DNA from: Fragilariopsis cylindrus CCMP1102
Taxonomy: Eukaryota > Bacillariophyta > Bacillariophyceae > Bacillariales > Bacillariaceae
Assembly (NCBI GenBank): GCA_900095095.1
Contig: FMBT01000348.1
Span: 1-64,000 of the forward strand
Reading direction: 5' to 3'
DNA length: 64,000 nucleotides
Within the stretch, counting starts at the first letter, position 1, and each line of letters begins with the position of its first letter. This document shows, in pieces, positions 1 through 64,000 of this stretch. Made by a program: the position numbers and the translations under genes. Below the pieces are notes generated by a model. That model saw only the letters and a program-made list of their open reading frames with translations, was not told where the DNA came from and made no database searches.

Positions 1-1
1 T

Positions 2-919
2 ATTGACATATTAAAAGAAGGAATAACAGCATACTTCAAAGGTGATAGCGTATCCAATACCATGCTCAGAGTCCGAGGACAGGAGGGCTACGAAAGATAT
101 GACCTACTTATAGACGAACAAACAGTCATAGGATGGGACAACTTGTTGAGAGGAAAGTTTTCAAAGCAGTGGAAAATATACCAGAAGGCGTTCGCTAATA
201 GAATCAAACTAAGCAATCCACGTCCCTATGAAAATAACAAAAGAAGAAAGAAAAGAAACAAGGCAAAGAACGACACAGCGAAGAAGAGAAACAAGACGGA
301 GGAATTCCATGCATTGTTCCAGGCGATCGTTCCGATCATGCACGAGATGTGGACAGATAGATGCGTCGATAGAAATACACCGGTCATAGGAGGTAGGATA
401 GTAGCAGAATACGAGGCACTCAAACAGCAAGTAACACAACTTTACTCCATGAAAGAAATGGTCCTTCCGGAAGACGAAACAAAGATATTTAATGAAGAAT
501 TAAAAGACAGGCTGGGGGGCACGAACAGACAACTGAAAAAATGGATAGGGAGATGGAAGCCAGTTATTGACCACAGCATGAAAAGAGTGAAGGAACTAGC
601 CAAAGAAAACAGCAAACCTATATGGAAACACTTCACAGCAAACAGGCCAGCAAAGACTACAGTGTCAAGGAAACAAACACAGCAAATAAAGCCAAAGAAA
701 TATTCCAACAACCCTTTAACAAACGTGTACACCCGATTAAAGAAGAAGAGATCATCAAGCAGAGTGCTACCAGTAGTGAAAGCCAAGTACAAAATAAATC
801 ACCTAATATCAAGGCTGTACAACACACTAGGAAAGAAAAGATCAACAAGTAGAGAAACTACTGTAATAGACACAGAGGAACAAATAATTGATGACAGATT
901 TGGAGATGAACCGACGTAG
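2..919 (+). mobile_element. C-terminal part of a reverse-transcriptase-type retroelement ORF, probably non-LTR
   Basis: The reading frame is open from the window's left edge to the stop at 917-919, so only the C-terminal ~305 residues are visible. What is seen: a motif reading IGWDNLLRGKFSKQW, a very basic Lys/Arg-rich stretch, then HEMWTDRCVDRN and a long basic tail. From memory of diatom repeat proteins, a GWxxFxRGxxSxxW block followed by a W-x-x-R-N block is common downstream of the reverse transcriptase domain in abundant LINE-like ORFs; that comparison is recall, not a search. No RT, RNase H or integrase motif is in view because the element runs off the edge. It could instead be a lineage-specific gene. 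The ~760 bases after it show no terminal repeat or poly(A) tail that I can recognise. Confidence 0.5.
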
Positions 920-1680
920 TACTAAGTAATGTAGATTAATCTGGCGGGTCTACCGTTGACTTTCTGTCTTTCTAAGACCTAAAGGAACGACGAGGCAGCT
1001 ATTAAATAACAAGTTATATATAGGTGGTTATGTGATATAAGAAATTGGTGCGCGTTTTTAATTAATTCCCTCCTGGAATTGTAGATCCAAATTCAAATTC
1101 AAGAGGTCTTGATGGAATTTTATCATACCTTCAACAACTACTTCATCAAGAGGTGACAATGAACAAACGCAACACACAGGAAAAGAACAACAACACAAAA
1201 GTAAGCAAAGATTGCACATCATGTCCGGATTGGAAGTTAATAAACATAATATCTATCAACATTTTAGTCTCCTTCAAAATTTAGTCTTTCCTAGGTATCA
1301 TCATGTTATACCTAATATGTGACAGATAGATATAAAGAGCTCAGTGAGCATCACTCCATATTAGACTACTTGTATTCAGGGGTCAAAAAATATTTTCGCC
1401 CCTGAGTTGAATTAATATTTTGTACTTTTTGTTGTTCGCCAAACGCGGCGGCCGCGCCTCCTTCTTTCTCGCTGATCAATCCGTTAGTAATTCATCACGC
1501 ATACTAGTACACTGTGCGTGCTTGCTATGGTACTGATTCAGTACAGTAACGTTCACACCAGGCTTCGCCATCGAAGATATGAACAAATAAATGATAAAGC
1601 ATTTTTAACATAACATAATAACATTGTTAATAGAATTTTTTTCGAGAACAGCAAACAACTAACAAATAAACAATCTTACA
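920..1680. other. Intergenic, 5' flank of the V-ATPase gene
   Basis: No coding signal, tRNA or clear repeat seen. It is AT-rich apart from a short GC-rich island with a NotI-like palindrome near 1445-1455. It must hold the V-ATPase A promoter and 5' UTR. Confidence 0.5.
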
Positions 1681-3762
1681 ATGGCTTATTACGGTGACGA
1701 AGAGGTCGAAGCTGATTATGGTTACATCTTTAAGGTGTCTGGACCGCTTGTTGTAGCGGAAGGAATGGTAAGATTATCGATACGTTCTTCAATATATGTT
1801 TCGATACGTCTTTAAGGGGGTGACTGCCTGCCTTTGTTAGTGCTAGTAAGATGTTCAATTTTTGTTACCCCATGCTGTGTAATTTCTTTCTACTTCTTTT
1901 CTTCTAATATATTTTAATTGATAACTTCAAACATACCACTTATACAAATACTTCTTCTTACTTTACTTTCACAGAGTGGTGCTGCTATGTACGAACTTAT
2001 GCGTGTCGGTCATTCGAAACTTGTTGGAGAAATTATCAAACTCGAGGGGGATACAGCATCCATCCAGGTCTACGAAGATACCTCCGGTCTTACAGTTGGT
2101 GATCCCGTCCTTCGTAAGAAACAACCCTTGTCTGTTGAACTAGGTCCTGGTATCATGGGTAGTATTTTTGATGGTATCCAACGTCCACTTGAAGATATCT
2201 GGAGAGCTAGTGGTGACGTTTACGTTCCTAAGGGTGTGGATGTCCCTTGTTTGACTCGTGAAAGGAAATGGACGTTCTCTCCTGGTAACTTCAAGGAGGG
2301 ACAACCAATTTCAGGTGGAGATGTTGTAGGAACTGTGTATGAGAATGAAATCATCGACACACACAAGATTTTATGTCCTCCTAACGTATTTGGTACCGTC
2401 GCTAAGATTTTTACCACCGGAACTGATGGTAAGGAAGATTTCCTCGTCGACGACGTTGTTATGGAAGTATTTAACGAAGCTCAAAACAAGACCCATAAAT
2501 TGACTCTCAGCCACTTCTGGCCGGTACGTCGTCCTCGTCCTATCGCCGAGAAACTCCCCGGTAAAGCTCCTCTGATTACCGGTCTTCGTGTCATTGACGC
2601 ATTGTTCCCATCTGTATTGGGTGGAACATGTGCCGTCCCTGGTGCTTTCGGTTGCGGAAAGACTGTTATTAGTCAATCTCTATCGAAGTTTTCTAACTCC
2701 GACTGTATTATCTACGTCGGTTGTGGTGAACGTGGTAATGAGATGGCGGAAGTATTGAGTGACTTCCCTGAACTTACCATGACCGTTGCCGATGAAGATG
2801 GTACGGAAAGAGAAGTTGGTATCATGAAGCGTACCGCATTGGTCGCCAATACATCAAACATGCCTGTGGCTGCTCGTGAAGCTTCCATTTATACTGGAAT
2901 TACCCTTGCTGAATACTTCCGTGATCAAGGTATGAATGTGTCCATGATGGCTGACTCAACCTCTCGTTGGGCTGAGGCTCTTCGTGAGATTTCCGGTCGT
3001 CTTGGGGAGATGCCTGCCGATTCCGGTTATCCCGCCTACTTGGGTGCTCGTTTGGCTGCTTTTTACGAACGTGCCGGACGTGTACAATGTTTGGGATCGC
3101 CTGACCGTGAAGGTACAGTATCCGTTGTTGGTGCCGTCTCTCCACCTGGTGGTGATTTCTCTGATCCTGTCACGGCTGCCACTTTGTCTATTGTCCAAGT
3201 CTTTTGGGGATTGGATAAGAAGCTTGCTCAACGTAAGCATTTCCCTTCCATGAATTGGCTCATCTCGTACTCCAAGTACATGCAAGTGTTGGAACCATAC
3301 TTTAATAATATGGATGATCAATATTCGATGCTTCGTGAAACAGCCATGAACATTCTTCAACTGGAAGATAACTTGCAAGAGATTGTTCAATTGGTCGGAA
3401 AGGAATCACTTTCTGAAGATCAAAAGGTTATCATGGAGGTTGCCAAACTTATCCGTGAGGATTTCCTAGCCCAAAATGCCTTCACTGACTTTGACTACAC
3501 CTGTCCTTTGGTGAAGACGGTTGGTATGCTTAAGGTTATCATCACCTTTTACAACTTATCCCAAAAGGCCATCGCTGATAGTCCCGCTGATTCAAAAATC
3601 ACATACGCACACATCAGAACTGCCTTGGCACCTTCCATTCAGAAGATAGTTGATACCAAGTACGTTATGCCCCGAGATCACGCAGATAAGATTACTGCTG
3701 GATACCAAGCCATTATTGATGAGATGACTAATGAATTCCAAACCTTGACGGATGGTATCTAA
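1681..3762 (+). CDS. ATP6V1A: V-type proton ATPase catalytic subunit A
   Basis: Catalytic subunit of the V1 sector that hydrolyses ATP to drive proton pumping into vacuoles and other endomembranes. Two exons: 1681-1767 (29 codons, ATG start) and 1975-3762, joined across a 207-base GT-AG intron (1768-1974) in phase 0. The join reproduces the family sequence [15 protein letters not shown] across the junction, which fixes the start that a single-frame reading would miss. The product is 624 residues against about 617 in animals. Visible motifs: Walker A GAFGCGKT at about residues 252-259, CGERGNEM, the non-homologous insert region, Walker-B region [19 protein letters not shown] and the ATPase signature [10 protein letters not shown]. 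No missing catalytic residue. The gene stands alone between two long intergenic stretches. Confidence 0.97.
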
Positions 3763-4850
3763 ATAATACGGTTTAAGGATACTATTGGAATATAACGTGA
3801 CGACTAATTAGATCAATTTTACAAAATAATGATTACTCCAAACTTATTTAAAGAATTATAAAACATATTGGAAGAAAGATTCGCGCATTATTTGTTTGTT
3901 GCTGCTGCTGCTCTATCATTAGGTAGGATGATGCGAGCTTCCTCCCTCTATATGTTGGTTAGTTAGGATATATGTTATGTAGTTGCTGATCAAATTCATT
4001 TGAAAAAGCTTCATGGCAAGCAATTCTGCTCCTGTAGGGTTGCCCATCACTCAAGGTGCAACAAAGGCAAGTTGGCGACTACTTGTACTTACCATGATCC
4101 CACACCAACACCAATATTTCTTCCAGTCAACATTATTTGGATAATGCTTTTTATAGGATCAGCCTCTTTAGGCACCAGAGTGATTGTTTATTGATATTCC
4201 TACCCTTATATTCTTCAATTTGCTGCAAAACACTGATGTTCCAGCAGGCTAACATTATAGCAACTTGATATATGTGCTTCATTCAGTCCTGAATTCCTTC
4301 AGTTTGTATAACCAGATAGGTTTGTACATCTTACACTAAGTCTATGAAATGATTGACTGACTATTAATAATAATGTTGTTCTGATACAGTAGTGAACTAC
4401 ATAAAATAACATTGGTGCTAATGCATGATCGCCTTTCTATCCCATTATGTACAATTTCCCGTACATAAAGTACAAAATCACTATTTTTAATTCATTTTTT
4501 GTCATTATAATAATATTTAATCCCGTAAGATCGAGTCTTTGTCATTTTTCATTTTCACAGCACCTCCTACTTTTGGGAAAACCGTTGATGTCGTCAACAC
4601 AATATTGTTAAAGAATAGCATTGCAACTCTCTCAACTTTTTGGTACAGCGTGAAAGTGTTAAGGAAGAAGAAGACGTCGTATTATTGCTCACTATCTATT
4701 GAATAAAGCACGTTAACCTCCATTATATCAGATAAGTTCCTTTGTCGATAGCATCGCATTGATTGAGCAATTATTAATAGTTACTTGCAACAAAAGCAGC
4801 AGCGACAATATATAGAATAGTCCTACATCCATAATAATATATCAATTATC
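3763..4850. other. Intergenic, 1.1 kb
   Basis: AT-rich with a short GCT triplet run at about 3901-3911. I see no gene, tRNA-like box or inverted repeat. Flanks two genes on the same strand. Confidence 0.5.
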
Positions 4851-6323
4851 ATGTCAAAGTCTTCAGATATAGATTTAGATTCCGACTCCGATGACGAAAA
4901 CTTCTTCGGTCCTCGGGCATTTCCAAAGCCAAAAATTTCGAACTCTTTGGCTAATATCATAGCAGCGAAAGAAACTATCGAGCGAATAGCCTCTGGCAAA
5001 CCAATTACACCATCGATCAACTGCGAACAGACGAAGAAAGTTCGAAGACGACGTCCACAAAAAAAGAAGTCCACGAATCAGGAAGGGAAAACAAATAATG
5101 ACATCATAGCTAATAAATATAGCGATCCGGTGTGGATCGAGAAACAAGCACGTATTACAGTAGAAGAAGAATTGAAATTGGATGTCACCGACAAAATCAC
5201 GAATTTACAAGAAATCGGTTGGGTCAAAACCACGAAAAAATCAAAATGGAGTAAAGAAGGTTTCCATCCTGCGATATTGTCGAAGCATCAGTCCGCGGCA
5301 AGAATTCTTCTCAAGAAGAATAAAAGGAAAAGGTCCAGCATACCACCATTAACTGTTCAATACATTGGTGCAAGCTGGAAGATGGCAATGAATTATGATC
5401 AAATTCCAGTGTCGCGATGGATACCTTTCACTAACGGTACCGATTCTGACAACGAAAAGAAATTGCACGATCACATCAAATATAATATCTCAAAGTTGAA
5501 GGACTTTAAAGATGATTTGGTGGCGGTGAAAACCGAAGAATATGCCATTCGAAAATTGTGGGAGAAAGTACGGACTCAACAAGAGACGGCCGAACATCAA
5601 AGACAAGAGGAAGAGAAAGAAACGGCTGCAGCTGCTGCGGCTGCATCCCCGGTAATGGTGTCACAAGAAGATCCCGCCGATCTTTCCTCTTCGTCCGATA
5701 CCTGTCACGACAGTAAAGAGGTAACTAGACCACCAATAACAGCGGCTAAAACTCAGGATAGTGATAGCGACAGTGATGATGACGACAACGGCCCGGAACT
5801 ACCTTCTCCTGGAAGAAGGCGAACCACAAAACGGTCGGCTCTCCGCTTGAACGACGAGATCGAGTTCTATCATATTCTTGCAACTACTGGAGATCCGACA
5901 CAACTACAACGCGCCACCATCGTCGGTATTCGACCAGAGAATACCACTTATCCATTACTGTTATCCAATACAACTATGCCACTTCCCTCGTCTCATCTCG
6001 TCCGACGTCTGCCAGATGGATGCTGGGAACCGATCAAAGAATTTCTTCTATTCACGGAGGGGATACAAAATATTGCAAAAGGGGGATTGAAGGACAACAT
6101 ACAAAGATTCAAGAAAGTTCGTGGCGAAATTAACCAAGCTTCGAAGGACTTTTGGAAAAACCAAGGTGAGGAGGAGGAAACCACCACTACTACTAGTAAC
6201 GATAACGATAAAATTAATGGGGAAAAGAAGATCGACAGGGATAACGATACCGATAACGATAACGCTAACTGCCCTCGTAAAAGTCGGCGTTCACTTCGTC
6301 TCCGATCTCAAAAAGTGCATTAA
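4851..6323 (+). CDS. Unknown charged, probably nuclear protein with a possible SH3/Tudor-like barrel
   Basis: Not recognised. A single uninterrupted frame of 490 residues starting at ATG 4851. The N-terminus is an acidic Ser-Asp tract (DLDSDSDDENFFGP) followed by a basic patch (KKVRRRRPQKKK) like a nuclear localisation signal. The middle is Lys-rich with a Glu-rich helix and an eight-Ala run. A second acidic tract (DSDSDSDDDDNG) precedes a more ordered stretch at about residues 320-395, with alternating hydrophobics and a pattern EFYHILATTGD...RATIVGI...HLVRRLPDG, which resembles a small beta-barrel reader domain; that reading is inference only. The C-terminus is Asn-Asp repeats and a basic tail (KSRRSLRLRSQKVH). 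Composition suggests a chromatin or RNA-associated protein. No introns are needed. Confidence 0.75.
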   Translation: MSKSSDIDLDSDSDDENFFGPRAFPKPKISNSLANIIAAKETIERIASGKPITPSINCEQTKKVRRRRPQKKKSTNQEGKTNNDIIANKYSDPVWIEKQARITVEEELKLDVTDKITNLQEIGWVKTTKKSKWSKEGFHPAILSKHQSAARILLKKNKRKRSSIPPLTVQYIGASWKMAMNYDQIPVSRWIPFTNGTDSDNEKKLHDHIKYNISKLKDFKDDLVAVKTEEYAIRKLWEKVRTQQETAEHQRQEEEKETAAAAAAASPVMVSQEDPADLSSSSDTCHDSKEVTRPPITAAKTQDSDSDSDDDDNGPELPSPGRRRTTKRSALRLNDEIEFYHILATTGDPTQLQRATIVGIRPENTTYPLLLSNTTMPLPSSHLVRRLPDGCWEPIKEFLLFTEGIQNIAKGGLKDNIQRFKKVRGEINQASKDFWKNQGEEEETTTTTSNDNDKINGEKKIDRDNDTDNDNANCPRKSRRSLRLRSQKVH

Positions 6324-7113
6324 AAGACGAGAATCCACGACTAGTAAGAGGGGGAACAGACGAGAATAATCTAACAATAATTCAATCATTGATTATTCTC
6401 GTTACGATGGGATAAAACAATTAATTACAGTACTGAGCGACTATTGGCATCTCGACGGAGGAGGGCACTCTCTATCCAATTTATTCCACCATTATATATT
6501 TGCTTGAATGGTACAACTAAAGAGAATTCTGGAGAAGAATGTCATATATATTTTAGTACTCAGTTTTGGCACAGTATATACAGTATTGAATATATAGTGC
6601 TTTCATTTTACATGTCTATTTTTTCTTTTTCTTGAATGCTGCGAAGTCGTACTCCCCTAGTAGTAGTAGTAGTAGTTCCAAAATAGTGTACTCACACAGC
6701 CTTAAGAAATTTGAGTTGGGTCCGATAATCAGGCCAAAAAAGAATGCTGTATATAGTACAACGCATCTGCAATATCTTGCTAATAGTATGATATAGAACT
6801 TCTTGAGTAAGTTGCAGTTTAACTCTCTTCTTCAACTACAGTAAACAATTGTAGTTATCTCTAAAATTCTAAAAAGAGCAAAAATTTCAAAAATTATCTC
6901 CCGTGTATTTTGACGCGCAGTTTAACGGCTACCGTTGTCCGCACGTAGCTACTACCAGTATCAAAATTGCTAGTACCCGGTACTGTACTAATAGACAAAA
7001 TTCAAAATTATCATGCAATCATCCCATTTCAACAATTGTATAACTTCGCAGCATCTTGACAACGAAAGCTTCTACAATCGACTATTCAGAATCAACCCGA
7101 AACGGCAAGGCCA
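6324..7113. other. Intergenic with a short TAG triplet repeat
   Basis: Contains a (TAG)6-type run at about 6658-6676. Otherwise AT-rich; nothing gene-like seen. Holds the promoter of the PP2C gene. Confidence 0.5.
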
Positions 7114-8211
7114 ATGTCTTCTTTGAACAAAGTAGACAATGACGACGAAAAGGATCATCAGACACACGAGCCACCATCGCCGGAAGATGAGGCACCGTCA
7201 TCTCCTTCCTCGTTCTCATCACAATCACAATCACTTATCCCTCCTATTAGTTTGGTGTCGACTTGTGAAGAAATGAATCCTTCCAAACGCTCATCATTCG
7301 AAGATTGTAGTATTTATGCTCCAGCCGGTTCGTGGAACGCTCCGGATTCAAATATGGCATTCTTAAGTGTTGTCGATGGACATGGTGGTCGGGATATTGT
7401 TGAATATTTAGAAGACGGTTTACTATATCATGTTTCGCAAGAATTACAACAGCAGCAACAACAACAGCAGCAACCACAACAACAACAAAAGCACACCGAT
7501 GATACAACCGTTAATACCGAATTAATACCTTCAGCAGCAAACGAGGAAAGCAGTATTTTGGCAAGCTTAGAACGCGCATTTTTGATGGCCGATATTCATT
7601 CGAAAGCTCTAGGAGTAACGAGCTCGGGTGCCACTGTCGCAGTATGCCTCGTCACTAGAGGAAATACTAATACCAACAATGGCTTCGACAATAACAACAA
7701 TAATAATAATAACAAACGCAGCGATCTTGCTGCTAATAATTATAACTATGATAATACCTGGACGATACATGCAGCTAATGCTGGTGATGCACGAGTTGTT
7801 CTTTCTCACGAGGGTGAAGCATTTCGAATGACACATGATCATAGAACAGACGATCCAGAAGAGGTAAAACGCATTGAAGAAAGTGGAGGATTTATCTTCA
7901 AGGGTAGAGTCTTAGGAGTGTTAGCAGTTACCAGATCGTTAGGGGACCATTGTATGAAAGAATATGTTATTGCATCACCTTATACATCTAAAAAAACCAT
8001 CACGATAACACCAGATGATGCGAACAATAAGGCATCATTTATAATAGTAGGTTGTGATGGATTGTGGGATGTTATTCAGGACCAGGAGGCTGTAGATTTC
8101 GTGTTGAAGAGGATAACGGAAAAAGAATTGGTTGCCAAATACCTAGTCGAGGAAGCATTAAAACGAGGAAGTACTGATAACATCACCGTTTCTGTTGCTT
8201 TCCTAACGTAG
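7114..8211 (+). CDS. PP2C-type (PPM family) protein serine/threonine phosphatase
   Basis: Metal-dependent phosphatase that removes phosphate from Ser/Thr of substrate proteins. One exon, 365 residues, ATG at 7114. PPM motifs appear in order: RSSFEDCS (~58-65), VDGHGG with metal-binding Asp88, SSGATVAV, ANAGDARVV, TRSLGDH, GCDGLWDV with Asp315, and GSTDNITV with Asp355. All the metal-ligand aspartates are present, so it should be active. The N-terminal ~50 residues are acidic and Ser/Pro-rich. Two low-complexity inserts interrupt loops: a Gln tract encoded by mixed CAA/CAG (bases ~7447-7492) and an Asn tract (~7690-7716). No signal peptide or membrane segment, so probably cytosolic or nuclear. 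It converges with the glycosidase gene, 124 bases apart across an ATT triplet run. Confidence 0.95.
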   Translation: MSSLNKVDNDDEKDHQTHEPPSPEDEAPSSPSSFSSQSQSLIPPISLVSTCEEMNPSKRSSFEDCSIYAPAGSWNAPDSNMAFLSVVDGHGGRDIVEYLEDGLLYHVSQELQQQQQQQQQPQQQQKHTDDTTVNTELIPSAANEESSILASLERAFLMADIHSKALGVTSSGATVAVCLVTRGNTNTNNGFDNNNNNNNNKRSDLAANNYNYDNTWTIHAANAGDARVVLSHEGEAFRMTHDHRTDDPEEVKRIEESGGFIFKGRVLGVLAVTRSLGDHCMKEYVIASPYTSKKTITITPDDANNKASFIIVGCDGLWDVIQDQEAVDFVLKRITEKELVAKYLVEEALKRGSTDNITVSVAFLT

Positions 8212-8335
8212 TTTGTTTAGATCTTAAATTTAAATAGAATATTTTATAGACAGAGTGACATAACGATGCATTCTAATTTTATTATTATTATTATTATTAC
8301 TATCATGCATTTGGTAACTGTCACTCTTTCGTTTG

Positions 8336-10738
8336 TTAATGGTGCTCGTTCAGACAGTCTAGATAATATCCATACTTAGTGTCGCTTCCCCAATTGTCGC
8401 TAGATGCTTCTACTAACGTTCCTTCTCCCGCTTCGTTGAACGTTGTGATCAGTTGCCAATCTTCGCCAGCTTCGACCATCTTTTTGGTGTTTTCACAGAA
8501 CTTATCTCGTGATACACGTGGAAGCTTAGGCTCATCCATATCAGCTCTCCAAAATCCTGGAGATATACCGGTGGAAACATCCTTTATGTGGATATATTCT
8601 GTGGAGGGACCATACTGATGCCATGAATCAGGTTGGAATTCACAATCTGTATGACCCGGAAAGACCTTGAGGACAACATACCAATCATTCTTAGCTGCCT
8701 GCATCCAACGTTCATTAACACTACAACCCGCTTCATTATATACAAAAATAACCGGCTTGTCATCTACATTTGCCCAAGCTGGATGCCAAACAAACCACTT
8801 CTTCAAATAGTCAAGGTCGCTACGTATTGTATCAATAGAAGGGTTACGAAACATTTCATCCTCATAGTATACTGTCCATTTGATGCTTGAATTTAATTCG
8901 ATCGTTTTATCCATAAGAAGTGTCATCCGTGACAATTCTTTACTTGTTCCGGGTCCCCACCATGATGCAATAGATATATCAGTGTACGCATATTCCATGG
9001 CGTCTATGTGCTCTTCTACTATACTTCCGTCACCGGAACTATACTTTCCAAGATCAGGAACAAATTTGACTGGCTTTGAATTTACGCTCCATGTTTCTGG
9101 ATACCAAGGATAATAGAACATTCCCCGTAACGGAAATTGAAGTGAACGGGAAGATGGACCAGTATATGCACCACGAGGAACTGTAAGCATAGATAAGCAA
9201 ACGAAACGAGAGGGAAAGAAAAAAAAAGAGGCAAGAAAAGACAAAAAATTGTTGTTAGCGGTCGATTGTATAATGTTATTTATTTCTCTAATGTTTTGTT
9301 TTAGATCGTAAATTTGGTTGGTGTTGTTGGTGCGAATAACATAAAACTTACCACCCTGCATCCAGATAGCTGTTTGGCCCATCAATACGGACAATCGACC
9401 ACCATCATCAACAACCAAGTGAGCTCCGGGATTTTTAGAAGTATGGGTCGTCCAAATCAATTTATTATTACCATCACGTAGAACGAGGTTACCATCTGGT
9501 TGCATCGTAGCCGAGTCACAACCTTCAACATTCGCTTTCCAAACTGTCTTTCGATCCGAATCTTGTAAATGAAGATCACCAAAGTTGTCCAGACCAATAC
9601 TATACTTGTTAGATGGTGATGATATAAATTCTCCTCTTGAGAGTGTATCACGAGATTTTAATACCACCTCTTCAGCAAAACTTCGAAAGTTTGGATTCAA
9701 TCCAGAATTAAATGTTGGAAGATCATAACGACCATCATTATCATTATCATTATCATTTCTAGTCGTTGCTGTTGTCGTCCAAATTTTGGTGTACGAATTA
9801 CTATTATTATCATTATTATTATTATTAGTAAGAACGATCGATGCTATTCCTGAATCGTCAATAGTTAGATGTGCACCATCATTTCCACTTGATTCTGTAT
9901 TCCATATTGCCTTACTATCATCATTTCTAACAACAAGGTTCCCATCTCCTTGCATGTAGCTTGCCTGTCCTCCGAGAACTCCATTAGACCACTTGATACT
10001 ATTGGAATTGTTATCCATAACGACGAGTTCACCTGTAGTATCAACGAGTCCAATCTTATAATGATTGTTAGGTGATAAGATAAACTGTCCCCTAGAAAGT
10101 TTACCATCCTTGGCCAATGCAGTTACCTCACGAATAATGTTACTATCATTATCATTCTCATTATCATTATCATTGTCATTGTCATTGTCATTATCATTAT
10201 TATTACCATTACTATCCATTGATGCCTGTCCAGTAATAATCATCGAATCAATGTTCGGACCACCATCACCGACAACAACGATTTTGATCTGATGTTTACC
10301 TTTCTTTAATGAAACAGTTAACGATTCTGATCTCCAATCATTCCATGAATCAGTTGGATCGATCGAATAATCACCACGTTTGATTTGATCAACATATAGA
10401 TAACAACTACGTTGATTCGGTGAACTGTATCGGATAAGAATATCATATTCTGCCTTGTTCAATGTAGTTTCAATTTCCCATTGTACAAAGCTACCCTTAC
10501 CACCAAAATCTGCATACCCATTTCCGGTATACCCTTTATGCTTTGGATTGTTACTGGACCTTTCACTACCACCAGAATATATATCGGCATCGTCACCTTC
10601 AAATTTGTGCTTCCATATTTCAAGATCAATACTATGCGCTTGTCGGAATGAATATGATGACAGCAACGCCAGTAATTGTACGAAGCAAATCAGACTTGTA
10701 CGTAGTAGTAAAGGATATTGACGTCGGCCGATGGTCAT
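8336..10738 (-). CDS. Secreted lectin-repeat protein with a C-terminal GH99-like glycosidase domain
   Basis: Two exons, 10738-9352 and 9180-8336, joined across a 171-base GTAAGT...CTTACAG intron, give 743 residues. Order of parts: signal peptide (~1-35, ending FRQAHS); a CBM6/35-like carbohydrate-binding domain (~36-165, ending in the PNIDSMIITG strand); an Asn/Asp linker; two bulb-type lectin domains, each with the mannose-site pattern seen in DGNLVLRDGNNKLIW; then a GH99/GH71-like barrel from about residue 475 with FYYPWYPETW, ISIASWWGPGTSKE and ITTFNEAGEGTLVEA. GH99 enzymes include the Golgi endo-alpha-mannosidase and bacterial mannanases; here secretion or the Golgi lumen fits the signal peptide. 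The substrate is inferred to be mannose-containing glycan because both lectins and GH99 bind mannose. The intron is in frame and stop-free, so retention would add 57 residues. Confidence 0.85.
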   Translation of the reverse strand: MTIGRRQYPLLLRTSLICFVQLLALLSSYSFRQAHSIDLEIWKHKFEGDDADIYSGGSERSSNNPKHKGYTGNGYADFGGKGSFVQWEIETTLNKAEYDILIRYSSPNQRSCYLYVDQIKRGDYSIDPTDSWNDWRSESLTVSLKKGKHQIKIVVVGDGGPNIDSMIITGQASMDSNGNNNDNDNDNDNDNDNENDNDSNIIREVTALAKDGKLSRGQFILSPNNHYKIGLVDTTGELVVMDNNSNSIKWSNGVLGGQASYMQGDGNLVVRNDDSKAIWNTESSGNDGAHLTIDDSGIASIVLTNNNNNDNNSNSYTKIWTTTATTRNDNDNDNDGRYDLPTFNSGLNPNFRSFAEEVVLKSRDTLSRGEFISSPSNKYSIGLDNFGDLHLQDSDRKTVWKANVEGCDSATMQPDGNLVLRDGNNKLIWTTHTSKNPGAHLVVDDGGRLSVLMGQTAIWMQGGKFYVIRTNNTNQIYDLKQNIREINNIIQSTANNNFLSFLASFFFFPSRFVCLSMLTVPRGAYTGPSSRSLQFPLRGMFYYPWYPETWSVNSKPVKFVPDLGKYSSGDGSIVEEHIDAMEYAYTDISIASWWGPGTSKELSRMTLLMDKTIELNSSIKWTVYYEDEMFRNPSIDTIRSDLDYLKKWFVWHPAWANVDDKPVIFVYNEAGCSVNERWMQAAKNDWYVVLKVFPGHTDCEFQPDSWHQYGPSTEYIHIKDVSTGISPGFWRADMDEPKLPRVSRDKFCENTKKMVEAGEDWQLITTFNEAGEGTLVEASSDNWGSDTKYGYYLDCLNEHH

Positions 10739-12142
10739 GATTGATTTTGTCTTTGTTGTTGTTGTTGGATGTTAGAATTCACGTTGTTCTTTTTATGTGA
10801 GCTCGTTGTTCTGCTTTCCACTTTCGACAATATTGTTTTATAGAAGTTCGTAACGCTAATGTACGTGTAGTCTCATTTGTGGTGGGTGTGACGATTTAAA
10901 AACACGCATGTTTTCTTATACTCCCATTGGCATTGTCTGTTTGTAAAATGTTGTTTGTATCAGGATGCGAATCAACTCCGAATTGAAATTACGATTACAT
11001 AATTATTATTACGGTTTTGTTTGCTTTGCTTGTGAAAATGTGATGTGCAACGACTCATCGGCATTTTTCTTAAATAAAATATATAGAGCGATAAGGCTGG
11101 TGTAATGATTGGATATTTATTTAAGATGTATTACACACTTATTGACAATGCGACACGAGCTCCCAAATTCTTGCGTGTGCTGTGCTGCCCCAAGAATGTG
11201 TGATTATTAATTACAATTCACACTTTGTAACGGTATCATTGGCAGAAAATGATAATAATATTTTTTAAGTCTACAACATGCCACAACTCACTATTGTTCG
11301 ATATATCTAATCAATTGATTGCTGCTCCTATTTGAATGGTGTAGTTAGATTGTGACAGATTGAATGGTTCATTGTGGGGAAAAAAGATGTTTTTAAAGCA
11401 TCCAACACATGATATTTTGTGTGTTTTTGTGCAGAAGCTGTATCGGCAATATACCATGTTGTGTGTGTGTGTGTGTGTGTTTTCCCCGTTATTTTGACTG
11501 ATATCATTAAGCAAATGTTGCATTTCATTCAAATCTATCAACTAGTTTTTCCTGACCAAAATCATAAGATTGTATTGAGTTATTTCCCTGGTACACAGAT
11601 TCAGACAACAAATGCCATGCCATTCAATTGTAGGGACAACTAAAAGCAGCAGAAATGTAGTTAGTTTGATTAAGGTACATCTTCATTGTCATGTTGGAAT
11701 GGTTTTGTAACGGGATTTGACTCTCTTTTACATCTCACCTACTGCCAAGGAGGAAGAAAGGCTTCTATACTCAATATATACATACAGGCTAGTACATTAT
11801 TTGAGCTCATTCGTTACCTACTACGAGTGATATGAATTGTTATGTCTCCGTTATTATGAGCTATGTTTTTGGTGGCTTACCGTGAATCAAGCTGATATGG
11901 TACTCAGTACAATGCGCTATAATGTTAACCAACATTCAAACAATGTACAATCACTATCTCTTTGGGGATATTCTATGGAGATACCTTTCTAGACACATGC
12001 ATAGTAAATCAGGCAAGAATAAACAGAATCGGCTACACTTACTAGCTTGGCCATTGGAAAGACAATTGCAGCAAGCAAAGAGCAGAGCTAATAGAAACGA
12101 ATGTACTTCGAATGATAAGAAGTATTATCTTGATTGTTGTTT
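10739..12142. other. Intergenic, 1.4 kb, with a GT microsatellite
   Basis: Lies between two minus-strand genes. Holds a (GT)10 run at 11461-11480. No convincing exon, RNA gene or terminal repeats seen. Confidence 0.5.
11461..11480. repeat. (GT)10 dinucleotide microsatellite
   Basis: Uninterrupted GT alternation read directly from the sequence. Confidence 0.95.
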
Positions 12143-13890
12143 CTACTCAATAAATTTTTTCTTCGCGTATGCATAGCCTTCCATACGATGCCGAGCATAT
12201 ACCATATAATCAAAATCTATACCATCTTCTTCTTGTGCTTTCACAATACTCCAAATAGCCCAACCTAAATGCGACAACAATGAGAATCGACCAACCTCAT
12301 TCGAGCATGTTGTCAAAAATAATTTCCATTCGACATCGATATCATCGTCGTCGTCACCTGCTGCATCGTAATTGCCGATATTATTTCGTTCTTGCTGTAG
12401 TTGTTGTAGTCGACGCGGGTATGACGAGAATTGTTTTGCTCGGACGGGATCATATTGAAGTAGATAATTCCAAAAGAAAACATCTTGTTGAGCTAATGTG
12501 GGATATTCTCGCTCGTAATCAGCACGAAGATTACTCATTTCACAGTATTCACAAAATGTATTAGCAATATCAGCAGCCTGAATAAAGAGGAATATATATA
12601 TGTATTTATAAATATACAACAGGAACAGTTAGTTGTGAGAGTGTACTGTCAACTACAAGAAAAATGCGAGGAAAAAAGGAGACTTACAATGGGGTTCCAA
12701 CCATAGTATTCGAAATCTATCAGCCTCAAATTGGTCGAGGGTGGAATATTCTTGTCGTTCTCGTCAATTAAAATATTAAGAGGTTGACAGTCCATATGAG
12801 TAACAACCACACGACGGATAAATTCAAGAGCTTCTTTGACAATGATAATATGAGTATTGTGATTGTTGCTTTCGTCGAACGATGATGATTGCGATTGGTG
12901 GTATTGTGGTGGTGGATTAGTAGTCAATTCTTTTTCCAGCCATTCCCATTCTTCACATAATTCATTTAACAAATCTTGATCAGCATCGGCAATACTACAT
13001 GCATCCACAGTCTTTGCCTCCTTCAACCATCCATGAATTGATTCATATATAGTAGCGTCATAGTTCGTAGATGGTCGAGGTAAAACATCTGTCGGTGGTG
13101 TATCCAATTGATGAAAGGATGCTAAATTTTGTGCAATCCATGGTGCATATACTTTCATTTGACTACAAGATAATGGTACCACATTTTCATAAAATTCTTC
13201 TACTCGTCCATTTATAAATCGACCATACACCGTTGGAGCCATATTAATATTAATATTATTGTTATCATCTTTTTTTTCGTCATCTTGGACGACGTCGTGT
13301 GACGACGACCGTTGTTGCTGTTTGGCTAACCATGTAGCAAATTTAGGTTCCTGTTCTCGATCGACAATGGAAAAATTATTTGATTCATGACTATTTTCTT
13401 TGTGATCACTGTTATTGGTATTGGTATTGGTATTGGTATTGATATTGGTATCATTGTTACTGGTGGTAGCATTATTATTATTATCGGGATGAATTCGAAC
13501 CAGTACGGTACCTACTGTTGTTCCTGGTGTGGTATCAGTATCAGTGATAAAATTAGAACTTGAAACCAAAAAAAGCTTATTGCTAAGGCCTCCTGTTAAT
13601 GGCTTGATTTCGAAACGACGATCATTATCATTATTATCGATTTTATCAGAATAAGGAAGTAGTAAAAATGGACATAATATTCCTACGATTTTTTGAATTT
13701 GTTCATAGCATACTTCTATGGATGCGGTCGTATCGATATGAATATTTAGAATTTTTTGTGCATTATTACAGTATTCAGTTTGTTGTTGTTGCTGTTGTTG
13801 TTGATCCAACGTACTTGTAGAATTTTCATTCGTCAAGATTGTTGTTGATTCTGTTGTGGTTGTTGTTGTTGCTTTCACTTTTTGAGACAT
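12143..13890 (-). CDS. Ethanolamine/choline kinase
   Basis: Phosphorylates ethanolamine or choline with ATP, the first step of the Kennedy pathway to phosphatidylethanolamine or phosphatidylcholine; cytosolic. Two exons: 13890-12688 and 12577-12143, intron 12687-12578 (110 bases, GTAAGT...TTCAG), phase 0. The splice restores DFEYYGWNP-IAADIANTFCEY, the conserved stretch after the catalytic loop. ATG at 13890 is the first ATG in frame; the frame upstream begins only with GTG. Product 545 residues, longer than the usual 350-450 because of Thr-, Gln- and Asn-rich inserts in the first 200 residues. Motifs: TGGLSNKLF (nucleotide-binding turn), THMDCQPLNIL (catalytic loop; the family usually has HNDL in place of HMDC, with Asp and Asn kept), and LRLIDFEYYG (metal-binding Asp). 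The C-terminal WNYLLQYDP helix region is typical. Ethanolamine versus choline preference cannot be told. Confidence 0.9.
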
Positions 13891-15042
13891 TTTTTTATGC
13901 ACGGTGTCAATCGAATTGAACGAAAGAGGAAGCTAATGATGATGATCTAGCAAAACAAATTAAATAATAGGACTTTAGTTGTGAGTTTTATATTAAAAAG
14001 TCGTTTTGAAAATAAAAATTAAGCAGCAAATAATGGATGACGACGGAAGCTGAGTGAGAAATATGAAATATGTGACGAAGGAATAAAAATAAATATCGAG
14101 CATGCAGAGTTGAGTGGAATTTTTTTGAATTGCGTGTGGAACTACCATAGTTTTTCTCCGAAGGGCTTCCTATCTACAATGTTCTCTCTATTAGGCAGTA
14201 GCTCTCCCCTCAAAACTTGCAAATCAGTTCAAACTGGACTGAATTCGATTCGATATACAATTCGACAGTGTAGTTATTCATTCAATAGGGGCTGATAGGT
14301 TGTTCTATTTGAAAAAAAATGGAGATTTTACCTGTAAAAAGATAGATAAAATAATATTCAAATACCAAGAGAAAAAAGAGAATTAAAAAAACGGTATTAC
14401 AATTACGTCGTTTTAGGTACTTCAAGTACTATTATAGTACATGTAGTATCAGATACTGATCGCTTTACCATTCCATAAATGCAATCCAATCTAATCGAAG
14501 TTCGGATCAGCACCGGTGGCATACCGTACTAGAGTAGTATAATATGCCGTTTTCATGCTGAAACTTCGTGATTTATCCTCGTTGTCAACGAATAGGAATA
14601 AGAAGACATAATGCAATGCAACACGTGTTCTGAAAGAAATTGGTCAGTAGAAAACTGTCTATTAACTATCATTTACCGCGCCACCAACAAGTATGTGCTA
14701 TACTATTCTTTTAATTGGTGGTAGTGGTGGGGGGGGGGGGGGGTCTTCACCATGCGGCCGTTCTGTTCCAATGGACATACTACAATGCATATGCTATAAT
14801 AATCTGACCAGTTGTATACATATATATGTATTTATATTTACATCTACGTTTACATTTATATGAATATGAATATTTTGCTTCTAATTATATTCTGCGAGTG
14901 AAATAATCCATGTTCGATATACGACCCCCATTTAGATTATAAGTGCACCGATTTGATTACTCATCGGAGATAATCATATAATATGATATGCCAAAAGTGA
15001 GTGTACAGAGCAGTCCTACCTACTATACTGGCTGCTATGCTT
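13891..15042. other. Intergenic, 1.15 kb, with a poly(G) tract
   Basis: Contains a 15-base G run at 14729-14743 and a TA-rich stretch at about 14816-14875. No gene signal seen on either strand. Confidence 0.5.
14729..14743. repeat. Poly(G) tract, 15 bases
   Basis: Read directly; a second, longer G run lies at 22322-22340. The exact length may be unreliable in a long-read assembly. Confidence 0.8.
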
Positions 15043-16150
15043 TTAAATGATATCCCGCGTATTATCGTTCCGTCCGTCAGCGGCAGCGGCAGCGGTAGAT
15101 GAGGAACTTAATTCCATACCTTTACTACGACCACGTCGACCACGTCGACCTCGCCCTCCTTTGTTCGAATTGATACCATTAGCACTAGCATTAGCATTAT
15201 TATTACTAGCAGTAGTACTGGTTCTCCTAAATCTCCTAAATAAACTTCCTTTGAAATAATAAAGAAGACCGATACCAATACCGATACCAATTATAATAGC
15301 AACAATTTCACCTACAGTTAAATTTTCTTCAACTTCATGTATAAGTTCTGTTGTGAGGGAAGCGATATTTTCTATTTTTATTTCGCAGTAATCTCCCTCC
15401 CATTCATCCGGACAAATACATCCAATATGTCTGTTTTTGTTTTGTTGATATTAATGAACGATTGTATTGTATAGGGAAATGTTAGACAAAATTCACAAAA
15501 TAGAACAAAAAATGGTTGGCAGACAACATAACTTTTCGTCTTAGCGTTAAGATGAATACCCGTACGTACAGTACATACTGTACACACTATTGCAAAACTT
15601 ACTTTGATATAGAATTTTCATCGTGGTTTTTACATTTCCCACCGTTCGTACAGTACGAGGTGCCGTGAGTGAACCCATCACCACCGTCACAAAATACTGT
15701 TGCGATATGTTCACAATACTTATGCGCATACGGTGCATCCATTATAGATTCTTTTGCGTCACATTCACATCTATAAAATACCTTTCCTGAATTACTTGCA
15801 CGTTCCTTAACACACGCACTACCATTAAAGCATGTATGATCATCTCTGCCACAAACCACGTATTTAATTTCACATTGTAAACCGGTATATCCCACAGGAC
15901 ACGTACAGTACATCCCATTATCATGAAATTCCTTTTCAAATGCTAATTCATCTATTGTAGATTCACCATCTCCAGTATACGATCCAAATTTACCATGCCC
16001 GTGACGGCATATTCCATCATTGTAACAGAATAAATTACATGTCCAATCGTACGCGTCGACAACAATGAAATTTGTTGTCATGTAAACAATAATTGTGCTA
16101 ATCAGAACTAGGGAAAATGCCGGGTAGTGATGTCGTTGGGTCGTCATCAT
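15043..16150 (-). CDS. EGF-repeat single-pass membrane protein
   Basis: Two exons: 16150-15603 and 15430-15043, with a 172-base intron (15602-15431, GTAAGT...AACAG). Product 311 residues. The N-terminus has a signal peptide (about residues 11-33, ending FIVVDA). The ectodomain holds three EGF-like modules: CNLFCYNDGIC...YCTCPVGYTGLQC, CGRDDHTCFNGSAC...YRCEC, and CDGGDGFTHGTSYCTNGGKC running across the splice into CICPDEWEGDYC. The module continuing across the intron supports the gene model. A Gly-Ile rich transmembrane helix (VGEIVAIIIGIGIGIGLLYYF) follows, then a basic, Arg-Gly rich cytoplasmic tail ending in Ala and Asp/Asn residues. Topology is type I. Role unknown: cell-surface adhesion or signalling is inference from the EGF modules. 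Diatom EGF-domain proteins are known but poorly characterised. Confidence 0.88.
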
Positions 16151-16788
16151 CGTTGTTGTTGTTGTTCTGCTGCTGCTGCTGCTGCTGTTATTTTTATATT
16201 CGTTTGTTTATTAGCCGCCCTTTATGAAGTCAACCCTCAAACCCATTCACATTCTTGCCATGCCATGTCATGTTTCTTTGCCGGGAAAGGGCTTAAGAAA
16301 ATGGTCATTTAACGATCTGTGACTTAGTATGACTTATCTCTAATCTCTAATCCTAATATACACGCTCTAGACGAGAGTACAGTATGGAGGTTTAGTGTGC
16401 ACCATCTTCTAAACACTGTACAGCAAATCTATGTCTTACTCCCACAGTAACCACTATATCAATCTTGATTCTACATTTATTTATCAACATTCATCAGGGG
16501 TTGTTTCAGTTGAATGCATCAAATTGATTAAACATCACATTTAAGAAATGCATACCTTAGGATCAAACACCCATTCCATACTCTTGATTGACAAATCCCT
16601 GATCAAGCCTTTAACAACCAACACATCACATAATAAGCACTAAAGGAAAAGAATTGCGACAAACAAGTCCATTGTGGTGCATAGCAATAATACTTATCAA
16701 GTGTGTATTGTACTGTATGTTATTGTACAAAAACTACTGTATTTCGCTCTTTAATTCACGCAGTAAAAATTTGTGGTACATACTACTG
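16151..16788. other. Intergenic between the EGF gene and the MITE
   Basis: Starts with GCT/GTT triplet runs (about 16151-16187) in the 5' UTR or promoter of the minus-strand EGF gene. Nothing else recognised. Confidence 0.5.
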
Positions 16789-16790
16789 TA

Positions 16791-16995
16791 CTTCCTCCGT
16801 GCACCGGATTTTGCGTACCGAGCTATTGTGAACGCAATAAAAGCGTGGAGAAACCATAAAATCTACCCAATCGACAGGAATTTGTTTTTTAATGAGATTT
16901 TGAAAGTTTTCGATTCATTCACTCTTAACGTTTTTGCTGTGTATTGAAAATCCCGTACGATAATCTTGTGTGCAAAATCCGGTGCACGGAGGAAG
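16791..16995. mobile_element. Stowaway/mariner-like MITE, 205 bp, with TA target site
   Basis: A perfect 24-base terminal inverted repeat, beginning CTTCCTCCGTGCACC at 16791 and matched in reverse complement ending at 16995, is flanked on both sides by TA (16789-16790 and 16996-16997). TIRs opening CTCCCTCCGT with a TA duplication are typical of Stowaway MITEs and their Tc1/mariner parents; this end differs by one base from that consensus. The interior has no transposase frame, so it is non-autonomous. The perfect TIR match suggests recent insertion. It sits about 325 bases upstream of the plastid-protein gene at 17320. A related solitary end lies at about 63733-63786. Confidence 0.8.
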
Positions 16996-17319
16996 TAGTA
17001 CACAAAACACAAAGAAGCAATACACTGCCTGCTACCGTACCAAAAGATACTTTTCCCATTCGTGCATAAAAGAGTTCTCATTTTTTTTAATGATGATAGA
17101 TTTGTGTCATTTCATTGACTGTAACAGATGATTGAAACAGTGAGTAAGCACTATGTTGTTGATCAATCAATCATGTACCTTCTGCCAAAGAATTAATCAT
17201 GTTTCTTCTTCGAAAGAGATTAGCTCAAGGAGCCCATAATAATAAAGAAAGGAACACAGCAAAAGCAAATCACAAAAATCACACGACGAAACCCAATCAA
17301 TCCTGCCACCACCACGACG

Positions 17320-18066
17320 ATGATCAATAGTAACAACAACAAGAGAAGATTTTTAGTTTTCGCCTTGATGTGGATTTCGCACATCGAGGATTCGTTTGCT
17401 TTCTTTCAACAAATGAAGCCGCAATCTACTCCATTGAGACATTTCGCTACTAAGAAATCGAACGAAATTCAGATCCGTTCGGAGAATCCTTTTCGTGATG
17501 TTCATGTCGATATTGACAAAGCTCAAGATTGTGCAAGTCACTTTGGAGAATATCCAGCCGACGAAGTTGAGTACTTGAGAGATGGTAAGTTAAAAACAAA
17601 AACACAAAACCAGAATATATTCTTTTTTAATTGCTCGAATGACTAACCTCTTTTCTCATTTTTTCTTCGTTCTTTTCTTCTCACGTCGACGATTATAGAA
17701 CTGCATGCACATCGAGTTCAGAATATGGTTTTTGGTGATTGCACTAGCGATACCTTCCAGGAACGTTACCTAGAAGATGAACTGACTTTACAACTCGATT
17801 TACTTAAGAAAGACATGCCCCCATCATATCTTTTCCAACAGGACAATAATGAATTAATGGAAGATATACGCGAACCCGGTCTTCAAGGTGGAGAAAATGT
17901 TCCTGAATTTACTCAAGCATTTCTTAAGGAAAGAGATTCCAAGACTGAAGTCGAAGAGCACAAGAATATCGATTTATTTGAAGATCTCGTCGAAGATGGT
18001 CTTCTAGAATCCTTAGCGATGTGCGCTATGATCGGTCTTTTGATAATGGCACCTCAATTGATTTAA
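17320..18066 (+). CDS. Plastid-targeted protein of unknown function
   Basis: Not recognised as a known family. Two exons, 17320-17584 and 17699-18066, intron 17585-17698 (114 bases, GTAAGT...TATAG); 210 residues. The N-terminus is a signal peptide (FLVFALMWISHIED) ending SFA-FF, which fits the diatom rule that a Phe directly follows the signal peptidase site in plastid-targeted proteins; a short basic, Ser/Thr-rich transit region follows (PQSTPLRHFATKK). The mature part is acidic and mostly helical, with Cys residues at QDCASHF and GDC, and ends in a hydrophobic segment (LAMCAMIGLLIMAPQLI) that could be a membrane anchor at the very C-terminus. Likely a stromal or thylakoid-associated protein restricted to secondary algae; role cannot be inferred. 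A MITE lies in its upstream region. Confidence 0.75.
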
Positions 18067-18656
18067 GAGGAACGAGCACGAATCGAAAGAAGTGCGCCAT
18101 ATCTTCCTACCAACGATACACTATTTCATTTCTCCAAAATCCTTCCATTCTGACTGCTTCAATTGGTGCCATGCTACTGATGGTCATATCAAATACGGGA
18201 TCTACTTGCATTGATACGATATATTGGAAGGAAACACGACACTCATTACTTATTTTCACGACGAATTCTTGGCGACTCCTTCCATTTTTCTGTGGTAGTA
18301 ATTCCAACCCATGCGACGGGCACTACTACTACATCATAATACATAAATAAAATATACTACTACTAATAAGACATCATTTGTTATTTTTTAAGACAACTAT
18401 TAGATTTCTACATTAAGTAGTACGATCTATATTTATCATTGCTTTTGAAGGAGCAGATGGCAGATGGCAGATGTTGTGTCAATTGGAAATTACTTGCTAC
18501 GGCTCCATAAAGAATTTAGTCAAAGCCCTATACAAAAATATCCCTAAGAATGACCAATGGTTCACACTGTCAACATGATATTGAGATCCAGTAGGTGAAG
18601 AAGTAAGCAGTATGATACACAGCCATTGAAACATTTGTAACCACCGTTGATTCATT
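18067..18656. other. Short convergent intergenic region
   Basis: Lies between two convergent genes. A GCAGATG unit is repeated about three times near 18454-18473. An open frame over 18021-18350 overlaps the upstream gene's end and looks like chance. Confidence 0.4.
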
Positions 18657-19982
18657 TTAATCAAATAGTTGATCAAAGAAATCCGTTTTGTTCTTGCTCT
18701 TTTCCTTCCTATTCTTATCCTTTTTCTTCTTCTTCTTCTTCTGCGATAACGATGATTCATGCATACTACCTTTTATTGTTGCTGTTGCTGTTGCTGTCGT
18801 CGTCGTCGTCGTCGATTTGCGTTTTTTGTTACTGACATTACTCTTATTATTGTGTTCCTGTTGTCTTCTTTTTTGATAGCTATCAACCATGGCCATATTG
18901 CGATCAGCAATATTATCATCGTTGGATGTTGCAGCACTATCAATATTATTATTATCGTCGTCGTCGTCGTCGATGTATGATTCATCTAATTCGTCTTCAT
19001 GATACAATTTAATCGGTGGATGCGACAACGATGCTGATGCCGATAGAGCATAATAGTCGAAATTTTCCATGTCGGTGGTCGTTGTCGTGGTAGCTGTATC
19101 ATTATTATTGTTTTGCTTCCCTGATTTTGATTTTGACGTCGTTGACTGAGACTCCATCAGACCTAAGCTTCTTAGAATAGCACTCCGATCGACAATGGTG
19201 TCTTGATGATTGGTTGTATCATTGAAATTATTACTATTATTTTCTAAAAACATATTCATGCATTTCGCATATGTTGCATCAGTCATCATCATCGTCATAT
19301 GCTCATTATTATTGTCGCCTTGTTGATGTTGCTTCTGATGAAGGATTATGTCCATAAGTTCAGATTGTAGGTTATATAATATTGTTAATCCATGTACACC
19401 AATAATCTCCATTACTATGGTTCGTATTCTAGCGAGTGAACCTATTGCGACTGTACAAAATGGTAAAAAGAAACCTCTACTAATTTCTTTGATAAGAGCT
19501 ATACTAGAATGTTGTATTCGTGATAATATTTCAGGTATTTGTTGTGTCCATACATAAATTAACTTTTGAAATTCTTCTATTAGAACTGTTAGCTGTGATA
19601 CACTGACTTTAGCTGTTGTTTTATTATTACTAGCAGTAAGAGTTGGTTTTAGTTGTTGAAGATTCCATTCCTCTTCTTCTTCTCGTGGTTGTCGTTTTTG
19701 TTTCTTCTTCTTTCGATTTAATTCTTGATGGTATTGATTTACATTCTTTTGTAATTCTTTCAAACGATGAACATTTTCTACCATTATCATTCTTTGTGTT
19801 TGAAGTAGACACTTCAATGTCATGTTCATTCTACGAAAATAAATCGTTCGTCCATGACTACATCGATGACGTTTCAATAATTTGTTCAAAATTAATACAT
19901 CATGTGTAAGACCCTCAAGAAATATTTCAGGTATTGTTTCGTAGTTCCCATCGCCATCGTCGCCATCATTGTTATTCGTCAT
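18657..19982 (-). CDS. Putative NEPRO/RMP1-like RNase MRP-associated protein
   Basis: One exon, 441 residues; ATG at 19982 is the first in frame (the frame upstream begins only with GTG). Two stretches look like the NEPRO/RMP1 superfamily: an N-terminal LLKRHRCSHGRTIYFRRM, comparable to the conserved His-Arg helical motif that binds MRP RNA, and FLPFCTVAIGSLARIRTI, comparable to the second conserved helix with its LARIR signature. Between them is a Lys/Gln-rich helix. The C-terminal half is low complexity (Asn, Thr, Asp, Lys) and ends with a basic stretch and FFDQLFD, similar in position to the acidic tail of nucleolar NEPRO proteins. If correct it would act in pre-rRNA processing in the nucleolus. 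The assignment rests on motif recall; an unrelated helical nucleolar protein is the alternative. Confidence 0.45.
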   Translation of the reverse strand: MTNNNDGDDGDGNYETIPEIFLEGLTHDVLILNKLLKRHRCSHGRTIYFRRMNMTLKCLLQTQRMIMVENVHRLKELQKNVNQYHQELNRKKKKQKRQPREEEEEWNLQQLKPTLTASNNKTTAKVSVSQLTVLIEEFQKLIYVWTQQIPEILSRIQHSSIALIKEISRGFFLPFCTVAIGSLARIRTIVMEIIGVHGLTILYNLQSELMDIILHQKQHQQGDNNNEHMTMMMTDATYAKCMNMFLENNSNNFNDTTNHQDTIVDRSAILRSLGLMESQSTTSKSKSGKQNNNNDTATTTTTTDMENFDYYALSASASLSHPPIKLYHEDELDESYIDDDDDDNNNIDSAATSNDDNIADRNMAMVDSYQKRRQQEHNNKSNVSNKKRKSTTTTTTATATATIKGSMHESSLSQKKKKKKKDKNRKEKSKNKTDFFDQLFD

Positions 19983-20640
19983 TGTTAATATTATTCTACT
20001 TATTGGTGTTTGATAGCTTGCTTGTTTGCTGTCCAGGTATTGCACTGATCATGGGAGAGCGTACAGTATAAGTGTATATGAGTTGAGTTGAGTTGAGTTG
20101 AGTTGAGTTGAGTTGGGTTGAGTTGAGTTGAGTCGTCGAGTCGATTAGATTATGAATTGCTTTCCTGATTATTGATTCATCATTCGATTCATTCTTTCGC
20201 ATGTTTCACATAATTTCACAAATCAGTTGATTTTGACTTGATGCGTGATTAATGGATTTGAAACATCAGGACGTCCATCCGGCGTCCGGATGGATAAATT
20301 TAACAAAAATAAAAAAATCATAGTAACGTTACTATCTATTGCTGCTAGCTTTTAAGAGCGAATATTATAGTATGCTGTAGTGTAGTCAATAAGATTAATG
20401 TGTGGTATATTAAAAGCAGTAGCATACTTATCCTGATGAGAGAATGATGATACAAGTGAATGTATCGAATAATAAGTTATAGTATGTACGTATTTTTTCT
20501 TTACTACAGAGTAAGTATAGTCTCAACTAATAATAATTGTTACTTTGTTATATTATTGCATATCGCGTCTATGATTTGTTCTTTTTTTCAACGAAAAATA
20601 ATTGATGTTCATCTATCGTTTAATTTGGACAATACTATAA
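19983..20640. other. Intergenic with a pentanucleotide minisatellite and a hairpin
   Basis: Contains (AGTTG)n at about 20080-20131 in the 5' flank of the NEPRO-like gene, and a short hairpin at about 20273-20293 (arms TCCATCCG/CGGATGGA). No gene seen. Confidence 0.6.
20080..20131. repeat. (AGTTG)n minisatellite, about ten units
   Basis: Tandem five-base units with one G-for-A change in the middle of the array, read directly. Confidence 0.9.
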
Positions 20641-22227
20641 TTAGTTCTTCTTTTTGTTCATCTTACTAGTAGACCCATTATTATTGACAGTAGTACCAAT
20701 ATTACCATTATTATTATTATTTCCTGCTTCGTGCTCTAACTGATTAGAACCATTCTCACCCTTCTTATGTTCGCTAAAATCGTGTGCTTCTCCTTTCCGT
20801 ATTAAGACATAGCCCATTCGAATAAACATAGTAAACCAAAAAAAGTGTAACAAGATTAAAAATCCCAACCCAAAAACAAATAATGGTTGGTACATATTGT
20901 AATTAATTGGAGGGATGTACCCATCCGCACACAGCAACCATGCTTCGTAAATCATGGATCTCCAGACCATACAAGGTAACAAAAAGAGCCGTGTCACTAC
21001 CCACGTTATGCACATCACGAGGAAGCATATCGTTGTGGTTGTTTTCCATTTTAAAAAATTTGCAAGCTTGGATAAATCGACAGGAATATCAGATATGTCA
21101 TGAATCAAAAATACCATACTCCCTCCATACGACAATCGGAATATTGAGGAACCAAAAATAAGTAAATTTGTAAATACGTGATGGATGAACATTTCACGAA
21201 AATCACCACGACATGAATCTGACCAACGGAACCGTAATGGAAGTTGCCATTGCTGCTGCTGCAACTGCTGCTGTTGATTGGTATTACTTTTATTATTATT
21301 GTTGTTGTTCTTTGAGTCGTCATCGTCGACGATGATGACGATGATGGGCTGTAATTCTACACATATAGACATTTCCAATAGACTGATCATTGCTTCGACA
21401 TTATATGCAGCTTGTACAAGGTAATACCAAGCCATTCCTGCTTCGATAGGTTGGAACGGATAATTAATATGTATCGATTTCGTTCCCATCATCCTCATTT
21501 TATTTTCTTCCGCAGATAATCTATCACCAACACCGCTAATACCAAGTGTCGAGGAAATAAAATTGGATACCGATGCCCAATATGGTTTATCATAGAATAA
21601 ATATATCCCCACACCGGACATGATCGAATGGAAACACAACCGAAAGACGTATTCACCAAATTTAGTGATCCTCATTTGATTCGATTTTTGTTGCAACCAT
21701 TCTGTTCCATGTTTTTTTCGACCAACAGTTCGTGCAAATTTTGAAAATAATGGAATGATATTTGCCTTAATGGTTCGTATGATAATAACAAGTACAAGTA
21801 CTGCAAATAATGACGTCCAGGTATCAATTGTACCAAGACTAGTCGATGATGTATGGAATGCAAATTGTTTCATTGATTCCAATGAATATGGTTCAAGTTG
21901 TTGAGAGTTTCCACCGTTTTCATTGCCATTGCCATTGCCATTGCCAATGTTATTGCTATCCAATAGCAAATATTCTTGATAGGTCATTAATTTTGGCATA
22001 TATTCTAATAAAAATTCATGTGGTAATTTATTCATTCGATGTTCCTCCGAAAACCAGGAACCTGGAGAGGTATACTTTTCTGGTAGTAGAAAATGACGCC
22101 AATTTGGACATCCCAATAAGCGACTACATATATTATCCACCAGCATAATACCCCAGGCAATTATACATGGTGGATAGGCTGCAAAATTTATTTTCGAATA
22201 TAATTCCTGTTCGTCGAAGTCGTCCAT
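20641..22227 (-). CDS. Ceramide synthase (LAG1/TLC family)
   Basis: Joins a long-chain base to fatty acyl-CoA to make (dihydro)ceramide in the ER membrane. ATG 22227 gives 528 residues; the frame extends upstream to 22380 only with a GTG start and codes a Pro run made by a 19-base G tract, so the later ATG is preferred, although an upstream exon cannot be excluded. Several membrane segments are visible (for example SLFAVLVLVIIIRTI, ICFLVMCITWVVTRLFLLP, LFVFGLGFLILLHFFWF). The Lag1 motif lies at about residues 340-385: FREMFIHHVFTNLLI, with the two His that are essential in the family, then SYGGSMVFLIHDISD with the conserved HDxSD. An Asp/Asn/Gln insert precedes the motif. The C-terminus is Asn-rich and basic (KMNKKKN), possibly an ER-retention tail. 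No homeobox domain, as in plant and yeast types. Confidence 0.92.
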   Translation of the reverse strand: MDDFDEQELYSKINFAAYPPCIIAWGIMLVDNICSRLLGCPNWRHFLLPEKYTSPGSWFSEEHRMNKLPHEFLLEYMPKLMTYQEYLLLDSNNIGNGNGNGNENGGNSQQLEPYSLESMKQFAFHTSSTSLGTIDTWTSLFAVLVLVIIIRTIKANIIPLFSKFARTVGRKKHGTEWLQQKSNQMRITKFGEYVFRLCFHSIMSGVGIYLFYDKPYWASVSNFISSTLGISGVGDRLSAEENKMRMMGTKSIHINYPFQPIEAGMAWYYLVQAAYNVEAMISLLEMSICVELQPIIVIIVDDDDSKNNNNNNKSNTNQQQQLQQQQWQLPLRFRWSDSCRGDFREMFIHHVFTNLLIFGSSIFRLSYGGSMVFLIHDISDIPVDLSKLANFLKWKTTTTICFLVMCITWVVTRLFLLPCMVWRSMIYEAWLLCADGYIPPINYNMYQPLFVFGLGFLILLHFFWFTMFIRMGYVLIRKGEAHDFSEHKKGENGSNQLEHEAGNNNNNGNIGTTVNNNGSTSKMNKKKN

Positions 22228-22843
22228 CCTGTAGCTGTTTGTATTTATTTTTTCTTGTTTCGGTTTTTCCCAAATTAAATGTATGAACCGATTATTGGGT
22301 AATATGCGTGCCGTTGTTGTTGGGGGGGGGGGGGGGGGGGCACTTATATTGGATGGTACTGGCACTTGTGCGTAACTCACGTCACCTCGTCTTTACAGTA
22401 ACTTATGCTAACGCTGACTTTAACTTGCCATTGGCGTGTGATGAGACTGCTGAGATTGTTTAAAAAAAATGCTGTTAGAAATTTTTAAAAACTTTTGGAA
22501 AGTCACGCGATTTTGCTGACGTACAGACGAAACACGTATAACGCGCGACTTATCCTGCTGCCATTAAAATTCTTCTTTCATCTTCTTCGCCTGCACATTC
22601 AGTATTTACATGACGTCATCATAATGGTATATTCATGTTCTTGAATATGTACAATTGTACTAGTAGTAATATTGTAGCATTCGTGTGACAAGGCAGATTG
22701 CAACAACAAATTCTTGATTCATTCGTTCAACAATAAAAGAACATCATTGACTAATCTACAAGCAACGCGCCAATCAACACTACTACTGTAGACACCATAT
22801 TCAACACTAATCTACAACAAAACGCACCAAAAATAGCCACAGT
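22228..22843. other. Divergent promoter region with a poly(G) tract
   Basis: Holds a 19-base G run at 22322-22340 and separates the minus-strand ceramide synthase from the plus-strand NFU gene. No other feature seen. Confidence 0.5.
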
Positions 22844-24005
22844 ATGATCATGACAATCCACACCGTCCTCGCATCTTGCTTTCTTCTTCTATCGATATCG
22901 ATTACTACCGCCTTTACGACTGTACAACCCCGAAGAATAGCTGCAACGACGACAACAAAATTGACCGATACTGCGATTGTTTCTCCCTTTGATGAATCAA
23001 CAACAGAATCAGAAGATGGTACAACGACGACAGCAACTTTAGAGGGTCCACTTGATCTTACTTGGGATAATGTGGAAGCAGTTCTAGATGAGATGAGACA
23101 CTTTCTTATTCAAGATGGGGGTAATGTAATTATCTCAGAAATTGATGGACCTGTTGTACGATTAGAATTACAGGTACGGAAACGATATAACGTCATTACT
23201 GACGTTCGTTCGTTCGTCCTGTTTGTTTGCTCATTTATTTATCTGTGTTACCACTACGAATCTTTCCTCAATTATTCCTACCCTTTTTGTTTGATGGCCG
23301 AAACTTTACTTCCTTTTGTATTGTTTTATTTTGTCATATCCGATCTCCAATTTTTTTAAAATTAATTACTGTTAATATTTAATGATTCAATTCAATTATT
23401 TACTTACTTGCTTACTTTATGTACTTGGGACGTACGCGATGATGACTCAATTCAATTCAATTCGATCTATTTTGGTTTAAATTTTTATCTAATTTTTATT
23501 TTTATAGGGTGCATGCGGAAGTTGTCCTTCGTCAACACAAACAATGAAGATGGGTCTTGGTAAGTGTATATAAAAAAATCGATTCTATTCAATTCAGTTC
23601 TACCCTTGGAAATTATATTTTGTCGACTTACATATATACATATACATACAACTCATTATGTCGTATAATTAATTAGAACGAGGATTGAGAGAAAAGATTC
23701 CAGAAATTCAAGAGGTGATTCAAGCGATGCCAGAAGGTCCGCCATTAGAAGAAGAACAAATTAATGTCGTATTGGATGGTGTTCGACCATTTTTGACGGT
23801 GGCTGGTGGAAGTATTGATATTGATCGGATGGAAGGTGTCGGGGGATTGCAACCTACAATTTGGCTGGATATGCGTGGATCAAGTGCCTCATTAAATTCT
23901 GTCAAATTAGAAATTGCACAACGATTGCAAAGACATTTCATGATGCCGGGACTTCAAATTGAATGGGTGAAACAGCATGTGGAAAATTCTACTGCAAACA
24001 TGTAA
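22844..24005 (+). CDS. Plastid NFU-type iron-sulfur scaffold with two NifU domains
   Basis: Scaffold that receives Fe-S clusters in the plastid and passes them to targets such as photosystem I. Three exons: 22844-23173, 23508-23559 (52 bases) and 23677-24005; introns 334 and 117 bases, both GT-AG. Product 236 residues. The N-terminus is a signal peptide (HTVLASCFLLLSISIT) followed by TAFTT, the Phe-containing cleavage motif, then a Thr/Arg-rich transit region. First NifU domain: WDNVEAVLDEMRHFLIQDGG...VRLELQGACGSCPSS, with the cluster-binding CGSC formed exactly across the first splice junction. Second domain: EEEQINVVLDGVRPFLTVAGG...LRGSS-like end, with no Cys pair. This is the same architecture as plant NFU1-3. 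The second domain is degenerate in that family too, so its lack of CxxC is normal. Confidence 0.94.
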
Positions 24006-24616
24006 AACCAGGAAATAACTTCTAGCAATAATGCCAGAAAATATATAGTCGTAGATTGGGCTGAGTCTGAGACTTAGTCTAGCTTAGCTAGTTTGAATCT
24101 ATTAAATTTTACCATTAATGTTATTTTATCTATTGCGCCACAATATTTTGTATTATATTTCCAAGCACAAGTATCCGCATCAGGGTGATCTATAATAAAT
24201 AGACTTTACTATATACTTGGTAGAAGAAAGCTGGTTACAACATGCCAAGATATTATCTCGAATAGGAATCATTTAAGCAGTCATTGGTGCTTGAATGAGG
24301 TCTTTTAAATAGCATTCGTAGCAATGCTGACAGGATCACAAAAAGAAGTAGCAGTAAACAAGAGGTCTCGGGTCGGATGCAAGCGCTGCTACTGCGAAAA
24401 TCGAGTACGAACTATCTGACAAGAACTACAGATCCAACAAACTAAATGAAGAAAATGATGAACGTAAATCATAATATATAATATAATTATACAATAAGTT
24501 AAGTTTTCTTTCTCCCATCTTAAAAAAATAAAAGGCTGATGTACTTGACAAGTCAAAACGAATATAACCTCTAGTACACCTAATCGGTGAACTCAAAATT
24601 GAGACAAGACAAGACT
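24006..24616. other. Convergent intergenic region
   Basis: AT-rich spacer between the 3' ends of the NFU and SIN3 genes. No feature recognised. Confidence 0.5.
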
Positions 24617-27600
24617 CTATCTCACTTTCATTCGCTTAACTTCGCGTAGATCTTCTGCCTCATTATCCAAATCCATGTCGTCATCATCGTCGTAGTCATC
24701 CTCCATTTCACCGACTTCCATATCTTCGTCGTCATCATCGTCATCACCCATTGGGACTGTCGATAACTCCTCTTCTTCTGGTAAGTAACTGAAATAAAGA
24801 CGCCCATTCGAAGCATTGTATTGAATCCGATATTCAGCGTTTGGAGTTATGGACATGCATGTAGACCGAAGAGTTATAGGGTTTTGTCCTGAATACTGGC
24901 AAATGTCATAGATGTTAGGCAACATATCTTCTTCCGACATCTTGATCAACATATCACCACATCTTTGTATCAATTTTGGTAAAGCCGCGACCTTGTAGAC
25001 AATATCTCGATTAACACGACGAGCAAACGCTTCGAACTCTCTATAACTAATCTTTTTCGCAACAACTTCACGAAGTTTTACAACCACTGAAGCAAAGTCC
25101 AATTTACTTTCCTCTTTTTGTTTATCATCTGCAGACTTCATAGGATTATAATAGGACAATGAAGGATCAACGATCGTTGAATTGCTGAGGAGATTCTCTT
25201 TGATGTCGTCCAATAAGGAGATGAGAAAACCATGTAAGCGCAAGAAAAGGTATATGCTGTCAGTACCAAATAATACCTTAAACTTTTTGTCGACGACTAC
25301 CGAGGATGCAGCTTCAGATCCATCAGAAGTATTATCTGGTTCCTTCACCATTTCATCATTACGTCGAACATATTTAGAACCATCCTGTGCATCAACATTG
25401 TGTAGTATGGTGTGAGGCTCTAAGGTACTAACGCCCGATGAAAGCTTCACGCTGTATCGAGGGCCTTCATTATCCGATTCTGTGAAGCTCTGGATTGTTC
25501 CCTCTCCAAATGTAGTCATGACACGTTCCCCGATAGCGTCTTATTGAAAGGGAGCGAGATGAATTGTTGAAAGAGACGATAAACACGTTAGAGCGATGCG
25601 CAGAAGACTATTTCAGAAGATTTAAATACAGCAGAAGGATTCAAGCCTAAACTTACATCGCACGACGGAATTGTTGATTTTCCCTAAAAATGTTTTACGA
25701 GCTTCTTCAGATACCCAAGCACAAGGATAGTTGAAGAAAGAAAGCATAAATTCTGTCCAAATTCTACCAACCTTTTCCCGCACGTCACCTCTCGTGGCAC
25801 AACGAATTTCAACGTGTTGTATCAAAAGATCAACGGCGTCGTGATGAAGTGACGATGGTGGTTTCATTTCGACTACCGCATATGGCTCATATAGCACAGC
25901 AGATTTGTCTGGAACGCTCAGTCCGAAGCGTACAAAAGTGTCTTTCCGATTATTTTGACTTGAACAGTACTTCCTAGCTAGCTTGCATTCGTCGCGCAAT
26001 TGTTCCGATCCAAAAGTACGTTCTAAGGATCGCCGCTTGTAGTAGCATAAATCGTCCAGGCTTCCCTCGTAGTTCGCCTCACACCCAGATTTCCATCTAG
26101 GCATGATTTCACTCTTCTGCTTGCGCCATTCTAGATCCTTTTGTCGAAGCCGTTGGTAGATAATCGGAAGAACAGCCAACGGGTTACGCGCTAGATATTG
26201 AATGACCTCGTCCCCATTTTCACCGTATAAACGCCCAATGGAGTTAATTTGAATAGAATTCAGCGTGCGAGAGTTCAATTTGTATTGGAGACGACCGATT
26301 GGCTGTCCATCTTTTTCTTCTCCCTCCCTCAACATTTGAACTTCTTCTGCAATAGGTTCGGTTTTGCGCATCGCAAGTGCATTCCTTTCAATGGCCATAT
26401 CAACCTCAAACCGTTCATCTTCTATTCTGAACATAGCCTCCTCGTATGAGTTCCGTCGATTCTTGACTGAACAAATTCGGGTTTTATCAGTACTTGCAGA
26501 AACTAAACTGTCATTAAGGGCCTGTAAATCTTCTTCTGTCTGTCCCGTATGACTCATAAACAAGTCGTGTGGATAATCCTTTGGATATTCTGCATAGGAG
26601 GGGGATGGTCGTGTGGACAGTTCAAAATCTCTACTGCGCTTGGCCCCATACTTTGATTTGTCCTTTTGATTGCACTGTTGATCAGCATATGGTCCTCTAC
26701 CGATGAGAACTTCTTGAAATTCATTCAGGAGTTCATGCGCATCAGTGGCAATAGCGGGATTGCTGGCTCCACCACCAGCGTTGACTCCGCTCTTCGGGGC
26801 ATGACCTTGGACAAAAAGACCACGCAATAATAAAACCAGCTCGTCCTTATTCAAAACACCTGATCCGAATAGATGCAAACATTTCAAAAATTCAGCATAA
26901 GGCGTATGCCGTGCCCTTCCTGTTGGTTTGTCTGGAGCAAGTTCCCTTCGACTTAAATGACGTTTCGCGCGTTCGAAGAAGGCGGTTTCAGCAGTGATGG
27001 GTTGGGGAGGCAAAGGTGGAAGCATGGTCGGTCGTCCATATTTTTTGGCAGCTTCGGCTACCGTAGGAATATTCTTCCTGGGGGGTCTAGGAGGACCAAA
27101 CGAAACAGACCCATATACGGTACTCCGATGGATCTCCTTCTCGCGTTCTATGCTACGAGGGGCCGTAGCACCAAAGGCGATGCTGGTGGACGGAGGCCTC
27201 GATTCAACGGGTGGTGGAGGGGGGGGAGCTGGAGTCGGTGCCGCATATTGCTTGCGCTGCTTTGCTGCTGGTGCGATTTGTTTTGCAGCAGCTAACTTTC
27301 GAGCTCTTCGTTCCTCCGCTTCCTTCACAACAATTTCAAGCTGTAACTTTGCTTCTGATTGGACAGCATCCGGTAAGAAGAATGTGAACTCTTTCAATAG
27401 ATCCGGGTGTGCTTCAAACAAGACGGACACTTCTTCTAGCACTTCTTTGATACCACGCTGCTCCTTTTGATACGTATGTAATATCTCGAGAAATTTCTTG
27501 TATGTTTCAGGCTCGTCCGCGAATCTCTTTTTGATGGTCGTCACGTAATTAATGGCGTGATCGAACTCAAGAGGTTGACCTACTCCTGGTGGTTGCTGTT

Positions 27601-28543
27601 GTGGAGGGGCTCCGCCATTGCTAGCGGTGGGGGGTTGTCCGTTTTGGGTGTTGTTGTTATTACTATTGCCTCCCATCATCATCTGCTGCTGCTGCTGCTG
27701 AGCCATTACTTGTTGCGATGGTTGCGACTGCCCCTGTCCCATAACCATCCCAGATCTTCCAGGTTGTGATTGCGATTGCTGCGGCATTCCTACATGATCA
27801 AGAGATTGTGGTGCCTCTGCGGGTCTGCCTCTGGTAGGTCCGCCCCCCATGGTGTGGTGCTGGCCAATTTGTTGCTGTTGCTGTTGCTGCTGTAGTTGTT
27901 GTCCACGATGGTCGCTCATTTGTTGCGCTGCGTGCATCACCGCTTTGTTTGCAAGTCCACCCGCACCTACAGTCATCCGGTCCAACATCATTCCGTTGTG
28001 CTTGTGATGATGTTGTTGTTGCTGCTGTTGCGGTGTGGGTCCGACAGATCCTCCCCTACCGCCCATCATACCTTCAAAACCTGGTGGACCTACCCGTCCT
28101 TGCTGCTGTTGTCCAGGGGGACCTTGCATTCCAATAGATCTACCTAGCGCAGCAGCTGCCTCTGGTGGTATCCCTTGATGTTGTGGTGCTTCGTGCGGAG
28201 GGCGTTGTTGTTGTTGCCGAATTGGAGGCACGTTAGGTCCCGAAAGATCGTGTCTCACCGCCAACTCTCCCGGTGCACGAAAGACGGCTACCGGGGGTCC
28301 ATCTCCGTCCGGTAATTCAATCCTATAACCTTCCGGTAGGAAAGTGTTAAATCCTAAAACAAGTCTTCGATTCCCTTGAAATAAATTCGATACACGTCGA
28401 ATGACTCCAGGCGTATCGATTTGTTGTGTCTTAAAAGTTTTCATAATATCTAAAAATTCATTGTAGATATGTGGACGATCTCCAAACTCGACCTTAACTT
28501 GGTCTAAGTATAGGAGGGCATCCTCTACTCGAAGTTCTCTCAT
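24617..28543 (-). CDS. SIN3: SIN3-type transcriptional co-repressor
   Basis: Scaffold that bridges DNA-binding repressors to histone deacetylases in the nucleus. Two exons: 28543-25657 and 25539-24617, intron 25656-25540 (117 bases, GTAAGT...ATAAG), giving 1,269 residues. Domains: PAH1 at 1-75 (VEDALLYLDQVKVEF...FLPEGYRIELP), a Gln/Pro/Gly-rich linker, PAH2 at about 325-405 (DHAINYVTTIKKRF...FTFFLPDA), a PAH3-like block at about 525-630 (FFERAKRHLSRRE...YAEFLKCLHLFG), the histone deacetylase interaction/SIN3 core at about 680-810 (NRRNSYEEAMFRIEDERFE...NPLAVLPIIYQRL), and the C-terminal SIN3 domain with VLFGTDSIYLFLRLHGFL in the second exon. The splice joins ...NNSVVRY-AIGERVMTTFGEG in frame. 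The C-terminus is Asp-rich. The length is close to yeast and animal SIN3. Confidence 0.93.
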
Positions 28544-29774
28544 GGTAATGAAAAGAAGTTGGGATTCTACCGTTCAACGTTCAATATTCAATGATATTCT
28601 CCTCCTTCACTCACACGACGCGAAAGATTGCCCCTTGTCGTTTTGTTGTTATTGTTTTAGTTGTTATCTCGACAGCAAATTCTGTTGGGAATTATGCACG
28701 TGATTGTTATCTATGGATGTTTTATATACAATGTGGAAAAGATAGGTATTAGTAAACCAAATCAAATCAAGAATGGATTGAATTGAATTGAATTGAATTG
28801 AGTGACAGACAATAGGTATGATAAATAAAGTGTCTAAATGACAATAAATTAAAAGGTGAAATATCGACAAAACGCGTTGTCACGTAACGAAGAACGTAGC
28901 GCGAGTGGTTGAAAAGGGAACACACGACTGGCAGTCACGAGTTCAACGATAAAAAGTTTGTCAAATTCGAGGACCTTCCGATCTCCTATGCGACATCACC
29001 ATGGTAAAAATGACGATAAAACAAATGGTATAACATAGAATTTTTCGAGATACACATCAACGAGAGTCCCTTATATGTCATGAAGGATAGATAGGTTCCA
29101 AATGTATTTGTTTGAACTCTATGCGACGATAACGTCCACAACGACGATGACGATCATCATGTCCAAAAAAACTCGTGTATATTTAGTACTGGTTTTTACG
29201 TAGAATATTGAGGGCGGAAAAAAAATCACAACAAACCAACTCGACACGACACGACACGACACGACAGATCGGATGTCCTGAAAGTACGATCCCCGTCACC
29301 TTGTCAATTCATAAACAAAAAGGTACAATAGTATCAAACGATTTCAATCGTCTCTTGACACCCTTATGCTCCCATTCTACATACCTCTCTCGATAGCTTT
29401 ATTAATACAATCAATTGTGATGATGATGATTATTCTCCTACTATTAGTATGTACTAGTATTGTACTAGTATCATAGAAAATGATGTGAAAAGGGATTGCT
29501 CTGAGGCGGCGCGATGTTCATAGCGAAACGAATCAGGGGTTGATTTTGGGGAATTGTGCTACTAGTGAATAAAAGGGGGACTTTCAAGCGCGAGCCACAT
29601 CAAAAATTCGTTGCATGATTGATTTGAATTTTTTTACGAGCCAGGACAATTTGAAATTGGAAAATCTCATTTGCATGTAAAATCAATAGTCTTACTGAAA
29701 ACAAGTTAGTTGTCGGCCCAATCCAACAATACTCTCACAACAACAAGGCAATAACCGAGAACCAATACAATACG
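28544..29774. other. Divergent intergenic region, 1.2 kb
   Basis: Between the SIN3 start and the plus-strand RPGG-motif gene. Contains (GAATT)n-like repeats at about 28779-28801 and (CGACA)n at 29242-29265. No gene or RNA recognised. Confidence 0.5.
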
Positions 29775-30396
29775 ATGAATGACAACCAGAATGTGTTTGT
29801 ACGAGATGGACGTACAACTTCGCGGGTGTTGAATCGTCCCGGAGGAACTTGTAAGTTTCGTTCTGAGTTAAGAATTCTTCTACAATAACGTCGTTTGTGT
29901 CACCAATAATAATCATTTATATTCCGACTAAATGCAATATATATTGTTTGCTCTTTTGTTTGTTTATTTGCTCGTTTTTCAATCATTATTTATGGATCAC
30001 TCGATAGGTTCCATTTCTATTGGAGGTTACACCGAAGAAGAGTTAGAGAAACAGCGTCAGATTCGGGAAGCACGTGTGAATGGCGGTAATACAGCAGCAC
30101 CAGCACCAGCAACGACCAGCAATAATGTATCCAAAAGTCAACAAAACATTGATGAACATTCGAAGAAAGCTGCTACTAACGACAATATTTCTCAACAAGA
30201 TGGTGAAAAAGTAGAAGAGGAAAAAGAAAAAGTTTTAACAAAAACGACGACCGTCGAAAAAAAGCCAATTTCAACTTCTTCTAGTAATGCATTTGCTTCA
30301 TCCAGTACAACAAATTCATTCAATGTTCTTACCGATCGACCAACCTCCAAAGTCACTAGGCCCCCAGGAGGACACACACAATGGAGCTTGGGTTAG
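29775..30396 (+). CDS. Small RPGG-motif protein, possibly HN1/Jupiter- or SPIRAL1-like
   Basis: Two exons, 29775-29850 and 30008-30396, intron 29851-30007 (157 bases, GTAAGT...CGATAG); 154 residues. Both ends carry the same short motif: TSRVLNRPGG near residue 15-24 and TSKVTRPPGGHTQWSLG at the C-terminus. Between them is an acidic/Lys/Ser-rich disordered middle with a short helix (EEELEKQRQIREARV). Paired RVxxPPGGxS motifs around a disordered core are the pattern of the animal HN1/Jupiter family and recall plant SPIRAL1, both linked to microtubules. That link is inference from motif resemblance. No targeting signal, so cytosolic. The start is fixed by the first-exon ATG directly before the motif; reading without the intron would lose the N-terminal motif. 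Confidence 0.65.
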
Positions 30397-30961
30397 GTGG
30401 TTAGCAAAAATACTCGTACAGTACTTACAAATGAAAAAGAAATATAACGCACATATTCAGTTCAATAAGCAATAGGTAGTAGAAAAAATTTAAACAGCGA
30501 AGCAAGATAATGGGGGAAAATGTAAAACCACGTAGGTATAATAACATACAAAGGAAAATAGACTACAAGATACAATAAATCAACTCTTTAGTGAAATTAC
30601 TTCCAAAATTACGACGATAAAATGAAAAAGAAATGATCATATTATAGCAGAGTCGAACAGTATCAATTATTGTAGAATTGGAAAAAAAAAAATTATTGCT
30701 GATAAACATTTACCTGTTATATTTTTATTTCTAAGATGTTTATTTTTCTATTTTAAAGTGCTACGATCGTCGCCTTTGTCTTCGTAATGCATTCCCCTAT
30801 TTGAATATGAAGACCGAAAATAGATCTAGAAAAAAGAAATCGGAAGGTTATTTATTATCATCCCAAAACCCCAACCACAAATACACACCCAATGAAAATG
30901 ATAATAACAATAATAGTAGTAGAGTAGTCGTACTAAAGATAAGATAAGACAATAGCTGACT
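30397..30961. other. Convergent intergenic region
   Basis: AT-rich 3' flanks of two convergent genes; nothing recognised. Confidence 0.5.
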
Positions 30962-33646
30962 CTACCAGTAATCATCGACGAACGAGTCATCCTCACTCGC
31001 TGGAGTGTAGCACAGAAGTGGCGTTTCTTGGATCAAGGAAGGAATTGGTGGTGGTGGAGTTTTCTGTACATTTGTCGCTCGAATGAACCTGAACTCTTTG
31101 TCAGAATCCGTTGTAGAATTAGAATTCTGTACACTGTCGTCGTCACTTTTCGATAACGATGTATCATTTCTACCGATGATTGTAGATGAGTCAAAAATAC
31201 TTCCGCCTTTTCTTGGCGCAATCGTTCGAAGTTTTGGAGGGCCCGAAATATTATATTGGTGATCCAGATGGTGGCTGTTTTGTGATTTATAATTTGTTGG
31301 TGGAGGTCCTCGAGAGAGAAAGGGTGATTCGAATGAAACCTTACCGTCTTCGACATACGACCTTGAAACCCCAGCAGCGGTAGTATCAGCAGCAGCACTG
31401 GCGGAAGATGGCGGAATTGTTCCAGGCTTGAGGAGATAAAGCTTTTTTTTCTTGGCGAGATTGCTACGACGAATGGTTTTTCTTTCATTCCACTCCTTCG
31501 CCAACTGTGAGCAAGGAGAGAGGTTATTCGGTACAACTTTCTTCGACGAGTGGCCCAACCTTGTTGGTGAATCACATACGGGATTGTGATTTCGTCTTGA
31601 AAATGACCCAAGAAAACAAAGTTTCTTCTCGCCTTGTTCTTTTGTCGAAGAGTTGAAATCAGGAAGCTGAACAGGAGCGGAAGTGCTTTTTGGAGACTTT
31701 GTTACCTCCGCATCGTCTGTATCATTCTTAATCTTGTTCTCGATTTCGGTCTCGGTCTCTGTCCCGTTCTCGCTATGATTCTCCTCGTCTTTTCGTTGCG
31801 ATGTAGTAGGGAGTTCTAGGGACTGGACTATAGCAGATGATGAGATTTTGGAAGACATCGTAGCCGAATCATTCTTGGAATTAGCTTCCTGGGTACCCTT
31901 TGTTAAAACCGTCCCCGCGGTCGTAGAAGTGCTAAAGTCGCGAATGGTCAACTTAGCTCGTAATTTTGCACGTCTCTGTTTCTCTTCAGCAAGCTTGTCC
32001 CATATTGCCCCATTACGGTTGAGCATAGAGGTATTCGATCTCATAGTAGTATAAGATTCTTGCTCTTCTTCAATTCGTTGTGTCTTTGACGGATGGTCGC
32101 TGCTGACGCTGTCATCTTCGTTGCTGTTGTTGTTGCTCTCGCCTTTGTTGTCGTCGTAGTCTATCGATGATACGCATTGATGATGAATGCCATTCGTATT
32201 GGTTCGATTGCTTGCGGGTGAGGAGGGAATCACTTCAGAGCTCGTTGAACTAATATCTCCTGTCATAGGTCGGCCATTAGAATCACCTATCGCACCAGCA
32301 GAACCTCCGAGAAGCTTGACCATCGTGGTTGCTTCAGTAGCAGCAGTAGTTACAGCAGCAGTAGTAGTAGTAGTAGTAGTAGTAGTACCTTCTTGCTTGT
32401 TATCAGTCATTGTATCTTTAAATAGGACGTCTAACGCCAGAGGCTTTTGTTGATGCTGTTGATTATGGTATTGGTGTAATCCATCAATCGCCTCCTGTAG
32501 AACTTCGCGTGATTTCTTTGACGATTCTCGAACTTCCTTAGAAAATGCATCGGACTTGATCCCACTACGGAAATATTGATAGATGGCCCACAGCAACATT
32601 GCCATCAAGAAAACCCCGACGAAGCCACAGGTACGCAATAGTCGATCCATAGTTCGAGCGTCAGATTCCATTCGAGCATTCAACTGCGCAAGTAATAGCG
32701 TATGTGCTTCGAAAGCATCTTTGTTCGCGATTGTGTCAAACATTCGTTTTTTACTGGATTCCTTTACCTTGGGACTGTCGTGGTAGAACGATTCATCATT
32801 CGCCCCCTTCTGCGAATTTTTCTCATGCTGCTGCTGCTGCTCGGTGTAATTATTACTCGAGTCGTATTTCGTTTCCGTCGTCTCCTTACTATTATCTTCG
32901 TCTAGAGGTACATCATTCGTGTCCTCTATAAGAAGAAGAATCTCGTCCTTCTGTCTCGAGGCTTCGGTAAAATCAAATTCTACGACGATCTCGGTCAATT
33001 TCTTACCGATGATAGTTACAGTGTCATCTGTTTCGTCCATTTCTTCAACAACAAGACCATTATCAACAACTTTAACTCCATTTAACTGTTGATATCCGAA
33101 GTCAAGCACGAATGTAGATGGATTCGGTTCTACTGGTAAAAGAATGGATGATGCTGACATGGACTCGTCGTTGATATCTTCGCTGCTATTACTATTATCA
33201 TTATTATCATTATTATTATACAAAATGCCACATGATGTTAAACTTAGTAGGACAGGACCCGTCTTCCACCATACAGGAAGATTCTCTAGTGTCATCACAT
33301 TAGAAACGCCACAAGGGTTGATATGATTCTGAGGGAAATGTAGGACCTCGTGGTGTAAAGTAGTTGAAGAAGAAGAAGCAGCAGCAGATGATGATGACGA
33401 TGACGACGACGATGACAATGACGAACGATCGCTGGAAACTTCCGAACTATGATATTCTGGCAAGAGCAACAAGTCACAAACAATGGGATGTTCTGTCAGA
33501 TCATCTCTACCGTACACTTTGTCACCCCCATCGCCAGTGGTAGTCCTAGTATCGCTGTAGGAAGAAGAAGTATACAATTCGTCGTGGTCTCCTCCTCTGC
33601 AGGATGAATGAATGAGAAGAATTGGAACGTCGGGAGTTGCAATCAT
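30962..33646 (-). CDS. Unknown large single-pass membrane protein, mostly disordered
   Basis: Not recognised. One exon, 894 residues from ATG 33646 (a GTG two codons upstream is unlikely). The N-terminal ~270 residues contain ordered-looking hydrophobic stretches (LPVWWKTGPVLLSLTSCGIL; STFVLDFGYQQLNGVKVV) interrupted by Ser and Asp/Asn tracts. One clear transmembrane helix at about residues 334-357 (TCGFVGVFLMAMLLWAIYQYF). The remaining ~530 residues are Ser/Thr/Lys-rich with mixed charge, no secondary-structure pattern, and a conserved-looking short segment PCSQLAKEWNERKTIRRSNLAKKKKLY. No signal peptide, so probably an internal-membrane protein with a long cytosolic tail carrying short linear motifs. 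Function cannot be inferred. Confidence 0.75.
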   Translation of the reverse strand: MIATPDVPILLIHSSCRGGDHDELYTSSSYSDTRTTTGDGGDKVYGRDDLTEHPIVCDLLLLPEYHSSEVSSDRSSLSSSSSSSSSSAAASSSSTTLHHEVLHFPQNHINPCGVSNVMTLENLPVWWKTGPVLLSLTSCGILYNNNDNNDNSNSSEDINDESMSASSILLPVEPNPSTFVLDFGYQQLNGVKVVDNGLVVEEMDETDDTVTIIGKKLTEIVVEFDFTEASRQKDEILLLIEDTNDVPLDEDNSKETTETKYDSSNNYTEQQQQHEKNSQKGANDESFYHDSPKVKESSKKRMFDTIANKDAFEAHTLLLAQLNARMESDARTMDRLLRTCGFVGVFLMAMLLWAIYQYFRSGIKSDAFSKEVRESSKKSREVLQEAIDGLHQYHNQQHQQKPLALDVLFKDTMTDNKQEGTTTTTTTTTAAVTTAATEATTMVKLLGGSAGAIGDSNGRPMTGDISSTSSEVIPSSPASNRTNTNGIHHQCVSSIDYDDNKGESNNNSNEDDSVSSDHPSKTQRIEEEQESYTTMRSNTSMLNRNGAIWDKLAEEKQRRAKLRAKLTIRDFSTSTTAGTVLTKGTQEANSKNDSATMSSKISSSAIVQSLELPTTSQRKDEENHSENGTETETEIENKIKNDTDDAEVTKSPKSTSAPVQLPDFNSSTKEQGEKKLCFLGSFSRRNHNPVCDSPTRLGHSSKKVVPNNLSPCSQLAKEWNERKTIRRSNLAKKKKLYLLKPGTIPPSSASAAADTTAAGVSRSYVEDGKVSFESPFLSRGPPPTNYKSQNSHHLDHQYNISGPPKLRTIAPRKGGSIFDSSTIIGRNDTSLSKSDDDSVQNSNSTTDSDKEFRFIRATNVQKTPPPPIPSLIQETPLLCYTPASEDDSFVDDYW

Positions 33647-34753
33647 CGTCACAAGCTTTGAGACTGTCCGTCTATATCGTCGATCTAAGAAGATGCTATT
33701 TTAATCAAATACTGAATTAGGCATGAACAGTAATATGTCTAAGGCGATTGGTTATAAAACTTTGATGCCAAGATGAGTATCAAGTACAGTGGTAGCTTCG
33801 TTAGAAAATGAATTTAAATTGGCTGTGATCCAAAAGGTCTTTTTTCGTTTTTCGAAATTACGAGTGCATAGACGCTACGGCACTGCACGCTAAAAATTAC
33901 ATTAGGCAATGCACGACTGAAATTGTCCGTGAATGAATACACTTACTTTTTTATTGCGTTTTTATCCATTTACCTGGTTGTATTATTGATGTAAAACCTC
34001 TTGATAGACAGAAGTAAAGTCACAGACTATCATGCTAGCAGATGCAAAAGATCAGCTTCAACTACATCTAAATGATAAAGAGTGAGTACCCCTCTCAGTT
34101 TCATACACAAATCCATAACGATACTATCCATTTAAGAACTAATTACTATTACTACACTACTACATAATATTAATAATTTACCCCAGTTCAGTTCTTAAAC
34201 CTATGCCTATGTCTATGTAATCACAGGGATTCATAAGGTACCATTTATATGGTATGTAATTGATAAAAGAATGATCATGAACTCAATTAGGTAGGGTAAC
34301 CCTCCCCACAATAATGAAAAATTCAACTGGATTTGCTATTACTATAGAAATATTTTCCTCTTCTGGGTTTTGATTTGCTAATTTGCAAGCGATGATAGTG
34401 ACATCGAAGGCGATGTTGCAAAAGAAACCGGCGTATGCAACGATTTAAGAGAGAAGAAGAGCACGAAGCGCGAAATTGACATCTAACATGATACTTTTTT
34501 CTCTGCAGTGGATTTCGCGTTGAACCTACCACCAATTACTACTGTTGTTATGTAAGTAATTCAAGTAAATAAGAAGAGAATCAATCTCAAGGAAGTTCGT
34601 ATCCAATAATAATAACAGTTTCGTTTTTTAAAATATATAGATCAAAAAGAATTAGTCTTCCTTATTTTCAACATCCTTAATAGTAAGGGATAAAACTATA
34701 AATGGATGACTGAATTGAAACACACAACAATCATTTCCATAAAGTACTACGAA
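33647..34753. other. Intergenic, 1.1 kb, holding the microprotein candidate
   Basis: Apart from the weak two-exon candidate at 34032-34486, nothing recognised. A further acceptor-like TTTTTCTCTGCAG ends at 34509 with a GTAAGT donor at about 34552, so an additional exon on the plus strand cannot be ruled out. Confidence 0.4.
34032..34486 (+). CDS. Possible two-exon microprotein (48 residues)
   Basis: Weak candidate. ATG 34032 opens a 50-base exon ending at a GTGAGT donor (34082); acceptor TTTGCAAG ends at 34389 and the second exon (34390-34486) continues in frame to TAA. The product would be 48 residues, acidic in the middle (DDDSDIEGDVAKE) and basic near the end (REKKSTKREIDI). Evidence is only splice-site quality, frame continuity and a coding-like composition. 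Nothing similar is recognised. It lies in the 1.1-kb gap between two minus-strand genes. A 5' UTR or chance open frame is the alternative. Confidence 0.25.
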
Positions 34754-37700
34754 TTAAGAGCGATCAGTAATGGACACAACTCCAACTTCTGAAGAAGGAA
34801 CAATACGAACAAAGTACTTGACCGAAGAACTCGATAAGATTCCCATCCATGTATCATACGAACTTAAATCGCGCTCCATATTATGCGATTCCTCCTCGTT
34901 TTCGTTGTCACCCTCTTGTTTATTGTCAACCAGTCTGATATCTTCCTGTTCATCTGAGCTATCTCCTCGCTTTTCTTCGTTGGCTGCCACCTCCTTTTGA
35001 GCAACAGCATCAAGAAGAAACTCTCCTCTCTCATTTTCTTCACCTTCTCCAGAGTTTTCGCCAAGGTTTTGTTGTTCTTCTTCTTCAGAATCTTCCTCTG
35101 ATTCTTCGTCATCACCACCTGTTTCTTGTTCTACTCCGTCTATTTTATCAAATTTGGTATCGGCGCCTGTATCAGCGCCTGTATCGTCTATATTAGTATT
35201 CCTTACTCTGTCATTTCCTATACGATCTACTGCATCCACCTCAACTTCTTCAAGCAATCTTCTTCTTCTTCTGTGACCCTCGGGTACAGTTTTGACGTTA
35301 TCACCGATCCACCAAGGGCCAACGCCAGATGCCTTAGCAATGACTCGACTCCACATATCGTGTAGTCCAAGGACAAATTCCAAAGCAGATCGATCTGTCG
35401 TGACTTCCCATTGCACTATTTCTCCTAGAACATCACATCGAAAGAGACGACCGTCGTCCGATTGAAGTGTATGCACTATCCAACGAGAATCCAATAGCTC
35501 CATAAAACCATCTCCAAATAGATTGTCTGAAACTGCAATACGAACCATTCTGTAGGCAGCATTTTGAACGAGTGTATTCGTCGATTCAAGACCACGTTGT
35601 CGATAATTAGGATCATCCATCATCATCATCATTTCTTCTTCCTCGTCACCATCATCGGCAAAGTAATCTTTGGGTGTACCCTTACCAATAAGCATGGCTG
35701 TAGCTCCTTCCATTTCTTCACTGTATGGTTGTGCGGATGCCTCACGTAGTAGTTTCGGAATATTGAAGAGCATAATATCCGGATCAATATATATAGCACG
35801 TTTAGTATTACCACCAAAGAATAGTCCAGGGGATAGCTTAGGCAATAATCTGAGGATTTCGTTCTTGTCTATCACGTCGTTGCTTTCATCTACCCTCAAC
35901 GGAGCTACTTTCAAAGGGATTATCACCCAAGATCCGTCCCGGAACAGGTCGTCGCGTCGTCCACTGGTACTACTACTACTACTACTACTACCCATGAAGG
36001 ATGACCCACGATTAGGATTTTGAAGTGCCTGAAACAACATACTATTTTGAGCCACAAATGCCAAGTTGCAAGTTCCCTTCAAAAAAGATTTCGACGATAT
36101 CTGAAGCTTCGGATTAGCCGATGGAAGCGACTGGAGTGATTCATCAAGATCGACAGTATAAAGTACCGTTGCACATTCAGACGTCAGGGCTTGTGTCCAA
36201 CCAATAACTTCATCGTAGTAGGACTTTGTACATTGTGCCTCATGAGAACATTCGGAGGCACAGGGGAAAACTGGAGTTCCTCTTAGACATTCTTTGTCGT
36301 AGGGTGAGCATCCAACAATGCCTTGATTGGCAAAATAAATGCTCTTTTTTTCATTTTCGTTGTGAACTTTAACGTTATCGCTTTCGTCCTTCGTATGACC
36401 ACGACCACCATATGGAAAAGCTCGATCGTAATGCCAAGCTAGCATTTTAATGATACCCTCACGCAGATTCACTTGAGGTTTGAAACCTAACAAAGTCCCT
36501 GCTCGTTTAGTAGAACCAACAGAACCTACATCGATTCGTTCTGTCCTCCGTTCAGTCGACGATGACGCGTTTTTCTTACTTATTGGGGGAAAGAATTCTT
36601 GCATAATGTTGAGAACATCATCCAAGGAATGACCTTGTCCACTCGCCACGTTGAATATAATTGGATGTGGATTTCGTCGTCCCTGGGCATTATTTTCTCC
36701 CTCGGTTGAAGAAGAAGGTTGTAATTCTGATGTTCGGAATTGCATTGCCGCCATCATAGCATCAACAGCGTCATCGATATAAACAAAATCATGAATCGAT
36801 TCCTTCCATATGTCATGGTTGTTATACTGACTATTTCGCATCCAATCCTCCTTTTGATTAGTATCTTCGTCGATGCCATCTAGATCACCGGTAACGGCTC
36901 GTTCCGCCATTTCAAACAGAGGACTTCCCGGGACACCCCACGGTCCATATACAGTAAAGAATCGTAGACCTACACTACTAATATTTTTTGTATCGTAGTA
37001 TAGCTTTGCCAGCATCTCATCCATAACCTTAGATGCCCCTCGCAGTGAAGATGGAGTGCTTAGCGTTTGTGTTTCTTCCAAAAGATGAGACGACGTCGAT
37101 GAGGATCCGGTATTCTCCCTCTCCTCCTTGCTATGCGGATCGTTATTGTTATTGTTATTGCTATTGTGATGGGGATACACTTCAAACGAGCTCGCGTACA
37201 CGAAGTGTGGAGGAATATAATCACTATCACCATTTTCACTATATTTTCTTTCTCGTTCATGCTTGGCGAGTTGTTCCATCAATGCCTCCATCATACCAGC
37301 CTTAGGAACTTCCTTTTCTCTAGGGACTACTTGTAAGGCCGAATGAGGGAATGGATCAGCTAAATGAACGACGTGGGTGATGTCCAGATTTTCTCGAAAA
37401 ATATGATCAAGGACAGGTACCTCGCCTAAATCGAAATATTCAGGGATCATGGGAGAAAAGTCTACACGATAAAATCGGCCTTTATCACCCAAGGTTTGCA
37501 TCACGTTGAAGGATCTTTGACGTTGAAATTCGAATAGGGCGAGTTCTTCTTGACTTTCAGGATGAATCATCCTATCCACGCAAATAATACGTCTCGGTGA
37601 ATAGGTACGGTGTAAAGCCAAGGCTAATTCACTTCCCAAAAATCCAGCGGCACCCGTTATAAGCACGACGGATTCCTCTGTTAAGAAAGCATGGCCAAAG

Positions 37701-37867
37701 TTTTCGTTTTCGTGATAACCGTGTTCATTTCGATATCGATATCCGTCTCCACCTTTTTTATCTGCTTCTGCTGCCTGGCAATTATTAAGAATGCACGTCG
37801 AAGTCAATAAACAAAGCCAGAATGATAAACAAATCAGGAACGACGGTCGCAATCTTTTTCTATCCAT
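34754..37867 (-). CDS. Fused epimerase-like (SDR) and glycosyltransferase-like protein
   Basis: One exon, 1,037 residues from ATG 37867 (a TTG three codons upstream is less likely). Signal anchor at about residues 6-32 (LICLSFWLCLLTSTCIL), so Golgi/secretory. Residues ~65-490 form an extended SDR domain like UDP-glucuronate 4-epimerases: GAAGFLGSELALAL (NAD-binding glycines present), VVHLADP, FVYASSFEVYP, LRFFTVYGPWG, HDFVYIDDAVDAMMAA and the LGFKPQVNLREGI tail. The catalytic Tyr of YxxxK is not seen: the aligned site reads SLRGASK, that is Arg where Tyr is expected. Residues ~530-860 form a second, Cys-containing domain (PCASECSHEAQC) with a DxD-like YIDPDIM, suggesting a nucleotide-sugar transferase. 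A ~90-residue acidic stretch follows, then an ordered end. A shorter, more degenerate paralog is at 48813-51491. Probably glycan synthesis; exact reaction unknown. Confidence 0.8.
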   Translation of the reverse strand: MDRKRLRPSFLICLSFWLCLLTSTCILNNCQAAEADKKGGDGYRYRNEHGYHENENFGHAFLTEESVVLITGAAGFLGSELALALHRTYSPRRIICVDRMIHPESQEELALFEFQRQRSFNVMQTLGDKGRFYRVDFSPMIPEYFDLGEVPVLDHIFRENLDITHVVHLADPFPHSALQVVPREKEVPKAGMMEALMEQLAKHERERKYSENGDSDYIPPHFVYASSFEVYPHHNSNNNNNNDPHSKEERENTGSSSTSSHLLEETQTLSTPSSLRGASKVMDEMLAKLYYDTKNISSVGLRFFTVYGPWGVPGSPLFEMAERAVTGDLDGIDEDTNQKEDWMRNSQYNNHDIWKESIHDFVYIDDAVDAMMAAMQFRTSELQPSSSTEGENNAQGRRNPHPIIFNVASGQGHSLDDVLNIMQEFFPPISKKNASSSTERRTERIDVGSVGSTKRAGTLLGFKPQVNLREGIIKMLAWHYDRAFPYGGRGHTKDESDNVKVHNENEKKSIYFANQGIVGCSPYDKECLRGTPVFPCASECSHEAQCTKSYYDEVIGWTQALTSECATVLYTVDLDESLQSLPSANPKLQISSKSFLKGTCNLAFVAQNSMLFQALQNPNRGSSFMGSSSSSSSTSGRRDDLFRDGSWVIIPLKVAPLRVDESNDVIDKNEILRLLPKLSPGLFFGGNTKRAIYIDPDIMLFNIPKLLREASAQPYSEEMEGATAMLIGKGTPKDYFADDGDEEEEMMMMMDDPNYRQRGLESTNTLVQNAAYRMVRIAVSDNLFGDGFMELLDSRWIVHTLQSDDGRLFRCDVLGEIVQWEVTTDRSALEFVLGLHDMWSRVIAKASGVGPWWIGDNVKTVPEGHRRRRRLLEEVEVDAVDRIGNDRVRNTNIDDTGADTGADTKFDKIDGVEQETGGDDEESEEDSEEEEQQNLGENSGEGEENERGEFLLDAVAQKEVAANEEKRGDSSDEQEDIRLVDNKQEGDNENEEESHNMERDLSSYDTWMGILSSSSVKYFVRIVPSSEVGVVSITDRS

Positions 37868-38519
37868 AATTGTCAAAGCAACGCTCGAACGCTAACGTTA
37901 GCAGTCGAAAGGTCTTAATTTCATTTAATTTGAGTGCAATAGCAGTACAAGTCTAACGTTGAATAGCAAAGCAAAAGTCTGAAGTTCACTAGTTTTAAGT
38001 TTGCTATCTGAAGTACAAAATAAGTTACAACAACATTTAATAATAGACAATAAAGGAAAATTAAAAATATAATTATATTCGTGTGAAACGCGTAACGAAT
38101 GAATAATCAATCAAATCGGATGAGTTTATTCACGATTCATTCCAATTAAGGGGTTGATTGATTCGGGGGTAGTGCTATTGTTAAAAGCGGGTGTTTTATT
38201 CAGCACGGAAAAGTTTGTCTGCTACTGTACTACTAGTACTACTAGCATAGTCGTCAGCTAGCTTTACAAAGATATATATATCTTATGCAGGTCAAATCGG
38301 ACAAAAGCAGTATATCTCCATGGACTTTTAATGTACAATCTGTCACAATTGCCTCCAGGCAATCAAAAAAATACAGTTAGTTGAACGCTATCTATAAAGC
38401 AACCAAGGAAGAATTGTGTTATGTCAATGATATAATATTATAATACAGTAGTAGTTGTTCACTGCTTGCTTGCTGCTATTTTTAAGATGACCACTAACAT
38501 ACTTTCTTTCTTAAATCAG

Positions 38520-38660
38520 ATCAATATCAATGTAGGTACAGTTGAATGAATTCCCATTGTCATGTTGATGTGAATGATTTCTTTCTACTTTTAATTCTAG
38601 TGCAGGTATCACTCGCAATTGAAAATGTCAAGGAAAATCTTACCTAGGATTGAACCACAT
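38520..38660 (-). repeat. Diverged dispersed repeat, copy A
   Basis: In reverse complement it aligns with 58520-58690: an identical 32-base core (38544-38575 against 58636-58667), a shared TTGATAT/GATCTG stretch after it and a shared CCAATCCTA-like block before it. The GGTTCAATCC on the minus strand near 38645-38654 resembles a pol III B box, which would fit a SINE, but no A box is convincing. Confidence 0.6.
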
Positions 38661-39205
38661 CATCACTGGTTTAACACATACTAGAACTAAAGCAGACCAC
38701 CAGGGCCAGAGACTGCCTGGGTGATATGATAATAGTTACCAAGTATTTTATGTAATCTCCAACTGTTGTGATGACAATGGCATGCAAGCTTGCCCACCAG
38801 CACAGGTGTATACATATTGCATATTATAAATATTGCTATTGAATAATTAATTATTGTTCTACACCCCTAGATAAATGCACATATTATATGTGACTTGAAA
38901 TCTTAACAGCTTTCCAGCTATGGAATATCTACGCCACACTTCAAATCATAGTGGAGTGGCTCAGGTTTTGTGGAATTCCGTCTGGCTCGTGGATGCTCGC
39001 GCGAAGTGAAGAACTCTCTCATTGTTGTATCTTCTTTTGTCACGTGCTGTATTACGGTACTACTATTTACTGATAGTAGACAAGTGATACCGTTCAAGGT
39101 AAAAGTGACTAAAGCATCAAGCGAAAGATATAAAAACAGGTCCAACACAAAATATCATTTTTACAGAACATTTCTCACAAAAAACCAAAGCAAAGCAAAA
39201 CAAAA

Positions 39206-39206
<1 letters not shown>

Positions 39207-39246
<40 letters not shown>
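39207..39246. repeat. Poly(A) tract, 40 bases
   Basis: Uninterrupted A run preceded by CAAAA units. It lies in the presumed 5' UTR/promoter of the PEP-utilising gene, which has introns, so it is not a retrocopy tail of that gene. Confidence 0.9.
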
Positions 39247-39247
<1 letters not shown>

Positions 39248-39330
39248 AAGATTAAATCAGATAAATAAAATAGAAAGAATCGAGTCGAATCGAATCAAGA
39301 ATATATCATATATTCAAATATAGTGTCATT

Positions 39331-42300
39331 ATGACTACTCGTCTTCCACTCATGAAAAGAGGGTCCGCTACCGAGAGCTCAAAACGAAGCTCAATGCGTG
39401 GTAGTATTTTAAATACCACTGCTAGACGTGACTTGATTGCTGCTCAACTCGCACTTGATAGAGAGATTTTTGATCCATCCCTTGGTTGTCCACTTACATC
39501 CTTTGAAGGTGCAACATTAGCTTTGATGGGTGGAAAAGCCTTAAATTGTTGGAAGCTAGCGCGTCATGGGTTCCCCATTCCAACAGCTTTTGTAATTCCA
39601 ACGTATGTATATTCGTTACATATTGACGAAGCAAATGTAGCAAGTTTAATCAGTGATGTCTATACAGCCAATCTTAATGATGGAAATGCTCGTGGCGCTG
39701 CAAAGGCCAAGTTAGCAACAATTCGTGAGAAAATCATGAAAACTGAACTCAATCCTGAAGTTGTGAATAATCTCAAATTATTCCTGGAGAGTTTAGCTAC
39801 TGGATCCTTCGTAGCTATTCGTTCGTCTTCTTCTGCTGAAGATCTAGATTCGCAATCATTCGCGGGTCAATACGATACATGTAAGTTTATCTCTATCAAA
39901 ATTTATAACATAATGTTCCTTTGTTCTTCGCTTTCCGATTCTATTTTGAATCAATCATCACCTCGTCTCGACGTCGCACATCCATTTATGTATTGAATAA
40001 GACCCACCTCGATGACTGACTAAAGTTAAGATATTTATATCTTATTTTTTGCTCAATTCTGATATTTTTTATTCGTTATATCATCACGCACACAGTTTTG
40101 TACAAGATGACCTGGATGAGATCGTAGATTCCATCAAGGGGTGTTGGGTATCAATGTTCAAGGACCATATTTTGGACTATGCCACTCATTTCGAAGGTTA
40201 CGTCCCTGGGAAAATGTCGACACCCACCATGGGAGTATTAATCATGAAAATGGTAGAAGCTCAATCTTCTGGAGTATGTTTCAGCAGAAACATTTGGGGA
40301 GACAATAATGAAGCATGATCGAAGCGGTATTAGGTCAAGGAGAGGGGTTAGTGTGTATGTATATTAATTTTCTAACGATCTCATTTGGTTTATCGTTCTT
40401 GTCTTCAATTCAATTACCATCTATTACTTTTCCAATCACTGTATTGTTTCGTACTTCTCTGTTATCTCTATTATTAAATTACCATCTCAGCCGGAGCTAT
40501 AACACCAGATAGATTCGTTGTAGATAAATATTCAACAATGTTTGTTATTCCGATATTTCAATTCAGACGAAAAAGTTTGTTAGAGCTAGCAACGAGGATG
40601 GTGTTGAAATGATCACCCTTGACGACCCTCACGAAGGACCAGTTCTCACGGATCAAATGTTGACGAAACTTACCAACTTGGCAAGATCTATTGAAGAATA
40701 TTACAATGCGGCACAAGATATTGAATGGGCCGTAGACAACAATGGAAGATTATACGTCTTACAGTCTCGTCCAATCACGACTGCAAATAGCTCTTCGTCG
40801 CTCTCCTTCGTTCCTCCAGGAGATGGTTTTTGGACGTTCGATCCAACGCATCACCCTAGACCACTTACAAAGTGGATGGAAAATTATTCCACGGACCTTA
40901 TGTCACATAACTCTCGTCGAGTTGGTTCTCTACTAAATCAATTAAACAGCGAACAATCCATGGCTACTCTTTCTCACAGCCAGAACACTTCCCTCCTTCA
41001 GATATTGAAAAATTAGAACGAGCGGCAAAGGCATATTGGGAGAAAAAACTATACGAAGAAGATTACCAAGAATTCGTCGATTTCTTTCGTCCAGACTGTG
41101 AGAGATTACGTCAAGAACTTCGTATCATCGATCCGTCGGTTTTATCCCATCCTTCACTGGTGAGGTACGTTGTTAAATGCTACGATTGTGCTGTTGAATT
41201 TTGGAAACTTCATCACGTATATACTATGCCTTGCATGGTTGTCGTTGGTGACTTTATGAATCGAATGGCAAAGTTGACAGGGAACGGTACAATGGAGACA
41301 TTACAACTTCTTGAGGGAGCTTCTCCTGAATCCAGAGGAATGCTCAATAAGAATGATCCTGAATTAGGAAAAATGTACAATTTGCTCAAACAAAATGAAA
41401 AGGCTTTGGAATTGCTCAAGTGTGACGAGAATATGGCAAAGTTTGCATTGGATTGTCTATTACATTTGCCTGGTGAGCTCGGTGAGCTTCTGCGGAAGGT
41501 ATCATTCGAATATGGTTGGAGATTGACCGGGGGGTATGATTTATGCGTCCCAGCTATGATAGAAACTCCGTACTTTTTCATTAAAACTCTTCAACAAGGT
41601 GTTGAAGAAGACGATGATTTAATGGAAAGAATAAAGAGCGTGTCGTGTCTCTTACATCTGAATGGCGCGAGTCTGTGCCAGAAGAAAAGCGAGAAGAATT
41701 CGATGAAATCCTGGAAGTTGGTCGTCGTTTCTTCCGAATGAGAGATGAACGAGGTCTATGTACCGATCTGACCGGAGTTGCATTATGCCGTAGGGGAATT
41801 CTAGAGGCAGGCCGCCGACTAACACATAAGGGAATCATCAACGCGCCAGATCACTTGACATGTGCTACAAAGAACGAAGCTATATCTTTATTGACAGGGG
41901 ATTTCGAGGCTTAACAGTTGATATTCAGGCCCTGTCGATGTTCCAACTGCGACAAATTACAGTCTCGTTTCCTGTATATTAAGAACGCTGATCCATCAAA
42001 AGTGCCCAATCCCTCGGTGTTCCTCCCCGCCGCCTCCAGACGTCCCTTTGCCCCCAAACATTGCCCGAACGATGGCAAATCTATACACAGGCCTCATCAA
42101 AGGGTTGTTTGACGAAACAAGTGGTAGTGAAGAGGATGTCTCAGAAAATCCAGATTGTAGCGTTGGGATCTCAGCTTCGACGGGCAAGGTTACGGGGAAG
42201 GTGACTGTTGTTCTACAGGATTCAGATCTACAGTTGGTTCAAAAGGGTGACATCGTAGTAACCTACTCAGCATCTGCCTCGTTTAATTTTGTTCTAGCGT

Positions 42301-42485
42301 TGTGTTCAGGGATTGTTACGAACTACGGAGGGATGCTCTCTCATGCGGCAATTGTCGCCCGCGAATTTGGAATTCCGGCAATTGTTGGAACTCAAGATTC
42401 AACTTACAAGTTTAGAACTGGAGATATTGTGACCATTGATTCTAACACACACTCTGTCACTCGTGTCCAGCAGCAAGAAGATTAG
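39331..42485 (+). CDS. PEP-utilising phosphotransferase-like protein (PEP synthase/rifampicin phosphotransferase type), frame-disrupted
   Basis: Architecture of PEP synthase-like enzymes lacking the PEP/pyruvate barrel: an N-terminal ATP-binding domain (ALMGGKALNCWKLARHGFPIP, RSSSSAEDLDSQSFAGQYDT, MKMVEAQSSGVCFSRN, DIEWAVDNNGRLYVLQSRPIT), a ~450-residue middle domain, and a C-terminal swivelling phosphohistidine domain with GGMLSHAAIVAREFGIPAIVG carrying the catalytic His. Bacterial rifampicin phosphotransferases share this order; the substrate here is unknown. Exons 39331-39880, 40096-40354 and 40491-42485 with canonical introns. The coding frame changes about seven or eight times between 40096 and 42026 (for example at 40316, 40532, ~40975, ~41640, ~41912 and twice at 42013-42026), most explicable as one-base losses in short homopolymers, while each segment keeps family residues. 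The first change disappears if the acceptor at 40106 is used. Either assembly error or a decaying gene; neighbours suggest error contributes. Confidence 0.75.
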
Positions 42486-43662
42486 GGTAATGAAATGAAC
42501 AGAACAGAACAAAACAAGACAAGACAGGACAAAACAAAACAAAACAAACAGGACAAAACATTAGCAAATTGCATGAAATAAATCATTTCTCAGACGAATT
42601 TCGATACACAATACATATATATATATATATATATATATGAAGCGAATCGAATCGAATCAAGTACGACAAGGAATGGCGCGTCAAGAATTAACGGATAAAG
42701 GTGGAGTTCAGTTTATTGTATCTAGCCATTACATTTATTTTTATTTCCTATATGCAATTGAACAAAATTCTATGATAGCTCTAAACACTAGAAGGGTTAG
42801 AACTGACTTGATTCCCCTGTTAGTATCAGATCAGCTCTATAGTGGATATATATTTTAAAAGAGTTTGGAATAATGATGAATGAATAATTGGTTCTCCTAT
42901 TTTAATTTGACAGTATACTTCTCCATCCCATCCATGACAATTGATCTACAATAATGTTTTAAAATGGAACGTTTCTATTGAAGTCAATCTGTTGACTGGT
43001 AGTGGTAGGTAGTATTTGTAATACAGTACTGTAATAATATGATTGTGTCTAGTACACTGTACAAATATTCAGTCTTGTAAAATATAATCATCCAGTCCCG
43101 GCTATCATTATTACAGTTTACAGTAGGATGACACTCTACTACAGGAACAGTAGAAAGTCAATATAAACTCAACTATAATTTGATTTTAACCGGAAATTGT
43201 CATTTTTATGACGTTTCGGCTTATTGTATTTAATTTCTATTTGAATAATTTTTAAGGTTTCTATTTTTAGAATAAACTTCTCTTTATACTTTAAGCTATT
43301 TCTTTCTGGCTGTGCGCTGGAATTAACCAGATTTGAGTCTGCGCCTCATACATCTTGCACGTTCAATATACTTGCAGGACTACGTAAAATGATAGAATAA
43401 ACGACATCCCGATACGCATGTCGTGTCATGCAGTACAGTAATTAAAATAAATGCATTCCAAGAAAAAAATAACAACCCGAAACGCAAATTATTTCGCAGA
43501 TTGAAGTTAGTTTCATTTGATTTTGGGCACTCAAAAACTCGACCAAAGAACATGGACGAAGGGGATTTTAGATTCGTATACAAGCAGTAGTGGTTGCACG
43601 TACGGGGGCTGGCGAGACTTTTCGGTTGGGTTGGTAGATAATTCTTTGGATATTCTCTGGAT
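42486..43662. other. Intergenic, 1.2 kb, with AC-A-rich and AT repeats
   Basis: Contains ACAAA/ACAGG-type purine-rich repeats (42496-42560) and (AT)n at about 42615-42638. One copy of a ~50-base direct repeat lies at 43279-43326. No gene seen. Confidence 0.5.
43279..43326 (+). repeat. Direct repeat flanking PAN2, upstream copy
   Basis: About 48 bases around TTTAAGCTATTTCTTTCTGG, repeated in the same orientation at 48443-48494. The two copies differ only by one-base length changes in T and C runs. Confidence 0.85.
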
Positions 43663-46600
43663 ATGAATTACAGCAACGAAAATCCGAACTATGGCTATCC
43701 TTCGGGTCAACCGACCACTGTTGTCGACGAATCGTCATACGTTTATGAGGCACAAGGAGAAAACGGAGATATGTCAGAACAGCAATCTTACTACTACGAT
43801 TATTCTCAACAACAGCAACAATATACATATCAACAGCAGCAGCAGCAGCAGCAGGAATATGACGAATTCGGACAGCCATTGGTAGGAACAGGTGCATGGG
43901 AAGAACCAGCAAAGGATGGAGAGTATTTTTATGTTTCCGATTTCACTCCAGAAGTGTACGGTCACGCTGTCAGTGCATTGGCCTTCGATCCTATGTATAA
44001 TTGCATGTATGTCGCATCTACTACACAAAGTATGTCACCCAGTACCAGATATACCAAGTCAAACCATTACCACCGAGCTAGTTTGCTTCTTGCATATTCG
44101 AGGACTCCTTCGAAAGAATTATTTTTGTACAGTTCCGTGGCTGGTCATCCGGAAGCATCTGTCTCCACCTTACAATCGGTGTACGAATCTATATATGGGA
44201 TTTCCAAAGTGGATGCAATCCAACGTGGAGTTGGGAAATGGTTGGTCGCGGGAAGTTCAGGTGATGGACGAAGAGGGAATAATTTTTACCCGCCAAATCA
44301 CGCGTACCAACCCCCATATGGTGGAGGAGAAGTAGCAGAAAACATGAATGCGTATAATTATAATACTCGTCCGGGACAACATCAACAAAGGCAAAGGGGT
44401 CACATGGGAATCACGGAACTTTTGCCGTTAGATAGTGGCTTTGTTGCTTCAGTTTCACCTTCGGCAGTGCGGATACATTCGCATGGAGGCTTTCAGGTGC
44501 ATGACCACCCTGACATGTCTGGGATGATCAGTGGGACGATTCATCCGAACTGTTCATCGGGGGTATCGAATAGTGGAAATGCTGCTGCAACCCACATAAC
44601 GGTTGGAGGGCTGTCTATGAAGAAGTCAAGCGGTACCGATTCGACTATTCATCCGTCTATTCATTGTCTCGATCTTTGGCAGGGACTACGTACTGTCTAC
44701 TCGCGTTGTTTTAAGGACGCAAGCAATAATGATAACCAAGTGGGGGTAACTTGTATGACGACCAGTCACGAAAGAGGATCTATTGTTGCGGGATGCACTG
44801 ATGGGAATATTCGATTATTAGATGGATCCTTACGAGAATTGGCAACGATACGATCGCATTTGGGTGGAGTCTCAAGTATCGATGTATCTCCAGATGGGAA
44901 TCTTGTAGCGACCACGGGTTACAGTTCGAAAGCGAAACCAACAAGTAATGACGGTTGCAGCGCGCTGTATGCGTTTCCAGACCAGATAGTAAAGATTTAT
45001 GATCTAAGGTATTTAGGACGAGGTGGTATATCTCACCCTTTTTCAGGTGCGAAGGGAGCACCGAGACACGTATGCTTCGTTCCAGATGTAGAAGATTGTC
45101 CGTCAAATCGATTCCTTGTTGCTAGTGGCAAGCGGGGAGGTGGGATGCAAATCATCACTCCATTTGAGACGCAAAATGAGGACACCATAAGCTTCTTCTT
45201 GCCACCTTTGCAAGAAGGAGAATCGATTACAGCTATGAGTAAACCGGAAGAGAGCGGTGATGAATTGGCTTTGGGGACTTCTATGGGACGAGTTATGAGA
45301 TATGGTCTGGCTGGCTACGATAAAAAAATTGACAACAGCAAAACTAAGCAATTGACTACACAATCTGGCGAAACAAAACCCATTACCTCAAGGAGGCGAG
45401 AAAAAGAGGACCTGAGTATGCCTCCGTTTTATCCTGTTGAACCAGCTGTATCGTTGGACCCTACACTATTACAAGGAAATCCCGAGTTGAGGAATGGAAC
45501 TACCGACGAGATGCGATGTTTGTTTAGTACATACATATTACAAACATACCCTACGGTTACATCAATAGGAGATTCTTTCGAAGATGCCATATCGACATTT
45601 GGAGCCCAGATCGGTGGAGACCCAATATTGTTGGAAAAAATAGGAAGATTAATCAAAGTTTACTTAAGGAGGCAACTACTGGTGAAAAGGAATATATGCT
45701 AACTGTTCCGACTTCCAAAATTCATGTAGATCTGCTTATAAACCACAATACTGTGTCAAAAAATTACAAAGGAAAAAAGACTAAGGAAATACCAAATCCA
45801 AACAAGATGCTGTATAACGTCAAACTTTCTTCTTTGTGCTACGAAGATGGATGGAATGGGAAACAGCAACAGCAACATCGCGGACAACGAAGCAATGGTA
45901 CAAGTACGTCGAATAATGGTATTCCTGCCCGTTATCAACTACAAATAAGACCAGCTTTCACAGCATCGAGAGCCTTCGATCCTTCCGAATACAACGACAC
46001 GGGGCTTTTCCCTGGTTGGGATTACGGGTCGACTATGCCAAACGCATGGGTGTCACCGGTCCTACTCTTATTTTACTTTATCCCAGAAATTCGGAATGCA
46101 GTTCTTTCCGCTCAATTTAACGATAAGTCCCTCGGCACTAAAGCTTACGATAAGGCCCTAACCCCCGAACTTGGATTTGTTTTCCATCAAATGGAAAGCC
46201 TGTCACGATTCGGTCTACTATATCCCACGATGGAATTACGAAATTCCAAAGAAAAGCGACATCGGCCTAAGATTGGAGCGTGGATACCATCAAACTTTTT
46301 AACATTCTTATCTACTATGGGAGAAGCTGAGAAAATGGCTGTTTTGGATGACTCTCCTGCGGCAGTTGACCTTCCGAGAAGACCTGAGTCGTTTTATCGC
46401 TTCTTGGCCTATCAGCTAGATAGAGAGCTGGGCTCTTCATCTGTATTATTACCTTCGTCAAAGAATAAATCATCAGAACCAAAATTGATGGACTCTCTTC
46501 ATGGTCTTGACTTTTTGAGTAGTAATCAATTCATTGAATCGAAGGCAAGCCCACCGACACAATCTTCGACTCGCGCGTTAACTTTAGATCTGAATTATGA

Positions 46601-48385
46601 TATTTTCATCCGGGCGCAAAAAGGAGCCCATTCGATTTGGAGAATTGCTTCAACATTCCTTGTGCCGAGAAACTAGATTAAGAGCTTGGAACAATAAATC
46701 TCGTGCTTATGAAACCATTGTTCAGAGAAGAATTGCAACATCTCTTCCTCAAATTCTGACAATATCGTGTGCTTGTGCTGGTCGAAAAGAACAAGACGGC
46801 TTATGGGCCTGGAGGACAGATACTAACGGGCGCGATCCCTGGTTAGCTGAAACAATAGAAGTTGAGTTACTTGAAGATGGTAACGTTGCAGTAACAGAAT
46901 GGCACAAAACCGAAGATGGTAACGGAGAGACTTCATCGACTTTCCGGGGGAAATCTTCCCTTCCACCTGAAGTATCCAGACTAGTGTCAAACGCCTCTTC
47001 AAAACAGAAGTATCGATATCGCCTTGAATCAGTCCTTTCATTTGTGACAGACTCTTCAGATGAAGGCGAATCTGACGAAACATTAGGTCACCACGTTCTC
47101 CACTCACGTGTACCTCTCGATTACAAGCGAATGGTTATAAAGAGCCAAGCTGAAGAGGCGAGAAAGATATCAGGCATTAATACGAATCTAAAGTCTGAAG
47201 AAGAACGCGAGTTACACAATCTTCTTCTATCGTCCGGTATTACAACAGAGGATTATGTGAAGCGGGCAGAAGATGCCGAGCATCAGCTATCATCCATCGA
47301 ACAAGAGCAAGAGACACACCATGATTCGTCGTCGTCCACCAACTGTGATTGGATACTTTATAATAGCTACAAGGTTTCCAAGACAGTCGTTGAAGATGCG
47401 AGAGCCTTTCATGTACCGTTCAAGGAGCCGGTTCTTGTGGTCTTTCAAGCCGTTGATGAAAATGGGGTTCCACTACGAGATACGAAAGATTCACACAGTG
47501 GAGTGGATAAAATCTCGAAGTCCCTTTCTGTATCTGTAATGAACCCTTCTTCTCTATCTACAAATACTGGTGACATTCTTACTAATGAGTGTTTGCAACA
47601 ATTTCGGCGAGGACGTCCAATAGCATTTGACGCCGAATTTGTCAGCGTCCAAGAAGAAGATTCGGAATTGACTGAGTCAGGACAGAAACAAGTCTTACGT
47701 GACATGCGTCATGCTCTTGGTCGGATATCTATCTTCGATTGTCCTACTGAAAACGTTGTTGTGGATGACCATGTATTGCCTCGAGAACAGGTTGTGGACT
47801 TTTTGACTCGATTTTCGGGAATTATAGACGAAGATTTGGATCCAGCCCGTTCTAGTCATCGAATTATTTCGACTCGGAATGCTTACTTGCAGTTGCGATA
47901 CTTATTGGATCAGGGTTGTATCTTTGTAGGGCATGGACTGAAACAGGACTTCAGTACAGTGAATTTGATCGTTCCGCCCAATCAGGTTCGTTTTCTTTGT
48001 CTTTCGTTAGGTCGTGACCGAGAGTTGTCCTACTAATATTTGAATACCTATACTACTTTTCAATTTCACTCACCCCGTCTTGCCCGTCGTCGTCTTCGTC
48101 TGTCGGTCGAATGAATTATCACATATGCAGATAGTAGATACTGTGAAAATATTTCACCAATGCGGTAAGCGTTACGTCTCTCTTCGTTTTCTCTCCAACT
48201 TTGTTTTTGGACGAGACATGCAACAAGACACACACGACTCAGTTGAGGATGCACGAGCAGCATATGAATTATATTGTAAGGCCTTGATATGGAAAAAAGA
48301 AGGTATTTGGGACCAGCGTTTGCAAGAACTATATAATTTCGGGGAGAAGACGTCGTGGAAGCTTGGTACGAAGGATAGCAGTTGA
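43663..48385 (+). CDS. PAN2: PAN2, catalytic subunit of the PAN2-PAN3 poly(A) nuclease
   Basis: Shortens mRNA poly(A) tails at the start of decay in the cytoplasm, together with PAN3. About 1,525 residues against ~1,200 in animals. Starts at ATG 43663 with a Gln/Tyr-rich tail, then the WD40-like region (VYGHAVSALAFDPMYNCMYV; GSIVAGCTDGNIRLLDGSL; VSSIDVSPDGNLVATTGY), the pseudo-USP domain (EMRCLFSTYILQTYP; FGELLQHSLCRETRLRAW), and the DEDD exonuclease: IAFDAEFVSVQ, FVGHGLKQDF and, after a 145-base intron (47986-48130), IVDTVKIFHQ...LRFLSNFVFG and THDSVEDAR. All four acidic residues and the His are present. The frame shifts twice, in an A run at 45655-45657 and in the A5 run at 46618-46622; each is mended in the family alignment by one A, so both are probably assembly length errors in this essential gene. 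Confidence 0.92.
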
Positions 48386-48812
48386 AAGGGAATATTATGA
48401 TTCATTATATTCTAAAATAAGCAAATCATTTGGAAAAAGGGATTCTCTTTTATACTTTAAGCTATTTTCTTTCTGGCTGTGCGCCTGGAATTAATGGTAT
48501 TGATTGGTACTAGATAGCGACTTACACATAGTGTGTTTCCAGTAACTTATGGATGACGAAAGAATTATAATGGCGTCTAGCAGTCCATTGCAATAATGTT
48601 TGCAACATTAAGCTGCATTAATTGTTCGTGTTACAAAGCATTTGGTATCATTTTTGTGATGATAAATGCTACGTGATTGATTTCGTACACCTTTGGATCT
48701 CTTTGAAATCCTCTTATTCTCAAACAAATTACTGCAAACAATCGCCCCCACTACGAAGTCTAAAAGTATACATTAGTTATTAATAATTACTTATGACCTT
48801 GATCTATGGAGT
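48386..48812. other. Intergenic with the downstream direct-repeat copy
   Basis: Spacer between convergent PAN2 and the paralog gene; holds the repeat at 48443-48494, otherwise nothing recognised. Confidence 0.5.
48443..48494 (+). repeat. Direct repeat flanking PAN2, downstream copy
   Basis: Matches 43279-43326 in the same orientation; 58 bases after the PAN2 stop. Confidence 0.85.
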
Positions 48813-51491
48813 CTATTCATTTATTTGTGACGAATAAGCTGTTCTTGCCTTAAGGGGATTGTACAACTTCACGAAGTGTTGACTCGTACTGGGTGATATA
48901 TCCTCCTCTTCATATGTATCGTGCTCTGAAATAGCTTCTCCAGATTCTCCTATCATCACCATTTCGCCCCATCTTGTATCTTCGTCTGATAAGGGAAGTA
49001 ACCGTCTTTGTCGTCGCCATCGGTGTAGGACGTACGATAGACTTATTTCTTCCAAGTTACGATTGTTATTTTTGTTGCTCCAAAACAGATGCTCTTCGTA
49101 CCATTCACAACGAAGTCTTTTGCTCCGAACAGAATCAACAGAATAAATCATCAAGGGTGTGTCAACGAGTTGAAACCCTGATCCTGCTTCATGTGCCTTC
49201 TGCCAGGTTATTGATTTAGCGTAGACTTCAAATTGTCGTGTGTTATTTTGGAAGGAATCGTATCCTTGTGTACTCTTGCCTTTTTGTTCCAGGATGAACT
49301 TTGCCGCGTTGAACATGTAATCGTCCTTTGTTGGATCCGAGTTGAAGCTAGTAACATTGTATTTATGTGCAAATAAATCAATGTGCCTGCTTGGAATCAT
49401 ATCGTTCCCTTCACTTTCTCCTGGTAAATAACTTTTTGGTTTGGCTTTAGCATCAAGCTGTCGGCCCATTAAATACCATATGATTTGTAGTGAAGGAAGG
49501 ACGTCGAAATGTTGTGGTTCTAAATAGAAAGCCTTCAGAACGCCATCATTCACAATACTTTCAGGAATCATTTTTGGCATCATATAATCAGCCTCAGATA
49601 GAGATCTCTCGTCCTCATCGACCCATATCAATTTCCAACCATTGTTTGATACTTGACCGTTCCATTCGTTAATTGATTTATCAGAAGACTGGTCGTCTCT
49701 CTTTACTGCCTCATTGATAGTATTGTTTACTATAGAACTGTTCGATGACACAAATGCCAACTGACAGAAGGATTCCCTCGGCCAAGCAGCCTTATTATCT
49801 GCTTCCTTCATAAGAGGGAGCCCCTCCAGCGTTGGAGAGAAATTAGTCGTGTACAGCAGATATTTACAGCCATTAGTAATATCCTTTGTGATAGTTAGGA
49901 CGGAATTCCAAACTGAAAGCTGATGACATTGGACAAAACTTGCACATGCCGAAATACACGGAAACAAATGATGCTGTCGGCGTTCTAATAGCGAAACACT
50001 AGGATCCATCTTTTTCTCGAGTATGTGGTGACGTGTATTCATAAGGGCGAGTCTCGTTATCCTTGAATTTTCTACTGACGAATCATGGACAGGAGAAGGA
50101 TCTTCATATGGATTAGTTTGCTTATAATTCCAAGAAAGTATCGGAAGAAGCGTCTCATCGACTGTTTCCCCCTCATTCTTGTTAGAACTCAGAACTATTG
50201 GGAGCAACTTTTTTGATAGTTGAAGTAATGATGTCGTTTGAGATTTCGCTGCAGTCAAAATTGGGATCGAATTTTGTTTCTGTGTATGCTCTAAGCTACC
50301 TGAAACCAAAATAGATTGGATTGCTTTTGAGATAGATATGAGGGGTTGTGCCATAGACGTCGACGTCGAATCGTACCCTTGAACTTTATCGGTGACCATA
50401 CTAGTTCGGTGAAGAAACTCATCAGAATGTAGCCATGATGCACCTCCTGTGAACGGGCCATAAATATCAGGAAGATTGAGCTGTCTCGCACGAAGCTGGT
50501 ATTGAAATCGATACGTGTTTAGTAGTATTGGGCTTAGTTTCGAAAACACTCCGGCTGATTTAGTATTCGTATATGGTACATTCGATGTTACATGGAGAAA
50601 ACTCGCAGGTCGTTCCGATCGTATTTTACAATTGTATTGCACATTTGTTGTAACTCGTCTATCATTGCATGAGTTGTAAAGGCACTCAACTTGTCATCCG
50701 TTGATAGGAGAAATGAATCGGATTGGAAGAAAAATATGTACGTTGGAGAGAAATCTTCAAATAGGTCTTCCATAGTTCGTTTTCCAATAGGAGTTTCGGA
50801 AATATGCACCTTTAAGTTAGGTATGCGTTGCATCAAAAATTCATAACGGAAAGATTCTTCCGCATTCGGTATGTGATCCGATAATCCAAGAATATGTGTC
50901 ACACCACACTCCACGGCTAATACGAGCGCTAATTCGAAGGCTAGTGGATCAGACAGGATGCTAGATATAAGAATTTGGTCGCTGGCGTTGTAACTTTTCC
51001 TATCGTTGCGTTCACAATAATCGTCTCCGAGAATATAGTCATTCGTTGGAAACGAAGGATATATTGAATCAATACTATAGGTAGTCATTGCACTTGCATC
51101 GGTGGTTGTATTACTAAGAGACAAAAAGGATATGTTGAAGGTATCGTCCGTGTCTTTCTTTTCGGATATTCTGATCGGTGTTGGTGCTGCTTCTCGATCT
51201 TAACTTTGGAGTACTTGGAGTACTCGGAGCATGGTCCATCGAAATATTAACTCTGTGAACATTTTCCTCGTTGTACTGGGAGACCAATACGGAATTCCGT
51301 ATCGTATGTATCATGCAGAGCATAGCGAACATTCCGATCCTACTTTTGAGTCTACCACTGTCACGCTTTACGATCTTCTCAGGTAGTTCTGGAAAAGCAT
51401 TGTTTTTGTCTGACACTCTGTAGGTTTTTTTTTGACCCGAATTACCGGTGCTACGATCGTCATAACTATTTGTAAACCTTGATTCATTCAT
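48813..51491 (-). CDS. Degenerate paralog of the epimerase/glycosyltransferase fusion
   Basis: Distant paralog of the gene at 34754-37867. ATG 51491; a membrane-anchor-like helix at about residues 49-68 (RIGMFAMLCMIHTIRNSVL). A likely 91-base intron (51204-51114, weak GTTAAG donor, strong CTCTTAG acceptor) joins the first exon. Shared features with the paralog: FELALVLAVECGVTHIL aligns with GSELALALHR, DIYGPFTGG with VYGPWGVPG, CISACASFVQCHQLSVWN with the PCASECSHEAQC domain, and LRCEWYEEHLFWSN...LSYVLHRW with FRCDVLGEIVQWE...LGLHDMW. The NAD-binding glycine motif is lost (QILISSILSDPLAFELA), no YxxxK is seen, and the DxD position reads YLEPQHF. So both domains look catalytically dead or changed. 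The frame shifts once in an A4 run at 50624-50627; one more A would keep the family alignment (MCNTIVK-IRSERPASFLHVTS). Confidence 0.6.
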
Positions 51492-52517
51492 TTCTCATCC
51501 TGTCTTAGATCAGGAACACCTTTTTTCAATCACCTTCCACTTTTTCCAACTCTTATGTGCGGGCGCTTAGTTCATCTGGTAGATTGTAACAGCATGATCC
51601 GATATCTCGTTAATGTGTACTTTGTGCGGTAAAGTATTGTGTAAGGCGTAAGAAAATTTAAAAATGAAATAATGATGTACAAAGTTGTAAGTTTCGCGTT
51701 AAAAGTAACGTTAACGTTATCGGGCATGTGTTTAAAAATTCGTTAGAATTAAATATAAGCGAACTCGCCACCTAAATCATGGGAATCTAATTATGCTTAA
51801 TTTTTTATAGATTATTTATTTGTGAGACGTGGTAATAAAGAAATGACGATGGACCACCTAGCAAGCACCCAGCTGGTACTGTAGACATACTAGGTTCATT
51901 GTTCAATGTATCAATCCATTGTTTATGCTATCACCCTCTGCCAGTTGAAAACAAATACTTTGTTTAATTAATGGTCAAAAGGTTAAATCCATCCAGGATA
52001 CAATAAAGAGAGTAAATTTTATCTCTTGTTGTGTTTCTTTGATCACTGTTGGATTGGTGGTTGGTAGTCTATTATTATAGAAAACTGCAGGGAGCAGATT
52101 CAGCATAAGCGCAGCTTTGTTACAATTTTACCAGGACTTGATCTCACTATCTTCATTGTGAACTGGGGGTCTTGTGGTACTGGTACAGTAGCTCAATGGT
52201 CGCAAGAATGGAGCTGCTACAGTATACAGTATGGCTGAGGAGAGATTTTAATTCTGTTTCATCAGCATCATGATTCGATTCACGGACAATTTCAGTCGTG
52301 TGAATTTGATCAGTCCTGCCTGCCTAATTTACAGCGAAAAGTTTGTTCGTTCAATTCTTGATACCAAGGTTAATTTTTTCAATTATTACTGAAGACCGAA
52401 GAAATGAGGATGGATTATTTCAAGTATACTACTATTGCAAATCGCTAATTAAGTTTAAAAACCAACCAACCAATAGTTATAATATACCTATATTTACCAA
52501 CCTTCTAGCTATACAAA
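51492..52517. other. Divergent intergenic region, 1.0 kb
   Basis: AT-rich promoter region between a minus- and a plus-strand gene. A tRNA A-box-like TAGCTCAATGGTCGC occurs near 52190, but no B box or cloverleaf follows. Nothing else seen. Confidence 0.45.
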
Positions 52518-53417
52518 ATGCCTCCAAGCATGCCTCCACAGCAAACTGGAGGCTCTCACGATGTGTCAACCGCCGATCGCAATACGACTACTCGACAACC
52601 GATTACTAGAAGGATTAAAACATCTGAAACCACAGGATCATTACCGGCAATGAAATCTAGGCGTACGAATCATTCAAATATTAGAAAAGGACGGACAAGG
52701 CTTCCTCGAAAACGTGCCAAAGAGGAAAGCGTCAATACTGGAAATAGTGATGTTACAACTTTAGAACAAATTCCTTCATCGGCAACAGCAACAACAGCAC
52801 CCGTGGTATCATCCCTAGACGCAAACGGATTATCATACGGTGGTGGTATAGGTCCTTCTATCTCGCCCTACAGTATGATGCCTCCTTCTCCCTATATGGG
52901 TATGGGAATGGGCATGGGCATGGGCATGGGAATGGGAAATACAACGGGCATTCCATATTTTTCAGGTATTTATCAAATCGTCTATGGCGTTCAGAATTTA
53001 ATTTTTTCAATCAGTCAAGTTATACAGGTCGTGGGAACTAATCAGCAGGCATTGCAACATGCGTGGGAGTCTTTGAATCAAATGATCGACCATGCTGTTG
53101 TGACCTTTAATGAAATGAGGGCCTTGGACTGTATCCAACGTGAAAATGAAACAGAAGAAGAAGAACGAAAACGAAAACGTCTCAAAGCACTGCGGTACGC
53201 TTTAGTCTTCGGTGGTGGTTGGTTAGCATATAAACTTATACGGAATCTACTCTTTCGGAAGCGCTTGGTTCAGCAACGACGACAATTGCAGCAGCAGCAC
53301 CACAATCCTCAATGTCTGATTATGCCGGCGCAAGTTTTGGTTATCCTGGATACACTTATCATGGCGGTCAAGGATACTAGGAATATTAGATTTTATCTCT
53401 ATTCTATTCTAGACTAG
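52518..53417 (+). CDS. PEX13: PEX13-like peroxisomal import docking protein
   Basis: Membrane component of the peroxisomal docking complex that receives cargo receptors. ATG 52518. The N-terminal ~100 residues are polar and basic; then a Gly-Met repeat (GMGMGMGMGMGMG, from ATGGGN units at 52897-52938) typical of the PEX13 Gly-rich region, followed by GIYQIVYGVQNLIFSISQVIQ and FNEMRALDCIQRENE, an acidic/Lys helix and a membrane segment ALVFGGGWLAYKLI. No SH3 domain, as in plants. In the frame listed the C-terminus is 299 residues and ends at 53417. From about 53285 a second frame reads AAAPQSSMSDYAGASFGYPG and ends YTYHGGQGY at the stop 53378-53380, which is the expected Tyr/Gly-rich PEX13 tail. 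That frame is reached by one extra A before the GCA repeat, so the listed end is probably an artefact. Confidence 0.8.
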   Translation: MPPSMPPQQTGGSHDVSTADRNTTTRQPITRRIKTSETTGSLPAMKSRRTNHSNIRKGRTRLPRKRAKEESVNTGNSDVTTLEQIPSSATATTAPVVSSLDANGLSYGGGIGPSISPYSMMPPSPYMGMGMGMGMGMGMGNTTGIPYFSGIYQIVYGVQNLIFSISQVIQVVGTNQQALQHAWESLNQMIDHAVVTFNEMRALDCIQRENETEEEERKRKRLKALRYALVFGGGWLAYKLIRNLLFRKRLVQQRRQLQQQHHNPQCLIMPAQVLVILDTLIMAVKDTRNIRFYLYSILD

Positions 53418-54177
53418 ATCTGTAATTTTTCTAAGGCAATAGCATTCTGTTCTTTTTATGGTTCTTGTTCTTTTTTTTTTGGCTCTAAATTATGAATGCA
53501 ATTTATTAACATGAGAGTAGCGTATATTTCCGCCGATCTCCATCTTATATATTCTTTCAATGGATAAGTGATTCGAAGAAGTCTCGTGACCATAGCGTAC
53601 GTCTATTCCAACAAAGCAACTCATCGTCGCCGTCATCATCCTTTTTCGTTCTATTACTGTTATTATTATTATTACTATTATTATGGTAATTTTTTGTTGT
53701 TGCAATTCGAAAATCAATTCAATAACGTGTTTGAGTATAGACCAATACGATGTTAAAGGGACCTTCTTAATGCAGTAATGAACGAATATAAGTCGATGTT
53801 ATGGTGGTGGTACCTCGTTTTGCCTTATTAGTAGCATTTATATCTCTATTCTAATTTAGACTGGACTCGATTTACTTCACAATTTTTCTACAGCAATAGC
53901 ATCAATACTGTTTGAAAGAATCAAGACGAGAAGCAAATTTAGATTATATCAAGATAACTTTATTTTTCTGTTCTTTTTATGATTTTTGTTCTTTTTTTTG
54001 CTCTAAACTATGAATGAAATTTATTAACATGAGAGTAGCGTATATTTCCGCCGATGTTACGTCTTTCCAAGAGAGGCAGCATCGAGAGTACTCCGCTCCT
54101 TTTATGAAACTTTTATTTTTCATATTGCATTTGCTGCTTATTTATTTTTTAAATTCCTTCTGTCTGTTTTTATATGA
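53418..54177. repeat. Diverged tandem duplication, 518-base period
   Basis: About 53447-53537 and 53965-54055 match with an offset of 518 bases, including an identical 36-base block ending CGTATATTTCCGCCGAT and flanking TTCTGTTCTTTTTATG. The 3' flank of PEX13 (TCTATTCTAGACTAG near 53399) also reappears near 53845. The unit covers the PEX13 3' UTR. No gene lies inside. Confidence 0.8.
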
Positions 54178-57100
54178 CTAAAGAATGTCGTCGTCGGGGA
54201 CCACAACATGAACCGATGACGACGACGACGACGATGACGATTGCAACTTCACACGAGAGAAAGTTGTTGATCTTGTTGTCATTGAAATTGGTGATGGGAC
54301 AAAGCTTCTGATACCATCATTATTGCTCACTTCAAGAAAGCATTTTAGTAATGTAAACTTTACATCTTCTGTTTCGCCATTGCCGCAATCATCTACCAAG
54401 CTAACTCCGCTGGAAGGTCCGTGTCCGCACTACAAGAGGAGGGAGATGAGGGAGATCAAGGGGATGATAACAATAATAAGGAAAAGGATCATCAAGGGGA
54501 TGGTGAAAACGACGGGACAATGACATCAACGACGAGAAATAAAGATGCAGCAACAACAGCAACTATAGTAGAAGAAATTGAACTGACAAAGCACAAGCAC
54601 AACGTGACCTACCTTCGCATTGCTTTTAAGAGAATGTTCAGTCAGTAATTTGGTAAATTCAGGAGTGAATTTAATAAATCTGCTGACCTTGGCTTCAACA
54701 TCCCGGAAACGAGAAATATTTTTCTCGGAAATGATAGTCTTCGTACGAGCCCATTCTTCACCACAAGTAAATTCAGGGGCTTTGCGTTTTCTAGGATTTT
54801 TCTTGACACTTGCAGCTGGTCCTGAAGAGGATGCCGTAGATGATCCCTGAGTAGAAGGTGGAATGGATGGGTTCAATTTAGATTGCTGAGGGGTGGCTTT
54901 CTCTAATTTGATACTAGCATTAGCAGTGTAGGCCGCTGCAGCCGCCGCCGCCTCAGCAGCTACTTTCTCTTCATTCTCCTTTTCCTTGGCGTCTGCCACA
55001 GCGTAGGATTCATTCAATGCCTTGACTTGTGCGGCTAATTTCTGGCTATACGAATGATTGACAACTCGATAAAAGAGCATATAAGCTTCAGCATTGAATA
55101 CCTCTTGCGACGATACTAAAGATACACGGGCGTCATCCATTTTCCACCATTCATTTTTCGAAATGTTGCGGACGTAGCTGTGGAAAGAATCGAAAAAATA
55201 GGGAAGGAGAGAGAAAGAAAACAGTTAGAATATGAATGTAATTTGCATCTGTGTAGGGTGTGCGTGTGCGAGTACGATGGATTCTAATTTACGTACGCCA
55301 AATAATGTCCGCTGTGCGAATTTTTTCCCACGTGAACAATCACAGCAAAAAGGCGGCTGAACATTTTAGTATGTTGTTTCTGTAATTCTTCGGTCAGATA
55401 TGGTTTCAGATCCAATACATCTTTAAAGGCCGATGGACCTTCAATCTTCGCTGATCCACTCTTACCACCGGCAAACCAATCGTTTCCAACCACACCTGAG
55501 TTACCGCTTGTCGCAATGAGTTGGCTAACTTCAGAGGATCGTTGACTTCGTCGTGTAGGAATATGAGCAGTACCACGTCCGTGTCCAACGTGACCGGTAC
55601 CACCACCAGAACTGTTGGAGACAGAAGGATCAGTCGTACCGTAACGAAATCGCTTCAGATGAAGAGTGAGAATGGGTGGAACCGATGCCAATCGCATCTG
55701 TTTAGTCGCTCGTCCTTCCTTACCACATTTTTCGCACTTGTATCCCGCGTCTAAATCTTCAGCACACGCAAAGCGTTGCAGGGCGTGTGAGACATCTGCT
55801 AAGGACGAGGTCGAGACGGGGCTCGGAGTATTTCTCCGTCCTCCTCCAAGAGATGAGGAAGCAGCCCCTGCATGTGGAGCGACTTCCAATCCCAAGTCTT
55901 CAATGGGATCCATTGTCGAACTAGTTGTATGACAATATCCGCATGAAACCTTCGATTCAATCATTCCACTAAAAAGTTTAAAGGGATAATCTGTACCATC
56001 AGTATCATCTTTATCACCACCCACTGATTCCTCCTCATCTTCGGAGGGAATTGGTTCGGTGGGAGTATCTTGTGGATTTGCCTGATCTTCTGTAAAAGCT
56101 TGAGAAGTAGCGGAAGTCTTGTTCTTTGTTTGTTTGCAAGATTTCTGCATAGCTTCAATCAAGAGACGAAGAAATTCATGGGAATCCTCTTGTTGACCCA
56201 CCTTGAAACTTTCGGGAGCCGCCTGGTCGATGAAGCCGTGTACAAAGTCCGAGGGTGCAACTGGCTTGTTGATTGAATTTGTTGCTGTACTACTACTATT
56301 ACCATCACTATTATTTATATTGCTATTATTTCGATGAACACGATCCATGTGTTGTTCCGTTTCACAGAGAGCACAAAATTTGGTGGCATTCGGATCGATG
56401 TTCCTCTCATCGTGTCCGTTATTGGTCGGACTACGAGTAAGACGTCTAGACGACTTACGTGTTCCTGCTGTTCCTGCCGTCCCCGAATAAGTATAAACAC
56501 TCTTTACTTGTACGTTACTATTATTCTCCACGTTGACCGGAGACGACGAACGCGACGAATTAGCCGAGGAGGCAGCAGATCTGGCAGCGATCTTTTCGGC
56601 GTTTTCTTTGTATATGGGACAGCGCATACGATGACCCTGTACATCCATGGCCATGCAAAGCTCCGGGGCTATTATTTTTTTAAATAATAAATATAAATGC
56701 AGTGTGGCAGCGTGAGTAAAATGTAGATTAAAAATACATCAAATCAAATACATACATGCACAAACAAAATGACAAATTAGTAATGTCGTAATACTCACCA
56801 TGTGCCAGAGCTTGCAACACAGCATTCATATAGCTGTCGATTTTATTTTTTTTGATTTTTTGAAATGTGAACGATTGTGCGGCGTGAGTGAAATTAAAAA
56901 ATCAAATATTTCGACGACACACGACGACAGAAGAATAGAAACATCTTGGAAGATAAGTTAATGTCGTACTTACCAGGTGTTGCCTAAATTTTGAACGGCT
57001 CGTGCCACTTCTCTGTGAGGAGGACGAGGAGGCATCGATGCTGATGTTGATATTGATGTTAATGGCGATGATGGACCAGCAGAAAAATCTTCTTTGCTGT

Positions 57101-57182
57101 CCTCAGTTGTATTTTCCATCTTGATCTTTCTGTTATTTTCTTGCGCAGTAGACAACGCTAAGGTCGATGGCATGTTCACCAT
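54178..57182 (-). CDS. Ubiquitin-specific protease (USP36/42/UBP16-like)
   Basis: Cysteine protease that removes ubiquitin from proteins. Five exons: 57182-56974, 56833-56799 (35 bases), 56668-55297, 55177-54613 and 54429-54178; all introns GT-AG, 118-183 bases; 810 residues in total. ATG 57182 is used because the frame upstream begins only with GTG. The Cys box is split by introns 1 and 2: QNLGNTC-YMNAVLQALAH-APELC. The QQEDSHEFLRLLIEAMQK box, a zinc-binding pair (CGYC and CEKCGKEG), ILTLHLKRFRYG, and the His box GKNSHSGHYLAYVRNIS...WWKMDDARV complete the catalytic set. The His box is restored only by choosing the GTACGT donor at 55296. The C-terminal extension has an Ala run, a KNPRKRKAPEF nuclear-type signal and a Ser run. 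Substrate unknown; the KRK signal and family suggest nuclear or nucleolar action. Confidence 0.92.
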
Positions 57183-59250
57183 TATTAGATATTTATTTGT
57201 TGTCACCGTGAGATCGGGCGCTTCTAAATCTTATTTTATTTTGAATATCTCTCTCTCTCTATTTTTTTTTTAGTTCAAAACTTTAAGTTTTAGTAAGTCC
57301 AAAATATATTTAATCACCAGATCAGGAAAGGATCAGATAAACCAACACACCCCACGAGAGACAGACACCACAATCAACACACACAAATAAATGCGTAAAC
57401 AGTAACGCGTATGATAGTCGATTAACACGACATGCGACGGAAAGAGTTTTCAAGTCGATATGAAGGGAATTTCAAAGACGACAAAGAAAAAAACGGGCGA
57501 CAAAAAAATCAGAAAGTGGTTTTTGGTTTGCTGAAATTTATGAAGTCCAGAGTCCCATGACCGGTTTCCAGAAAATAAAATCTGCAAAGAAATATAATAT
57601 AGAAAAGGCGAAGTGAAACCTAATATAAATATATTGTAATTAGTAACAATCAATCTAGTGTGACTGAGTCCTGGTACTCGTTGTGCTGTTTGCTTACGAT
57701 TGAGAGATAGAAAACTTAAAAATTGCAATGGCTTCCAGAAGGCACAATAATACGCCCGGTAGACTTTGCTGTTGCTTTTTTAAAGCAGTGTTTTTTACAA
57801 AAAAGCTGAACAATGATTTGATGAGCGGGGAAATTCTGAAAGTTTCTTACTTTCTTCGTCAAACAGCATAGCAGCTAGCGCACTGATTGGCGCGCAATCC
57901 ATCCAATCAGAAACAATCATAATCTTTGACACGCAAAAGCATCGACTTTCACTCTTTCTTTTCACTCAACTCAAATCAATATAAATAATGCTGCCACTAA
58001 GCAGCACATTGTTTGAGCATTGGTGGCTGAACACAACAGTTTGGTCGAATGAGTCGATTCGCAGTGATCCAGGTTATGAGTGTAAGTACGTGCATGATCA
58101 ATCAAATACTTTACTACAGTATACTGTACAACACTATTACTGTAGTTTTTGATAATACTTACTTGGACCACTAATACATACAGTCTGATAATGGCCCAAT
58201 ATGATAATGCTTATAACTCAATCCCACTCCTTTTCCTCACAAATGCTTGAATCGAAGCGCCTCCAAGAGTGCATGGAAGCATTATCATGCACATCATCAT
58301 CACAGTCCACTACTATACTACTACACTACACTATCAACCAAAAACTAGTAACTACTACCTGCTCTCAATCATAATCAATCAGCAAGCTAATGTATGTGTG
58401 TCTAGTGCCCTGCTGAAATAATGTGCAAGTCATATCCAAGCATGACACAGTGTGTTGTACATAACACTATCTTACCACAGAAAGTGAATTTAATGAAATA
58501 GTGTAGGAGACAAGGTCCAATCCTATAAGAATATCCATGACGCACAGGATTCAAATATATACTATCCTGTACCAAGGATTGTACTTCATAATACAGTAAT
58601 GTATGCACTACTAGTAAGAATTTGAATGGAAGATTATTCACATCAACATGACAATGGGAATTCATTCGGCCGTACTCTCCATTAATATCGATCTGTTGAG
58701 TATGGTAATCTTGACAGTATGAAAAAATATGATAAGTCAACATGAAATGCCAAAATGCCTGTATTTTGCTAGTATGGTTTTATGCGATGCCTGACACTAC
58801 GAAGATAGAAGAATTACGAAGTAGAATTAATCAATCAAAATCATCTACAAGTCTGTTCAAATACAGATGATAGATGATGACGACATCAGTCTCACTTCAC
58901 GTTGGAGACAGCAATCGGTGAAAATACAAGCCCGACGGACAACATTTATCTGCCTGCTAAGTTGATAAGTAGCGAAACATTTAACTACTTCCCATCCCAA
59001 TTCGAGAAATTACCTTCAACACGTAGTTTTGGAATTATAAAGAAATAGGAAATGTGATCCCGAAATGTCTAAAGTGATTTTTTTCGCAGTCGCATGATGT
59101 AGAAATATATGTATGTATAACTCCAAAAATTAAGCATTCATTTAAGTCGTTCGTTTGTTGAGAGAGAGCAACTCTTTGTTCGTTGTATTGATTTTTCTCT
59201 ATATCCAGTTTCCTTTCGATTAGCCTATATTATATATATATATATATTAT
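57183..59250. other. Intergenic, 2.1 kb, with repeat copy B
   Basis: Contains (CT)n at 57248-57260, a CCAAT-box-like GATTGG/CCAATC pair near 57883-57908 and dispersed repeat copy B at 58520-58690. No gene seen on either strand, which is long for this window. Confidence 0.5.
58520..58690 (+). repeat. Diverged dispersed repeat, copy B
   Basis: Partner in inverted orientation of 38520-38660; the 32-base identical core is at 58636-58667. No target-site duplication found. Confidence 0.6.
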
Positions 59251-59767
59251 TTATTCGTCAGCAAGAGGAGGGGCAAGGAACAAGATCAAGACAGCAAGGG
59301 CACCGATTCCAAAAACAGGGAAGGCGAATCCACCGAAGTCAGAAACATTGGCAGCGACCATTTGAGATGATGCTACTTGGGAGGAGAATTCTGCAATGGT
59401 ATTTTCCATAAGGTTCAACTTAGGTGCTTCTCGTGCGACGAAAGCCGGTGATGCTGATAAAAAGAAAGATACGATGAAAGTAGAATAGTAGAGGGGTTAA
59501 AATCGAGAGACAATAGAAGGAAAACAAGGAACGTATGAGGTATGACTCGAGTGTGTTTTTATAGTGAAATCATACTACTATGACTGAACACAAGGCAGAC
59601 CAGATGTGCCATCGTTGTCGTACTGGGTCGTCGGAAAAACAAAAAACGATATTTCATTTAGCTCTTTCAGTCGAAGTTATCAACAACTTACCAACAGCAT
59701 TGTTGACAGGCGCGAAGGCCGAAGCAGAGATGAGGCACAAGGCAAAGACGAAAAGAGTTCGGAACAT
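59251..59767 (-). CDS. Small plastid-targeted single-pass membrane protein
   Basis: Two exons, 59767-59692 and 59453-59251, intron 59691-59454 (238 bases, GTAAGT...TATCAG); 92 residues. The presequence is a textbook diatom plastid signal: hydrophobic FRTLFVFALCLIS followed by ASAFAP. The mature part is about 70 residues: a polar helix (LNLMENTIAEFSSQVASSQM), then one transmembrane helix (FPVFGIGALAVLILFLAPP) and the short acidic end LADE. Size, single helix and targeting fit a low-molecular-mass thylakoid subunit, for example of photosystem II, but I do not recognise a named subunit. The 3' flank has (TA)n at about 59230-59246. It lies alone between two long spacers. Confidence 0.85.
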
Positions 59768-60719
59768 GGTAGCGACTAGTGTAGTATGAAGTTATAAATT
59801 GTAACGTTGTCGTTGAGAGGACTAAATGTTTAGATGGCTTTGATTGATGTTGCCATCATCCTTCACAAGAGAGCATACTAGTACAACAAACAACAGCCAG
59901 ACCATACCGACTTTTTACTAGTAGAAAAAAGAAATCACACGTCATGCCGATCTTTGTGATTCAATTTCCGGGTTCTTAAAATCGGTCGTCGAACTTACGG
60001 TCGTAGAACAGACATGTACGTCAGAAATAGCAGACAAAATTTGTGAGCGAGCGCAACAATACTCGTGAATTACAGTACTAGCTTCAAGCGGCTGTGAATC
60101 AGGGGGTTACTTTTACTAGTGTAGTATAATTACTAATGGTTGGGGAGAATCAAAAACCCATCGCATTTGGTCCGATACTCGTAACAGATACTGGCAGTAA
60201 ACTAGGGACTCTTCAGTTGAGAGCTCTTCAGTTGAGAGACATTCTGGAAGCAAATGGCTTTGCAAAAGTTCTAGAAGCAAGCATGTACTTTGAAAGACAC
60301 ATTGAAAACTGAACTCAAAAGTATTTGATATTCCAGTGATGCTGATCAACATGTATGCAATCCTACTTTAGGATTATTTGGAAAGTCTCATATTATATCA
60401 TTTGGTTGTGGTAATGTCTGAAAGATAAAATTTGATAGCAAAGAGAACTTCCCATCAACCCTCAAGTTGATATATAGTGAAGAAGGAGAGAGGTGTACTT
60501 GTTCCTGTTATTAGTTGAATGTAAAACTCTAAAGGAAGAATAGACACCAATATTGGTCAGGTTTTGAAGGAATTAACCACACTGGTGGCACAATATGTCT
60601 CTGCCTTGTAGAACACATTTAATAGATCAAAAGCAAAAGCTAATCATAGGTGATAGAATCAAATGTAATGTGCACCTGGTTTGGGTTCAGTATTTGTCTG
60701 GAGCAATGAGGCATGTGTG

Positions 60720-60753
<34 letters not shown>

Positions 60754-61350
60754 ATATTGTGTGTAATAAGCTATACTATCATATGACAACTGGAATTTCT
60801 AGCCTACCACTCTACAGTAGTCCAGTATTTCTAAACAATTGCTGTCCAAAGATTTTACATGAAGTGCCAGCAGATTTCATAGCTAGCATCAACATTCACA
60901 GCTTCATTAAATCCACCCCTCAATAGAACACCCAAATTAATCTTACTTGCAAAGTAATAAAAAGTCTTGAAGCATTTCCATTATATCATGTGTTGTGATA
61001 GGACAACTAATAATGCAGTGTATAATATACAAATACTATAGAGCATTGTTTAGTTAATATTGTCAGATTTGACATAAGCTGATATACACATAAATTTTTG
61101 CACAATGGATATACATAATATGTATATATATTAATATAGGTCCTACCCTTTATTGTATTGCTACTGTGGCTCTAAAATGATGGGACCAAGTACTTCCAAT
61201 TACCTATACGTATGATTATTTAATTTTAATATTCATGCATGAGTTCCATTTCTACTTATAGTGTTTTATGAGCATATTTTGTATATAGCATTGATAGTTT
61301 TTTATGAAAGTTAAAACTGACTCCTCATTAAGATGTATTCATAAGATTGA
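59768..61350. other. Intergenic, 1.6 kb, with microsatellite and tandem 15-mer
   Basis: A perfect tandem duplication of CTCTTCAGTTGAGAG is at 60209-60238 and a (GT)14 run at 60722-60750. No gene recognised. Confidence 0.55.
60722..60750. repeat. (GT)14 microsatellite
   Basis: Uninterrupted GT alternation, read directly. Confidence 0.95.
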
Positions 61351-63407
61351 CTATTCTTCTTCTTCGAAAGTTTCCTGTGGGACCTTGTACATGGTCAGAA
61401 CAGCTTTGTTAGGTTCGCGCATCAACACATACTTGCCTTCCTCCTGTTTGTGGAACATAGTAACAAACATCCGCAACATGGCCCACATTTGGTTTTCATT
61501 CAATGTGATTTGATTAGCAAAGTCTTTTGGACGATAGAACTGAGTGGCAAGAATAACATGTTCGTATGCGCTCTTAGGGTTGGATCGGGAACAAAAACCG
61601 ATCTTCATTTGATCAGCACCAGCCAAAAGAGATTGAGCCGTCCATTTTGCCAATTTGAAGGAATTATTTTTTAATTCGTTCGCCAAAACGGAACCACGTT
61701 GGGAATCAATTCTGTCACGCCTATCATGGTATAGATTTAAAGATAGTTGCGATCAACAAGCAACACAGGCAAGAATTAATCAATCAATGAGTGAGTACAT
61801 CATGTATGTAATACATTTTAAATCAGACAAAATTATATTCACAATTGATGGTGTCCCATTAACTTATTTCTCTTAATAAAGCAAAGCAAAGCAAAAGATG
61901 TGAGTACTTACCAGGTTTGCGATTGAGTAGCGGGTGCACCATTCGTTGGTGGTGGTGGAATGTACTCGTTAAGCGCGAAGGCTGTCATATATTGAGATTT
62001 TTTCACTAGACCGTGCAATTCAGTACGACAAACGAGCGTGGTATTCGGATCAAGTTCAAATTTACGATAACGGTATGCAACCGAGGCTGGTTCCATCCCA
62101 TCAGCATCGTCTTCGTCAAAAAATGGATTGGGTAGATCCATTTCTTTCCTACCAACCTTTCTCAAAATTTGTTGTGAAAAGTTTTGATTGATGGTAGTTG
62201 CCTCCAAACCCAGTCGTTCGGGAGTGTTAATATTATCTCCATCTTCTCCATCTTTTGGAGGTTGGGGAGCATTGTATGCAGTTTCCCATACCGATAAATA
62301 ATCCAACTGACTATTATCACGCTTGTCCAAAAACAAGAGACCACCAGCGGTTTTTTGGATTACCAAATCCCATGGATAAACGGACCGGCTACAAGTCATC
62401 AAATGAGCTAGGATATTATCCGTAACGAAGATACTTTTCTTATCACCTTCTCCGGCACCACCAATTCCATCCACTGCCAACTTTTCCAAAACAGGGTCAT
62501 CAGTGGTAGTTACGGGATAAAATTCCTTCGTTGCCATACGTTTCAATGGTGCAGGTTGTTTAGCCGAGACCTTATCGTACGCGTCATTGTATTGATCGAG
62601 GAAGCCACACCACAACACGTCCTGAGGAACTGGGATTTCGGCTTCTGCATTCTTCCTGGCCTTCTTAGAAGTATCACTATTAAGACTTGCAGACAAATTC
62701 TTAGTAACTTTAGCCAAATCTAATTCCTCTACCTTAATCCAATCAGGTTGGACAGCCACAGATGGTTGACGATCGATACGATTGTTGTTATAACCTCTAC
62801 CACCTCTACCTCTGCCACCACGGCCACCACGACCACCTCTACCACCACGACCTCCAACAGCAGCACCACGACCTCCTCGTCCACCAAATCCTTCTTGTTT
62901 CGAAAGGGTCGAGAATGCTGTACCGCCTTGTTGCTGTCTCCGGGCATTGACTTGTCGTAACCGAGCAGTATGTGCTCGTCGTTTCGCCGCGGGTGGTACA
63001 AATCGTTTTACGGTGGTTGCTTTACTTGTGTCAACCAATTGGAATGTTTCATCTTCAGAATCGTTACCATCGTTATTGTTGTTGTCGTTTCCTCCTCCTC
63101 TACCGTTGTTGTTATTGCGATCATTTTTATTGTTGTTATTATTATTATTATTATTATTGTTGTTGCGATCATTCTTGTCGTATCGACCTTGGCGATTGAA
63201 TCGACTACGATCACCACGACTTGCATTGGTAAAATCAGCTGCTCGTCCTAAACGGTCACTCCGACCAAAGGGTGAATACGGCAAAACAAGGAACTTCCCA
63301 GAACTTGGTGGTGCATTTGGATTACCTTCGTCAGCACTAGCACCCGGCGGACCCCACGAATCGGGATTGGCCGCCACAAAAGGAACGGAAAATAATGGTG
63401 ATGACAT
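61351..63407 (-). CDS. eIF3d: Translation initiation factor eIF3 subunit D
   Basis: Part of eIF3, which assembles the 43S pre-initiation complex; eIF3d also binds the mRNA cap in animals. Two exons, 63407-61912 and 61720-61351, intron 61911-61721 (191 bases); 621 residues against ~550 in animals. The splice gives [25 protein letters not shown], matching the family WRxxxDSQRGAV. The N-terminus reads [12 protein letters not shown], as usual. The extra length comes from an Asn-rich run (about residues 80-110) and a Gly-Arg repeat ([14 protein letters not shown]) at about residues 185-205 that is much larger than in animals. Downstream motifs: [51 protein letters not shown] and the C-terminal [17 protein letters not shown] and [13 protein letters not shown]. 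All consistent with a functional subunit. Confidence 0.95.
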
Positions 63408-64000
63408 TGTTAATGGATTGTTAATGTTATTGTTATTGTTGCGTTCGTTTGCTATTTGTTATTGCTATTATTGCTCGACTTTTAGTTGATGCAAGTGTGT
63501 GGAATCAGTCTCTTATCTTCTTGTGCTTGGCTGCAATGAATTGTTGTTTGTAGTGTGGTGCGGTGTACTGTAACGTGTTGCTCGTGTCTGAGTTGTGTGG
63601 AGATAAATAAGTTGGCGGCTAAAAAAGCACATAATTGAAAAATAGGTTATGAGTCTATTTTAATTCGTGAGTCAATTTGAGATTACAGTCACACTTTTGC
63701 TTTCGAGCTTGAGGTTTTAGCGTGTTATTTACGCGCAAAAAAATCCTCACGATAGCGCGTGCGAATCATGCGGTGCACGGAGGAAGTACAGCTGCTGCAC
63801 AAGAACACAGTAGTACAATCATGTACAAGAATCTTACTTTCTTACTTTCTCATTGTCTTCTACTTTAGTATCTTACTTTCTCATTGTCTTCTGCTTTAAT
63901 ATTCAGTACATCGATCGGTAAAGTAGGTACATCGCCATAATAAATTCATCGGTATCATCATCATCATCATCATCATCATGAAATTCATTACTATCATCTT
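63408..64000. other. Upstream flank of eIF3d with a mariner-like end and ATC repeat
   Basis: Holds a solitary transposon-like end (about 63733-63786) and a (ATC)n run at 63953-63978 near the window edge, plus a duplicated TATCTTACTTTCTCATTGTCTTCT-like unit within 63831-63894. The gene it belongs to, if any, is outside the window. Confidence 0.5.
63733..63786. mobile_element. Solitary mariner/Stowaway-like terminal sequence
   Basis: Ends GGTGCACGGAGGAAG next to TA (63787-63788), the same 15 bases as the right end of the MITE at 16791-16995. Inward, the two ends stay alignable for about 40 bases (TATCGT followed by GGATTTT in reverse complement). No opposite end is found to the left, so this is a truncated copy or a diverged relative whose other half is gone. 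Confidence 0.55.

Follow-up and report, generated by a model that had tools for sequence, protein, structure and literature searches.

Two genes lie on the minus strand of the window (the whole 64,000-nucleotide stretch of DNA analysed here), and the plus-strand translations of both loci are riddled with stops. An earlier note on this DNA had placed both genes correctly; the strand is minus for each. Gene 1 encodes, in a single frame, a protein (P1) in which an SDR domain is fused to an unnamed second half. The frame spans 1,037 codons from its ATG, or 1040 if counted from a TTG at 37876, and contains the following features:

34754..37867, minus strand: gene 1 (P1), SDR domain, unnamed second half and acidic tail; one uninterrupted frame, opening with ATG at 37867 and closing with TAA
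37763..37867, minus strand: signal-peptide-like N terminus, basic start and hydrophobic run LICLSFWLCLLTSTCIL (by sequence inspection)
36407..37672, minus strand: SDR domain, residues 69-490, UDP-glucuronate 4-epimerase type (Pfam, PDB sequence matches, AlphaFold model, Foldseek)
37181..37189, minus strand: S230 (kept), F231 and E232, counterparts of Thr126, Ser127 and Ser128 of the Bacillus cereus epimerase (alignment)
37040..37042, minus strand: R279 (CGA) where the B. cereus enzyme has its catalytic Tyr149 (alignment with homologues)
37028..37030, minus strand: K283, the kept Lys of YxxxK (Lys in 79/79 bacterial homologues)
35291..36331, minus strand: second half (residues 516-862), possibly a GT-A-like domain, with six Cys also present in gene 2 (blastp, shuffles, models)
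35777..35785, minus strand: DPD (698-700), candidate metal-binding DxD (sequence)
34757..35290, minus strand: C-terminal tail, largely acidic, low-complexity (ORF translation)

Judged from its N-terminal sequence, P1 probably enters the secretory pathway, and its location would be lumenal. The 17-residue window of highest hydrophobicity begins at residue 14.

The SDR half of P1 is identified by several routes. A Pfam search returns an extended SDR (PF01370, E=5e-16), and a profile built from 79 bacterial homologues with P1 left out scores P1 at 98 bits. In the AlphaFold model of P1 the SDR core folds well, and the 50 PDB chains listed by Foldseek for it are, by title, SDR-type epimerases, dehydratases and their relatives. 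The top PDB sequence matches are 6zl6, 5u4q and 6kv9, with 5u4q also the top fold match. The Rossmann fold and the TGxxGxxG motif are present, and the Ser-Tyr-Lys triad is incomplete: S230 and K283 are kept, and residue 279, which pairs with residue 149 of the B. cereus enzyme in the sequence match to the PDB, is Arg where 79/79 bacterial homologues carry the Tyr of YxxxK. As its CGA codon is three changes away from both TAT and TAC, this replacement is not a single-base error. The positions of F231 and E232 are both Ser in all 79 homologues, and V315 stands where all 79 carry Arg. A study of the B. cereus enzyme (PMC7984243) describes Thr126-Ser127-Ser128 as its contacts to the substrate carboxylate, so that two of the three side chains gripping this group are replaced in P1, by Phe and Glu. 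This loss is new relative to the earlier note, whose account of an SDR half that keeps its NAD-binding glycines but has no catalytic Tyr is supported; the SLRGASK, TGAAGFLG and DPD motifs it had listed are all found in the translation. The SDR half of P1 is thus very probably a pseudo-epimerase, and epimerase activity would have been lost.

The second half of P1 is harder to name, having no significant match in Pfam, NCBIfam or PDB sequences. Structure prediction gives an epimerase-type fold for the SDR half and, when no TOD1 rows are supplied, a poor model for the second half (pLDDT 26-28 across the block at residues 686-705). When TOD1 rows are supplied, pLDDT for residues 686-705 rises to 81-87 and the model, made for P1 alone, shows a partial GT-A-like core. 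Glycosyltransferases make up 42 of the 50 PDB chains listed by Foldseek for this supplied-row model (out of 505 with E up to 10), with a best E of 0.12. Since the second half is poorly modelled without these rows, the GT-A-like model may reflect threading.

The TOD1_MUCI70 family (PF04765, also DUF616), which Pfam describes as glycosyltransferase-like, was recognised by eye as a candidate identity for the second half; it was not accepted, falling below the Pfam cut-off and profile significance. TOD1 has itself been reported to be an alkaline ceramidase (PMC4309442). Profiles of 12, 28 and 108 TOD1_MUCI70 domains were used, and the controls were shuffled sequences, ORFs with no relation to the family and counts of agreeing columns. 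The full-length profile score was equalled by 101 of 245 unrelated ORFs for P1 and by 40 of 245 for P2, the gene 2 protein. Agreement at near-invariant columns was 13/47 (P1) and 19/47 (P2) in alignment A5, and 16/47 and 17/47 when the sequences were added singly, the latter values being equalled by 40/160 and 25/160 unrelated ORFs, respectively. In HMMER local scoring P1 falls among its shuffles, and P2 is outscored by two shuffles when the small profile is used and by a greater number with the large profile. Alignment by hhalign gave weak p values (P1, 0.029 and 0.11; P2, 0.0064 and 0.014), with the top local matches (the DPD block of P1, the C-terminal block of P2) at corresponding places in TOD1 and in the correct order. 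Support for the pair weakened with the largest profile (p 0.075, against 0.028 and 0.031 with the smaller ones). GT8 was likewise rejected: the hhalign score of 17.6 for the pair was equalled by 18 of 150 shuffles, a separate run gave p 0.24, and the single proteins gave p 0.06 (P1) and 0.63 (P2). For P1 alone, the GT8 alignment is nearly as good as the better of its TOD1 alignments (0.029). The transferase-like character formerly claimed for the second half is therefore unproven: no significant family or PDB match is found, TOD1_MUCI70 fails two controls, and the GT-A-like model depends on the rows supplied.

Gene 2 is open over three stretches (51494-51114, 51199-50588 and 50693-48813) that occupy two frames and are joined by two frame switches:

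51114..51494, minus strand: first open stretch, moderately hydrophobic segment, possible signal anchor (ORF scan, codon statistics, hydrophobicity)
50588..51199, minus strand: second open stretch, in the other frame, possible remnant of the N part of the SDR, lacking the glycine motif (ORF scan, codon statistics; likeness to P1 marginal)
48813..50693, minus strand: third open stretch, possible remnant of the SDR C part (YGPF, 50525-50451), then junction and second half (ORF scan, profile, shuffles)
48969..50018, minus strand: second half, paralogous to P1 516-862 (blastp, shuffle tests)
49512..49520, minus strand: EPQ at the position of DPD in P1 (alignment)

Codon statistics, scanned over about 51434-50474, favour the same frames as those that are open, weakly in places. 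The profile of 79 bacterial SDR homologues finds no significant match in gene 2. The claim that the glycine motif and the DxD are both gone from gene 2 holds, with EPQ read at 49520-49512.

Gene 2 is a true paralogue of gene 1 in the second half and the junction. Segments of P1 were compared with P2 against 500 shuffles each, and the junction against 2000. The score of P1 501-700 with P2 201-400 (z 20) was matched by 0/500 shuffles, and that of P1 701-870 with the gene 2 protein by 0/500 locally and 1/500 globally. The junction score was matched by 2/2000 shuffles. By blastp, P1 and P2 share 28% identity over 147 aa (E=9e-11, in a database of three sequences only) or 27% over 172 aa (E=2.7e-8, among 298 window ORFs). 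The first of these matches covers P1 473-614 and so reaches from the final helix of the SDR into the second half. All six Cys of the P1 second half are common to gene 2. The SDR half is marginal by the same tests, with scores matched by 38/500 local and 30/500 global shuffles for its N part and by 8/500 and 5/500 for its C part. The full-length likeness first described for the pair thus stands in the second half and across the junction and is marginal in the SDR half; a real but more eroded paralogue, a shared Cys block and a DPD in P1 are all borne out. Because the paralogy extends across the junction, the fusion is probably older than the duplication. A third copy, sought among the 298 window ORFs, returned nothing but short weak matches (best E 0.021).

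Taken as a whole, P1 is best explained, with a probability of roughly 0.45, as a glycosyltransferase carrying a pseudo-epimerase domain, with gene 2 arising from the same fusion. The N-terminal SDR would derive from a UDP-glucuronate 4-epimerase that kept its NAD site, Ser and Lys and lost its catalytic base, with Arg in place of Tyr, together with two of its three side chains for the carboxylate. Most likely non-catalytic, it would bind NAD and possibly a nucleotide sugar, acting as a binding or regulatory domain. For the second half, the likeliest identity is a divergent GT-A-type domain rich in disulfides, in which DPD would be the metal ligand. We infer that P1 and P2 may be partners, the Golgi heterodimer suggested in the earlier note being hypothetical; lacking the glycine motif and the DxD, gene 2 would either supply a partner that is a pseudo-enzyme or be a copy in decay. 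A more elaborate version is improbable: an early SDR-glycosyltransferase fusion was duplicated, both products became pseudo-epimerases and one also a pseudo-transferase, and the dead SDRs act as sensors of NAD or UDP-uronate that gate a new lumenal GT-A family, working as an obligate heterodimer.

These conclusions must be weighed against other readings of each part. There is a substantial, though less than even, chance that the second half is a lineage-specific cysteine-rich domain of uncharacterised fold, not a transferase, and that P1, built around a dead SDR, is secreted as a binding or scaffold protein. The six conserved Cys, the negative TOD1 controls and the lack of a significant family, PDB or profile match are all consistent with this, whereas the partial nucleotide-sugar fold predicted for P1 with supplied rows and the hhalign placement of P1 and P2 blocks at matching TOD1 sites in order (p 0.0064-0.11) argue for a transferase. 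We consider it unlikely that the SDR half is instead active with altered chemistry, using Glu232 as UDP-glucuronate decarboxylases do and Arg279 or water in place of Tyr. The retained NAD motif, S230 and K283 would allow this and, according to PMC7984243, the equivalent of Ser128 is Glu in the decarboxylases UXS, UAXS and ArnA, and the Y149F variant shows slow, pH-dependent residual activity. However, the same study reports that Y149F, while keeping NAD+, is about 1,200-fold less active, and in P1 a Tyr found in 79/79 homologues is gone, with F231 and V315 replacing Ser and Arg found in all 79.

For gene 2, it is quite possible, if somewhat doubtful, that the locus is a pseudogene or misassembled, in which case its absent motifs would be uninformative about a pseudo-enzyme partner. 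The two frame switches point this way; the first has many formal GT-AG pairs, making an intron possible, and the second has five frame-restoring ones within the overlap (32-89 nt). Against decay, the third stretch is open for 626 codons and the codon-preferred frame is the open frame in nearly all windows scanned. A neighbouring PAN2-like gene also shifts frame, within its UCH_1 domain and close to A-runs, which indicates assembly indels, formal GT-AG pairs there notwithstanding.

The reading of P1 as a glycosyltransferase with a pseudo-epimerase domain has wider implications. Dead domains retained in active enzymes couple reaction to cofactor or substrate level, and the loss in P1 is precise: the base and two substrate-carboxylate contacts are gone, the NAD motif is retained, and the junction is common to two linked paralogues. 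Should the second half be a transferase, it would represent a new sugar transferase family in this eukaryotic lineage and P1 a new instance of an inactive enzyme retained as part of an active one, and the gene 2 protein would provide a natural test of pseudo-enzyme partnership.

Finally, relatives of P1 were sought elsewhere. Whole P1 gave no pattern match in viral contigs; its second half gave 35 pattern matches in genome contigs and 60 in viral contigs, none of them confirmed, and none were found in phages. One prokaryotic ORF, L116, joins a TOD1_MUCI70 domain and an intact epimerase-type SDR in a single frame, and the earlier description of an SDR-transferase fusion as undescribed was therefore too strong. 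Its source belongs to the same phylum as the genome carrying the Prochlorococcus locus L054. P1 and L116 both join an epimerase-type SDR to another domain, but the order is reversed, TOD1 coming first in L116, and the L116 SDR retains its Tyr (SPYAATK). With TOD1_MUCI70 itself, the second half shares by eye the W.I..., K..P.LFF...YID and C-terminal ...E...SLSYVL blocks in like order, but it does not carry the Gly that follows YT or the RDQ in RDQxS. With the UDP-glucuronate 4-epimerases (B. cereus UGAepi, 6zl6; Klebsiella pneumoniae, 5u4q; MoeE5, 6kv9), P1 shares the fold, the NAD motif, Ser, Lys and the RFFTVYGPWG block; it differs in having Arg for Tyr149, Phe for Ser127 and Glu for Ser128, in reading GVPGS for the GRPDM block, and in its long low-complexity insertions and fused second half. 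The Golgi SDRs UXS1 and plant GAE, which act on UDP-uronates in the secretory pathway, are active single-domain enzymes, whereas P1 is a two-domain fusion.

Gene 1 is a real fusion. On the reverse strand a single frame runs stop-free from upstream of 37876 to the TAA at 34754, and in its product, P1, Pfam places an Epimerase domain at residues 71-381 (E=5e-16) and a GDP_Man_Dehyd match at 267-478. The closest PDB sequence to the SDR half is 5u4q (E=1.3e-15), followed by MoeE5 and the Bacillus cereus UDP-glucuronate 4-epimerase. An AlphaFold model of P1, built from 45 of 79 bacterial homologue rows and two gene 2 rows, gave a well-folded SDR core with low-confidence loops; all 50 PDB chains among the matches listed for it are SDR-type by title. 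The window is eukaryotic, given the presence of genes that we take, partly from domain order, to encode a V-ATPase A-type subunit, eIF3 subunit 7 (with an apparent GT-AG intron), a PAN2-like protein (WD40/UCH_1/RNase_T) and Sin3. Other features are:

8336-10738, reverse strand: ORF matching parts of Glyco_hydro_99 and CBM_6
39331-39996, forward strand: ORF whose match to the pyruvate phosphate dikinase N domain covers just the beginning of that domain
43642-48385, forward strand: PAN2-like gene divided among four open stretches, the frame changing near A-runs

The earlier note's observation that Arg replaces the YxxxK tyrosine in gene 1 is borne out. A 61-residue piece of P1 found at least 574 relatives, and 79 of the best 80 yielded a full-length SDR (L006, incomplete, was excluded). 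In these 79 homologues, a biased set of closest relatives, all prokaryotic, found with a query spanning the motif and itself carrying Arg, the position of R279 is always Tyr and that of K283 always Lys; S230 corresponds to Ser in 76 and Thr in three, while F231 and E232 both correspond to Ser in all 79. P1 retains 60 of the 108 columns conserved in 90% of this set. Taken together, the phmmer and homologue alignments pair R279, S230, F231 and E232 with B. cereus Tyr149, Thr126, Ser127 and Ser128. In the B. cereus study, Tyr149 is reported as the catalytic base, and Y149F lowers activity about 1,200-fold while NAD+ stays bound; contacts to the substrate carboxylate come from Thr126, Ser127, Ser128 and the main chain of Thr178, and decarboxylases carry Glu at the Ser128 position (PMC7984243). 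Judged from these residues, the SDR half of gene 1 is very probably a pseudo-epimerase.

Gene 2 is a true paralogue, although the proposed full-length relationship holds most firmly for the second halves, which share six Cys (P1 501-700, 0/500 shuffles reaching the score; P1 701-870, 0/500 local and 1/500 global), and for the SDR end and linker (2/2000). The SDR halves are marginal in both the N part (38/500 and 30/500) and the C part (8/500 and 5/500); the SDR profile did not find gene 2, and one colinear local match at YGPF lies within shuffle range. Gene 2 comprises three open stretches, changing frame within 51199-51114 and within 50693-50588. The first switch might be an intron; the second offers just five formal GT-AG pairs, all short, and such pairs also occur at the switches of the PAN2-like gene. 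Since this neighbour, too, switches frame, in its case near A-runs and once inside its UCH_1 domain, assembly indels are the likely, though not proven, cause.

The second half resembles TOD1_MUCI70 (PF04765) by eye, and searches of Pfam, NCBIfam, PDB sequences, bacterial genomes, viral contigs and phages returned nothing significant. With hhalign, the P1+P2 pair gave p 0.028, 0.031 and 0.075 against three successive TOD1_MUCI70 profiles, the 0.031 score being reached by 1/150 column shuffles (18/150 for GT8). Alone, P1 gave 0.029, then 0.11 with a later profile (0.06 against GT8), and P2 0.0064, then 0.014. Unrelated ORFs did as well: of 245 (271 minus 26 TOD1 members), 101 equalled P1 and 40 equalled P2 on the full-length profile, and 40 and 25 of 160 matched their agreement at near-invariant columns. 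We therefore do not file the second half under TOD1_MUCI70.

In a second AlphaFold model, whose 44 sequences included 42 TOD1 rows from viral contigs, the P1 second half had a mean pLDDT of 60.5, with blocks of 81-91 at 556-585, 606-615, 646-655 and 686-705; the first model had 34-48 at 556-585 and 26-28 at 686-705. The helix preceding the first strand, within 556-585, falls outside the TOD1 rows. Among the Foldseek matches listed none had E under 0.001 (best 0.12). The search gave 505 matches with E up to 10; by our count, glycosyltransferases make up 42 of the 50 chains listed, with SpsA, glucosyl-3-phosphoglycerate synthase, BoGT6a and LH3 counted as such. Because we supplied the TOD1 rows, this resemblance is a hint, not proof. 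The second half, which had been proposed to be transferase-like, has no significant family match, and its TOD1 controls are negative; a GT-A transferase is the leading, unproven reading.

TOD1_MUCI70-type domains abound in viral contigs (172/237 pattern matches encode relatives; 80 kept, L124-L203). In L197 a single ORF holds two copies. Of nine long ORFs scanned, from the wider TOD1 set, four (L109, L112, L121, L187) join TOD1_MUCI70 to a glycosyltransferase family 2 domain.

We found no open-access description of the window's fusion of an SDR with this second half; the earlier note had supposed an SDR joined to a transferase-like domain to be undescribed. Among 108 prokaryote and viral ORFs carrying a TOD1 domain, an SDR ORF is present at 17 of the 108 loci, L116 included, and a single ORF contains both:

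L116:430-3015, prokaryotic: ORF with TOD1_MUCI70, then an epimerase-type SDR, both confirmed by Pfam

TOD1-type and SDR domains have thus been joined in nature at least once, which makes a glycosyltransferase second half a little more plausible and leaves the supposition that such a fusion is undescribed on less safe ground. Compared with gene 1, the domain order in L116 is reversed, and its SDR retains the Tyr where gene 1 has R279.
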